A stretch of DNA of 38,402 nt from a virus. The notes under the pieces were generated by a model. The model was not told the origin of the DNA and made no database searches. It saw only the letters and a program-made list of their open reading frames with translations. The position numbers were made by a program, and so were the translations under genes. The stretch covers positions 1 to 38,402 of the IMG/VR virus record IMGVR_UViG_3300021364_000064, one strand, 5' to 3'. Of this stretch, positions 1 through 38,402 are shown piece after piece. Each line of letters opens with the position of its first letter. The stretch's first letter is position 1.

Positions 1-383
1 CTCTACCATTCACTGAAGTCCCAACTAGATTCAGGTCTTTCCCTATCGCTGCAGCTGGTGGTATTGAGACAGGTGACTTAAACGTCACATTTATTATCGA
101 TGAAGACTTAGCAAATTATGTTTCTATCTACAACTGGATTAAAAAGAATGGTCTCTATGAGCAGCACTCTGACCAGGAAGCACAATACTCAGATGCTAGA
201 TTAGAGATTACTACAAGTAACTACAACCTTGCTGCATATTGTGCTTTTGAAAATGTATTCCCAGTATCACTGTCTGACGTGCAGTTTGATGTTGGGGACC
301 AAGACCAAGAATACTTTACTGCACAAGCAGTATTTAAATACACGTCATTTGAATTACGAAACAAACTGAATGCTAAACTATGA
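1..383 (+). CDS. Tail-tube-like (gp19 family) protein, 3' part only
   Basis: The reading frame is open from base 3 to the TGA at 381-383, so only the last 126 residues are present. The sequence has the mixed beta character of T4 gp19-type tail tube proteins: FRSFPIAAAGG, then TGDLNVTFIID followed by YNWIKK, and a C-terminal stretch with FPVSLSDVQFD and FKYTSFEL. In T4 this fold occurs in the tube protein gp19 and the tube-initiating proteins gp48 and gp54; which of these applies cannot be decided from the fragment. The stop overlaps the uvsY start (ATGA), so the two genes are probably coupled. The family call is from pattern similarity only. Confidence 0.6.
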   Translation, partial: LPFTEVPTRFRSFPIAAAGGIETGDLNVTFIIDEDLANYVSIYNWIKKNGLYEQHSDQEAQYSDARLEITTSNYNLAAYCAFENVFPVSLSDVQFDVGDQDQEYFTAQAVFKYTSFELRNKLNAKL

Positions 384-853
384 AATTTGCTGAATTGAAA
401 ACCCTCTTTGATAATGTAAAAGCAGAATGGCAAGAAGACTCACAGGTTGACTTCCAGTTTAAAAGCAAGCAATACACGGAAGACCTCGCACAGTTATCAC
501 TTGGCATCCCATATCAACACAATAAATATTTAAACTACTACAACGATTTCTCTTCAGAAAAAACAGCGTTGGAGTTTCAATACAGAATTAAGGTCAGAGA
601 CAAACGAGAGTATTACCAAGGAGAAGCAGACCCTGAAGTCTATAAGGAAAAACCCTTTGGACAAACAATCAAAACATCCGAGAAGATGAAAGTCTATCTA
701 GAAGCGGATGAGGATTTAATTAACATTGAAATGAAGATAGAGTTTATTAACAAGGCGCTTTTCTATCTTGATAATGTCTTGAAGATGGTATCGAATAGAA
801 GTTTCCAAATTAAGAACGCTATTGAGTGGGAGAAGTTTATTAACGGAAACTGA
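380..853 (+). CDS. uvsY: UvsY recombination mediator
   Basis: 157 residues; T4 UvsY has 137. UvsY loads the UvsX recombinase onto single-stranded DNA covered by the single-strand binding protein. The C-terminal half aligns by eye with T4 UvsY: a YY-G-GD/DP region near residue 78, then KTSEKMKVYLEADEDL, and the end NRSFQIKNAIEWEKF, which corresponds to the T4 ending with SRGFAIKHIQDMRAF. The start ATG at 380 overlaps the TGA of the tail-tube-like gene. uvsW follows one base after the stop, a conserved uvsY-uvsW pairing. Confidence 0.9.
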   Translation: MKFAELKTLFDNVKAEWQEDSQVDFQFKSKQYTEDLAQLSLGIPYQHNKYLNYYNDFSSEKTALEFQYRIKVRDKREYYQGEADPEVYKEKPFGQTIKTSEKMKVYLEADEDLINIEMKIEFINKALFYLDNVLKMVSNRSFQIKNAIEWEKFINGN

Positions 854-854
854 G

Positions 855-2312
855 ATGAGTATTTCAATCAAGAAGAAGAATGAGGTCTTTATGACCATCA
901 ATGCGGAGCCTGCTATCCACATGGAGTTGTCTGACTACTTCACCTTTGATGTGCCTAATGCAAAATTCATGCCACTCTACCGCAACAAAATGTGGGATGG
1001 CAAGATTCGTTTGTATTCCCCTGGCACTGGTGAATTGTATTGTGGACTAGCAGAGCACCTCAGAGAATGGGCATCGATTAAAAACTATGACTTGTCTTTT
1101 GAAGACAATAAGTTTTACGGTCATGTAGATGACAAAGACCCACTCGTTTCTCTTGAGGGTGTTAAGTATTTCATGAATAAGATTTGTGTTAAGCACAAAC
1201 CAAGAGACTACCAATATAAGGCAGTATATGAGGCACTGAAGAATCACCGCAAACTTCTGCTGTCTCCTACAGCATCTGGTAAGTCTCTAATGATTTACTC
1301 TTTGGTGCGTTATTACGTTGCCCAACAGAAACGTATCCTTATCATTGTGCCTACTACATCATTGGTAGAGCAGATGTATTCTGACTTTGCTGACTACGGT
1401 TGGGATGTAGATGAGTATTGTCATAAAGTATATGGTGGCAAAGATAAGAATACTGACAAGGAAGTAGTCATCTCAACATGGCAATCTATCTACAAGTTTC
1501 CTAAGAGATACTTTGATGACTTTGAATGTGTAATCGGTGACGAGGCACATCAGTTTAAGTCCAAATCTTTGACTGGCATCATGACTAAGTTGCATCAGGC
1601 AAAGTATCGTTTTGGTTTCACTGGCACACTTGATGGGTCTGCTACACACAAGTGGGTGCTAGAAGGATTGTTTGGTCCATGTGCTCAAGTAACAAAGACT
1701 GACAAACTTATCAAAGAAGGTCACCTAGCAGATTTCAGGATTAAGATTCTGCTATTGCAACATGAGCCGCAGACATTTTTCACTTACCAAGATGAGATTG
1801 ATTATCTTGTGGAGCATAAGAAAAGAAATAATCTAATTAAAAATCTAGTCAGAGACTTAAGTGGTAACACTCTTGTATTGTTTAACTATGTCGAAAGACA
1901 TGGTATGCCTTTATACGAGAGCATAAATAATAGCATAGGTGAAACCCGAAAGGTTTTCTTTGTTTATGGTGGAGTAGATACTGAAGAGCGTGAAGAAATC
2001 AGAAGCATTACTGAGCGTGAAAAGGATGCTGTTATCATCGCCTCATACGGCACATTCAGCACAGGTATCAATATTAGAAATTTGCATAACGTCGTATTCG
2101 CATCACCTTCCAAGTCTAGGGTAAGAAATCTTCAATCAATTGGAAGGGTGCTACGCAAAGGTGAAGGAAAAGATTTAGCAACACTATATGATATTGCTGA
2201 CGACATTTCTGAGAAACCAAACAAAAATTATACGTTAAAGCATCTAGAAGAAAGAATCAATATCTACCAAGAAGAAAACTTTAATTATGAAATTATAAAA
2301 ATTAAAGTATAA
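855..2312 (+). CDS. uvsW: UvsW RNA-DNA/DNA helicase
   Basis: 485 residues from ATG 855; T4 UvsW has 503. It is an SF2 helicase that unwinds R-loops and branched DNA and helps the switch from origin-dependent to recombination-dependent replication. The N-terminal domain has the UvsW pattern NKMWDGKIRL. Helicase motifs run in order: I SPTASGKS (about 136-143), II GDEAH (about 228-232), III GFTGT, and VI QSIGRVLRKGEG. An upstream in-frame TTG at 822 lies inside uvsY and would add 11 residues. The ATG at 855 is preferred because it follows the uvsY stop directly. Confidence 0.95.
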   Translation: MSISIKKKNEVFMTINAEPAIHMELSDYFTFDVPNAKFMPLYRNKMWDGKIRLYSPGTGELYCGLAEHLREWASIKNYDLSFEDNKFYGHVDDKDPLVSLEGVKYFMNKICVKHKPRDYQYKAVYEALKNHRKLLLSPTASGKSLMIYSLVRYYVAQQKRILIIVPTTSLVEQMYSDFADYGWDVDEYCHKVYGGKDKNTDKEVVISTWQSIYKFPKRYFDDFECVIGDEAHQFKSKSLTGIMTKLHQAKYRFGFTGTLDGSATHKWVLEGLFGPCAQVTKTDKLIKEGHLADFRIKILLLQHEPQTFFTYQDEIDYLVEHKKRNNLIKNLVRDLSGNTLVLFNYVERHGMPLYESINNSIGETRKVFFVYGGVDTEEREEIRSITEREKDAVIIASYGTFSTGINIRNLHNVVFASPSKSRVRNLQSIGRVLRKGEGKDLATLYDIADDISEKPNKNYTLKHLEERINIYQEENFNYEIIKIKV

Positions 2313-2316
2313 CAAC

Positions 2317-2712
2317 ATGGAAGAAGAATTCTATGCATCAATAAAATTAATGTCAGGCGAGGAAATCGTTGCTAAGGTTTCTTACGATAACGATGAAGAT
2401 GTTCTTATTATTGAGAATCCTCGCGTAGTGAATGTTATTGAAATGAAAAAGGGTAGGTCACACATGAAAGGATTTACCTTTGAATCATGGATGGCAGCAA
2501 CTTATGATGAGATGTTTATTATTAAAAAAGACCACATCCTCACCATCACAGAATTAGATACTAAGATTCAAAAATTTTATCAAAGGTATCTACAAAAAGA
2601 AAATGGTGAGATTGAAGAATCTACAAAAGTAGATATCAAACATCAAAGAGGATATATGTCTTCAGTTAAAGAAGCCCGTAAGTCTTTAGAAGATCTCTAT
2701 AAAAGAAGCTAA
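2317..2712 (+). CDS. Sm-like (LSm/Hfq-fold) protein, paralog 1
   Basis: 131 residues. The first 30 residues have the Sm1 pattern: IKLMSGEEIVAKV, an acidic turn, then LIIENPRVV. A second strand pair follows (FESWMAATYDEMFIIKKDHILTI) and then a long charged helix. Two other ORFs (15026 and 15333) share the same scheme, S/K-GE-x-IVA-x-V ... NPY-I ... W ... D-x-F-x-V ... ILT. An Sm-like fold has been reported for a metagenomic protein of putative cyanophage origin (from memory). A role in RNA binding or mRNA turnover is inference. It begins four bases after uvsW and ends before the gp55 promoter. Confidence 0.6.
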   Translation: MEEEFYASIKLMSGEEIVAKVSYDNDEDVLIIENPRVVNVIEMKKGRSHMKGFTFESWMAATYDEMFIIKKDHILTITELDTKIQKFYQRYLQKENGEIEESTKVDIKHQRGYMSSVKEARKSLEDLYKRS

Positions 2713-2771
2713 TAATCTTTGAAACGCTACATCGCTAATTATACAGAGATTTGAAGGTCTTGTCAAGTCCC

Positions 2772-2800
2772 TTGCATTTTATGGCATAAGGTGTTACAAT
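2772..2800 (+). promoter_or_regulatory. Sigma70-type promoter for gp55
   Basis: TTGCAT at 2772-2777 and TACAAT at 2795-2800 are separated by exactly 17 bases in the 110-base gap before gp55. Four of six bases at -35 and five of six at -10 match the consensus. It would be read by the host vegetative polymerase and give gp55 its own early or middle transcript. Confidence 0.65.
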
Positions 2801-2822
2801 ACAAACAAGGATAAGTAAGACC

Positions 2823-3314
2823 ATGGCAAGAAGAAAGACAGAAAACTATGTAAACAACAGAGACTTCCTAGATGCTCTGATGGTTTATCGTAAAGAGGTT
2901 GCTGAAGCAGAAGCAAACGGTCAACCGAAACCTCGCGTCCCTCCTTATATTGGAGAGTGCTTTCTTAAGATTGCGACACACTTGTCATACAAACCAAACT
3001 TCGTAAACTACATGTTTAGAGAAGACATGATTTGCGATGGTATTGAAAACTGCTTACAATATATTCACAATTTTAATCCAGAGAAGTCTACTAATCCTTT
3101 TGCATACTTCACTCAGATTATCTACTTTGCCTTTCTTCGCCGTATCTCTAAAGAAAAGAAACAGTTAGAAATCAAAGCAAAGATTCTAGAGAAGTCTGGT
3201 TTTGATGAAGTTTTACATACAGACAGCCACACTGGCGACATGGCAGGTTATAGTAGTAGCTCCTCTGACTTGAATAGCATCAAAGAGTCCCTTGAGATTA
3301 GATACAAACGATGA
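2823..3314 (+). CDS. 55: gp55, late-transcription sigma-like factor
   Basis: 163 residues; T4 gp55 has 185. It directs host RNA polymerase to TATAAATA late promoters and in T4 is activated by clamp gp45. The sequence has a basic start, the PPYIGECFLKIATHLS region, and a sigma region 2-like core with CLQYIHNFNPEKSTNPFAYF followed by IIYFAFLRRISKEKK. This matches region 2.2-2.4 of gp55 and other sigma factors. The C-terminal tail is serine-rich. An AAGGA ribosome site lies upstream, and the stop overlaps the gp47 start (ATGA). TATAAATA motifs in this window at 13724, 24785, 25804, 32853 and 38154 are its expected targets. Confidence 0.9.
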   Translation: MARRKTENYVNNRDFLDALMVYRKEVAEAEANGQPKPRVPPYIGECFLKIATHLSYKPNFVNYMFREDMICDGIENCLQYIHNFNPEKSTNPFAYFTQIIYFAFLRRISKEKKQLEIKAKILEKSGFDEVLHTDSHTGDMAGYSSSSSDLNSIKESLEIRYKR

Positions 3315-4357
3315 TTGCTCTTATCACTGACCAGCACTTAGATGGAAGAAAAGGTAGTGTTGCTTTTTGGGAATACTTTAAAAAATTCTATGATGATGTT
3401 TTCTTCCCTACACTGGAAAAGAAAGGTATCAAGAGCATCATCGATTTAGGTGATACATTCGATAACCGTAAAGGTATTGACTTCAATGTATGGAGTCGTG
3501 TGCGACAGTATTATTTCCAACGTCTTGAAGACATGGGTATTACTGTCCACATGATTCTTGGCAATCATTGTGTGTATTATAAGAATACTAATGAAGTAAA
3601 CTCACCTGACCTGCTGCTTGATAATTTCCACAACATCAATGTTATCTCCACTGCTCGTGAGGTTACAGTTGAGGGGAGAAAGATTCTTATGCTGCCTTGG
3701 ATTAATTCTGAAAACAGAGAGAAGACACTCAAACTAATTGAAGAGACTGATGCTGAAATCTGCATGGGTCACCTTGAGTTGAATGGTTTTGAAGTGACTC
3801 CTGGCATGAGAATGGAGCATGGGATGGACCCCAAGATTTTCTCTAAATTCGAGCAAGTATTCTCTGGTCATTTCCACCATAAGTCTAAGAAAGGTAACAT
3901 CCAATATCTCGGTAATCCTTATCAGATGTTTTGGAATGACTATAAAGATGAAAGAGGATTCCATCTATGGGACCCCGACACTACTAAACTTACTAGAGTC
4001 AAGAATCCTTACGAGATTTTTCAAAAAGTTTTCTATAACGAAACTACAAAGTCACATTTAGAGTTTGACCTTGACAAGTGTAAACATTCATTCGTCAAGA
4101 TTGTAGTTGAAGATAAAAAAGACTACCAAGAGTTTGAGAAGTTTGTGGAGAATGTCTATTGCAAGAAACCACATGATGTCAAAATCATTGAGACTTTTGT
4201 CAATGACACATTCTTGGAAGACGATGATAATGTAGAAGTCAAAGATACATTGACTTTGCTCAATGAATATATCGATGAAGTTGACCTAGCAGTCAACAAA
4301 GACAAACTAAAATCTCTCATGCGGTCCCTATATATTGAGAGTTGTGAGGTAGTATAA
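3311..4357 (+). CDS. 47: gp47, recombination endonuclease subunit (Mre11-like)
   Basis: 348 residues; T4 gp47 has 339. With gp46 it forms the Mre11-Rad50-like nuclease that resects DNA ends for UvsX-dependent recombination. The metallophosphoesterase motifs occur in order: DQHLDG (residues 7-12), LGDTFDNRKG (about 46-55), LGNH (about 88-91), MGHLEL, and FSGHFHHKSKKGNIQYLGNPYQ. All metal-binding Asp, Asn and His positions expected for the family appear intact. Start and stop both overlap neighbours (gp55 ATGA and TAATG), which indicates one operon. Confidence 0.95.
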   Translation: MIALITDQHLDGRKGSVAFWEYFKKFYDDVFFPTLEKKGIKSIIDLGDTFDNRKGIDFNVWSRVRQYYFQRLEDMGITVHMILGNHCVYYKNTNEVNSPDLLLDNFHNINVISTAREVTVEGRKILMLPWINSENREKTLKLIEETDAEICMGHLELNGFEVTPGMRMEHGMDPKIFSKFEQVFSGHFHHKSKKGNIQYLGNPYQMFWNDYKDERGFHLWDPDTTKLTRVKNPYEIFQKVFYNETTKSHLEFDLDKCKHSFVKIVVEDKKDYQEFEKFVENVYCKKPHDVKIIETFVNDTFLEDDDNVEVKDTLTLLNEYIDEVDLAVNKDKLKSLMRSLYIESCEVV

Positions 4358-4626
4358 TGTTTCTCATCACCCTCAAGGACCAACCTGATGGAGTCTATTC
4401 TCTAATATCAGAAGAGGGTGAGCATGTCATCTTTTTCTTTGAGGAGGAAGATGATGCCGACAGATACCTCATGCAACTAGAGCAACACGATGACCACCAA
4501 GACCTGCCAGAGATGACAGTTGTTGAGGTGGATATTGACATTGCTTCAAAAGTATGCGAAGATAAAGGATACCACTACACAGTGGTAACACCAGACGACG
4601 TGATAGTGCCACCCGACGATTTATGA
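4357..4626 (+). CDS. DUF3110-family protein
   Basis: 89 residues, acidic. The pattern VIFFFEEEDDADRYLMQLE, then a VVEVDIDIASKVCEDKGY segment and an ending VTPDDVIVPP, fits the DUF3110 family, which is known mainly from cyanobacteria. The function is unknown. The gene sits between gp47 and gp46, overlapping both (TAATG, ATGA), so it should be produced in step with the two nuclease subunits. A host origin is inferred from the family's distribution; a contribution to the gp46/47 complex is only a possibility. Confidence 0.65.
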   Translation: MFLITLKDQPDGVYSLISEEGEHVIFFFEEEDDADRYLMQLEQHDDHQDLPEMTVVEVDIDIASKVCEDKGYHYTVVTPDDVIVPPDDL

Positions 4627-6347
4627 TTATTTTTGAAAACCTGAAGTGGAAAAACTTTCTTAGCACAGGCAATCAGTTTACTGAAGTTAACCTGGCACAA
4701 GACAGGAGCACTATCATTGTTGGTGCTAATGGTGCAGGTAAATCCACAATCCTAGACGCACTTACCTTCGCGTTGTTTGGAAAACCTTTTCGTAAGATTA
4801 ATAAACCACAGCTCCTTAACTCCATCAATCAAGGAGATTGTGTTGTTAATCTTAACTTTAATATCGGCAGGAATAAATACGAAGTAACGCGGGGTATTAA
4901 ACCTGCGATATTTGAAGTAAAGCAGAATGGCGCTGTATTAAATCAAGATGCATCTGTTAATGACCAACAGAAGAATTTTGAGCAAACCATTCTCAAAATG
5001 AATTACAAATCTTTCACCCAGATTGTTGTATTGGGGTCCTCTACCTTCGTGCCTTTCATGAGACTGCCGCTGGCAGCACGAAGAGATATCATTGAAGACA
5101 TTCTGGATATTCAGATTTTCTCATCGATGAATGTAAATCTGAAAGATAAGATTAGAAATATTAACGATGAATTAAAAGACCACGAATATAAACTCTCACT
5201 TGTCAAAGAAAAAATTGACATGCAGAAGCAGTTTATGCTCGACATTGAAAAGAAGAATAAAGAAGATATTCAGGAAAAAGAATCTCGTAAAGAGCAATTC
5301 CTGACAGAGGCGTTAGGTTATGAAACTGAAATACTCAATAACGACAAGGAAATCGACACTAAGACCTCTGCCGTTTCAGACACGCAGAAAATTAAAGCAA
5401 CGATTGCTAAGGTCGAAACGCTCAAGAATAAAATCTCAACTAAACAAAACTCATACGCAAAAGAGAAATCATTCTTTGAGGAAAATGATTCTTGTCCGAC
5501 ATGCGGTCAAGGTATCGAAGAGCATTTTAAACACGAAAAGGTCACGCTTCTCTCGGATAAACTTACTGAGGTGGAGAAAGCAATGTCTGATTTGGGACAA
5601 CAACTTTCCGATCTCCAAAGTCAAGAGAATACCTTTATTCTTTTAATTGATGAAATCAATCAACTCAATTTAAAGAATAGACAATTAAAGAATGACATTA
5701 ACTCACTTCATAGGCGAATTGAGGACTTGGACCGAGACATCAGAAAACTTAGGGATACGGATGTCAATCAACGGGAGCAGTTTTCAATTCTTAAATCGCT
5801 CGACAATCAAAGCAAAGAAATACAAAAAGTCATCTCAGAAACCAAAGAGGAAAAAGATTGTCTCACCACAGCAACGCAACTTCTCAAAGACTCAGGCATC
5901 AAAACGCGCATCATCAAAAAATACCTCCCGACGATGAATAAACTCATCAACGAGTATCTGGACAAGATGGAATTCTCAGCAAGTTTTATGCTTGACGAAA
6001 GTTTTTCTGAAGTAATCAAATCTAGATACCGTGATGAATTTAGTTATGAAAGTTTTAGCGAGGGAGAGAAAGCTCGTATTGATATTGCTCTGTTGCTTAC
6101 TTGGCGCAGCATTGCTAAACTTAAGAATAGCGTGGATACTAACCTCCTTATTCTAGATGAAATCTTTGACGGGTCTCTAGACCAATCTGGCAATAGTGAC
6201 CTTGGTTGGATTCTAAAAACGTTTGATGACAAGACAAACGTATTCGTCATCTCACACCGCGACAACATGGCAGATAAGTTTGACCGATGTCTGCGATTCG
6301 AGAAGCATAAGAATTTCTCATACGTCACGGAAGAGACAACAGCATGA
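4623..6347 (+). CDS. 46: gp46, recombination endonuclease subunit (Rad50-like)
   Basis: 574 residues; T4 gp46 has 560. It is the ABC/SMC-type ATPase partner of gp47. Walker A VGANGAGKST lies near residues 33-42. Long heptad-rich coiled-coil arms flank a zinc hook CPTCG at about 291-295. The ABC signature SFSEGEKARIDIAL is near 477-490, followed by Walker B LLILDEIFDGSLD and the H-loop VISHRD. All ATPase elements are intact. The gene begins inside the DUF3110 stop (ATGA). A hairpin and a promoter follow. Confidence 0.95.
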   Translation: MIIFENLKWKNFLSTGNQFTEVNLAQDRSTIIVGANGAGKSTILDALTFALFGKPFRKINKPQLLNSINQGDCVVNLNFNIGRNKYEVTRGIKPAIFEVKQNGAVLNQDASVNDQQKNFEQTILKMNYKSFTQIVVLGSSTFVPFMRLPLAARRDIIEDILDIQIFSSMNVNLKDKIRNINDELKDHEYKLSLVKEKIDMQKQFMLDIEKKNKEDIQEKESRKEQFLTEALGYETEILNNDKEIDTKTSAVSDTQKIKATIAKVETLKNKISTKQNSYAKEKSFFEENDSCPTCGQGIEEHFKHEKVTLLSDKLTEVEKAMSDLGQQLSDLQSQENTFILLIDEINQLNLKNRQLKNDINSLHRRIEDLDRDIRKLRDTDVNQREQFSILKSLDNQSKEIQKVISETKEEKDCLTTATQLLKDSGIKTRIIKKYLPTMNKLINEYLDKMEFSASFMLDESFSEVIKSRYRDEFSYESFSEGEKARIDIALLLTWRSIAKLKNSVDTNLLILDEIFDGSLDQSGNSDLGWILKTFDDKTNVFVISHRDNMADKFDRCLRFEKHKNFSYVTEETTA

Positions 6348-6353
6348 CTTATC

Positions 6354-6377
6354 AGGGGTTGCCTACGGGTGACCCCT
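6354..6377 (+). terminator. Hairpin with UACG tetraloop, possible weak terminator
   Basis: AGGGGT (6354-6359) pairs perfectly with ACCCCT (6372-6377). Two wobble and two C-G pairs extend the stem to a C(TACG)G tetraloop, a member of the very stable UNCG class. The tract after it (TATTGTATT) is not a clean T run, so termination may be partial. It could also protect the 3' end of the gp46 mRNA. Confidence 0.5.
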
Positions 6378-6387
6378 ATTGTATTAT
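6359..6387 (+). promoter_or_regulatory. Sigma70-type promoter for the CobT-like/CobS-like genes
   Basis: TTGCCT at 6359-6364 and TATTAT at 6382-6387 are spaced by 17 bases. The -35 element lies inside the hairpin that follows gp46, so end-of-operon and start-of-operon signals are overlaid. The next start codon is at 6411. Confidence 0.6.
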
Positions 6388-6410
6388 AAGTCCATCAACG
6401 CAAGAGACTA

Positions 6411-8525
6411 ATGCTTAACATGGAAGTCAAGGGCAACCTCGCCCGACTGCTAGCCACCGAGAATCTGGTTGTAGAGCACCGCAACGTAGAGACTGCCATG
6501 TTTAACGTTGTTGACCGTGTGCTAACCCTGCCCATGTGGAAGCGTGCCAGCAGCGATGTGTATGACATGCTGGTGGGTCATGAGGTCGGTCATGCTCTCT
6601 ACACCCCACAGAAGTTTGGGCATGACTATGGTGTCCCTCAAACTTACATCAACGTGGTTGAGGATGCTCGTATCGAGAAACTGATGAAGCGTAAGTTTCC
6701 TGGTTTGTCTCGTAACTTCTATGTTGGATACAAAGAGTTGGATGAGCAGGACTTCTTTTGTATCGGTGACCGTGACCTTGAATCCTATACTCTGATTGAC
6801 CGTATCAATCTCCACTTCAAGATTGGTGCTTATTCTCCTATGCCATTCTCTGCAGAAGAGATGGAGTTGGTTGACTTGGTTGCTGCTGCTGAGACCTTTG
6901 AAGATGTTGTAGAAGCAACTCGTCGCATCCTTGCATACACCAAAGAAAAGGAGATGGAGAAGGTTGCTGACATTCCTAACGCTGAGGAGATGGGCAATCC
7001 TTCACCCATGGCACAGGATGGTGACTCCATGACTCACGAAGAAATGCTTGAGGAAGCAGAGCGTCGTGAGGATGCTAATGCTGAGGAGACTAGCAATGAG
7101 GGCACTCCTACTACTGGAGCAGGAGACCTCGGTGGTGAATTAAAGTCTGAGACTGATGCTGCATTTACTGAGTCTGCCAAAGACTTGACTTCCAAAGAAT
7201 ATGGTGAAACTCACTATGTTGAGATGCCACCTCTTGACATTGAGACCTTTGTGGTCTCTAACAAGACTGTCATGAAAGATTGTGAGGAATGCTACGCTGA
7301 GCAATCTGCTGATAGTTTTAACTATGCTGACAATGATTATCTGACGTATCGTAAGGAAGCACAGAAAGAAGTCAACTATCTGGTCAAAGAGTTTGAGATG
7401 AAGAAGTCTGCAGACCAGTATGCTCGCGCTAGCACTGCAAAGACTGGTGTGCTTGACACATCTAAACTCCATACTTTCAAATGGAATGAGGACCTCTTCA
7501 AGAAGATTAATGTTGTCCCTGACGGTAAGAATCATGGACTGATTTTCGTCCTTGATTGGTCTGGGTCTATGGGTGGTATTCTTCGGAATACTGTCAAGCA
7601 ACTCTTCAACATTGCATGGTTTTGTAAGAAGTGTCAGATTCCTTTTGATGTCTATGCATTCACTAACAACTACTGGGTTGACCGTAACTTCAACTATCAT
7701 GATGAGCTCTATGAAACTTCTCATCCTCACCACAAAACAATTGAGGGATACATCGAGATTCAACCAAACTTCCGTATGCTGAATATGGTTTCCTTTGATG
7801 GGAAGAGTGGCAAGAATCTGGAGAAGCAACTGCGAAACTTCTGGCGTATTGTCGGTGGTGAAGTCATGTATTGTGGTTACAGGAATCCTGCTGGTTATGG
7901 TCTCTCTGGCACCCCTCTCAATGAGGCAGCAATTTCTCTGACTGCTATCATCCCCGACTTCCTCAAGCGCAACAAAGTCCAGAAGACTAACGTTGTGATT
8001 CTGTCTGATGGTGAGGCACAGTCAATTTCTTACAATCGTAAGTTGCACTACGGTGGCGAAGAAAAGTTTGGTCGTCGTCACATTGAGCGTGATTGTGTCC
8101 TGCGTGACCGCCAGACTGGACGTGTCTATCCTGCCTTTGATGGTGGTTACTACAGTAGTGGTGACTTGACCACTAGCACCTTCCTTAATGCTGTCCGTCA
8201 CCGATTCCCTGACATCAATCTGATTGGTATCCGTCTTCTTAGTGGTCGTGCTCTCAGCACTGCTATGGCAACTGGTAGGTGTGACACTGCTTATGAGAAA
8301 GTCCAGAAGCAGTGGAAGAAAGAGAAGACTGCTGCAGTGCCAGAATTCAATGGTTATCAGATGATGTATTTCATGTCTGCCAATGACCTGCATGATGATG
8401 ACACTGGTATCGATGTCCCAGACGATGCTACTAAGACTCAAATCAAGAATGCATTCAGGAAATCCCTCGTCAAAAAGGGAGTCAACAAGAAGATGCTCTC
8501 TTCCTTTGCAACCATGGTCAGTTGA
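6411..8525 (+). CDS. CobT-like VWA protein with N-terminal HExxH motif
   Basis: 704 residues. The N-terminus carries HEVGH at 57-61 with a following acidic IEKLMKRKF region (VEDARIEK), as in zinc metallopeptidases. A Glu/Asp-rich linker spans about 190-245. The C-terminal half is a von Willebrand A domain with a complete MIDAS: DWSGSM at 382-387, SGTPLNEA, and VVILSDGEA. Cyanophage genomes usually label this gene cobT or peptidase. The pairing with an AAA+ partner downstream fits either a cobaltochelatase CobS-CobT system or, more generally, a MoxR-VWA chaperone pair. The cobalt substrate is not shown by the sequence. An alternative start is ATG 6420. Confidence 0.75.
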   Translation: MLNMEVKGNLARLLATENLVVEHRNVETAMFNVVDRVLTLPMWKRASSDVYDMLVGHEVGHALYTPQKFGHDYGVPQTYINVVEDARIEKLMKRKFPGLSRNFYVGYKELDEQDFFCIGDRDLESYTLIDRINLHFKIGAYSPMPFSAEEMELVDLVAAAETFEDVVEATRRILAYTKEKEMEKVADIPNAEEMGNPSPMAQDGDSMTHEEMLEEAERREDANAEETSNEGTPTTGAGDLGGELKSETDAAFTESAKDLTSKEYGETHYVEMPPLDIETFVVSNKTVMKDCEECYAEQSADSFNYADNDYLTYRKEAQKEVNYLVKEFEMKKSADQYARASTAKTGVLDTSKLHTFKWNEDLFKKINVVPDGKNHGLIFVLDWSGSMGGILRNTVKQLFNIAWFCKKCQIPFDVYAFTNNYWVDRNFNYHDELYETSHPHHKTIEGYIEIQPNFRMLNMVSFDGKSGKNLEKQLRNFWRIVGGEVMYCGYRNPAGYGLSGTPLNEAAISLTAIIPDFLKRNKVQKTNVVILSDGEAQSISYNRKLHYGGEEKFGRRHIERDCVLRDRQTGRVYPAFDGGYYSSGDLTTSTFLNAVRHRFPDINLIGIRLLSGRALSTAMATGRCDTAYEKVQKQWKKEKTAAVPEFNGYQMMYFMSANDLHDDDTGIDVPDDATKTQIKNAFRKSLVKKGVNKKMLSSFATMVS

Positions 8526-8544
8526 GGCACTGTCCTCATCTGAC

Positions 8545-8572
8545 CTAAATACTGTCCAACTTGCTCTATAAT
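8545..8572 (+). promoter_or_regulatory. Possible promoter elements before the CobS-like gene
   Basis: The 71-base gap holds CTAAATAC at 8545-8552, which resembles a T4-type late element, and TATAAT at 8567-8572, a perfect sigma70 -10 box without a clear -35 at the right distance. Either could give the AAA+ gene a transcript independent of the VWA gene. The support is weak. Confidence 0.3.
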
Positions 8573-8596
8573 AACTACATCAACGAAAGGCACTCA

Positions 8597-9646
8597 ATGG
8601 CACTCTCTGCTGAATTCATCCGCGCATCTCTTGCTGACCTTTATGGTGACAACATCAATGCATCTAACATTCGTGACTGGTGTGTCGGTCAAGATGTCAC
8701 CTATCAAACCGTAACCAAAAAAATTGAGCAATTCAAGACTGGTCGCGGTGAGTGGAATCTTACTATCGCTGAGCAACTTGAGCAGTCTATTCAATCTCCT
8801 GTGAAAGAAAACCTTATCCCCGAGAAAGATGATACCTTCGTCAGCTTTGGCAGTTTCAGTGATGTTAAAAAAATTATTTCATCCCGCCTATTCTATCCTG
8901 TCTTCATTACAGGTCTCTCTGGCAACGGCAAAACATTCTGTGTTGAGCAAGCTTGTGCCCAACTCGGACGCGAAATCATCCGTGTAAACATTACCATTGA
9001 AACCGATGAAGACGACCTTATTGGTGGGTTCCGCCTTGTTAATGGCGAAACAGTATGGCACAACGGTCCAGTTATTGAAGCGTTGGAGCGCGGCGCAGTC
9101 CTGCTTCTGGATGAAGTGGACCTTGCATCTAATAAAATTCTTTGCCTTCAGTCCATCCTAGAAGGTAACGGTGTCTTCCTTAAGAAGATTGGTAAATATG
9201 TCAAACCTGCTGTCGGATTCAATGTTATTGCAACTGCAAATACTAAGGGTAAAGGCAGCGATGACGGTCGCTTTATTGGCACCAATATTCTTAATGAGGC
9301 ATTCCTTGAGCGATTCCCGATCACCTTTGAGCAGTCATATCCTTCTGCAAAGGTAGAGTCTGACATCCTGCGTAAGGTTGCTGAGCAACTTGACTGTTAC
9401 GATGCTGACTTTGTTGAGCGTCTGGTTGCCTGGGGTGAGATTATTCGCAAGACCTTCTACGATGGTGGCGTGGATGAAATCATCTCTACCCGTCGCCTGG
9501 TGCATATCATCCGTGCATTCTCTATCTTCAAGAAGCGCAGCAAAGCAATTGAAGTTTGTGTCAATCGTTTCGATGATGAAACAAAGTCATCATTCATGGA
9601 ATTGTATGCTAAAATTGATGCAACTGTCGAAGATGCTGATGTTTGA
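8597..9646 (+). CDS. cobS: CobS-like/MoxR-type AAA+ ATPase
   Basis: 349 residues from ATG 8597; the AAAGG ribosome site is at 8586-8590, and an in-frame TTG at 8561 is less likely. Walker A GLSGNGKT is at 106-113 and Walker B LLLDEVD at 169-175. Sensor-1 VIATANT and an arginine-containing LERFPITFEQ follow. These are hallmarks of the CobS/MoxR clade. CobS is the AAA+ motor of aerobic cobaltochelatase, and cobS is a common cyanophage gene. Here it follows its VWA partner directly, so they probably act as one remodelling complex. Whether the target is cobalamin synthesis or a phage protein is open. Confidence 0.85.
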   Translation: MALSAEFIRASLADLYGDNINASNIRDWCVGQDVTYQTVTKKIEQFKTGRGEWNLTIAEQLEQSIQSPVKENLIPEKDDTFVSFGSFSDVKKIISSRLFYPVFITGLSGNGKTFCVEQACAQLGREIIRVNITIETDEDDLIGGFRLVNGETVWHNGPVIEALERGAVLLLDEVDLASNKILCLQSILEGNGVFLKKIGKYVKPAVGFNVIATANTKGKGSDDGRFIGTNILNEAFLERFPITFEQSYPSAKVESDILRKVAEQLDCYDADFVERLVAWGEIIRKTFYDGGVDEIISTRRLVHIIRAFSIFKKRSKAIEVCVNRFDDETKSSFMELYAKIDATVEDADV

Positions 9647-9860
9647 TGACCTTCCTCGCCACACCCTCATCCGTAAAAAAGATGGGGGTCTTTTTTTAAC
9701 TAAGTGCAAAGTGCATCAACTTATTTACGGACAACCAGAACCTTGTTATCTGGGACATCAATATGTAGATGAGCAGGCTCTTGACTATGAGCCTGGCACA
9801 TGTTATATTGACCATATTGACCACGTTATAAATTATGAATCCACACCAATGGAAGTATAA
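9639..9860 (+). CDS. Small hypothetical protein
   Basis: 73 residues from ATG 9639 (or ATG 9633), overlapping the cobS-like stop. The reading frame continues to TAA at 9858-9860 and overlaps the DUF3310 start. Composition is protein-like, with Cys, His and Tyr (YGQPEPCYLGHQY, GTCYIDHIDHV). No family is recognised. A long in-frame extension upstream of 9633 only shadows the cobS-like gene. An A/T hairpin (9675-9696) and a promoter (9781-9809) lie within it, which lowers confidence that it is a gene. Confidence 0.4.
   Translation: MFDDLPRHTLIRKKDGGLFLTKCKVHQLIYGQPEPCYLGHQYVDEQALDYEPGTCYIDHIDHVINYESTPMEV
9675..9697 (+). terminator. Possible weak terminator after the CobS-like gene
   Basis: AAAAAAGA (9675-9682) pairs with TCTTTTTT (9689-9696) around a TGGGGG loop and runs into T residues. 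The stem is almost all A-T, and the region may simply encode Lys-Lys and Leu-Phe, so this is a low-confidence call. Confidence 0.3.
9781..9809 (+). promoter_or_regulatory. Sigma70-type promoter of the clamp/clamp-loader operon
   Basis: TTGACT at 9781-9786 and TATATT at 9804-9809 are 17 bases apart, which is close to consensus. The first downstream start is the DUF3310 gene at 9835, followed by the overlapping gp45-speD-gp44 genes. This looks like an early promoter for the replication block. Confidence 0.65.
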
Positions 9861-10131
9861 TGAGGAAGCAATCCTCAATGAGTTGAAGGAATATATTTCT
9901 TCCACTTACCACCAGCACTATTCTGCTGGCACTGACAAAATCCAAACCCTTGACCTTATTGAAGCATGTGGTGACGGTGAAGCATTTTGTAGAAGCAACA
10001 TCTTGAAGTATGCTTCTCGGTATGATAAGAAGGGCACTGCCCGCCGAGACCTTATCAAGATTCTCCACTATGCAGTCCTGCTACTGCACTTCAATGACAA
10101 AAATGCACAACGTGAAGATTACAACCAATGA
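9835..10131 (+). CDS. DUF3310-type protein
   Basis: 98 residues. The C-terminal half, EAFCRSNILKYASRYDKK followed by GTARRDLIKILHYAVLLLHF, fits the DUF3310 pattern (F-x-x-GN-x-x-KYx-x-R-x-x-KG-x-x-DL-x-K-x-x-x-Y) found in many phages near nucleotide and replication genes. The function is unknown; the label nucleotide kinase seen in databases is not supported by any P-loop here. Its stop overlaps the gp45 start (ATGA), so it is coupled to the clamp. Confidence 0.65.
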   Translation: MNPHQWKYNEEAILNELKEYISSTYHQHYSAGTDKIQTLDLIEACGDGEAFCRSNILKYASRYDKKGTARRDLIKILHYAVLLLHFNDKNAQREDYNQ

Positions 10132-10790
10132 GTACTATTGCCCTTTCAAAGACCACAATCGAAATCCTCAAAAATTTCTCTACAATCAATACATCGATTG
10201 TCATTAAAGAGGGCAACGTCCTTCGCACCATCAGTAATGAAGAAAACATTCTCGCTACTGCTAAGGTGGAAGAAACGTTTCCACAAACGTTTGCTATCTA
10301 CGACTTGACTCAATTCCTTGCAGGTCTCTCCCTGTTTGAAAATCCAAGTCTGGTATTTGACAATGATGATTATCTGATTATCAAGTCTGGTCGCTCTCGT
10401 GTGAAATACTATTTCAGTGACCCTGAGATTACTCTCAAGACAGCACCAGACAAGAAGGTAAACTATCCTGGGTCTGATGTTACCTTCTCACTTTATGCTA
10501 GTGACCTGTCGTCACTCAACAAAGCATCCAACGTTTACAAACTTCCCGACTTTGTAATCGATACCGACGATGAGATTCTTCTTTCTGTCTGTGACCGTGA
10601 GAATGACACTTCACACGTCTATGATGTAACAGTCAAAGGTGAGTTTGAAGGTAATCATAATCTCCACCTCAAGGTTGAGAATCTGCGATTGATGCAAGGA
10701 GATTATAATGTTGGTGCTTCTAAACATCTCATTACTGAGTGGAAGCATACTGACCTTGACCTCACCTATTACATCGCATTAGAGCCTTGA
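10128..10790 (+). CDS. 45: gp45, DNA polymerase sliding clamp
   Basis: 220 residues; T4 gp45 has 228. It is the trimeric clamp that tethers gp43 and, in T4, also activates late transcription with gp55 and gp33. The N-terminal strand/helix SKTTIEILKNFSTINTSIVIKEGN, the FAIYDLTQFLAGLSLF interior helix and the DYLIIKSGRSRVKYYFSDP repeat match the gp45 fold. It is the second gene after the 9781 promoter and overlaps both neighbours. It is the likely partner of the C-terminal peptides on gp43 (NLMSFF) and on the nuclease at 12070. Confidence 0.93.
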   Translation: MSTIALSKTTIEILKNFSTINTSIVIKEGNVLRTISNEENILATAKVEETFPQTFAIYDLTQFLAGLSLFENPSLVFDNDDYLIIKSGRSRVKYYFSDPEITLKTAPDKKVNYPGSDVTFSLYASDLSSLNKASNVYKLPDFVIDTDDEILLSVCDRENDTSHVYDVTVKGEFEGNHNLHLKVENLRLMQGDYNVGASKHLITEWKHTDLDLTYYIALEP

Positions 10791-11128
10791 AACACATCCT
10801 ATTTACTTTGAAGGGTTGCCCATTTACACTGTGTGATGATGAAGGTTTCATTAGAAACATGCTTGTGAATGCAGCAACTCTTGCACAGAGTACTCTGTTG
10901 GATGTAACATCGCATAAGTTTGAGCCCTTTGGTGTGACTGCTATTGCTCTCCTCGCTGAGAGTCATATCAGCATTCACACTTGGCCAGACAAGTGCATGG
11001 CAGTTTGTGATGTCTTTACCTGTGGAGACCATACAATCCCCGAATCTGCGGTGCGATATATGTATGATATGATGCAGGCAAGTGACATGGTTGCTAACCA
11101 ATTTATTAGACCTTTAGATGATGAATGA
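10787..11128 (+). CDS. speD: SpeD, S-adenosylmethionine decarboxylase proenzyme
   Basis: 113 residues, the usual size of the small bacterial class. The enzyme makes decarboxylated SAM for polyamine synthesis and matures by self-cleavage to a pyruvoyl group. The maturation site AESHISIHTWPD is complete, with cleavage expected between Glu58 and Ser59, and the conserved CDVFTCG follows at 74-80. Translation starts at TTG 10787, whose bases overlap the gp45 stop (TTGA); no in-frame ATG fits. Its place between gp45 and gp44 means polyamine supply is co-expressed with the replisome. speD is known from marine cyanophages. Confidence 0.9.
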   Translation: MKHILFTLKGCPFTLCDDEGFIRNMLVNAATLAQSTLLDVTSHKFEPFGVTAIALLAESHISIHTWPDKCMAVCDVFTCGDHTIPESAVRYMYDMMQASDMVANQFIRPLDDE

Positions 11129-12062
11129 TTTTTTGTGGGTGGAGAAGTATCGTCCTCATACGATTGAGGATTGTATTCTCCCAACTTCGATGAAGAAAGT
11201 GTTTACTGGATTTGTAGAGCAGGGTGAGATTGCTAATCTCATGCTCTCTGGTCCTCCTGGTGTCGGTAAGACTACCGTTGCTAAAGCACTGTGTGAAGAG
11301 TTAGGTCTAAGTTATATTGTTATCAATGGTAGTGACGAAGGTCGTTTCCTTGATACCATTCGCACGAAAGTCCGTAACTTTGCTACTACCAAATCTTTGG
11401 TTGGTGGCGGTGCTCACAAGGTGGTGATTATTGACGAGGCAGACAATACCACGCATGACGTGCAACTGTCGCTTCGTACTTTTGTGGAGGAGTATCACAC
11501 TAACTGCCGATTTATTTTTACCTGTAATTTTATCAATAAGATTATTGAGCCACTGCACTCTCGCTGCACAGTGGTTGACTTCCGAATTAAACAGGCAGAG
11601 CAGCAGAAACTCCAAGCGCAATTCTTCGACCGCTTGAAGGGCATCCTAGACGCCTCTGGCGTGACCTATGAGGATAAGGTCGTGGTCAAACTCATCCAGC
11701 GTTACTATCCTGATTGGCGTCGTCTCCTAAATGAGGCACAGCGTCACTCTGCAGGCGGGTCTCTGGATGCTGCTGTGCTGTGTGATATTGCTGATGTCAA
11801 CATTGAAGAATTGATTCGTGCAATGAAGAATAAAGAGTTTACTACCGTGCGTAAGTGGGTGGTAAACAATATGGATAGTGACCCTAATATCATCATGCGT
11901 AAAGTGTATGATAATCTGGTCAACTATATTGAGGGGTCTACCATTCCTCCTGCTGTCCTGGTCCTTGCTAAGTATCAGTATCAAGTTGCTTTTGTTGCTG
12001 ACCAGGAAATCAATCTGCTTGCATGTCTTACCGAATTGATGGTAGAATGTAAATTTAAATAA
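11121..12062 (+). CDS. 44: gp44, clamp-loader ATPase subunit
   Basis: 313 residues from ATG 11121 (ATG 11118 is also possible); T4 gp44 has 319. It is the AAA+ subunit that opens gp45 and loads it at primer ends with gp62. FLWVEKYRP is the typical clamp-loader start. Walker A SGPPGVGKTT, Walker B VVIIDEADN, sensor 1 FIFTCNF and the arginine-finger segment LHSRC are all present. The start overlaps the speD stop. gp62, its normal neighbour, is displaced about 1.5 kb by the inserted nuclease and methylase. Confidence 0.95.
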   Translation: MNDFLWVEKYRPHTIEDCILPTSMKKVFTGFVEQGEIANLMLSGPPGVGKTTVAKALCEELGLSYIVINGSDEGRFLDTIRTKVRNFATTKSLVGGGAHKVVIIDEADNTTHDVQLSLRTFVEEYHTNCRFIFTCNFINKIIEPLHSRCTVVDFRIKQAEQQKLQAQFFDRLKGILDASGVTYEDKVVVKLIQRYYPDWRRLLNEAQRHSAGGSLDAAVLCDIADVNIEELIRAMKNKEFTTVRKWVVNNMDSDPNIIMRKVYDNLVNYIEGSTIPPAVLVLAKYQYQVAFVADQEINLLACLTELMVECKFK

Positions 12063-12069
12063 TATAATA

Positions 12070-12708
12070 ATGTCTAGATCACCAAATGCACAAAGAGTAG
12101 TTCCATGTATGCCTCCTTTGCTGGAGGAAGAAACTAAAAATGCTGATGCAGGAGACACATCATTTAATGGGACTGCGTGTGAGAATATTGTCAAATCATA
12201 TTTTCTCACACAAAGAATTAACATTGCAGAACCTCATGTTGATGATGGCGTGGACCTTCTCATCGAGAAACCAGGGGAAGGTTGGAAGAGGGGTCAAGTA
12301 AAGAAAGTGGTTTACCAATATAAACTTGACTGGGGAATGAGAGAAAAGAAAGGTGTAGAAGTTTATCGCTCTCGATATAATTTCAATTTCCAGAATAGTG
12401 GTAAATCTAAACAAAGGAAACAGAGGGGTCCAGAAGATTATGATTATTTTTATCATGTTCTTCTGACACCATATCGCCAACTAATTTGGGAAACGCCTTC
12501 TAATGTAATTCCTTTACGCAAAGATGGGACCTTCATCATGGGGAAAAATGTGTGTTTGGATAGGAATAATTGGATACGAAAAAAAGCAGAGATTGATTAT
12601 AGAAAACTTTTGATGTATAGTAGATACGATCCTATTATTTTTCAAACGTATCCTGATTTCTTTTTGAAACCAAAGCAGCAATCTTTACATGAATTTTTTG
12701 ATTATTGA
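12070..12708 (+). CDS. PD-(D/E)XK-like nuclease with clamp-binding-like C-terminus
   Basis: 212 residues, no named family recognised. The arrangement GTACENIVKSYF (Glu38), DDGVDLLI (Asp62) and RGQVKK (Gln76-Val-Lys78) fits an E ... D ... QxK nuclease core. A basic segment (GKSKQRKQRG, 111-120) and DYDYFYHVLLTP follow. The extreme C-terminus, QQSLHEFFDY, has the spacing of a PIP-box or clamp-binding peptide (Q-x-x-L-x-x-F-F) and resembles the C-terminal clamp peptides of T4-type polymerases. It lies directly before a Dam-like methylase, inside the otherwise conserved gp44-gp62 interval, so a restriction-like or replication-linked DNA-processing role is possible. Nuclease activity is inference. 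Confidence 0.55.
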   Translation: MSRSPNAQRVVPCMPPLLEEETKNADAGDTSFNGTACENIVKSYFLTQRINIAEPHVDDGVDLLIEKPGEGWKRGQVKKVVYQYKLDWGMREKKGVEVYRSRYNFNFQNSGKSKQRKQRGPEDYDYFYHVLLTPYRQLIWETPSNVIPLRKDGTFIMGKNVCLDRNNWIRKKAEIDYRKLLMYSRYDPIIFQTYPDFFLKPKQQSLHEFFDY

Positions 12709-12709
12709 T

Positions 12710-13591
12710 ATGAAATCTTTGAAGACCCCTTTACGTTACCCAGGTGGAAAGTCTCGTGCCTGTGTAAAACTGGCAGAGTATATGCCAGACATGAAACAAT
12801 ACAAAGAGTTTCGGGAGCCATTCCTTGGTGGTGGTAGTGTCGCACTATACATGACCAAGCAGTATCCTCATTTAGACATCTGGGTGAATGATTTGTATGG
12901 ACCTCTCTATAACTTCTGGAAAGAGTTGCAGCACAATGGTCAGGCACTTGCTGAGCAACTGAAGCAATATAAGATTGATAACCCAACTCCTGACACTGCC
13001 AAAAATCTTTTTCTAGAGTCAAAGGAGATTGTCAATGAAGATTCCGTTTCCAATTTACTTCGTGCTTGTGCTTTCTACGTTGTTAACAAGTGCTCTTTTT
13101 CTGGTCTCACTGAGTCCTCATCCTTTAGCAGGCAGGCATCAGACTCTAACTTCTCAATGCGAGGAATTGAAAAACTACCAGAATACTCAGAATTAATTAA
13201 AGATTGGAGAATTACAAATGCTAGCTACCAAGAGCTCCTCACCGACGATAGGCGAGTCTTCACTTATCTCGACCCCCCATATGATATTAGAGATAACCTC
13301 TATGGACGGCGGGGCGATATGCACAAGTCCTTCGACCATGATACCTTTGCTGTTGATTGTGATTGTTTCGTCGGTCCTCAACTTGTATCTTATAACTCGT
13401 CTCAACTTATTCGTGAGAGGTTTGATGGGTGGAAAGTCGGAGAATTCCAACACACCTACACAATGAGGTCTGTAGGTGACTACATGAAAGACCAACATGA
13501 AAGAAAAGAATTAGTATTGTTTAATTATGACCGCACCAACTCTCTCACAGATTCTCTACACAATCAATCAGTCGAAGAAGCATCTGTATGA
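12710..13591 (+). CDS. dam: Dam-like N6-adenine DNA methyltransferase (D12 class)
   Basis: 293 residues from ATG 12710, two bases after the nuclease stop; in-frame ATG 12689 lies inside that gene and is less likely. It should transfer a methyl group from SAM to adenine in DNA. RYPGGKSRA (9-17) and EPFLGGGSVAL form the SAM site, and catalytic motif DPPY is at 188-191. NKCSFSGLTESS and the end KELVLFNYD are also typical of D12 methylases. The target sequence cannot be read from the protein. The last 22 codons overlap gp62 in another frame, suggesting the gene was inserted here and its tail extended. Confidence 0.9.
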   Translation: MKSLKTPLRYPGGKSRACVKLAEYMPDMKQYKEFREPFLGGGSVALYMTKQYPHLDIWVNDLYGPLYNFWKELQHNGQALAEQLKQYKIDNPTPDTAKNLFLESKEIVNEDSVSNLLRACAFYVVNKCSFSGLTESSSFSRQASDSNFSMRGIEKLPEYSELIKDWRITNASYQELLTDDRRVFTYLDPPYDIRDNLYGRRGDMHKSFDHDTFAVDCDCFVGPQLVSYNSSQLIRERFDGWKVGEFQHTYTMRSVGDYMKDQHERKELVLFNYDRTNSLTDSLHNQSVEEASV

Positions 13592-13910
13592 AGAAGAGGA
13601 TGCCAAGTCATACCCACCTTTTATTGTAAACAAATGCCTGTCTGGTTTTCTGGACACGGTGTTGTATGCAAATGAGATGAATATGCACTCGCATCTAGAT
13701 AAGAAGATGCAATATGACTTTTTTATAAATAGTATCACGCCAAGGAAGAGATTCTCTCCTTGGGAGAAGAAGTCTTCAATTGATTGTCTTGATGCAGTCA
13801 AAGAATATTATGGGTATAGCACCGATAAGGCTTTGCAAGCGTTGAGGATTTTAAACAATGAGCAACTTGAAGAGATTAAACGCTTAGTAAATAAAGGTGG
13901 TAGACGATGA
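13527..13910 (+). CDS. 62: gp62, clamp-loader small subunit
   Basis: 127 residues; T4 gp62 is longer at 187. It is the non-ATPase subunit of the gp44/62 clamp loader. Recognition rests on the position just before regA and on a cyanophage-type pattern: PPFIVNKCLSGFLDTVLYANEMN, RKRFSPWEKK, and YGYSTDKALQALRIL. The ATG at 13527 gives a 65-base overlap with the methylase; a start inside the overlap cannot be excluded, although the residues TLSQILYTINQSKK look like part of the protein. A TATAAATA element lies inside it, and its stop overlaps regA. Confidence 0.8.
   Translation: MTAPTLSQILYTINQSKKHLYEEEDAKSYPPFIVNKCLSGFLDTVLYANEMNMHSHLDKKMQYDFFINSITPRKRFSPWEKKSSIDCLDAVKEYYGYSTDKALQALRILNNEQLEEIKRLVNKGGRR
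13724..13731 (+). promoter_or_regulatory. TATAAATA late-promoter motif inside gp62
   Basis: An exact T4-type late promoter box lies in the middle of the gp62 coding region. It would give a transcript starting near 13737-13739, just before a strong hairpin, and covering regA. The motif is exact, but the coding context makes a chance match possible. Confidence 0.4.
13740..13763 (+). other. Hairpin downstream of the internal late motif
   Basis: CCAAGGA at the left pairs with TCCTTGG at the right, then a one-base bulge and AGAG/CTCT-type pairing close a three-base loop. It lies 8 bases after the TATAAATA box, so it would form the 5' end of a late transcript. It also falls in gp62 codons (TPRKRFSPW). 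Confidence 0.35.
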
Positions 13911-14335
13911 CAACTGACGTAGAAGTTAAGTGGAATCAAACTGATATGATTGAAGTGACTCTCAATGAGCCTGATGATTTTCTGAAGGTTAGAGAGACTC
14001 TTACTCGCATCGGTGTGGCATCTAGAAAGGAAAAGATTATCTATCAATCCTGCCATATTCTGCATAAACAAGGCAAATATTATATTGTCCATTTCAAAGA
14101 GTTGTTTGCTTTGGATGGAAAGAAGACAAATCTATCGTTGAATGATATTCAACGTAGAAACAGAATTGTCCAGCTACTCTCTGATTGGGGATTGATTACG
14201 GTATCCAAACCAGAATCAATTGCAGACGTTGCTCCCCTCAACCAGATTAAAGTCCTTGCTTTTAAAGAGAAGGATGAGTGGACTCTTGAAAGTAAATACA
14301 ACATTGGTCGCAAGAAAGTAGAGGCAACCGAATGA
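13907..14335 (+). CDS. regA: RegA translational repressor
   Basis: 142 residues; T4 RegA has 122. It binds start regions of early phage mRNAs and blocks translation. The central part matches T4 RegA nearly word for word: DDFLKVRETLTRIGVASRKEK, then IYQSCHILHKQGKYYIVHFKE, LLSDWGLI, and the ending with EWTLESKYNIGRK. The extra residues are a short N-terminal extension and a C-terminal tail. The start overlaps the gp62 stop (ATGA), and a strong terminator follows immediately. Confidence 0.95.
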   Translation: MTTDVEVKWNQTDMIEVTLNEPDDFLKVRETLTRIGVASRKEKIIYQSCHILHKQGKYYIVHFKELFALDGKKTNLSLNDIQRRNRIVQLLSDWGLITVSKPESIADVAPLNQIKVLAFKEKDEWTLESKYNIGRKKVEATE

Positions 14336-14341
14336 CTTAGT

Positions 14342-14366
14342 GGGGGTAACTACACCCCCCTTTTTT
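14342..14366 (+). terminator. Rho-independent terminator after regA
   Basis: GGGGGT (14342-14347) and ACCCCC (14354-14359) form a perfect six-pair stem around AACTAC, followed by C and six T. It closes the clamp/clamp-loader operon. Confidence 0.85.
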
Positions 14367-14375
14367 ATGCCTACG

Positions 14376-14417
14376 AATAAATATTTGCATGGATGCCTTC
14401 GGGGTCCTTTCTATAAC
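14376..14417 (+). promoter_or_regulatory. Possible promoter region for hsp20
   Basis: After the terminator there is AATAAATA (14376-14383), one mismatch from the late box, and CTATAACT with TATAAC at 14412-14417 as a possible -10. TTGCAT at 14385-14390 is too far from that -10 (21 bases). A strong AAGGAG ribosome site at 14428-14433 precedes the ATG at 14441. Some promoter is needed here, but which one is unclear. Confidence 0.3.
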
Positions 14418-14440
14418 TCGCTTTTTTAAGGAGAAAGAAA

Positions 14441-14932
14441 ATGCAAAAATACGCTTGGGACATTTATGCTCCCTTTGGAGTTGGTTTGGATACAGTATTC
14501 CATCGACTAGATTCGATGACTGGACACAATACAAACTACCCGCCCTATAATATCATCAAGCATGATAACAGTAACTACGAAGTTGAAATCGCTCTTGCAG
14601 GATTTAAAGCAGAAGAGATTGAGGTCACTACAGAATCTAACATTCTCAGAGTTGCCAGCAGACATGAGAAAGCAAATACTAACATCAGCTATGTCCACAA
14701 AGGATTGTCGAAACGAGCTTTTAACAATTCCTGGCAACTAGCAGATGATGTAAGAGTAACAGATGTCCAGTATAGTGACGGACTTCTATCAATCTCACTA
14801 GAGAAAATTATCCCAGAGCATCAGAAGAGAGTCACCTATACTATCGGTGAAGCGAAAACTTCAGACCCACAGTTTTTAACAGAAGATAGGAATTCAAACT
14901 TTCCTGGGGAAAACACTATAAATAACAATTGA
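14441..14932 (+). CDS. hsp20: Small heat-shock protein, Hsp20/IbpA type
   Basis: 163 residues. The start resembles IbpA (WDIYAPFGVGLDTVF), and the alpha-crystallin domain runs from YPPYNIIKHDNSNYEVEIALAGF to about residue 133, with DGLLSISLEK as the conserved signature. The C-terminal tail is polar and lacks a clear I-x-I motif. Hsp20 proteins hold unfolded proteins in soluble form. The gene is common in T4-like cyanophages, usually between regA and gp43 as here. It stands alone between two terminators with a strong ribosome site, so it is likely an independent unit. Confidence 0.92.
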   Translation: MQKYAWDIYAPFGVGLDTVFHRLDSMTGHNTNYPPYNIIKHDNSNYEVEIALAGFKAEEIEVTTESNILRVASRHEKANTNISYVHKGLSKRAFNNSWQLADDVRVTDVQYSDGLLSISLEKIIPEHQKRVTYTIGEAKTSDPQFLTEDRNSNFPGENTINNN

Positions 14933-14948
14933 ATATCGTCGTCGCATT

Positions 14949-14988
14949 GGGGCGGGGTTGGTCAGAATCAACCCTTGCCCCCCTTTTT
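14949..14988 (+). terminator. Rho-independent terminator after hsp20
   Basis: GGGGC (14949-14953) pairs with GCCCC (14977-14981), and GGGTTG (14955-14960) with CAACCC (14969-14974). The loop is eight bases and five T follow at 14984-14988. The stem is long and GC-rich. Confidence 0.85.
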
Positions 14989-15003
14989 GTTTCGTGATAT
15001 AAT
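14975..15003 (+). promoter_or_regulatory. Sigma70-type promoter for the Sm-like/gp43 operon
   Basis: TTGCCC at 14975-14980 and a perfect TATAAT at 14998-15003 are 17 bases apart. The -35 box sits in the 3' arm of the hsp20 terminator, the same overlay as at 6354-6387. The first gene begins at 15026. Confidence 0.7.
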
Positions 15004-15025
15004 AAATTATCTTTCAGAGGTTATT

Positions 15026-15370
15026 ATGGTCCCCAAGATTTTAGTATTCAAATCAGGTGAGCGTGTTATCGCTGGCGCATCTGAAATGACTGACAAGAAT
15101 ACAGGTAAAGGTATTTGTCTTGTTATCAAATGTCCTTATATCTTGTCTCTCAATCCCAAGGCAGATGATGAGACTGAGTATTCTGTAAACTTTAGCAAGT
15201 GGAATCCTTTCACTCCAGATAATACTTTCAATGTCCCATACGATGCTGTCACTTGTTTAAGTGATGTAGAGCAAGGCATCCTTGATGTTTATATGGAAAG
15301 ATTCGCACAAGAATTATATTATGAGGAGGGAGATGATGCAGAGTCTGAAACTGCTTCTACTGAAGAATGA
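15026..15370 (+). CDS. Sm-like (LSm/Hfq-fold) protein, paralog 2
   Basis: 114 residues from ATG 15026, which has AGAGG five bases upstream; an in-frame earlier start would lie in the terminator. The first strand pair, LVFKSGERVIAGASEM, and the segment LVIKCPYILSL fit the Sm1 pattern, followed by FSKWNPFTPDNTFNVPYDAVTCL. An acidic tail ends the protein (EEGDDAESETASTEE). It overlaps the next Sm-like gene by 38 bases and is transcribed with gp43. Its position after regA and next to gp43 suggests a role in phage RNA control, but this is inference. Confidence 0.55.
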   Translation: MVPKILVFKSGERVIAGASEMTDKNTGKGICLVIKCPYILSLNPKADDETEYSVNFSKWNPFTPDNTFNVPYDAVTCLSDVEQGILDVYMERFAQELYYEEGDDAESETASTEE

Positions 15371-15629
15371 TTCATATGTAGTCGCACAAGTCGAAGAGAT
15401 TGTTGCTGACTACGGTATGCCAAATTGCAAATTAATTAATCCTTACGAAATCTTCCCAGGGGTTGTGCTTAAACCTTGGCCGTGCTATACTGACCAGGAA
15501 GAGGTGCTTTTCTCGTCTGACAACATTCTGACTATCGTAAGTCCAAACCCAGACGTTGTAAAAGCATACATCGATATGGTCCCCACTGTGATTGACGAAG
15601 AGGTTGATGAAGTTTTACAAGAACGTTGA
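15333..15629 (+). CDS. Sm-like (LSm/Hfq-fold) protein, paralog 3
   Basis: 98 residues from ATG 15333 (ATG 15336 is equally usable), with GGAGGG at 15325-15330. It shows LLLKNDSYVVAQVEEIV, CKLINPYEIFPG, then LKPWPCYTDQEEVLFSSDNILTIVSP, the same order of elements as the other two Sm-like proteins. It overlaps paralog 2 at its start and gp43 at its end (23 bases), so the three are probably coupled in translation. Two different Sm subunits made together could form a mixed ring. There is no direct evidence for that. Confidence 0.55.
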   Translation: MMQSLKLLLLKNDSYVVAQVEEIVADYGMPNCKLINPYEIFPGVVLKPWPCYTDQEEVLFSSDNILTIVSPNPDVVKAYIDMVPTVIDEEVDEVLQER

Positions 15630-18099
15630 GCAAGTTGGAAACAAGATTCTCGTCCGTGCCCATGAGAATGGCACAGACGTGCAATACAGGGAGGACTTCA
15701 AGCCCTCCCTTTTTGTTTCTTCAAAAAAAGATGTAACTGATTACAAAAGTCTCGACGGTCGCCCTTTGCGTCGTGTGATGCCTGGCAGCATTGCTGACTG
15801 TCGTCAGTTTGTGCAACAGTATGCTGACATTGATGAGTTTGAGATTCATGGAAATACTAGATACTTATATCAATACATTAACGAAAAGTATCCAGGTGAT
15901 GAAATCAAATTCGATAGCTCTCTCATCCGTGTCTTCACGTTGGATATTGAAACGGCAGCAGAGAATGGATTTCCTGATATCCAATCCGCTGACCAGGAGA
16001 TTCTGCTTATTTCTTTGCGCGATTCTTTTACAAATCGTATCACTGTCTGGGGAAGTAAAAGTTTCAAGAATGAAGACCGCCAGGTTGATTACATTCACTG
16101 CGATGATGAGACGAAACTCTTATCATGCTTCCTTGCCTGGTGGCAAGAAAACTTCCCAGATGTAATTACTGGTTGGAATGTCCAACTATTCGATATCCCA
16201 TATATCTGCCGCCGCGTGACTCGTATACTTGGTGACAAACATACCAAGATGCTGTCACCATGGAAGATGGTTTCTGACCGTGAGATTTATATCAAGGGAC
16301 GCAAGCAGATTGCCTATGACATCCCTGGCATCTCCTGTTTAGATTACCTTGAGTTGTATAAGAAGTTTACTTATACAAACCAGGAATCATATCGCCTTGA
16401 CCACATTGCCTTTGTGGAGTTGGAGCAGAAGAAACTTGACCACTCTGAGTTTGATACCTTTAAGGAATTCTATACTAATGACTGGCACAAGTTTGTTGAA
16501 TACAACATCCATGACGTGCGTCTGGTAGACCGTCTTGACGACAAGATGAAATTGCTGGAGTTGGCATTCACCATGGCATATGATGCCAAGGTAAACTTTG
16601 AGGATGTTTATTCTCAGGTCCGCATGTGGGATAACATTATCTTCATCTATCTTGACAAGCAGAAGATTGCTATTCCCCCCAAGCATCAGTCTCATAAAGA
16701 TGCTCAGTATGCTGGTGCCTATGTGAAGGAGCCTACGCCTGGTATGTATGACTGGGTGGTATCGTTTGACCTTAACTCTCTATACCCTCACCTCATCATG
16801 CAATACAACCTGTCCCCAGAGACGCTCCTGCCCCGCCGTAGCAGCGTCAACGTGGACATGCTGCTGGACAAGGCACACGACACCAGCGACCTCGTAGGGG
16901 AGACTCTGTGTGCTAATGGCACGCACTACACCACAAAGGAGCAAGGATTCCTGCCAAAACTGATGGAGAAAATCTATCAGGACCGCACAATTTATAAGAA
17001 GAAGATGCTTGCTGCCAAGCAGCAATATGAGCAAACCCCCACAATTGAATTGAAGAAGGAGATTTCTCGTTGTAACAATATTCAGATGGCAAGAAAGATT
17101 CAACTTAACAGTGCCTATGGGGCGATTGGCAATGAGCACTTCCGATATTACAAGTTGGAAATTGCCGAAGCAATCACTCTTTCTGGTCAACTCTCTATCC
17201 GTTGGATTGAGATGAAGATGAATGAATATCTAAATAAACTCTTGTCAACCCAAAAGGAGGATTATGTCATTGCATCTGACACTGACTCAATCTATCTTAA
17301 CCTTGGACCTCTTGTTAATAAATTTTTTAGTGCTAAGTCTGGCGACAAAGCAGCGATTGTGGGAATACTTGACAAGATCTGCCAAGAGAAACTGGAGCCA
17401 TTTATCGAATCGTCATATCAGGAGCTGGCGAATTACCTTGCGGCGTATGACCAAAAGATGAAAATGAAGCGTGAGAATATCGCTGACCGTGGTATCTGGA
17501 CTGCCAAGAAGCGATACATTCTCAACGTGTGGGACAGCGAGGGTGTCCGATATTCTGAGCCCAAGATGAAAATCATGGGACTTGAAACTGCTAGGTCATC
17601 TACACCTGCATACTTTCGTGACAAACTGTATCAGGCATTCAAGATTATCGTCACGCAAACGAATGATGATATCATTCATTTTATTGATGAAATCAAGACA
17701 GATACTCGCGACCAAAACTATATGGACATCGCTTTTCCTCGTGGTGTCAATGGTCTTGATAAGTATCGTAATGGCACTGACATCTATGCTAAAGGCACAC
17801 CTATCCACGTCAGAGGTGCTCTCCTTTACAATCACTATGTCCGCCGAAACAAAGTGGAGAATAAGTATCCCGTCATTCAGGAAGGTGAGAAAATCAAATT
17901 CTTATATCTCAAGACACCCAATCCTATTGGCGAGAATGTAATCTCTTTCTTCCAACAACTCCCTAAGGAATTTAACCTTGAGAAGTATGTTGATTACCAA
18001 CTACAGTTTGAGAAGTCTTTTCTCGAACCGTTGAAAAATGTGCTAGAATCTATTGGATGGCAGCACGAAAAACGTGGCAATTTGATGAGTTTCTTTTGA
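15607..18099 (+). CDS. 43: gp43, family B replicative DNA polymerase
   Basis: 830 residues from ATG 15607; T4 gp43 has 898. An in-frame TTG at 15592 would add five residues. Exonuclease motifs: TLDIETAAENG (Asp113, Glu115), GWNVQLFDIPY and YNIHDVRLVD. Polymerase motifs: FDLNSLYPHLIMQYNLSPET, KIQLNSAYGAIGN and SDTDSIYLN (Asp558, Asp560), then KKRYIL. All catalytic residues appear intact, so it should polymerise and proofread. The C-terminus NLMSFF resembles the clamp-binding tail of T4-type polymerases. A terminator-like hairpin is encoded at codons 28-36. uvsX follows after six bases. Confidence 0.97.
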   Translation: MKFYKNVEQVGNKILVRAHENGTDVQYREDFKPSLFVSSKKDVTDYKSLDGRPLRRVMPGSIADCRQFVQQYADIDEFEIHGNTRYLYQYINEKYPGDEIKFDSSLIRVFTLDIETAAENGFPDIQSADQEILLISLRDSFTNRITVWGSKSFKNEDRQVDYIHCDDETKLLSCFLAWWQENFPDVITGWNVQLFDIPYICRRVTRILGDKHTKMLSPWKMVSDREIYIKGRKQIAYDIPGISCLDYLELYKKFTYTNQESYRLDHIAFVELEQKKLDHSEFDTFKEFYTNDWHKFVEYNIHDVRLVDRLDDKMKLLELAFTMAYDAKVNFEDVYSQVRMWDNIIFIYLDKQKIAIPPKHQSHKDAQYAGAYVKEPTPGMYDWVVSFDLNSLYPHLIMQYNLSPETLLPRRSSVNVDMLLDKAHDTSDLVGETLCANGTHYTTKEQGFLPKLMEKIYQDRTIYKKKMLAAKQQYEQTPTIELKKEISRCNNIQMARKIQLNSAYGAIGNEHFRYYKLEIAEAITLSGQLSIRWIEMKMNEYLNKLLSTQKEDYVIASDTDSIYLNLGPLVNKFFSAKSGDKAAIVGILDKICQEKLEPFIESSYQELANYLAAYDQKMKMKRENIADRGIWTAKKRYILNVWDSEGVRYSEPKMKIMGLETARSSTPAYFRDKLYQAFKIIVTQTNDDIIHFIDEIKTDTRDQNYMDIAFPRGVNGLDKYRNGTDIYAKGTPIHVRGALLYNHYVRRNKVENKYPVIQEGEKIKFLYLKTPNPIGENVISFFQQLPKEFNLEKYVDYQLQFEKSFLEPLKNVLESIGWQHEKRGNLMSFF
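15688..15714 (+). terminator. Terminator-like hairpin inside the 5' end of gp43
   Basis: AGGGAGG (15688-15694) pairs perfectly with CCTCCCT (15704-15710) around a nine-base loop and runs into five T (15710-15714). It is about 80 bases into the coding region. It could attenuate gp43 transcription when ribosomes are absent or slow. It is equally the codons for RED-FKPSLF, so function is unproven. Confidence 0.45.
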
Positions 18100-18105
18100 G
18101 GTATT

Positions 18106-19128
18106 ATGAGTTTTCTTAACAACGTTATTAAGGAGTTAAACAATGAATATGCGACAGTCGTTGATGAAGGCGTCTCCACTGGGGATTGTGATTCGTATGT
18201 GGACACTGGTTCTTATATTCTCAACGCTCTATGTAGCGGGAGCATTTTTGGTGGTCTCCCAGCAAATAAAATCACTGCACTCGCAGGGGAATCCAGCACA
18301 GGTAAAACCTTCTTCGCCCTCTCGGTAGTTAGGAGTTTCCTTCAGGCAAACCCTGAAGGTCAGGTAATCTACTTTGAGTCTGAGTCTGCCATCTCTAAAG
18401 ACATGATGGCAACTCGTGAGATTGATGTTAAGCGTGTCGGTCTGGTCCCTGTCACTACCGTGCAGGAGTTTCGCACTCAGAGCATTAAAGTTGTTGACGA
18501 GTATATGAAACTCAAGAAAGAGGATAGACCTCCTCTGCTCTTTGTGCTAGACTCTCTTGGTATGCTGTCCACCTCCAAGGAAGTGGAGGATGCTACGGCT
18601 GGCAAAGAGACTCGTGACATGACTCGTGCTCAGGTTATCAAATCTATCTTCCGTATCCTGTCACTCAAACTCGGACAGGCAAGCATCCCACTTATCGTTA
18701 CTAACCACACATATGAAGTTGTTGGTGCTTATGTCCCAACCAAAGAGATGGGTGGTGGCACAGGTCTGAAGTATTCTGCATCTAGCATCCTCTTCTTGTC
18801 TAAGAAGAAGGAGAAGGATGGCACCGATATTGTTGGTAACATTATCAAGGTGAAGGCACAGAAGTCACGATTCACTAAGGAAAACTCACAGATTGAAACG
18901 AGGCTCTTCTATGACGCACGCGGACTTGACAAGTATTACGGACTATTGGAATTGGGTGAGAAATACGGAGTCTTCCAGCGGAGGGGTAATCGGATTGTTG
19001 TTGGGGAATCTTCCGTTTATCCTTCTGTTATACTTGCTAATCCCGAAAAATATTTCACCCCCGAAGTGATGCAAGCACTAGACGAATGTGCCAAGAAAGA
19101 ATTTATGTATGGTAGCGGCGATGAGTGA
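18106..19128 (+). CDS. uvsX: UvsX, RecA-like recombinase
   Basis: 340 residues; T4 UvsX has 391. It forms filaments on single-stranded DNA and catalyses strand exchange for recombination-dependent replication. Walker A is GESSTGKT (about 64-71), Walker B is in LLFVLDSLG, and the L2-like segment [20 protein letters not shown] is clear. A GAGG ribosome site overlaps the gp43 stop. The stop lies inside the gp41 start region, so UvsX and the helicase are coupled. Confidence 0.95.
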
Positions 19129-20503
19129 GAGAATTGAAACAACAATCCTACGCAACCTCCTGTGTAACGAGCAGTTTTACAGGAAGGTTGTCCCCTTTGT
19201 AAAACCAGATTACTTCGATGAGCAGCATGAGAAAGTAATCTACGAAGAGGTATGGAATTTTGCTAGCAACTATGACTTGCTACCAACAGCAGAAGTGTTG
19301 ACTATCAATTTACAAAATAGAAAAGACCTTAATGATGAGACGTATCAAAACGCTATTAAAACGATTCAGTCACTTAATACAGACCCTGTTGAATACAACT
19401 GGTTACTCGACACGACAGAGAAGTGGTGTAAGGACAGAGCAATCTATCTCGCTCTACTCGAATCGATCAAGATTGCTGATGGAGGAGAGAAGAAAGTTTC
19501 AAAGGATGCGATACCAAGCATCCTACAAGAAGCCCTGGCAGTATCGTTCGATGAGCACGTCGGTCACGACTACATCGAAAACGTCGAAGAGCGTTATGAC
19601 TTCTACCATCTGGAAGAAGATAAGATGCCGTTTGACTTGGAGAAATTCAATCTGATTACAAAGGGTGGTCTTCCTAACAAGACTCTCAATGTGGCACTGG
19701 CAGGCACTGGTGTGGGTAAGTCTCTATTCATGTGCCACTGTGCTGCTCAGGCATTGCAGCAGGGTAAGAATGTCCTCTACATTACATGTGAGATGTCAGA
19801 GGAGAAGATTGCTGAGCGTGTTGACGCCAACCTTCTCAATGTAAATATCAGAGATATTGCATCACTACCAGAAACTATCTTCACTTCTCGTATCAAAGAC
19901 ATCGGACGTAAAACGATGGGTAGGTTTATTATTAAAGAATACCCTACTGCATCTGCACACGTTGGACACTTCAAGTCTTTACTTAATGAGTTGTCCCTGA
20001 AGAAGTCTTTTAAACCAGATATTATTTTTATTGACTATCTAAATATCTGTGCTTCTGCAAGATACAAGGGAGCTATCGTAAACTCCTACACCTATGTCAA
20101 AGCAATCGCAGAAGAATTACGAGGATTGGCAGTTGAATTCAATCTTCCGATTGTATCTGCTACCCAGACTACTCGGAGTGGGTATGGCAATTCTGATGTC
20201 GATCTCACTGATACCAGTGAGTCCTTTGGCTTGCCAGCTACTGCTGACCTTATGTTTGCTCTCATCTCTACAGAGGATTTGGAGAAGGATGGTCACATTC
20301 TTGTCAAGCAGTTGAAGAATAGATACAACGACTTATCATTCCACAGGAAGTTTCTCATCGGCGTTGACAGGTCGAAGATGAAGCTGTATAATGTTGATGT
20401 CCCAGATTCTTCTATCACCATTGCTGATGAGGAATATGAGTATGAGGAAGAGAAACCTCAGACCAAAAACAAATTTACTAAGTTTACAGAATTTATTGTA
20501 TGA
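19121..20503 (+). CDS. 41: gp41, replicative DNA helicase (DnaB-like)
   Basis: 460 residues from ATG 19121; T4 gp41 has 475. It is a hexameric 5'-3' helicase that unwinds the fork and recruits primase gp61. The N-terminal helical domain is followed by [19 protein letters not shown] (Walker A), [30 protein letters not shown] (Walker B) and [12 protein letters not shown], all DnaB-family motifs. A possible upstream in-frame start at 19088 lies inside uvsX and is less likely. The stop overlaps mazG (ATGA). Confidence 0.95.
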
Positions 20504-20922
20504 CGACTACGATGACAAGAAAGATTGATTTCTCTCGATATGAAGAATTTGTGGCAGCAGTTACAAGCAATGCTTCTACGAATTTTGTTGATTTTGCTGA
20601 CCGCATTGGCGAGCTTGATAGAGAAGGTGCCAATATTGAGCGTCTTCTTACTGCTGGTGTTGGGCTTAATGCTGAAGGTGGTGAGTTTTTGGAAATCATT
20701 AAGAAGATGATTTTCCAAGGCAAACCATGGAATGAAAGTAACCGTGAGCATCTTATCATTGAGTTGGGTGATGTCATGTGGTATGTTGCTCAGGCATGTA
20801 TGGCACTTGAAATTTCTTTTGATGATGTGATTGCTGGTAACGTTAAGAAACTGGAGAAGCGTTATCCCGAGGGCACCTTTGACCCCTACTTCTCTGAGAA
20901 TCGTGCATCTGACGACCGATGA
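20500..20922 (+). CDS. mazG: MazG-like nucleoside triphosphate pyrophosphohydrolase
   Basis: 140 residues. The metal-binding helix pair is visible: GLNAEGGEFLEIIKK and, about 20 residues on, REHLIIELGDVMWYVAQAC, giving the E-x-x-E ... E-x-x-D arrangement of MazG. GNVKKLEKRYPEG follows, as usual. The enzyme removes pyrophosphate from nucleotides; in cyanophages it has been proposed either to clean the dNTP pool or to alter stress signalling. It overlaps gp41 (ATGA) and the next small ORF (ATGA), tying it to the replication operon. Confidence 0.88.
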   Translation: MTTTMTRKIDFSRYEEFVAAVTSNASTNFVDFADRIGELDREGANIERLLTAGVGLNAEGGEFLEIIKKMIFQGKPWNESNREHLIIELGDVMWYVAQACMALEISFDDVIAGNVKKLEKRYPEGTFDPYFSENRASDDR

Positions 20923-21119
20923 AGTGGACTCAAGAATCACTCAGTGAATTGGTGGCAGAACTTGGATGGGATGTTAGAAACGACGATATTGTCCTTCAGG
21001 TTGGTGGTGCATCTGTGTATGAGATTGAAGGTGATGGCACCAAGTGGGCACCAGTAAAAGGCACAAAAAAATATAATAAAGATGCATTTATTGTAATTAA
21101 AAATAGAAGTCGTGAATAG
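20919..21119 (+). CDS. Small hypothetical protein
   Basis: 66 residues starting in an ATGA overlap with mazG. It is compact and likely beta-rich (DIVLQVGGASVYEIEGDG, DAFIVIKNRSRE) with two Trp. No family is recognised. The tight overlap upstream and downstream supports it as a real gene at the end of the gp43-gp41-mazG operon. Confidence 0.6.
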   Translation: MKWTQESLSELVAELGWDVRNDDIVLQVGGASVYEIEGDGTKWAPVKGTKKYNKDAFIVIKNRSRE

Positions 21120-21306
21120 TCTATGGATTCACCTAGTAGCATTCTTCCAAGTTGTCGTGATGAATTGTATTCAACCTGCCAACTGGAAGTATTGCTATCG
21201 GGTGGACCAGTGGTTAATACCAGATGTAGTTGAAGGATATCAGATATGGTCTGGTAAAAAGCATCCTTATCAAACAGAAAAAGATTATCTTAATAACCTT
21301 CCCTAA
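21112..21306 (+). CDS. Small hypothetical protein, possible membrane anchor
   Basis: 64 residues from GTG 21112, overlapping the preceding stop; ATG 21160 would give a 48-residue form. The GTG form starts with a hydrophobic stretch (LWIHLVAFFQVVVM) that could be a membrane segment, then a polar, aromatic-rich part. The stop codon TAA lies inside the stem of the terminator at 21295, so it is the last gene of the operon. No family is recognised. Confidence 0.5.
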   Translation: MNSLWIHLVAFFQVVVMNCIQPANWKYCYRVDQWLIPDVVEGYQIWSGKKHPYQTEKDYLNNLP

Positions 21307-21326
21307 ATACCTAGGGGAGGTTTTTT
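21295..21326 (+). terminator. Terminator that also encloses the ribosome site of the next gene
   Basis: AACCTTCCCTA (21295-21305) pairs with TAGGGGAGGTT (21312-21322), with one wobble, around a six-base loop, followed by six T. The AGGGGAGG in the 3' arm is the only ribosome site for the ATG at 21330, so the structure can both end the upstream transcript and mask translation of read-through RNA. CCTAAATA (21302-21309), a late-like box, lies in the 5' arm and loop. Confidence 0.8.
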
Positions 21327-21329
21327 CTT

Positions 21330-22778
21330 ATGGCAAAGGCAACTGTATCCGTATCCCAGATACTTAGTCCAGTACCATCGGGATACAAGAAACAACTAAA
21401 GGCAGTCTTAGATTCTGTTAGTGGTAACAATTGGCGTAGACCTGAGAGTGGGTCTGGCACCACTTGGCCAAAGACTGCTGCTGGTGTGTATATCATTTAT
21501 GTAGATGATGCAATGATGGCAGACCTTAGGGAGAAACATCCTGGCGGCGAGAATGCTATTGTTGGTGGTAAAGAATCCTATATGCTTAGGATGGGAAACC
21601 CAGTAAGAAAAGTATCATTTAGAATTACAAAGAAAACTGGCAGCGGCGCAGCTGACGCAAAGACTACTGCTGCACAGGAAAGGGGGTCTATCTATATCTT
21701 CAGAAGAGTATTAGCAAATAACAAAAGATATAGAAGTGCAGATGATATCCGTAAAGATACTCAGGCATACAAAGCACTGCAAAGAATTTGGAAACTATCT
21801 GGACTAGAGTTTGATGATGAGTGGTTGGATGATTATTACAAGCAGTCGAAAACAATTATAGAAAAATATGCCGATGCATCATTCACGGAGTTTGTGCGTG
21901 ATGGTGGATTTATGAAATGGGTTACCGATTTAGTAAGAGAAAAATATCAAATCTCACAGAAAGATAATTGGAATCCTGCTGATGTTTGGTTGATTAAAAA
22001 TCAACGCCAGATTATCAGAGTCATTAATGAATTGGTTGATGGTGGATTGAGTCAAACCTTGGAAGAATTGAATGCCATTCTCAGGACATTATTCAAACAT
22101 AAGATTGTTGTTGGTGTGTCACTAAAAAAAGTGTCAGGAGACATTGCTCGCTGGGAAGAAGTCAACGTAAATGAAGACCAGTTTGAAGAGTATGATAAAA
22201 TGTATTACACTGTTGATAGACAAGAGTGTAAACTAGGTCTCAAAGGTAAAGGAAAGTCGTTGACTTTTGATACTCAAGACTCCAGAGTATTTGTAGAGAC
22301 AAACGTTGATACATTAAACTTCCAGATTAAGGCAAACGATTCTACGAATAAGAAAGGGTCAAACCTGAAGTGGGAGCCTACAGCAACTGGGGCAACTGCT
22401 GCAAGATTGGGTAAGGCACCTGTTGACATGGTGAGGAAGCTCACGATAGACTATGGTGTAAACTTCGAGAGAGACCACAATCGGTATCCAGATGACGTTA
22501 CGAGTTTCATGAAGGAAGAGGATGACTACAGGAGAATCATCGAGAAACTCAGGTCGGATGTAAACTTTGATGTCGGTAGTGCTGAGGAAGCCATCGATAA
22601 TATTAGAATGGTATTCGGCACTGCTCCCCATGTCGCTAAGTCTAAATTGATGCAGATTCAATTTCTTAACATGCTACACGGTATGCCAGAGAAAAAGAAA
22701 AATATGTTTATGACGGACATGAGTTTCCTTGCTCAGAAAAAAGGCAAACGCTTCGGACCTTTCGGGAAACTATACTGA
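21330..22778 (+). CDS. Conserved-looking protein with nuclease-like motifs
   Basis: 482 residues, no named family recognised. A central region has QERGSIYIFRRVL (about 116-128), WNPADVWLIKN (214-224) and VVGVSLKKVSG (260-270). This E ... D ... (S)xK order with hydrophobic strands is reminiscent of a PD-(D/E)XK nuclease, but the acidic residue expected before xK is a Ser, so activity is doubtful. The C-terminal third has DYGVNFERDHNRYPDD and helices. It follows a terminator and is coupled by a one-base overlap (TGATG) to the ligase-like gene. Confidence 0.5.
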   Translation: MAKATVSVSQILSPVPSGYKKQLKAVLDSVSGNNWRRPESGSGTTWPKTAAGVYIIYVDDAMMADLREKHPGGENAIVGGKESYMLRMGNPVRKVSFRITKKTGSGAADAKTTAAQERGSIYIFRRVLANNKRYRSADDIRKDTQAYKALQRIWKLSGLEFDDEWLDDYYKQSKTIIEKYADASFTEFVRDGGFMKWVTDLVREKYQISQKDNWNPADVWLIKNQRQIIRVINELVDGGLSQTLEELNAILRTLFKHKIVVGVSLKKVSGDIARWEEVNVNEDQFEEYDKMYYTVDRQECKLGLKGKGKSLTFDTQDSRVFVETNVDTLNFQIKANDSTNKKGSNLKWEPTATGATAARLGKAPVDMVRKLTIDYGVNFERDHNRYPDDVTSFMKEEDDYRRIIEKLRSDVNFDVGSAEEAIDNIRMVFGTAPHVAKSKLMQIQFLNMLHGMPEKKKNMFMTDMSFLAQKKGKRFGPFGKLY

Positions 22779-23992
22779 TGAGCAAGAATACACACCTAGA
22801 GCACTTAGAGGATAGTATCTTGTTTGATGGCAAGCAGGGTGCTGTTGACGCATTCAAGTTTCTAGACTTGCTTGCCAATACTTTCTCTGGTAAACCAACT
22901 AAGAATTTTAAGGTCACCACTAAGTGGGATGGAGCACCTGCTATTTTCTGTGGTCAGTATCCTGGCACTGATACATTCTTTGTAGGCACTAAGTCTGTTT
23001 TTAATAAGGAAGCAAAGGTCAACACTACACCTGAAGATATTGAGGCAAACCACGGTCATGCTCCTGGTCTAGTAGATAAACTGAAAGATGCTTTAAAGTA
23101 TTTTCCTAAACTAGGTATCAATGGTGTAGCACAAGGTGACTTGTTATTCACAGATGATAAGAAGTTTGAAACTATTGATGGTAAAAGATGTATCACTTTC
23201 AAACCCAATACGATTACATATTCCATCCCTGAAGATAGTGACTTATATGAAAAAGCAAAGCGTGCAAAAATCGGTGTAGTATTTCACACAACTTATAGAG
23301 GAAATTCTATTGAAGCATTATCTGCTACCTTTGGATATGATGTTAAAAGATTGAAGAGCAGTCCCGATGTCCTTGTGCTTTCTGCTGAGATTGATGAGTT
23401 GGGTAAGGATGTCCTACTTACAGATGCAGAAAAAGTGAAACTTATGAGGATGAAAACTGCCAGTGGAGCATTAGTGAGAGCAACTGGTGGATTCCTTGAT
23501 GAGGTTGCTGATCAGATTGAGGCAAATGACCAGTTGACTGTTGGACCTAGATTGAAAATTTATTTTAATACTTATGTTAGACAGGGACGCAAGGTAAACA
23601 ATGCTAAACAGTTTGTTAGAAACTTCAAAGAATATTTTGAAGGTGAGGTGCAGAAGGCAGTTGCTAAAGTGAAGACACCTAAGGCAAAGGCAACTAAACT
23701 TGCTAAACTATATGCTGGTCTAGATTTTATCGAAGCAAATGAAGCAGCGATGATTAAGGCAGTTGGACTATATACAACATTGCAGAATGCTAAGACATTC
23801 TTTGTCCGTAAACTGGAGAAGGGTGAGAAGATTGGCACATATCTACAAACAGATAATGGTTATGAGATAACAGCGCCAGAAGGATTCGTTGCTATCAGTG
23901 AAGACAGGAATGCAGTCAAGTTAGTAGACAGATTGTCATTCAGTGTTGCAAACTTTAATGTATCTAAAGACTGGGTAGCAGGAGATAAATGA
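22778..23992 (+). CDS. KxDG ligase-like (nucleotidyltransferase) protein
   Basis: 404 residues. TTKWDGAPAIFCG at about 47-59 contains KWDG, the motif I form (KxDG) of ATP-dependent DNA and RNA ligases, whose Lys49 would carry AMP. FFVGTKSVFNK, GVAQGDLLFT (like motif III), AKIGVVFHTTYRG (like motif IIIa) and, far downstream, APEGFVAIS with AVKLVDRLSF (like motifs IV and V) keep the ligase order, although spacing is wider than usual. It is likely a member of a phage family of unknown function. The substrate is unknown. It overlaps the nucleotidylyltransferase gene (ATGA). Confidence 0.5.
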   Translation: MSKNTHLEHLEDSILFDGKQGAVDAFKFLDLLANTFSGKPTKNFKVTTKWDGAPAIFCGQYPGTDTFFVGTKSVFNKEAKVNTTPEDIEANHGHAPGLVDKLKDALKYFPKLGINGVAQGDLLFTDDKKFETIDGKRCITFKPNTITYSIPEDSDLYEKAKRAKIGVVFHTTYRGNSIEALSATFGYDVKRLKSSPDVLVLSAEIDELGKDVLLTDAEKVKLMRMKTASGALVRATGGFLDEVADQIEANDQLTVGPRLKIYFNTYVRQGRKVNNAKQFVRNFKEYFEGEVQKAVAKVKTPKAKATKLAKLYAGLDFIEANEAAMIKAVGLYTTLQNAKTFFVRKLEKGEKIGTYLQTDNGYEITAPEGFVAISEDRNAVKLVDRLSFSVANFNVSKDWVAGDK

Positions 23993-24537
23993 GCAGAGTA
24001 GTAGTAGCGTGGGGTAGATTTAATCCTCCTACAATTGGACACAAGAAACTCATTGAGGCAGTTGCTAAGATTGCTAAGGGAGATGACTACTTTATCTACC
24101 CTACTCATACTCATAAAAAACCAAAAGACCCTCTGCCATCTAATAAGAAGGTGGAGTATATGAAGAAGATGTTTCCCACTCATGCATCGCATATCATTTA
24201 TAATAAGGATGTGAATACTATTATTAAATTATTACAAGAGTATCAAGGGACTTATACAGATTTGACACTAGTTGCTGGGTCTGATAGAATACCTAGTTAC
24301 AAAGCACTATTGGATAAATACAATGGTGTGGAATATACATATAGAAATCTAGATGTAGTCTCTGCTGGTGAGAGAGACCCAGATGCAGATGGTGCTTCTG
24401 GTATGTCTGCAAGTAAGATGAGAGCTGCTGCCAAAGACGGAGACTTTAAGTCTTTTAGAAAAGGTATCGCAGACACACTAGACGACAATGAAAAAATGCA
24501 ATTGATGATGGAAGTACGAGAAGGAATGGGTTTATGA
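23989..24537 (+). CDS. Cytidylyltransferase-like (HIGH-type) nucleotidyltransferase
   Basis: 182 residues. WGRFNPPTIGHKKLIEAV near the N-terminus has the (H/T)xGH signature of NMN adenylyltransferase and cytidylyltransferases, and GMSASKMRAAAKDGD corresponds to the C-terminal ISxTxxR motif. LVAGSDRIPSYKALL is the expected middle strand. It should join a nucleotide to a small phosphorylated substrate; NAD synthesis is one option, but the substrate cannot be read from sequence. It overlaps both neighbours by ATGA, forming one unit with the ligase-like gene. Confidence 0.75.
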   Translation: MSRVVVAWGRFNPPTIGHKKLIEAVAKIAKGDDYFIYPTHTHKKPKDPLPSNKKVEYMKKMFPTHASHIIYNKDVNTIIKLLQEYQGTYTDLTLVAGSDRIPSYKALLDKYNGVEYTYRNLDVVSAGERDPDADGASGMSASKMRAAAKDGDFKSFRKGIADTLDDNEKMQLMMEVREGMGL

Positions 24538-24818
24538 AATCATTCAAAGAAATCTTTGAGCAGTCCCAACAGAAATCTTATCGTCTCGGTGAAGTATTCT
24601 CCGAGGGTGACTGGGTGAGAAACGCTGATGGACAGGTAGGTAAGATTCATCGTCGTGGTATCAATTATGTTATTGCTGTCACAGAAGAAGGTGAGATGTT
24701 TCGTGCTTGGGTGAAAGATGTTACCGAGCATTGCGGTTGTGAAGATGAAAATCCAACAACTGCCAAGGATACAATCAAGACATTTATAAATAAAAGTAAA
24801 CGGAAGCCGAAGAAATGA
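24534..24818 (+). CDS. Small hypothetical protein, SH3/KOW-like
   Basis: 94 residues. MKSFKEIFEQ is a start often seen in cyanophage proteins. SEGDWVRNADGQVGKIHRRGINYVIAV reads like a small SH3- or KOW-type barrel, followed by a CGCED turn and a Lys-rich tail. Starts and stops overlap both neighbours (ATGA). The late box at 24785 lies in its final codons. The function is unknown. Confidence 0.55.
   Translation: MKSFKEIFEQSQQKSYRLGEVFSEGDWVRNADGQVGKIHRRGINYVIAVTEEGEMFRAWVKDVTEHCGCEDENPTTAKDTIKTFINKSKRKPKK
24785..24792 (+). promoter_or_regulatory. TATAAATA late-promoter motif
   Basis: An exact T4-type late box lies in the end of the preceding coding region, 22 bases before the ATG at 24815. 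That distance suits a short late transcript leader for the gene with the frameshift signal. Confidence 0.55.
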
Positions 24819-25399
24819 AACCTTACGATACGGTTAATGATGATTTCTCCAAATTTATTATGGAGAGAGCGATTGCTGGCATGACTGGTCAGACATCTTA
24901 TGGTCAGATTGAAGAAGCATCGTGCAACCATAGTGGCGCTGGCACTTCATGCCCTAAGCATGGTGATGCAGATTGCAATTCTTCTAAGCAGAATCGTAAG
25001 GAAGAAGTTGAGATTGAAGAAGGTCTTAAGCAGGCTCGTAAGAATGTTGGCATGGACCCCAACAAACCTTCATGCTGGAAAGGTTACAAAGCAACTGGCA
25101 CTAAGATGAAAGGTGGCAAGCAAGTGCCTGATTGCAAGAAAGAAGAAGTTGAGATTGAAGAAGGTCTCAAGGGTGGTCAGCATAAGATTGATGCTAACAA
25201 GAATGGTAAGATTGACGGACACGACTTTGCTATTCTCCGTGGCAAGAAAAATAAGAAGTCAATGAAAGAAATGTGGCAACTCGCTGCAGAAGCAAAGGCA
25301 AAGATTGAAGTCATGCCTGAGAGTGATGACCGTGACCCTGGTAACATCAAGAAGAAAGGCGAGAAGAAGGAAGAGGAAAAGAAAGAAAAAAAGTATTGA
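24815..25399 (+). CDS. Charged protein with EF-hand-like loop; upstream part of a frameshift pair
   Basis: 194 residues in the zero frame. An N-terminal helix is followed by a Cys/His segment (CNHSGAGTSCPKHGDADC), two copies of KEEVEIEEGLK (from a 26-base direct repeat), a DPNKPSCWKGYKATGTK segment, and DANKNGKIDGHDFAIL at about 128-143. The last has the D-x-N-x-N-G-x-I-D-x-x-D spacing of a calcium-binding EF-hand or dockerin loop. The end is Lys/Glu-rich and stops at TGA 25397 directly after A AAA AAG. The protein may be extended by -1 frameshifting into the next ORF to 243 residues. It is probably a late virion-associated protein; this is inference. Confidence 0.6.
   Translation: MKPYDTVNDDFSKFIMERAIAGMTGQTSYGQIEEASCNHSGAGTSCPKHGDADCNSSKQNRKEEVEIEEGLKQARKNVGMDPNKPSCWKGYKATGTKMKGGKQVPDCKKEEVEIEEGLKGGQHKIDANKNGKIDGHDFAILRGKKNKKSMKEMWQLAAEAKAKIEVMPESDDRDPGNIKKKGEKKEEEKKEKKY
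25001..25026 (+). repeat. 26-base direct repeat, copy 1
   Basis: This 26-base sequence, starting GAAGAAGTTGAG and ending GAAGAAGGTCT, recurs exactly at 25142-25167. It encodes EEVEIEEGL in the same frame, so it is an internal duplication of a protein segment. Confidence 0.85.
25142..25167 (+). repeat. 26-base direct repeat, copy 2
   Basis: Identical to 25001-25026 and in the same reading frame, 141 bases downstream of the first copy. Exact identity at third codon positions suggests a recent duplication or ongoing recombination. Confidence 0.85.
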
Positions 25400-25419
25400 G
25401 CAAGGAGGAGGCACCTCCT
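25387..25419 (+). promoter_or_regulatory. Candidate programmed -1 ribosomal frameshift signal
   Basis: A AAA AAG at 25387-25393 is in the zero-frame phase of the classic bacterial -1 slippery heptamer. A nine-base spacer is followed by a stem of AGGAGG (25403-25408) and CCTCCT (25414-25419) with a five-base loop. A purine-rich Shine-Dalgarno-like AAGGAAGAGG (25367-25376) ends ten bases upstream, as in E. coli dnaX. The zero-frame stop is the second codon after the heptamer, and the -1 frame is open into the 25396 ORF. Confidence 0.6.
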
Positions 25420-25545
25420 GGCGCTAAGTATGAGCGCATGGTCAAGCATATCAAAAAAGGATATGCTAAGGATGGCAAGTTGACTAAGGATGAAAAATCT
25501 ATTGCTTATGCAACTGCGTGGAAGCACAAGAATAAAAAGAAATAA
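25396..25545 (+). CDS. Short basic ORF, probable -1 frameshift extension of the preceding gene
   Basis: 49 residues if started at TTG 25396, which overlaps the preceding TGA (TTGA); ATG 25438 is also possible. The sequence has SKEEAPPGAKYERMVKHIKK, then DGKLTKDEKSIAYATAWKHK, a motif that recurs at the C-termini of cyanophage proteins (from memory). It is in the -1 frame relative to the 194-residue ORF and continuous with it through the slippery site, giving ...KK-V-L-SKEEAPP. AGGAGG sits too close to, and after, the TTG, so independent initiation at TTG has no obvious ribosome site of its own. Confidence 0.6.
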   Translation: MSKEEAPPGAKYERMVKHIKKGYAKDGKLTKDEKSIAYATAWKHKNKKK

Positions 25546-25548
25546 ATA
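25541..25548 (+). promoter_or_regulatory. Late-like box AATAAATA
   Basis: One mismatch from TATAAATA, overlapping the stop of the short ORF and 26 bases before the ATG at 25574. It is a weak candidate for a late promoter. Confidence 0.25.
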
Positions 25549-25573
25549 GTTGAGCTCATTATGGATTAATACC

Positions 25574-25777
25574 ATGCTCTCATTTCTACTCCCACTCGCG
25601 TATAAAATCGTAGACCAAGCAGTTGCTAAGATTCCCGATGATGCAGAACTCGGTGACAAACTCATTGACCTCTGCCTTCTCATCGTAGGTAAAGCAGTTA
25701 AACTAACTAAGACCACAGCAGATGACGAATTGTTTGCTAAGGTAGCAGAAGCTATTAAGACACGCGATGAAGCGTGA
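25574..25777 (+). CDS. Small hypothetical helical protein
   Basis: 67 residues from ATG 25574; an in-frame TTG at 25550 would add eight. It starts hydrophobic (MLSFLLPLAYKIVDQAV) and contains a second hydrophobic helix (LIDLCLLIVGKAVKL) between acidic segments, so it may associate with a membrane or form a helical bundle. No family is recognised. A strong terminator follows five bases after the stop. Confidence 0.6.
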   Translation: MLSFLLPLAYKIVDQAVAKIPDDAELGDKLIDLCLLIVGKAVKLTKTTADDELFAKVAEAIKTRDEA

Positions 25778-25782
25778 TTCAT

Positions 25783-25804
25783 GGGGGCGCAAGCCCCTTT
25801 TTTT
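25783..25804 (+). terminator. Rho-independent terminator
   Basis: GGGGC (25784-25788) and GCCCC (25793-25797) form a perfect stem closed by a GCAA tetraloop (GNRA class), followed by seven T. Its T run merges into the next late-promoter box. Confidence 0.85.
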
Positions 25805-25811
25805 ATAAATA
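25804..25811 (+). promoter_or_regulatory. TATAAATA late promoter of the Ig-domain virion gene
   Basis: An exact T4-type late box directly after a terminator and 37 bases before the ATG at 25848, which has AGGAG at 25833-25837. This is the cleanest late promoter in the window. Confidence 0.75.
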
Positions 25812-25847
25812 TACTTTAGATATAACAACCGTTAGGAGATTTGTACC

Positions 25848-26456
25848 ATGCCTCTATGGGGAAAGACAGATTCTGCAGGTGACAAACCAGCGTGGTCTAC
25901 CACGTTGGAAAACATGGATACTGCAGGTAGACAAATTATTTTCATTGATAACACTGAAGCAGAATTAGAAGTTAACCGCGCTAGAGGATTCAATTCTCCT
26001 GGTTGGTGGGCATATTATACTGTTGAGCAGTCGGACGGCACTCTACGCTATAGAGGTCAGGAATGCCTAGTTGCAATTTCTCAGACCGCAGCAGCTGCTG
26101 GTGACCAGGCAGACGACGCAGTAGCAGCAGACGCAGCACCTGCAGCAATCAGCATCGACGCTGACCCATCTGACGTTGCAGGAGCAGCAGACCCATTCAC
26201 TGGTACATTCGTTGTTGCAGCATCTGGTGGTGCAGGCACACTTGGATTCCAGTGGCAGGTCCAGACCGCTACTCAATCCTCACGTTGGACCAACCTCAGT
26301 GATGGTGGCATCTACAGTGGCACTGGTCTAGCAACTCTAACTATCACTGGTGCTGACAAGGCAACCTATGATGGTTATAAATTCCGTTGCAGAGTTTCCG
26401 ATGATGGTGGTGCTCTAACCGTATCCTCAGCATCTGCGAGCTTAACATTTGCATGA
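25848..26456 (+). CDS. Virion protein with C-terminal Ig-like domain
   Basis: 202 residues. The N-terminal half, MPLWGKTDSAGDKPAW onward, resembles a family of small virion proteins in marine T4-like phages (from memory). An Ala/Asp-rich linker spans about 83-102. The C-terminal 95 residues look like a bacterial/phage Ig-like domain (FQWQVQT ... WTNLSDGG ... LTITGADKATYDGYKFRCRVSD), with the Trp-core strand and a Y-x-F-x-C pattern. Such domains decorate phage surfaces and bind weakly to cell-surface or matrix sugars. It is driven by the 25804 late promoter. Confidence 0.7.
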   Translation: MPLWGKTDSAGDKPAWSTTLENMDTAGRQIIFIDNTEAELEVNRARGFNSPGWWAYYTVEQSDGTLRYRGQECLVAISQTAAAAGDQADDAVAADAAPAAISIDADPSDVAGAADPFTGTFVVAASGGAGTLGFQWQVQTATQSSRWTNLSDGGIYSGTGLATLTITGADKATYDGYKFRCRVSDDGGALTVSSASASLTFA

Positions 26457-26465
26457 TAATATGAT

Positions 26466-26825
26466 ATGATTATTAATGAATTGAATGATGATAATTGGTT
26501 ATTCTTTGCAATACAAAATTACAACAATCCAGCATCCGTAACGTATGATGATTTTGAGGAGGATTTGAAGAGATTCAAATACATCAAAAGATTACTCAGA
26601 CGTTACGAGATGCATGGAGAGTTGAAAACTCATTTGATTCTAAACCATATTATTGTGTTGTATAACATCTTCAACGATGCTGCTACTCCACTTCTATTCT
26701 ATAAAGTGGAGTCAAAATACTGGGGCACGGTGAAGGCATTTATGGAATACCTAAATAGGTTACCGCTTGGCGTAGATAAATCTGATATAGATGACCAATG
26801 TCTGAAGAGTCTCAAACTAATTTAA
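26466..26825 (+). CDS. Conserved hypothetical helical protein
   Basis: 119 residues, with the recognisable pattern DFEEDLKRFKYIKRLLRRYEMHGELKTHLILNH followed by LYNIF and LLFYKVESKYW, then AFMEYLNRLP. Related proteins occur in many marine T4-like phages, but no function is known to me. It is a short, mostly helical protein without a membrane segment. Its end overlaps the next gene by 28 bases. Confidence 0.65.
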   Translation: MIINELNDDNWLFFAIQNYNNPASVTYDDFEEDLKRFKYIKRLLRRYEMHGELKTHLILNHIIVLYNIFNDAATPLLFYKVESKYWGTVKAFMEYLNRLPLGVDKSDIDDQCLKSLKLI

Positions 26826-27565
26826 ATGAAATGATGGCTGGAGACGGCAGTGGTCTTGCTCTGCCCCCTGCTTTTGTTTTCGTTAATACTAAAAAGAGGA
26901 AGAGCCTTCTTAAGCGTAAAAAATCTGATGAAAAGATTGATGGACGCAAGAAGAGTGCTCGGAAACTTGTAAACCGTATCTTAACTAATCGTTCTAAAAG
27001 GAAAGGAAAAATGTCTGAAGAGAATACTGGTGTGAATCTAAGCGAGGCAGAAATGTCTTCGACAGAGAAAGCACAAAAGCAAATCAAGCAGCAAAAAACT
27101 CTTAAGGGTAGACAGGAGCTCCAGAAGAAGCGCCAGGATGCCAAGAAGAAAATGCAAGACAAGCAGGGTGAAATGAATACCCTCGTCAAAGCACGTCTTG
27201 ATGACTTCAGAAAGAAGGCAGCAGAGAAGCAGAAGAAAGCGACCAAGCAAGTTGAAAAAAATTCTTATAATCCCGAAGGTGAAATGATTTCAGAAAACAT
27301 TGGTCCTAACGCAACGGACGTATTTGCACAGGCAATGAAGGTTGCTCAGGAAGCAGGTAGTTATGGTAGAGATGCTGAGACACATTTTGCTCAGGTCAAA
27401 TTCCAAGATGGCACTAGCCAAAACATGAGTGCATTTGATGCACAGAAAATCGTATCAGCATACGAAGGTCTTAACGATGAGAATAGACAGAAATTCTGTG
27501 CTCTTCTCAACATGAATCCTACGACTTATGCTAACGCTCTACAGTTTGCACAATACAACGTATAG
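26798..27565 (+). CDS. Lys/Glu-rich coiled-coil protein
   Basis: 255 residues starting inside the previous gene. After a short N-terminal segment there are strongly basic stretches (TKKRKSLLKRKKSDEK, RSKRKGK), then a long Lys/Gln/Glu coiled coil (about 95-155), and a compact C-terminal domain of about 90 residues (NATDVFAQAMKVAQEAG through LNMNPTTYANALQFAQYN). An internal ATG at 27011 begins MSEENTGVNLSE and could give a shorter protein lacking the basic region. A DNA-binding, internal head or scaffold role fits the composition but is inference. Confidence 0.6.
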   Translation: MSEESQTNLNEMMAGDGSGLALPPAFVFVNTKKRKSLLKRKKSDEKIDGRKKSARKLVNRILTNRSKRKGKMSEENTGVNLSEAEMSSTEKAQKQIKQQKTLKGRQELQKKRQDAKKKMQDKQGEMNTLVKARLDDFRKKAAEKQKKATKQVEKNSYNPEGEMISENIGPNATDVFAQAMKVAQEAGSYGRDAETHFAQVKFQDGTSQNMSAFDAQKIVSAYEGLNDENRQKFCALLNMNPTTYANALQFAQYNV

Positions 27566-27567
27566 AC

Positions 27568-27996
27568 ATGGCATTCGGTCTTGGTAAACTAGCAGTTTTA
27601 GAAAGTAAACTGGGAATTTATGAAGATCTCTCCAAAGAGATGCTTGACAAACTTGAGAAAGCGGTCGGGACCATCTCGGAAAATAGCAATAGAATTGCTA
27701 TTATCTTGGAGCGCCATGAAGGACGCTTAGAGGAAAGTGAAAGGACGGATAAACTCATCATCAAAATGATTGAGGATCTGAGAGAAGAAGTTAAGGACAT
27801 TGATAAGGGAGTGAAACTTAAGTTTCATGACCAAAACAAAAAGATAGAAGAAAACCAAAAGTGGATTTGGATGGCTGGTGCTGTCCTTACCACTGCTGTG
27901 ACAATTCTACAAGTGCTTCCAAATATCGGAATGTCCTTGACACCAAAACCAAACACTGCTATCATACAGGGAGTGACCTCTAACTTTGTAACATGA
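27568..27996 (+). CDS. Coiled-coil membrane protein, XhlA-like layout
   Basis: 142 residues. A long helix with heptads (about 15-95; LEKAVGTISENSNRIAIIL, LIIKMIEDLREEVKDIDKGV) ends in one hydrophobic segment (WMAGAVLTTAVTILQVL, about 99-116) and a polar tail. This layout recalls XhlA-type phage membrane proteins linked to lysis, but it could be any anchored coiled coil. It overlaps primase (ATGA), an odd partner for a lysis gene. Confidence 0.55.
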   Translation: MAFGLGKLAVLESKLGIYEDLSKEMLDKLEKAVGTISENSNRIAIILERHEGRLEESERTDKLIIKMIEDLREEVKDIDKGVKLKFHDQNKKIEENQKWIWMAGAVLTTAVTILQVLPNIGMSLTPKPNTAIIQGVTSNFVT

Positions 27997-28988
27997 GTTT
28001 TATTGATTCCAAATATATTAGTTTGGTCTCTCCTCAACTTACAAACTTCACACAAAAGAAAAAAAGTTTATACAATTTCAGGTGTCCATATTGCGGCGAT
28101 TCTCAGAAGAGAAAAAACAAGTCGCGTGGATACCTGTTTCAGTATAAGGACAGTCATGTCTATAAGTGTCATAACTGTGGTGTGAGTAAAAGTTTTGCTA
28201 AGTTTCTGCAGGATATCAGTGTTGGTTTGTATGACCAATACATTATGGAGAGATACAAAGAAGGCACGACTGGCAAAGGTCGGAGAGTAGCAAACCCTAA
28301 GTTTGAGTTTAAGACTCCAGTCTTCAAAGAGAAAGAAACAACCACTACAGTTTTAGATTCTCTAGAAAAAATCTCAGACCTAAATACTTCACATCCAGCA
28401 AAAGCATATCTTCTTCAACGCCAAATACCAGAGACTCATTTCTCTGGAATCTATTACACAGAAGATTTCAATGCCTGGGAAGATAACGGAAATAACTTTA
28501 AGGAAGCAAGAATTGTTTTACCGCTGCTATCCCAGTCAGGGAAATTATATGGATACCAAGGCAGGTCACTGGACAAGAATTCCAAGCTTCGATACATTAC
28601 AACCATTCTCGATAAACGCTATCCGAAACTATATGGTCTAGAGCGCATACAATTTGATAGCACCATCTATGTAACAGAGGGTCCAATCGACTCTCTTTTC
28701 TTGTCTAATGCCATTGCGATGTGTGGTGCAGATGTTACGCTCGACAAAGACATATATAAGGACCGTGTGTTTATCTATGACAACGAGCCAAGAAACAAAC
28801 AAATCGTGCAGAGATATGAAGCAACGATTAATCAAGGTGAGAAGATTGTCATTTGGCAACCAAATGTTAAGGAGAAAGATATTAATGATATGGTCCTAGG
28901 TGGACGTGATGTCCAACGTATGGTAGAATGTAGCACCTACCAAGGCTTAGAAGCAAAACTAAAGTTTAACGAATGGAAGAAAATATGA
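27993..28988 (+). CDS. 61: gp61, DNA primase
   Basis: 331 residues; T4 gp61 has 342. It makes RNA primers for lagging-strand synthesis with helicase gp41. The N-terminal zinc-binding domain is CPYCGDSQKRK ... YKCHNCG (about 30-56). The TOPRIM catalytic core has YVTEGPIDSLFLSNA (acidic Glu and following Asp) and VFIYDNEPRN. The gene starts in an ATGA overlap with the coiled-coil gene and ends in an ATGA overlap with nrdA. Confidence 0.93.
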   Translation: MSFIDSKYISLVSPQLTNFTQKKKSLYNFRCPYCGDSQKRKNKSRGYLFQYKDSHVYKCHNCGVSKSFAKFLQDISVGLYDQYIMERYKEGTTGKGRRVANPKFEFKTPVFKEKETTTTVLDSLEKISDLNTSHPAKAYLLQRQIPETHFSGIYYTEDFNAWEDNGNNFKEARIVLPLLSQSGKLYGYQGRSLDKNSKLRYITTILDKRYPKLYGLERIQFDSTIYVTEGPIDSLFLSNAIAMCGADVTLDKDIYKDRVFIYDNEPRNKQIVQRYEATINQGEKIVIWQPNVKEKDINDMVLGGRDVQRMVECSTYQGLEAKLKFNEWKKI

Positions 28989-31303
28989 GCAACGGTATCA
29001 AAGTAAAAAAGCGTGACGGGTCCCAAGAGTCGATTAACCTAGACAAGATTCATACGATGGTCGAATGCGCCTGTGAGGGTCTTGCAGGGGTGTCTCCGTC
29101 GCAAGTAGAGATTCAATCGGGTATCCAATTTTATGATGGTATTACCACCGCAGAGATTCAAGAGATTCTTGTCCGCTCTGCTAGTGACCTTATCGACCTA
29201 GAGAATCCTAACTATCAATTTGTTGCTGCTCGTCTGCTTCTGTTTGGTCTGTATAAACAAGTCTTTGGTGGTGACTGGAAGCATGGATTCCCTACCCTTG
29301 GAGCACATCTATGTGAAGGTATTACAAAAGGTATCTACGACAAGGAGCTCGCAACTAAATATTCTGACGAAGAGTGGTCTAAACTAAATTCTTGGATTGA
29401 CCACCATCGTGATTATTTGTTTACCTATGCTGGTCTACGCCAGGTGGTAGATAAATACCTTGTGCAGGACCGTAGCACTGGGTCTCTATACGAAACTCCC
29501 CAGTATGCATACATGCTGGTTGCTGCTACTATCTTCGCAGAGTATCCAAAAGAGACGAGACTCAATTATGTCCGAAGATACTACGACGCAATCTCGAAGC
29601 ACCGAATCAACGTTCCCACACCTATCCTGGCGGGAGTGCGAACTGCACTTCGACAATTTGCTAGCTGTGTGCTTGTTGATTCTGATGACACCCTCGATAG
29701 CATCTTTAGTTCTGATATGGCTATCGGCAGATATGTTGCACAAAGGGCGGGCATCGGTATCAACGCAGGCAGAATCCGTGGCATCAACAGTAAAATCCGA
29801 GGCGGAGAAGTTGCACACACAGGTGTTATTCCATTCCTCAAAAAGTTTGAGGCAACTGTCAGATGCTGCACTCAAAATGGCATACGAGGCGGAAGCGCGA
29901 CTGTCCACTTCCCAATCTGGCACAAAGAAATCGAAGACATTCTAGTCCTTAAGAATAACAAAGGGTCTGAAGATAATCGTGTCCGAAAACTAGATTATAG
30001 TATTCAGATTTCTAAACTCTTCTATGAGAGATTCATCAAAAACGAGCACATTACTCTCTTCAGTCCGCACGACGTGCCAGGTCTGTATGATGCTTTTGGT
30101 ACTCCTGGATTTGATAATCTATATCGAGCTTACGAGGGTGACCCAGATATTCCTCAAAAGGCAATTGGTGCCCAGGAGCTTATTCTGGACCTTCTGAAGG
30201 AGAGGGCAGAGACTGGTCGGATGTATATTATGAATCTTGACCACTGCAATGAGCACTCCTCATTCAAGGACAAGGTAAATATGTCCAACCTGTGTCAGGA
30301 GATTACCCTGCCTACCAATCCCCTTCAGCACATTGATGACCCTGAGGGTGAGATTGCTTTGTGTATCTTGTCTGCTATCAACGTAGGTAAGATTAAAAAC
30401 TTTGATGAGATGGAAGAGTTGTGTGACCTCTCAGTGAGGGCACTTGACGAGTTGATTGATTATCAGCACTATCCTGTCCTTGCTGCAGAGACCTCTACTA
30501 AGAATCGTCGCTCATTGGGCATCGGTTATATTGGTCTCGCTCACTTCCTTGCGAAGAATGGTCTCAAGTATTCTGAGAGAGCAGCAGCACAGATGGTCCA
30601 TGACCTGACGGAAGCATTCCAATACTATCTTCTCAAGTCTTCCAACACGTTGGCGAAAGAGAAAGGTGCTTGTGGATACTTTCATCGCACGAAGTATTCT
30701 GATGGAATTCTTCCGATTGATACATACAAGAAGGATGTCGATGATATCGTAAGGAATGATTTGAAGTATGATTGGGATAGTCTTAGGGCATCTATCACAG
30801 AGCACGGTCTCCGAAACAGCACACTGTCCGCACAGATGCCTTCAGAGAGCAGTTCCGTTGTGTCAAATGCAACCAACGGAATCGAGCCACCCCGTGCCTT
30901 CCTGTCCATTAAGAAGTCAAAGAAGGGAGTCCTCAAGCAGATTGTCCCTCAATATACAACTCTTAAAAACGTATATACGTTACTTTGGGACATGGAGTCT
31001 AATCATGGTTATATTAATATTGTTGCTGTGATGCAAAAATTCTTTGACCAGGCGATTAGTGGTAACTGGAGTTACAATCCAGAAAACTATCCAGACAATG
31101 AAGTCCCAGTTTCTGTTATGGCAGAAGATTTCCTGAATACTTACAAGTATGGATGGAAGACCTCTTACTATCAGAATACATATGATATTAAAAAGGACGC
31201 AGACGAGGACGAAACCGATAAGAAAAAATCAGTAGAAAATTTACTAAACTCAATCCTAGACGGAGCACCAGAGGAGGAAGATTGTGACAGTTGCAAAATT
31301 TAA
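28985..31303 (+). CDS. nrdA: NrdA, class I ribonucleotide reductase large subunit
   Basis: 772 residues from ATG 28985, in an ATGA overlap with gp61; in-frame ATG 28973 would add four. T4 NrdA has 754. It reduces ribonucleotides to deoxyribonucleotides. An N-terminal ATP-cone (KVKKRDGSQESINLDKI to about residue 90) provides allosteric control. Active-site elements include SCVLVDSDD, NLCQEITLP and, at the C-terminus, the CDSC redox pair that accepts electrons from thioredoxin or glutaredoxin. All appear intact. It is coupled to nrdB. Confidence 0.96.
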   Translation: MSNGIKVKKRDGSQESINLDKIHTMVECACEGLAGVSPSQVEIQSGIQFYDGITTAEIQEILVRSASDLIDLENPNYQFVAARLLLFGLYKQVFGGDWKHGFPTLGAHLCEGITKGIYDKELATKYSDEEWSKLNSWIDHHRDYLFTYAGLRQVVDKYLVQDRSTGSLYETPQYAYMLVAATIFAEYPKETRLNYVRRYYDAISKHRINVPTPILAGVRTALRQFASCVLVDSDDTLDSIFSSDMAIGRYVAQRAGIGINAGRIRGINSKIRGGEVAHTGVIPFLKKFEATVRCCTQNGIRGGSATVHFPIWHKEIEDILVLKNNKGSEDNRVRKLDYSIQISKLFYERFIKNEHITLFSPHDVPGLYDAFGTPGFDNLYRAYEGDPDIPQKAIGAQELILDLLKERAETGRMYIMNLDHCNEHSSFKDKVNMSNLCQEITLPTNPLQHIDDPEGEIALCILSAINVGKIKNFDEMEELCDLSVRALDELIDYQHYPVLAAETSTKNRRSLGIGYIGLAHFLAKNGLKYSERAAAQMVHDLTEAFQYYLLKSSNTLAKEKGACGYFHRTKYSDGILPIDTYKKDVDDIVRNDLKYDWDSLRASITEHGLRNSTLSAQMPSESSSVVSNATNGIEPPRAFLSIKKSKKGVLKQIVPQYTTLKNVYTLLWDMESNHGYINIVAVMQKFFDQAISGNWSYNPENYPDNEVPVSVMAEDFLNTYKYGWKTSYYQNTYDIKKDADEDETDKKKSVENLLNSILDGAPEEEDCDSCKI

Positions 31304-32468
31304 GTTAAACTCAGAAGACAAACCTAAAGTAGATGGCATGACGGTATTCAATCCGAATCATGTCAACACAAAAAAACAACCTATGTTTTTCGGTGCTCCT
31401 CTTGGAGTCCAACGTTACGACAATTTTAAGTATCCTGTCTTTGAGAAACTTACTCAACAGCAACTAGGTTACTTCTGGAGACCTGAAGAGGTTTCCCTTC
31501 AAAAGGACAGAGCAGACTATGCACAACTACGCCCCGAGCAGAAGCATATCTACACGTCGAATCTTAAATACCAAATCATGTTGGATTCTGTACAAGGGCG
31601 TGGTCCTGGGATGGCTTTTATCCCTTACGTTAGCCTACCCGAACTTGAGGGGGCTATGACTGTATGGGAGATGATGGAGATGATTCACTCCCGCTCGTAT
31701 ACATATATTATTAAGAATGTCTACTCTGACCCCACCGAAGTGTTTGACACCATCCTAGATGATGCTAACATTATGGAGAGAGCGAAGAGCGTTACTCAAG
31801 CATACGACGACTTCATCCGTGCAGCACAGCAATACGGTAACAGTAATGACTGGCAGCACGCTCAAGAAGGTGTATACTATGCTGAAGAGCAACTCTATGA
31901 GCTCAAAAGGAAACTCTACAAGGCAGTCGTCAATGTCAACATCCTGGAAGGAATCAGATTCTATGTCTCTTTTGCTTGCTCGTTTGCGTTTGGTGAGCTC
32001 AAAATTATGGAGGGATCCGCTAAAATTATCTCTCTCATCGCCCGAGACGAAAGCCAGCATCTTGTCCTTACTCAAAACATCATCAACAAATGGCGTGATG
32101 GGGACGACCCTGACATCCTTAAAATCGCTAAGGAAGAAGAGCAGTGGACGGTAGAGCAATTCAAGCGCACTGTTGATGAAGAGAAGAAGTGGGCGGAATA
32201 TCTCTTCAAAGATGGTAGCATCATCGGTCTCAATGAAAAACTACTCAGCTCCTATGTTGAGTATATTGCTAACCGTCGCATGAGAGCAATCGGTCTCAAA
32301 CCAGTTTTCGACACTCCCATGTCTAACAACCCCCTACCCTGGACGCAGCACTGGCTGTCCTCTAAGGGTCTACAAGTCGCTCCTCAAGAGACAGAGGTGG
32401 AATCATATGTAATTGGTGGTATTAAACAAGATGTCAAAAAAGATACCTTCGCAGGATTTCAACTATGA
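31284..32468 (+). CDS. nrdB: NrdB, class I ribonucleotide reductase radical subunit
   Basis: 394 residues; T4 NrdB has 388. It provides the tyrosyl radical through a di-iron centre. EMIHSRSYTYII contains the metal-binding Glu and His and the radical Tyr, as in E. coli NrdB. RDESQHLVLTQNII provides the second Glu-x-x-His pair. The start is GTG 31284, with GGAGGAAG at 31272-31279; no upstream ATG fits, and it overlaps the nrdA end by 20 bases. The C-terminal FAGFQL peptide should dock onto NrdA. Confidence 0.95.
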   Translation: MTVAKFKLNSEDKPKVDGMTVFNPNHVNTKKQPMFFGAPLGVQRYDNFKYPVFEKLTQQQLGYFWRPEEVSLQKDRADYAQLRPEQKHIYTSNLKYQIMLDSVQGRGPGMAFIPYVSLPELEGAMTVWEMMEMIHSRSYTYIIKNVYSDPTEVFDTILDDANIMERAKSVTQAYDDFIRAAQQYGNSNDWQHAQEGVYYAEEQLYELKRKLYKAVVNVNILEGIRFYVSFACSFAFGELKIMEGSAKIISLIARDESQHLVLTQNIINKWRDGDDPDILKIAKEEEQWTVEQFKRTVDEEKKWAEYLFKDGSIIGLNEKLLSSYVEYIANRRMRAIGLKPVFDTPMSNNPLPWTQHWLSSKGLQVAPQETEVESYVIGGIKQDVKKDTFAGFQL

Positions 32469-32850
32469 GTTTGAGGTAGTCTTCGATAAAGAAAAGGAGA
32501 CTACCTTACAGAAAATTAAGAGGTGGATTGCAAAAAAGCAACCACCTCTTAGAACAGTGTTGGAGCATTTATTTTCTTTTGTAGAAAAATGGTATTGGGA
32601 AGGTAAAGAATTGCAAACCAAGCATCGGATAGATCAACAAGTAAAATACATTGGTAAGATATGGGAAGAGGAAGATGAGCGCAACAGACAACCAATCGTG
32701 GAAGAGGGACCTTCTAGCGTGCCCAACCTTCCCACTCTCAGAATTAGAGCTCCGTTTGTTGAGGGAGGGACCGAAGAGTCTGGCACAAGCGTGGCACCTC
32801 CAAGCACTAAGATACAAATACCTGACCCGTGGGACGACCCATTGATGTAA
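32431..32850 (+). CDS. Hypothetical protein with proline-rich tail
   Basis: 139 residues from ATG 32431 (in-frame TTG 32413 is an alternative), overlapping the end of nrdB by 38 bases in another frame. The N-terminal 90 residues are helical and basic (KIKRWIAKKQPPLRTVLEHL, KWYWEGKEL). The rest is disordered and Pro/Ser-rich, ending IPDPWDDPLM. No family is recognised. The late-promoter hairpin begins three bases after the stop. Confidence 0.55.
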   Translation: MSKKIPSQDFNYEFEVVFDKEKETTLQKIKRWIAKKQPPLRTVLEHLFSFVEKWYWEGKELQTKHRIDQQVKYIGKIWEEEDERNRQPIVEEGPSSVPNLPTLRIRAPFVEGGTEESGTSVAPPSTKIQIPDPWDDPLM

Positions 32851-32852
32851 CC

Positions 32853-32885
32853 TATAAATACCTCCAGTGATGGGGGTATTTTTTT
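32853..32885 (+). promoter_or_regulatory. Late promoter embedded in an RBS-masking terminator hairpin
   Basis: TATAAATA at 32853-32860 is an exact late box. AAATACCTCC (32856-32865) pairs with GGGGGTATTT (32872-32881), one wobble, around a six-base loop, followed by T to 32885; the ATG is at 32886. The GGGGG of the 3' arm is the only ribosome site for that ATG. Upstream transcripts would terminate or be masked here, while a late transcript starting near 32866-32868 would lack the 5' arm and be open. Confidence 0.7.
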
Positions 32886-33218
32886 ATGCGACCGCAATCT
32901 GCGAAAGCAAAAGGAAGAAGATTGCAGCAGTGGGTGAGAGAGCAGTTGATTGAAAAACTGAATGTCCACCCCGAAGATATTGAGTCACGCAGCATGGGTG
33001 CTGGTGGTGAAGACCTCATCATGGCACGGGCAGCTAGACAAAAGTTTCCTCATAGTATAGAATGTAAGAATGTAGAGAAACTCAATATCTGGGATGCCTA
33101 CGAGCAATCTGCTGCTAACTGTGGAGACTATGAGCCGATAGTTGTTATCAAAAAGAATGGTAAAAAACCTTTGGTTGTAGTTGATGCAGAATACTATATT
33201 CAAATGTTTAATAAATGA
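32886..33218 (+). CDS. PD-(D/E)XK endonuclease, resolvase-like
   Basis: 110 residues. After a basic start (AKAKGRRLQQWVREQL) come SRSMGAGGEDLIMA, with the catalytic Asp, and FPHSIECKN, the ExK element, then NIWDAYEQS, an arrangement typical of small Holliday-junction-resolvase-type nucleases. T4 uses the unrelated gp49 for this job, so this could be its functional substitute. Expression control by a late promoter within a hairpin is also what T4 gene 49 uses. The substrate is inference. Confidence 0.75.
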   Translation: MRPQSAKAKGRRLQQWVREQLIEKLNVHPEDIESRSMGAGGEDLIMARAARQKFPHSIECKNVEKLNIWDAYEQSAANCGDYEPIVVIKKNGKKPLVVVDAEYYIQMFNK

Positions 33219-33219
33219 T

Positions 33220-33888
33220 ATGAAAAAACTACTATTGGCTTTGATGCTCATGGGAAGTCCAGCAATGGCAGACCATGCATCTGGTCACATTAAAGGATAC
33301 AATTCTATGGATTCCATGGGTTGTATGTTACTTAGGGAATGCACCGATGGAGTCGAAGAAGTCTTTAGTCTTTTGGATATTTCTAGTCAGTATCCCAATA
33401 CTGAGTCTTATACTCCTGTTGCTGCGGAGTTCAACCACATGCTTTCTTCCCTTAATCAGGTCGGAGTTAGGGTGTTTCTAGCAGACTCAAAGTATTTCCC
33501 ACCTATGCACCGTGGTGTGTATCATACTGTGGGTAATAACTTCTTCCTCAACAAGGAATACATGGACAACCCTGGCACGCTGATGATGGTGATGCGTCAT
33601 GAAGGATGGCACGCTGCACAAGATTGTATGGCAGGTAGTATCAAGAATAGTTTGATTGCTATCATCCATCCTGAAGAAGATGTGCCTATGATCTGGCGTG
33701 TGATGGCAGAGCGCACCTATCCAAAGTCTGCTGTACCTTGGGAAGCAGAAGCAGGATGGGCAGGACGTACAGAAAATATGACACAGGATGCTCTGGCAGC
33801 ATGTGCAGCAGGCGAGATGTGGAAAGTTTATCCTCCAACACCTTTGACTAAAAAGTGGCTACAGGAAAATAACTATATGCCTAAATAG
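33220..33888 (+). CDS. Exported HExxH putative zinc metalloprotease
   Basis: 222 residues from ATG 33220, one base after the nuclease stop; an earlier in-frame start would remove the signal peptide from the N-terminus. MKKLLLALMLMGSPAMA followed by DHAS is a clear Sec signal peptide with an A-x-A cleavage site. MRHEGWHAAQDC carries the zinc site HExxH, and EAEAGWAG about 65 residues on can supply the third ligand Glu, as in gluzincins. The mature part has six or more Cys and may have disulfides. It would act in the periplasm or at the envelope, for lysis or virion release, or be a virion component. The target is unknown. Confidence 0.65.
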   Translation: MKKLLLALMLMGSPAMADHASGHIKGYNSMDSMGCMLLRECTDGVEEVFSLLDISSQYPNTESYTPVAAEFNHMLSSLNQVGVRVFLADSKYFPPMHRGVYHTVGNNFFLNKEYMDNPGTLMMVMRHEGWHAAQDCMAGSIKNSLIAIIHPEEDVPMIWRVMAERTYPKSAVPWEAEAGWAGRTENMTQDALAACAAGEMWKVYPPTPLTKKWLQENNYMPK

Positions 33889-33909
33889 AAGAGCCTTACT
33901 CCTATACCT

Positions 33910-34236
33910 ATGCTCGGTAAATCCAAAGCAAAGGTAGAAGAGAAAGACGACCAGCATGAAGATAAAAGTGAAGTCCTTGGTAATTTGGTGAAAGTTGTTG
34001 TACTTATTTGGTCCGCTTCTCTCCTAACCTTTAGTTACGTTAGACTTCCCAATGGTCAAAAGATTCTAGACTTTGACCCTACCTTCATTGCCTCGGTCTT
34101 CTCTGGATCGTTAGCTGCGTTTGGACTGTCTCCTGCTAAAGCAGGTGGTGGTAATGGTAATGGTAAAGTAGTAGCGAAGAAAGAGCCAGAAGTTGTTTCC
34201 GCTATTGAGCCAAAGAAAGATGCAAAAACTGATTAA
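33910..34236 (+). CDS. Small membrane protein, holin-like
   Basis: 108 residues. A charged N-terminus (about 25 residues) is followed by a hydrophobic segment (VKVVVLIWSASLLTF), a short turn (LPNGQKILDFDPT), a second hydrophobic segment (FIASVFSGSLAAFGL), a Gly/Asn linker and a Lys-rich tail. Two membrane helices with a charged end fit a holin, but no holin family is recognised. It is overlapped by the next small membrane gene. Confidence 0.55.
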   Translation: MLGKSKAKVEEKDDQHEDKSEVLGNLVKVVVLIWSASLLTFSYVRLPNGQKILDFDPTFIASVFSGSLAAFGLSPAKAGGGNGNGKVVAKKEPEVVSAIEPKKDAKTD

Positions 34237-34453
34237 CGTTGTAGCACTGCTGTCTGGTCTTACCTCTCTTGGTTTGATCGGCGGTGGTGCTTATGTGCTT
34301 ATGAACCAAGAAGCATGGAAAGCACAAGCACAAGAACGCCTCACGGAAATTATTACTGAAGGTATTACTGGTGCTCTGCCTGGTCTTTTAGACAATGCCA
34401 TGCCAGAGATGCCTGAGGTACCTTCTACAACTGGTCCTGCTATCCCCTTCTAA
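34220..34453 (+). CDS. Small single-span membrane protein
   Basis: 77 residues from ATG 34220, overlapping the previous gene by 17 bases. One N-terminal hydrophobic segment (INVVALLSGLTSLGLIGGGAYVLM) is followed by an amphipathic helix (WKAQAQERLTEIITEGI) and a Pro/Met-rich end. It may be an inner-membrane anchored protein facing the periplasm, as in a spanin, but lacks a lipobox. The function is unknown. Confidence 0.5.
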   Translation: MQKLINVVALLSGLTSLGLIGGGAYVLMNQEAWKAQAQERLTEIITEGITGALPGLLDNAMPEMPEVPSTTGPAIPF

Positions 34454-34455
34454 AA

Positions 34456-35052
34456 ATGACAACTAAAACACCAACAAAGAAAACATTGCCAATAAAGACT
34501 ATTGGATGGGCATTACTTGGTCTTGTTGGTGTTTCTCATATTGGACTCCTGGGATATGTATTGAGACCACAAGAGAAGATTCATCAACCACCAGCATTCA
34601 ATATTCCACATGGTCCATACTCATCTTACAGAATTAAAGCTGGCAAGGATGGATATGAGATTGAGTTTCGTGCTGATGACCCTAAAGTTTTAGAGTCTGA
34701 AAAATCCTTACATTTGAATCAAGAGAAGAGAGGTCTATTTGGTGGTGGCACTACCAATCGTGATGAGTATCGTCGTGACCAATACACCAGAGAGGGTGCT
34801 AGAAACCTAGGGGGTGGCGCTGCAGACGCCGAGGGAAAGTCTGCAAAAGAAGTAGAGTGTTTAGTGGCGGACGCTGGAGCACGGTCACAAGGTGCAATGG
34901 CAGGTAGTGCAATCGCTGCAGGTGTTGCTGTCCCTGCTGTCGCTAGCATTCCTTACGTTGGATGGTTAGCAGGTGGTTGGGCATTACTCCTAGGACAGAA
35001 GATTGGATCTGAAGCAGGGTCGCAAGTTGGACAAGTATTCAATGATTGCTGA
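34456..35052 (+). CDS. Membrane-anchored hypothetical protein with glycine-zipper-like tail
   Basis: 198 residues. An N-terminal basic stretch and one membrane helix (IGWALLGLVGVSHIGLLGYVL, about 16-36) are followed by a polar domain (SYRIKAGKDGYEIEFRADD). The C-terminus has small-residue-rich hydrophobic segments (GAMAGSAIAAGVAVPAVASIPYVGWLAGGWALLLG) ending GSEAGSQVGQVF, like a glycine-zipper or colicin-type insertion. A Cys at the very end may form a disulfide with Cys134. A role in membrane disruption or DNA entry is conceivable, not shown. Confidence 0.5.
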   Translation: MTTKTPTKKTLPIKTIGWALLGLVGVSHIGLLGYVLRPQEKIHQPPAFNIPHGPYSSYRIKAGKDGYEIEFRADDPKVLESEKSLHLNQEKRGLFGGGTTNRDEYRRDQYTREGARNLGGGAADAEGKSAKEVECLVADAGARSQGAMAGSAIAAGVAVPAVASIPYVGWLAGGWALLLGQKIGSEAGSQVGQVFNDC

Positions 35053-35056
35053 GAAT

Positions 35057-35086
35057 TTGATGAAAGTGGTTAAATAGTATTATATT
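35057..35086 (+). promoter_or_regulatory. Possible sigma70-type promoter
   Basis: TTGATG at 35057-35062 and TATATT at 35081-35086, spaced by 18 bases, lie in the 48-base gap before a small ORF that has GAGG at 35092-35095. Both boxes are close to consensus, but the region is AT-rich. Confidence 0.4.
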
Positions 35087-35100
35087 AACTTGAGGTTATT

Positions 35101-35217
35101 ATGGTTGTATCTCCAAGTAAAAGAGCGAAAAAGAAAGATGCTGACAATACATTTTTCTTGTATGTTGCTTTTCATGCCGCTATTAGTGCCGTAGTGAATT
35201 TGTTTACAGATGACTGA
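35101..35217 (+). CDS. Very small membrane-like ORF
   Basis: 38 residues: a basic start (VVSPSKRAKKKDADN) and one hydrophobic segment (TFFLYVAFHAAISAVVNLF). It has a good GAGG ribosome site, and its stop overlaps the next ATG (TGATG), which supports a real, coupled gene. No family is recognised. Confidence 0.5.
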   Translation: MVVSPSKRAKKKDADNTFFLYVAFHAAISAVVNLFTDD

Positions 35218-36026
35218 TGCCAGAAATTCCTGATATTCAAACAAATAATATTGGAATACGAGAGTTAGATATTCCTCCAGTTATAAATGTTTTTGAAACA
35301 ACCTCCCAATCAGTCCCACTAGCACCTCCTGTAGTGGTAAATATTGGTGTGCCTATTGTTGATGTACCTGGATGTGTAGAGGCACATGAATCCAATAGTA
35401 AATCTAAAACAGTAGGTCAAGATGACGAAAGAGGACTGGTTACGTACTGCGATTCTGGCGTCCCTAGTTTTAATCCTATTCAGTATGAACCTGAGCAGAT
35501 AGTCCCAACATATCCTGCTGGTGTAGATACTGGAGCAAAAGAGAAACCTAAAACTCCTGAAACACCACAGTTGCCGACACCTAAAATTCCTCCTGCTACT
35601 GCCAAGGTAGATTGTCCTACACCAGCACAGCAGGCAAAGGAACCTGTTGGTACATTTGTTGAAGGATTTAGAAAGAAGGTTGTTGCCTATGAATTGAAAG
35701 GTAACGAGTGTGTTCAGATAACAGAAAAAGTCCCACTACCTCAACAGATAGTAGCGGGACTTCCTAGTGGTGGGCAAGTTGTACAAGTTGGAGGCGTTGC
35801 TGTTATTGCTACTGCTTCGGCACTGCTTGCAAAACCTCTTGCTGACCTTCTGTTAAAAGCGGTGAAACCTGCCGTGAAGAAAGTGATGAAGAAGATTGCT
35901 GCCTTGCGGGGTAAGACTCCCCCAATCCTCTCTGCAGGGGAGCGCCGAGCAGAGCAGCGTCAGATGAACCAGGCTGTGAAGGCACTGCGCTCTGTTTTTC
36001 CAAGGAGGAAGAGGAAGAAGGGATAG
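35217..36026 (+). CDS. Proline-rich protein with basic C-terminus
   Basis: 269 residues. The first 75 residues have repeated IPDI/IPPVINV-type hydrophobic-Pro patterns. A Pro/Thr/Lys linker (KEKPKTPETPQLPTPKIPP) follows, and the C-terminal 90 residues have one hydrophobic helix (VGGVAVIATASALLAKPLADLLL) and a very basic end (PRRKRKKG). No named family. The last 218 bases overlap a minus-strand ORF tail to tail. The basic end is well formed, so this frame is believable in the overlap, but either frame may have been extended. Confidence 0.55.
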   Translation: MPEIPDIQTNNIGIRELDIPPVINVFETTSQSVPLAPPVVVNIGVPIVDVPGCVEAHESNSKSKTVGQDDERGLVTYCDSGVPSFNPIQYEPEQIVPTYPAGVDTGAKEKPKTPETPQLPTPKIPPATAKVDCPTPAQQAKEPVGTFVEGFRKKVVAYELKGNECVQITEKVPLPQQIVAGLPSGGQVVQVGGVAVIATASALLAKPLADLLLKAVKPAVKKVMKKIAALRGKTPPILSAGERRAEQRQMNQAVKALRSVFPRRKRKKG

Positions 36027-36801
36027 AGTGAATGTGTGGTGCGATAGCATTCTTATTCATTACCACGACATCTGCACACACTGCAGCATACTTTGTCCCA
36101 GGCTTAAACATAATCCCAGCCTTCATTAACTCACCACAATTTTTGAGTCTCGCAATCTCAAAGTCTAATCTTTTATTGGCATTCGTTTGTTGCATCAAAG
36201 CAATATTTGCTCGTGCTGCTTCCTTACACAATTCTTGTGCTTTCTTATCTAATGGTGTTGACCATGTGATAGAGAAACCAACGCCTAAGTTGTAGTTATC
36301 TTTTTGTCCTGTCCTTACAGGGACAGTATACAAAACATCACCAGGATTATCTGGTGCTCCATCTTCATCCAAATCTCTCATATCATATACTGGGTCATTA
36401 TAATATGGCTCATATGGTTTAGTAGCAGAAGCACTACCAGTTACATATGGTGTGAAGTTTCTAGTTGCACCTTGACACTGGATTCCGTTACCGTAGGTGT
36501 TGGTGATGTAGGGACCTTGAAGAACCTGAATGGCTTGGTTAGTAACAGAGCCAGAACTATTGGCGACAGGAGCCGCAGTAGCACTAACACCACCAACATT
36601 CGCGAGTGCTTCTTGAGGAATGAGCGCACTGATAATTACTGGGAGAAGATACTTGTAGTGTCGGTTACGCTTGTAACTTCTGTTGTTCTTTGAATGATTG
36701 TTTGTGTGCTTAAACCAGGACCTGAATACGTTTCTGTGAATTGAAACGCTGCTCCTGGTGTTGTCTGTGTGAATGTTGGTTTGCTTGTTATTCCAGTCCA
36801 T
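35809..36801 (-). CDS. Exported conserved cyanophage protein, start uncertain
   Basis: Up to 330 residues. The core, NVGGVSATAAPVANSSGSVTNQ to GITYAAVCADV-like sequence, looks like a conserved cyanophage virion-associated family: VLQGPYITNTYGNGIQCQG, LGVGFSITWSTPLDKK, ANIALMQQTNANKRLDFEIARLKNCGELMKAG. YKYLLPVIISALIPQEALA just before it has the shape of a signal peptide. No ATG, GTG or TTG lies in frame near that peptide; the only start is ATG 36801, inside the upstream gene, with GGAG ten bases before it. The Ser-rich last 70 residues are antisense to the plus-strand gene. Confidence 0.55.
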   Translation of the reverse strand: MDWNNKQTNIHTDNTRSSVSIHRNVFRSWFKHTNNHSKNNRSYKRNRHYKYLLPVIISALIPQEALANVGGVSATAAPVANSSGSVTNQAIQVLQGPYITNTYGNGIQCQGATRNFTPYVTGSASATKPYEPYYNDPVYDMRDLDEDGAPDNPGDVLYTVPVRTGQKDNYNLGVGFSITWSTPLDKKAQELCKEAARANIALMQQTNANKRLDFEIARLKNCGELMKAGIMFKPGTKYAAVCADVVVMNKNAIAPHIHSIPSSSSSLEKQSAVPSQPGSSDAALLGAPLQRGLGESYPARQQSSSSLSSRQVSPLLTEGQQEVLQAVPKQ

Positions 36802-37052
36802 GATGATGTTACTCCATCAATAGTTACATTGTTACTTCCAGTGCCAGGAGAAAGATTACCTGATGCTGTAATTCCACTACCTGTCACAGAGTATTGATAC
36901 CCTGTGTTATAGTCCATCGAGTTGATGGTTTCTGTAATTTTTTGTGTCGTCTCTGTGTGGCTTGTCATCGACCCCTGTGTGAAGTTAGGGACCACTGGGA
37001 CCGCCATAGCAGGAGATCCCAGTAATAATGCCACGAAAAGTAATCTTTTCAT
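36636..37052 (-). CDS. Exported Ser/Thr-rich protein
   Basis: 138 residues. MKRLLFVALLLGSPAMA then VPVVPN is a clear signal peptide. The mature part is Ser/Thr/Gly-rich and beta-like (YQYSVTGSGITASGNLSPG, TSSWTGITSKPTFTQTTPG) without Cys. This composition suits a secreted or surface fibre-like protein. Its 3' end overlaps the next minus-strand gene by about 166 bases in the -1 frame. It lies 12 bases after the 37523 gene on the same strand. Confidence 0.6.
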   Translation of the reverse strand: MKRLLFVALLLGSPAMAVPVVPNFTQGSMTSHTETTQKITETINSMDYNTGYQYSVTGSGITASGNLSPGTGSNNVTIDGVTSSWTGITSKPTFTQTTPGAAFQFTETYSGPGLSTQTIIQRTTEVTSVTDTTSIFSQ

Positions 37053-37064
37053 GATTATATAGTA

Positions 37065-37523
37065 TTAGTCGATAACAGTGATTTCCGTAACGAATTGTCC
37101 CGTTGCAGATGTGCCAGCGCCACCAGCAGTCAGTCCAATAGCATGACTTCTGTCAATCGTGCCAGCTAGAGTGCCAGCAGATCCAGCCGCATAAGAAGTA
37201 AGGTTGCCGAAGTTAGGAACATCACCTGTGCTAACAGCAGCGGCAGGGATACTATCTGCTGCGTTATACGATTCAGTCAAAGACCAATCTTGTCCAGATG
37301 TGGTAACAGTGTATGTGCCAGCACCAGAGGTAGCACCACCCATCGTGCCCGCCGTGATGTTAGAACCAGCAGCAGAATAACTACCACCGATTCTTACAGC
37401 AGTAGAGCGAGCAGCATCAACAGTCAGTTGGACTGAAGAAGCATGTTTAGTAACAAGTCCGCCTGCATTTGCTGCATTTGCGGTCATCAGAAGCATTCCA
37501 AAAGTCAACAAGACTTTTTTCAT
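37065..37523 (-). CDS. Exported Gly/Ala/Thr-rich protein
   Basis: 152 residues. MKKVLLTFGMLLMTANAANA then GGLV is a clear signal peptide. The mature part is rich in Gly, Ala, Ser and Thr with alternating hydrophobic residues (SNITAGTMGGATSGAGTYTVTTSG, TSATGQFVTEITVID), suggesting a beta fold. Small exported proteins of this kind recur in marine T4-like phages, but their role is not known to me. CTAAATAC (minus strand, 37555-37548) lies 25 bases before the start. It heads the run of three exported proteins. Confidence 0.6.
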   Translation of the reverse strand: MKKVLLTFGMLLMTANAANAGGLVTKHASSVQLTVDAARSTAVRIGGSYSAAGSNITAGTMGGATSGAGTYTVTTSGQDWSLTESYNAADSIPAAAVSTGDVPNFGNLTSYAAGSAGTLAGTIDRSHAIGLTAGGAGTSATGQFVTEITVID

Positions 37524-37555
37524 CTGAACAATGTAGTAGAACTATCTGTATTTAG

Positions 37556-38014
37556 TTAAATTAGTGTCCCATGTTGTCTACGAATTTCTCTCAACTCCTC
37601 AAAGTTTTTTTGCTTAGTGCCGCCATCGTATGCCCAAGCATAACCCTCTTCAATCATTTGTTCGTTGAGGGACACATCTCCGTCCCCAATGTATAACCAA
37701 CCAAGAAGACGGCCATATTTGCCGACGCCACCAACAAGTTCAGTGCGGATAATAAGATCATCGTCACCAACCACAGCACCTTCCAGTTTTTCTTTGAGCC
37801 AGTTGGTTGCGTCATAACCCAATGCCTTCTCTTCAAGGTCGCGTGTTCGTTTCTCTGGTGTATCTACTCCTGCAACTCTGACCCTCTCTTTTTTGTAGAG
37901 GTCAAAACCCAAGTCAATCGTGACATCAATTGTATCCCCATCAAGGACTCTGTTGATTTCTATCACTCGGAAGTTGTAACAACTCTTCCTGCTGGGCGGT
38001 GTCATTGCTCCCAT
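37556..38014 (-). CDS. Staphylococcal-nuclease-type thermonuclease
   Basis: 152 residues from ATG 38014; ATG 38005 (starting MTPPS) is a close alternative. The SNase domain is complete: RVLDGDTIDVTIDLGF, KERVRVAGVDTPEKRT with the catalytic Arg and Asp, and GKYGRLLGWL with the second Arg. Such enzymes cut DNA and RNA in a calcium-dependent way. No signal peptide is seen, so it would act in the cytoplasm, perhaps in host DNA degradation. Its 5' end overlaps the small membrane gene by 74 bases. Confidence 0.85.
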   Translation of the reverse strand: MGAMTPPSRKSCYNFRVIEINRVLDGDTIDVTIDLGFDLYKKERVRVAGVDTPEKRTRDLEEKALGYDATNWLKEKLEGAVVGDDDLIIRTELVGGVGKYGRLLGWLYIGDGDVSLNEQMIEEGYAWAYDGGTKQKNFEELREIRRQHGTLI

Positions 38015-38150
38015 CTTCTAACTCCTTATATGCTAATGTCATTATGGTATATATGTAATACGCTACTCCACCGAGTAGAATTACTAGACTCCAGATGATG
38101 CTCCATGTCACGTCGTTAACATCATGTAATGGTCTCAATACAAGATTCAT
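37941..38150 (-). CDS. Small single-span membrane protein
   Basis: 69 residues from ATG 38150; a TTG at 38189 would add 13 but lies in the promoter region. One membrane segment (WSIIWSLVILLGGVAYYIYTIM) is followed by an acidic and Gln-rich tail (ELEDGSNDTAQQEELLQL). No family is recognised. It heads the minus-strand group and overlaps the thermonuclease start, so the two are coupled. Confidence 0.6.
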   Translation of the reverse strand: MNLVLRPLHDVNDVTWSIIWSLVILLGGVAYYIYTIMTLAYKELEDGSNDTAQQEELLQLPSDRNQQSP

Positions 38151-38153
38151 CTG

Positions 38154-38161
38154 TATAAATA
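38154..38161 (+). promoter_or_regulatory. TATAAATA late-promoter motif
   Basis: An exact plus-strand late box 65 bases before the ATG at 38226. It would give that gene a late transcript in addition to the sigma70-type promoter. Confidence 0.5.
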
Positions 38162-38189
38162 AGATACTTTCGTATTTAGGGCTTGACAA
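38161..38189 (-). promoter_or_regulatory. Minus-strand sigma70-type promoter
   Basis: On the minus strand TTGTCA (38189-38184) and TATCTT (38166-38161) are 17 bases apart, directly before ATG 38150. The -35 box overlaps the plus-strand -35 in a TTGACAA/TTGTCAA near-palindrome. Confidence 0.45.
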
Positions 38190-38211
38190 CCTTAAGAAAG
38201 TATGATAGTGT
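38183..38211 (+). promoter_or_regulatory. Plus-strand sigma70-type promoter
   Basis: A perfect TTGACA at 38183-38188 and TAGTGT at 38206-38211, spaced by 17 bases, precede the ATG at 38226. The -10 is weak (three of six), but the -35 is ideal. Confidence 0.5.
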
Positions 38212-38225
38212 ATGCTTGTCGTTAC

Positions 38226-38402
38226 ATGAAAACTATGATTTTGCCAATTCTAGGAGTTGCAGGTCTCGCTGCTTTCGCAGCGTACGCTCCGATGACCGCA
38301 CCTCCTAAGGTTGCAGTCGATGTGACCGTCAATGAAGACAAAGCAGTGCCTATTGAGGTAGTGCCTAAATCTTGGAAGTGCCCAGGGTGTAATGAAAACG
38401 AA
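38226..38402 (+). CDS. Exported protein, 5' part only
   Basis: 59 codons are present and the frame is open at the window edge. MKTMILPILGVAGLAAFAAYA is a signal-peptide-like start, then a Pro/Val-rich stretch and SWKCPGCNENE. Cyanophages encode exported proteins in which such a CPxC segment precedes a lysozyme-like domain (from memory), so a cell-wall-directed protein is possible, but the diagnostic part lies outside the window. It may be served by two promoters (38154 and 38183). Confidence 0.6.
   Translation, partial: MKTMILPILGVAGLAAFAAYAPMTAPPKVAVDVTVNEDKAVPIEVVPKSWKCPGCNENE

What the first reader, a model, noticed from the sequence alone, without database searches (positions are those of the whole stretch)
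12070..12708. A nuclease-like protein that ends in a sliding-clamp-binding-like peptide
The protein has an E38 ... D62 ... Q76xK78 arrangement suggesting a PD-(D/E)XK fold, and its last ten residues are QQSLHEFFDY, a full Q-x-x-L-x-x-F-F clamp-binding pattern at the extreme C-terminus. T4-type gp43, gp55 and gp33 bind gp45 through C-terminal peptides, and this phage's gp43 ends in NLMSFF. The gene lies one gene away from the clamp-loader subunit gp44. A nuclease tethered to the replication clamp could act on new DNA, for example mismatch-like repair, superinfection exclusion or host-DNA cutting. I know of no described system of this form in T4-like phages.
Basis: partly seen in the sequence, partly recalled or inferred. 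Interest (0 to 1): 0.85.

Follow-up and report, generated by a model that had tools for sequence, protein, structure and literature searches.

The report
Cyanophage nuclease with a clamp-binding tail
Marine T4-like viruses of cyanobacteria carry a mobile DNA-cutting enzyme whose last few amino acids match the hook their own DNA polymerase uses to grip the replication clamp, suggesting the cutter is carried to freshly copied DNA.

Summary
Window 12070-12708 (+) encodes a 212-aa protein ending QQSLHEFFDY. AlphaFold2 plus Foldseek give a PD-(D/E)XK core closest to the homing endonuclease I-Ssp6803I, with E38, D62, Q76 and K78 invariant in 28 aligned homologs. Short phage relatives pass the Pfam PDDEXK_5 cut-off and bridge the family to it. 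All 40 distinct homologs inside the gp45/gp44/Dam/gp62 cluster keep a C-terminal [T/S/N][L/V/I]xx[F/L][F/L] peptide, although the residues between and the downstream gene vary. Two of three copies outside the cluster lack it. The peptide matches the gp43 tail of the same phages; in two near-whole genomes, gp43 and this protein are the only recognisable genes ending that way. The phage's gp45 models as a T4-type clamp.

The Dam neighbour is background (421 phage records against two genomes with this gene). The gene is AT-rich, occupies several slots in one cluster and is swapped allele-for-allele, yet is under purifying selection. Best reading: a mobile PD-(D/E)XK endonuclease that rides the phage clamp, probably homing or competitive; clamp-linked repair (NucS-like) is the main rival. 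Clamp-tethered nucleases are known (T4 RNase H, Hjc, NucS), so this is a new variant. Binding and cleavage are untested.

The parts
12070..12708 (+). PD-(D/E)XK nuclease-like protein (NUC), 212 aa, phrog_5018 family
12181..12183 (+). E38 codon, first acidic active-site position (helix 34-47)
   Evidence: invariant in 28 homologs; helix in the model; Q in L115 and in I-Ssp6803I
12253..12255 (+). D62 codon, catalytic Asp
   Evidence: aligns with the D..QxK of I-Ssp6803I through the pVp-1 relative
12295..12303 (+). Q76-V77-K78 codons, the QxK half of the active site
12676..12705 (+). C-terminal clamp-binding-like peptide QQSLHEFFDY (core S205-L206-x-x-F209-F210)
   Evidence: short helix 206-210 in the model
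10128..10790 (+). gp45 sliding clamp, presumed partner
   Evidence: phrog_223 E 8e-75; model matches T4 and RB69 gp45 at TM 0.88-0.89
10787..11128 (+). S-adenosylmethionine decarboxylase-like gene between gp45 and gp44
   Evidence: phrog_3125
11118..12062 (+). gp44 clamp-loader ATPase
   Evidence: Pfam AAA and Gp44_lid
12710..13591 (+). Dam-type N6-adenine methyltransferase; background neighbour. True start probably 12710, not 12689
   Evidence: Pfam MethyltransfD12; present in 421 phage records; sequence
13527..13910 (+). gp62 clamp-loader subunit
   Evidence: phrog_225
15592..18099 (+). gp43 DNA polymerase; tail RGNLMSFF, internal reference for the clamp peptide

Best explanation
NUC is a PD-(D/E)XK endonuclease of the I-Ssp6803I-like (PDDEXK_5) lineage that has gained a C-terminal extension ending in a gp43-type gp45-binding peptide. 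The peptide docks on the phage sliding clamp and brings the nuclease to clamp-loaded, newly replicated DNA, where it cleaves or nicks. The gene behaves as a mobile cassette of T4-like marine phages. The most likely role is a free-standing homing or competitive endonuclease that acts on replicating phage DNA during co-infection, with the breaks repaired from the nuclease-bearing genome. Shown by computation: fold, active site, conserved tail, shared tail with gp43, clamp in the same cluster, mobility, purifying selection. Inferred: binding to gp45, cleavage, target, and homing or competition as the benefit.
For: Fold and lineage: AF2 pLDDT 81.6, pTM 0.78; Foldseek top PDB hits are the four chains of I-Ssp6803I 2ost (best E 4e-4, probability 1.00), then Hjc; bridging phrog_5018 members pass PF11645 (39.4 and 27.5 bits, cut-off 26.1), and every NUC matches phrog_5018. 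Tail: 40 of 40 distinct in-cluster members; core positions conserved while +1 and +2 vary, with many synonymous codons. The same pattern ends gp43 in the same phages (NLMSFF, NTLESFFT, VNLELFFS, ASLEFLFA, GTLEAFF, ASLEWLFG) and in T4 gp43 (ASLDFLFG) and gp55 (SLDFLYE). In G001 and P-RSM1 only gp43 and NUC among recognisable genes end so. The gp45 model matches T4/RB69 gp45, including 6drt and 1b77, entries titled as gp45 with partner peptides. T4 gp43/gp55/gp33 tails are interchangeable (PMC2988020), which supports transferable function. Mobility: several slots in one cluster; low GC3; weak distance correlation with gp44 (r 0.26); allele swap with edges at the NUC ends between P-RSM1 and MbCM1 types (dS 1.9 against 0.3-0.6 in most flanking genes); two cultured genomes only; purifying selection dN/dS 0.08-0.34. 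Homing genes cluster near essential phage genes (PMC10448857).
Against: No binding or cleavage data. NUC itself does not pass the PDDEXK_5 cut-off. No target site or clean empty-site allele was found. In cultured cyanophages a putative homing endonuclease group is mostly degraded (PMC3037559), whereas in-cluster NUC copies keep the catalytic residues, which could equally mean a useful phage function. Polar residues around the core are invariant although insertion slots differ, which argues for one shared substrate rather than slot-specific targets. A clamp tail on a homing enzyme has no precedent that I found.
Confidence: 0.5

Rival explanations
1. A clamp-recruited repair endonuclease for the phage's own replication, working like NucS/EndoMS or PCNA-linked Hjc: it cuts mismatched or branched DNA behind the polymerase, with repair by UvsX, gp46/47 and UvsW recombination.
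For: Conserved clamp tail; residence in the clamp and clamp-loader cluster; intact catalytic residues and purifying selection; invariant polar residues across slots; functional precedent NucS with a C-terminal PIP (PMC8228993) and Hjc-PCNA (PMC7776575).
Against: Patchy: 2 cultured genomes against 421 records with Dam. AT-rich and swapped as a cassette. The window has its own RusA-like resolvase at 32886-33218. No NucS relative in the Foldseek top list.
Confidence: 0.3
2. Restriction-modification-like pair with the neighbouring Dam: NUC cuts unmethylated host or rival DNA and Dam protects the phage.
For: Adjacent to Dam in several orders, including the window.
Against: Dam sits in 421 phage records, nearly all cyanophages, but NUC in only 4 records. 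Some NUC loci have no Dam between gp44 and gp62 (L014, L018, L104). NUC and Dam distances are not correlated (r 0.12).
Confidence: 0.08
3. The tail is not a clamp ligand but part of the fold or a dimer contact, or chance similarity.
For: No binding test; tail pLDDT is only about 56-64; a few tails are weak (NLSTLLS, TLELIL).
Against: Conserved core with variable neighbours, shared with gp43, rare elsewhere in the same genomes, lost in two out-of-cluster copies; short relatives lack the extension.
Confidence: 0.1

Closest known systems
I-Ssp6803I, PD-(D/E)XK homing endonuclease (PDDEXK_5, PF11645)
   Same: Closest solved fold; D..QxK active site; small stand-alone nuclease; relatives sporadic in phages, some beside tRNA genes
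   Different: NUC is free-standing, not in an intron as far as seen, has about 80 extra C-terminal residues and a clamp-type tail, and falls below the PF11645 cut-off itself
NucS/EndoMS, clamp-tethered mismatch endonuclease
   Same: Nuclease whose C-terminal peptide binds the replication clamp (PMC8228993)
   Different: Cellular enzyme of Archaea and Actinobacteria; no sequence match or top-50 fold match to it was seen; the clamp here is phage gp45
Archaeal Hjc Holliday junction resolvase
   Same: PD-(D/E)XK fold, second-best PDB match; interacts with PCNA (PMC7776575)
   Different: Weak fold E-values (0.02 and above); the window already has a RusA-like resolvase
T4 gp43, gp55 and gp33 gp45-binding C-terminal peptides
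   Same: Same core [S/T/N]Lxx[F/L][F/L/Y]; T4 gp43 ends ASLDFLFG
   Different: Those proteins are a polymerase and transcription factors, not PD-(D/E)XK nucleases
T4 RNase H (FEN-1 family)
   Same: Phage nuclease stimulated by gp45 (PMC3012046)
   Different: Different fold and family; its PIP motif is N-terminal

Membership tests
PD-(D/E)XK nuclease superfamily | alpha-beta PD-(D/E)XK core | tested here: met
   AF2 model and Foldseek to I-Ssp6803I and Hjc
PD-(D/E)XK nuclease superfamily | Conserved acidic/QxK active site | tested here: met
   E38, D62, Q76, K78 invariant in 28 homologs; D62, Q76, K78 shared with short relatives
PD-(D/E)XK nuclease superfamily | Metal-dependent DNA cleavage | not testable with these tools
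   Needs an enzyme assay
PDDEXK_5 / I-Ssp6803I family | Match to PF11645 above the curated cut-off | tested here: not met
   NUC members reach only E 0.064 at best; only the bridging phrog_5018 relatives pass. Filed as distant lineage, not as a member
Homing endonuclease | Cleaves an allele lacking the gene and is copied into it | not testable with these tools
   Only indirect signs: varied slots, allele swap, low GC3
gp45 clamp client | C-terminal gp43-like peptide | tested here: met
gp45 clamp client | Physical binding to gp45 | not testable with these tools
   Complex prediction and pull-down not available
NucS/EndoMS | Sequence or fold relation to NucS | tested here: not met
   No Pfam or NCBIfam match; not in the Foldseek top 50
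Hjc resolvase | Relation to the Hjc family | tested here: inconclusive
   Fold similarity only, E 0.02-0.4 for most chains; no Pfam Hjc match
Restriction-modification pair with Dam | Specific co-occurrence of nuclease and methylase | tested here: not met
   Dam in 421 records, NUC in 4; some NUC loci lack a Dam between gp44 and gp62

The most novel reading that the evidence does not exclude
A selfish, horizontally moving phage endonuclease that has captured a replisome address tag: a clamp-dependent homing or competitor-cutting enzyme that acts only on DNA being replicated, whose tag is kept inside the clamp cluster and lost outside it.
Probability: 0.35. Interest if true: 0.8.

Novelty: new variant of a known kind. 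Interest (0 to 1): 0.62.

Why it matters
Few proteins besides the polymerase, late transcription factors, ligase and RNase H are known to use the T4-type clamp. A PD-(D/E)XK nuclease with the polymerase's own tail would show that a mobile or competitive nuclease can be steered to replicating DNA through the clamp. It could also be a first phage counterpart of NucS-type clamp-coupled cutting. It is directly testable with a 10-residue peptide, and nature provides tail-less copies as controls.

Tried and rejected
Dam partnership: rejected as background. Direct sequence search of the PDB with NUC and with family profiles: no meaningful hit. NCBIfam: no hit for NUC. GTDB genome scan by back-translated patterns: no relative. 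Empty-site comparison: the nearest NUC-free cultured relatives are only about 71% identical over the region, too far for a clean empty site. Role as sole Holliday resolvase: unlikely, a RusA-like gene is present. The possibility that the tail is conserved only as a start signal for the next gene: rejected, because the downstream gene differs (Dam, gp44, gp62) while the peptide stays. A PADLOC scan failed on a bad coordinate and was not repeated. Literature searches on homing endonucleases with clamp binding gave nothing relevant.

Full report
What is there. The ORF at 12070-12708 (+) encodes 212 residues ending QQSLHEFFDY, with E38, D62 and Q76xK78 as described. It begins 7 bases after gp44 and ends just before a Dam-type methylase; gp62, RegA and gp43 follow. 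The window is a fragment of a T4-like phage with gp45, gp44, gp62, RegA, UvsX, UvsW, gp46 and replicative-helicase and primase genes, recorded as a 38.4 kb virus contig.

Homologs. Cultured or reference relatives are only P-RSM1 and MbCM1. IMG/VR scans gave 7, 42 and 67 loci. A pattern scan of GTDB genomes found none. All 28 aligned members match phrog_5018, a family of unknown function that also holds short proteins of Vibrio phage pVp-1 and Phormidium phage Pf-WMP3.

Fold. The AF2 model has pLDDT 81.6 and pTM 0.78. The only PDB match below E 0.001 is I-Ssp6803I; its other chains and archaeal Hjc follow. NUC is below the PF11645 cut-off, but pVp-1 and Pf-WMP3 proteins pass it, so the relation is by a bridge. 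E38, D62, Q76 and K78 are invariant in 28 homologs. D62, Q76 and K78 persist in the short relatives and line up with the D..QxK of I-Ssp6803I through pVp-1, a weak pairwise match. Cleavage is not shown.

Tail. I extracted 44 distinct full-length family members. Of these, 40 lie beside clamp-cluster genes and all carry a terminal [T/S/N][L/V/I]xx[F/L/I][F/L or similar] peptide. Across 42 tails, position -1 is T, S or N in all, position 0 is L, V or I in 41, position +3 is F in 36, and positions +1 and +2 vary widely; Leu is encoded by several different codons. One row (L089) is probably mis-anchored. One further copy (L024) has the tail but too little flank to place. Three copies lie outside the cluster: L034 keeps VNIFDFM, while L038 and L115 stop just before the peptide. 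By hand calculation the Fisher probability is 3/903 = 0.0033, not corrected for shared ancestry. L115 lies about 57 kb from gp44 in the same contig and has Q in place of E38. L034 and L038 each lie directly downstream of an SF2-helicase gene. The downstream gene differs between loci, so the peptide is not kept merely as a ribosome-binding site.

The clamp. gp45 matches phrog_223 (E 8e-75), and its model (pLDDT 89.2) matches T4 and RB69 gp45 at TM 0.88-0.89. gp43 in the same phages ends NLMSFF, NTLESFFT, VNLELFFS, ASLEFLFA, GTLEAFF or ASLEWLFG, the same core as the NUC tails; T4 gp43 ends ASLDFLFG and T4 gp55 has SLDFLYE near its end. Among ORFs of G001 (148.8 kb) and P-RSM1 (177 kb), gp43 and NUC are the only recognisable genes with such an end; the other hits are short unassigned ORFs. 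T4 gp43, gp55 and gp33 tails can be swapped without loss of clamp-activated transcription (PMC2988020), and the PIP consensus Qxxhxxaa has been applied to gp43 and RNase H (PMC3012046).

Context and mobility. The gene lies between gp45 and gp44, after the decarboxylase gene, between gp44 and Dam, between Dam and gp62, or between gp44 and gp62 where no Dam was found between them. Its GC3 is usually far below that of gp44, gp45 and cobS. Its distances correlate weakly with gp44 (r 0.26) and gp45 (r 0.35) and not with Dam (r 0.12). Between P-RSM1 and MbCM1 types identity falls from about 0.8-0.95 in Dam to 0.41-0.74 in NUC and returns to about 0.8 or more in gp62, with the edges at the ends of the gene; dS is 1.9 in NUC against 0.3-0.6 in most neighbours. 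Both alleles keep a tail. dN/dS in compared pairs is 0.08-0.34. Dam is in 421 phage records, so adjacency to Dam carries little weight.

Interpretation. The computations support a nuclease fold, an intact active site, a clamp-type tail and a mobile but selected gene. They do not show binding, cutting or purpose. The lineage, mobility and setting next to essential genes fit a homing or competitive endonuclease (compare PMC10448857, PMC3037559). The tail, conserved polar core and location fit a replication-linked repair enzyme like NucS (PMC8228993) or PCNA-linked Hjc (PMC7776575). I favour the first modestly. A clamp-tethered nuclease is not new as such; a PD-(D/E)XK mobile nuclease with the gp43-type tail in T4-like phages is, as far as I could find.

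Limits. Many loci are short metagenome fragments. The NUC tree is poorly resolved. The tail's model confidence is low. The literature library is partial. 'Recognisable gene' in the genome-wide tail scan is my judgement over mechanical ORFs.

Noticed in passing
L002 (JN371769.1 129416-129895): The MbCM1 homolog is annotated as 'Dam DNA adenine methylase' although it is the nuclease, and it is cut by an in-frame TAA. Environmental copies (L040, L046) are intact.
   Followed up: partly
window 12689-12710: The first ATG of the Dam ORF (12689) lies inside the nuclease gene; the likely true start is ATG at 12710, one base after the nuclease stop codon.
   Followed up: no
window 32886-33218: Small RusA-like Holliday junction resolvase (phrog_244, E 9e-21; weak PDDEXK_15 match), a second nuclease in the same replication region.
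   Followed up: partly
L034 162-2083; L038 3851-5645: Out-of-cluster copies of the nuclease sit directly after an SF2 helicase (ResIII/DEAD), a possible helicase-nuclease pair.
   Followed up: partly
P-RSM1 gp55 (113497-113970) and gp33 (58938-59228): The annotated gp55 and gp33 of this cyanophage lack the gp43-like clamp tail, unlike T4 gp55, so clamp use in late transcription may differ here.
   Followed up: no
Streptomyces phages Navo, Persimmon, WhereRU, Bartholomune; Vibrio phage VPG01: Short phrog_5018-type nucleases lie next to tRNA-Ser genes, as expected of tRNA-targeting mobile endonucleases.
   Followed up: no
window 37556-38014 (-): Staphylococcal-nuclease-like protein (PF00565, E 4.5e-13).
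   Followed up: no

Follow-up and report, generated by a model that had tools for sequence, protein, structure and literature searches.

Does a T4-type late promoter that lies inside a hairpin, directly ahead of a start codon, hold the downstream gene back until late infection? We asked this of a leader in the virus record IMGVR_UViG_3300021364_000064, whose 38,402 nt (positions 1 to 38,402) are referred to here as the window. The window is T4-like cyanophage DNA and carries genes for gp55, the sliding clamp gp45, clamp loader, RegA, DNA polymerase, UvsX, helicase, primase, nrdA and nrdB. The leader follows nrdB and an ORF of phrog_6464, and precedes a gene for a nuclease-like protein of 110 aa (Table 1). 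Late promoters within hairpins that sequester the ribosome-binding site are known from T4 genes e, soc, 49 and I-TevI/II/III, and also from segB and Aeh1 mobE (PMC3014915, PMC2988022). An earlier note on this DNA had invoked the T4 precedent, rightly so: published work describes this mechanism for e, soc, 49 and I-TevI (PMC3014915), and the leaders of e and 49 match the layout. Our analysis suggests that the leader is a variant of the e/49 switch to which a terminator has been added, and that this variant recurs in marine T4-like phages.

Table 1. Positions of the leader elements and neighbouring genes in the window.
Feature	Position	Strand	Basis or remark
gp55-like late sigma factor gene	2823..3314	+	phrog_234, 4e-68; presumed reader of the late box
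nrdA-nrdB	28973..32468	+	presumed origin of read-through RNA; early/middle timing presumed from T4
phrog_6464 ORF, unknown function, upstream of leader	32413..32850	+	stop 5 nt ahead of hairpin
T4-type late promoter box TATAAATA, positions -13 to -6	32853..32860	+	exact match
Hairpin 5' arm AAAUACCUCCA, overlaps late box	32856..32866	+	fold and pair counts
Predicted late +1	32866..32866	+	predicted from T4 box spacing, -13 to -6
Hairpin loop GUGA	32867..32870	+	fold
Hairpin 3' arm UGGGGGUAUUU	32871..32881	+	fold
Shine-Dalgarno-like GGGGG, 9 nt ahead of ATG	32872..32876	+	sequence
U-tract of intrinsic terminator, seven T	32879..32885	+	sequence and terminator scan
Start codon ATG	32886..32888	+	sequence
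110-aa putative nuclease gene behind leader	32886..33218	+	phrog_244 'RusA-like Holliday junction resolvase', 9e-21

The hairpin consists of 11 pairs, 32856-32866 with 32871-32881, including one G-U pair. The earlier note had described an exact box overlapping a ten-pair hairpin; the exact box and the overlap were borne out, and the stem has 11 pairs, not ten. The GGGGG that it had placed in the 3' arm, followed by T residues and the ATG, is also there, with UAUUUUUUU between the GGGGG and the ATG at 32886. The leader shows two traits of the e/49 type, a late box overlapping the 5' arm and a Shine-Dalgarno (SD) sequence (32872-32876) paired in the 3' arm. The local fold of 32850-32890 has an energy of -14.3 kcal/mol (z -3.65), which none of 200 shuffled sequences equalled. 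In addition, the hairpin has the form of an intrinsic terminator, a GC-containing stem followed by a U-tract. A terminator scan of the surrounding 9.6 kb (28.8-38.4 kb) ranked it first and was otherwise near background, with 10 terminators found against 7.1 expected.

T4 late boxes occupy -13 to -6 (PMC1524935), so that transcription is predicted to start at 32866. The 5' arm ends with this base, and late RNA would therefore be unable to form the hairpin. As in T4 e and 49, the late box lies in the 5' arm, the SD in the 3' arm and the late +1, here a predicted one, beyond most of the 5' arm; the gene likewise closes a block that is transcribed earlier. The SD is predicted to be unpaired with a probability of 0.00 in read-through RNA and of 0.41 in late RNA beginning at 32866. 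The same two values were obtained for S-PM2, and 0.00 and 0.28 for T4 e.

We propose, with a probability of roughly three in four, that the late promoter, the terminator and the SD mask are three interleaved signals of one late-only switch. RNA reading in from nrdA-nrdB would fold the hairpin and terminate at the U-tract just ahead of the ATG, and in RNA passing the terminator the 3' arm would keep the ribosome site paired. In the late phase, RNA polymerase with gp55 would initiate near 32866, where the 5' arm ends. The late RNA, devoid of the 5' arm, would carry no terminator and would leave the GGGGG free 9 nt ahead of the ATG. From this arrangement we infer the start site, the termination efficiency, the translational masking and the late timing. 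The genes for gp55 and gp45 in the same window count in favor of a late switch, and the position after nrdA-nrdB is suggestive with respect to an early read-through RNA that is poorly translated. Translation of the upstream ORF ends at 32850, 5 nt ahead of the hairpin, and the terminating ribosome could disturb the hairpin. The arm sequences themselves may be set by these constraints, with AAATA of the box pairing with UAUUU of the spacer between SD and ATG, and CCUCC with GGAGG. If the arms are dictated in this way, the nearly identical arms of T4 gene e (AATACCT/AGGAGGTATT) would be explained.

A late box could arise by accident in such a place. A-tracts before and U-tracts after the stem are common in terminators, and the A-rich flank of a plain bidirectional terminator might resemble TATAAATA by chance. 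The counts make this very improbable. Exact copies of TATAAATA number 6 in the window against 1.56 expected, all on the + strand, which also holds all 13 of 13 ATAAATA heptamers. We then scored a joint layout, namely a stem of score at least 20 overlapping the box, an SD-like motif in the 3' arm and a start codon just beyond, with 20 permuted heptamers in the same sequences (7,174 sites) serving as controls. The layout was found at 1 of 13 boxes in the window, at 1 of 59 in phage Sf-FR1, ahead of the same gene, and at 2 of 65 in T4, those of genes e and 49, against 0 of 7,174 control sites. The joint test thus recovers the published T4 cases and picks out nothing among the controls. A third T4 stem with a box falls outside solely by the absence of a start codon beyond the stem; its ORF is presumably I-TevI. 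Among 64 strong terminators of four cyanophage sequences, seven, from four gene families, have an interleaved late box, against an average of 0.4 for permuted heptamers in the same terminators; the count for strong terminators of T4 is 0 of 19. The box is also tied to real downstream genes. In IMG/VR leaders with a hairpin and an ATG, collected without requiring the box, [A/C]T precedes AAATA in 13 of 16 families whose downstream ORF reaches 100 aa or more, versus 4 of 22 families with shorter ORFs (p 2e-4). Finally, the box is retained in relatives where its pairing is lost, as described below.

Homologous leaders from 80 IMG/VR loci and 19 phage records were compared over the 75 nt upstream of the start codon, and the 83 distinct leaders were scored for an ATG-adjacent hairpin and a late box ([A/C]TAAATA). 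Hairpin and box occur together in 40 and are both absent from 36, with three leaders having the hairpin only and four the box only; three of these four are weaker forms of the same hairpin. The Fisher p of 1.6e-15 for co-occurrence is no true probability, because the leaders are related and the counts non-independent. Judged from these leaders, the box and the hairpin are kept or lost jointly across relatives. Among isolates, S-PM2 and Sf-FR1 are examples with the element, and Syn1, S-RIM44, S-CAM1, S-CAM3 and others are without it. Since several relatives carry the nuclease-like gene with neither box nor hairpin, the switch is dispensable.

Across 30 distinct leaders with the hairpin, pairing between the arms is 93%, compared with 50-64% when the arms are slid, and they change on both sides (CUCC/GGAG, CUCC/GGGG, CCCC/GGGG, CUUC/GAAG). 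TAAATAC is invariant and the U-tract position U-rich in 30 of 30. In the GATAAATA group, the 3' arm is shifted from GGTATTTTTTT to GGTTTTTTATT, breaking the pair to one box base, the T, which is unpaired in 12 of 30 leaders, and the box and U-tract persist. The box thus appears to be kept for more than pairing, as a promoter would be, and the U-tract likewise, as a terminator would be. The comparative evidence supports the box, the SD mask and the terminator. Alternatively, the leader might only mask, in the manner of T4: early RNA would pass, the hairpin would keep it untranslated, and the U-run would serve as a spacer. The geometry is that of T4 e and 49, and a 100-fold repression is reported for gene e (PMC3014915). 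Nevertheless, seven consecutive U follow the stem directly, and the U-richness outlasts the complementarity to the box. Unlike the window leader, those of T4 e and 49 have no U-run and therefore no terminator signature. We regard masking alone as unlikely.

The opposite emphasis is that the hairpin mainly ends the nrd transcript, with a late promoter fitted into the A-rich flank on its 5' side and SD masking incidental. The stem and U-tract are canonical. In S-B68 and S-CREM2, a box and a terminator stand ahead of the same nuclease-like gene with no SD in the 3' arm, and the terminator at that place is an unrelated sequence. In S-PM2 and Sf-FR1, the box, as GATAAATA, lies in a terminator loop ahead of a gp13-like gene. 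On the other hand, the 3' arm contains a G-rich SD in essentially all IMG/VR cases. G and C are swapped between the arms in 1 contig versus at least 119 in the native orientation, a number dominated by gp13, which favors an SD placed inside the 3' arm. In addition, T4 e and 49 are masks with no U-tract. A leader that is foremost a terminator is a candidate with a chance well short of even; a switch in which all three signals act remains our preferred reading.

The earlier note would have abandoned this switch if box or pairing were lost in close relatives. Among the leaders compared, the outcome is mixed: the hairpin stays, and the A at -12 of the box has become C in many. The variant, NCTAAATA, is present in about half of the hairpin leaders. 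CTAAATA is weakly concentrated upstream of genes in cyanophage sequences (4 of 88, versus 28 of 178 for ATAAATA). It is probably a weaker or alternative late box and not a loss of the promoter, because Aeromonas phage Aeh1, whose gp55 is divergent (PMC1524935, PMC2988020), has CTAAATA, starting at -12, as its published late consensus (PMC1524935), and because this heptamer also recurs ahead of homing-endonuclease genes. A separate clade of homologous leaders (L030, L066, L069) has no late box, and an A+T-rich hairpin, TATAGCTTAAATTTAAAGCTATAAT, abuts the same start codon there.

The downstream gene had been called a resolvase-like nuclease that matches the role of T4 gene 49 with an unrelated protein. 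PHROG 244 provides a RusA-like label. Pfam gives no RusA domain; PDDEXK_15 is the only match, sub-threshold at 0.0024, even at E up to 10. The S-B68 homologue matches PDDEXK_15 at threshold level (3e-6), and E42-D43 and E59-C-K61 are invariant. The structure model is too poor for use (pLDDT 51). The 110-aa protein looks weakly PD-(D/E)XK-like rather than RusA-like. The Endonuclease_7 domain of gene 49 (PF02945) gave no Pfam match to it at E up to 10, and the proteins are in this respect unrelated, as the note had said.

The gene might nonetheless be a functional analogue of gene 49, an unrelated resolvase brought under the same control since late timing of resolvase matters. T4 gene 49 has a leader of the same kind, the 110-aa gene is a putative nuclease, and 16 of 19 phages carrying it have no endonuclease VII match. 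Against this, S-PM2 and S-CREM2 have both the nuclease-like gene and an endonuclease VII homologue, which also rejects a simple replacement of endonuclease VII by the 110-aa nuclease. Many phages have the gene with no switch, the device also stands ahead of neck, tail and homing-endonuclease genes, and the resolvase activity is putative. Because the device also stands ahead of unrelated late genes and S-PM2 has both nucleases, the gene 49 role claimed earlier is unsupported, and an analogy of function is quite improbable.

The neck gene gp13 (phrog_211) has a leader of this form in dozens of IMG/VR contigs and in isolate S-SCSM2R. Such leaders also precede tail-fibre, tail-tube, baseplate hub, terminase and several homing-endonuclease genes, and in the 178-kb contig G001 AATAAATACCCCCGTAAGGGGGTTTTTTAATG stands ahead of an 869-aa ORF. 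A high-copy repeat within one genome was considered and rejected: a single TAAATACC-N-GGTATTTTT was found across 19 phage genomes, so it is the layout that recurs, with different sequences. A scan of cellular genomes gave 22 scattered hits. Marine T4-like phages may possess a general class of self-cancelling terminators, in which a late promoter in the stem or loop before a late gene lets read-through RNA be stopped and its own RNA pass. Such elements would have arisen repeatedly and would serve as recombination joints too, insulating genes and shuffling them. We advance this generalization tentatively, at somewhat less than even odds. A self-cancelling terminator would be a simple and testable answer to how cyanophage late genes are kept off replication-block transcripts. 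If true, ocean phages apply the strategy of T4 lysozyme and gene 49 to genes of the neck, the tail and mobile nucleases as well, and the late-box hairpin would offer a means of recognizing late genes in metagenomes by sequence. In T4-like phages, genes for GIY-YIG and HNH homing endonucleases (L349, L433, L423 and others) repeatedly carry a late-box hairpin, with ATAAATA or CTAAATA; T4 I-TevI has one as well.

The leader can be set beside other phage elements. Composite promoter-terminator cassettes of T4-like phages, the PeSLs, were reportedly described by Arbiol in 2010 and Comeau in 2014, as cited in PMC4503421. A PeSL is a stem-loop paired with an early promoter. Like a PeSL, the leader is a composite of stem-loop and phage promoter between genes and a possible recombination joint (locus L185); unlike in a PeSL, its promoter is late and inside the stem. 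In a scan of 28.8-38.4 kb, no sigma-70-like early promoter was found at the leader position, which separates it from the PeSL class. Cyanophage late promoters of the form NATAAATA are known from S-PM2 and Syn9, and cyanophages are without the MotA/Asi middle-transcription system of T4 (PMC2984593). The window shares their box and the expected gp55/gp45 machinery. Unlike those promoters as described in the open-access papers covered, its box overlaps a hairpin and terminator. The gene it serves is unrelated to gene 49, unlike in the T4 switch, and the device is found before structural genes too. In the open-access papers covered, we found no report of a late-promoter hairpin combined with an intrinsic terminator in cyanophages, nor of one ahead of structural genes. 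The e/soc/49/I-TevI switch and the NATAAATA promoters of cyanophages are known already; the added terminator and the use before structural genes are, within that scope, new.

Terminator and late promoter also occur in tandem. At 25780-25811 of the window, a terminator stem (GGGGGCGCAAGCCCCT) and T run are followed directly by TATAAATA, ahead of a head-protein gene (phrog_613), and this order is also present in S-PM2, Sf-FR1, G001 and T4. Relatives differ greatly in the interval between nrdB and the RusA-like gene (32413-32850 in the window; its counterpart in L081-L099), an insertion hotspot adjoining the hairpin cassette. The window has phrog_6464 there, Syn1 and S-H9-2 have other ORFs, and P-TIM40, S-WAM1 and P-RSM6 have talC and 2OG-Fe(II) oxygenase genes. 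On the minus strand of locus L185 (4200-7313), two copies of the cassette lie ~2 kb apart, with a methyltransferase-like and a radical-SAM-like ORF between them. The first copy is fused via the first RusA-like codons (ATGCGCTCACAA) to a duplicated C-terminal tail of nrdB. A block of genes seems to have been inserted here through duplication at the cassette.
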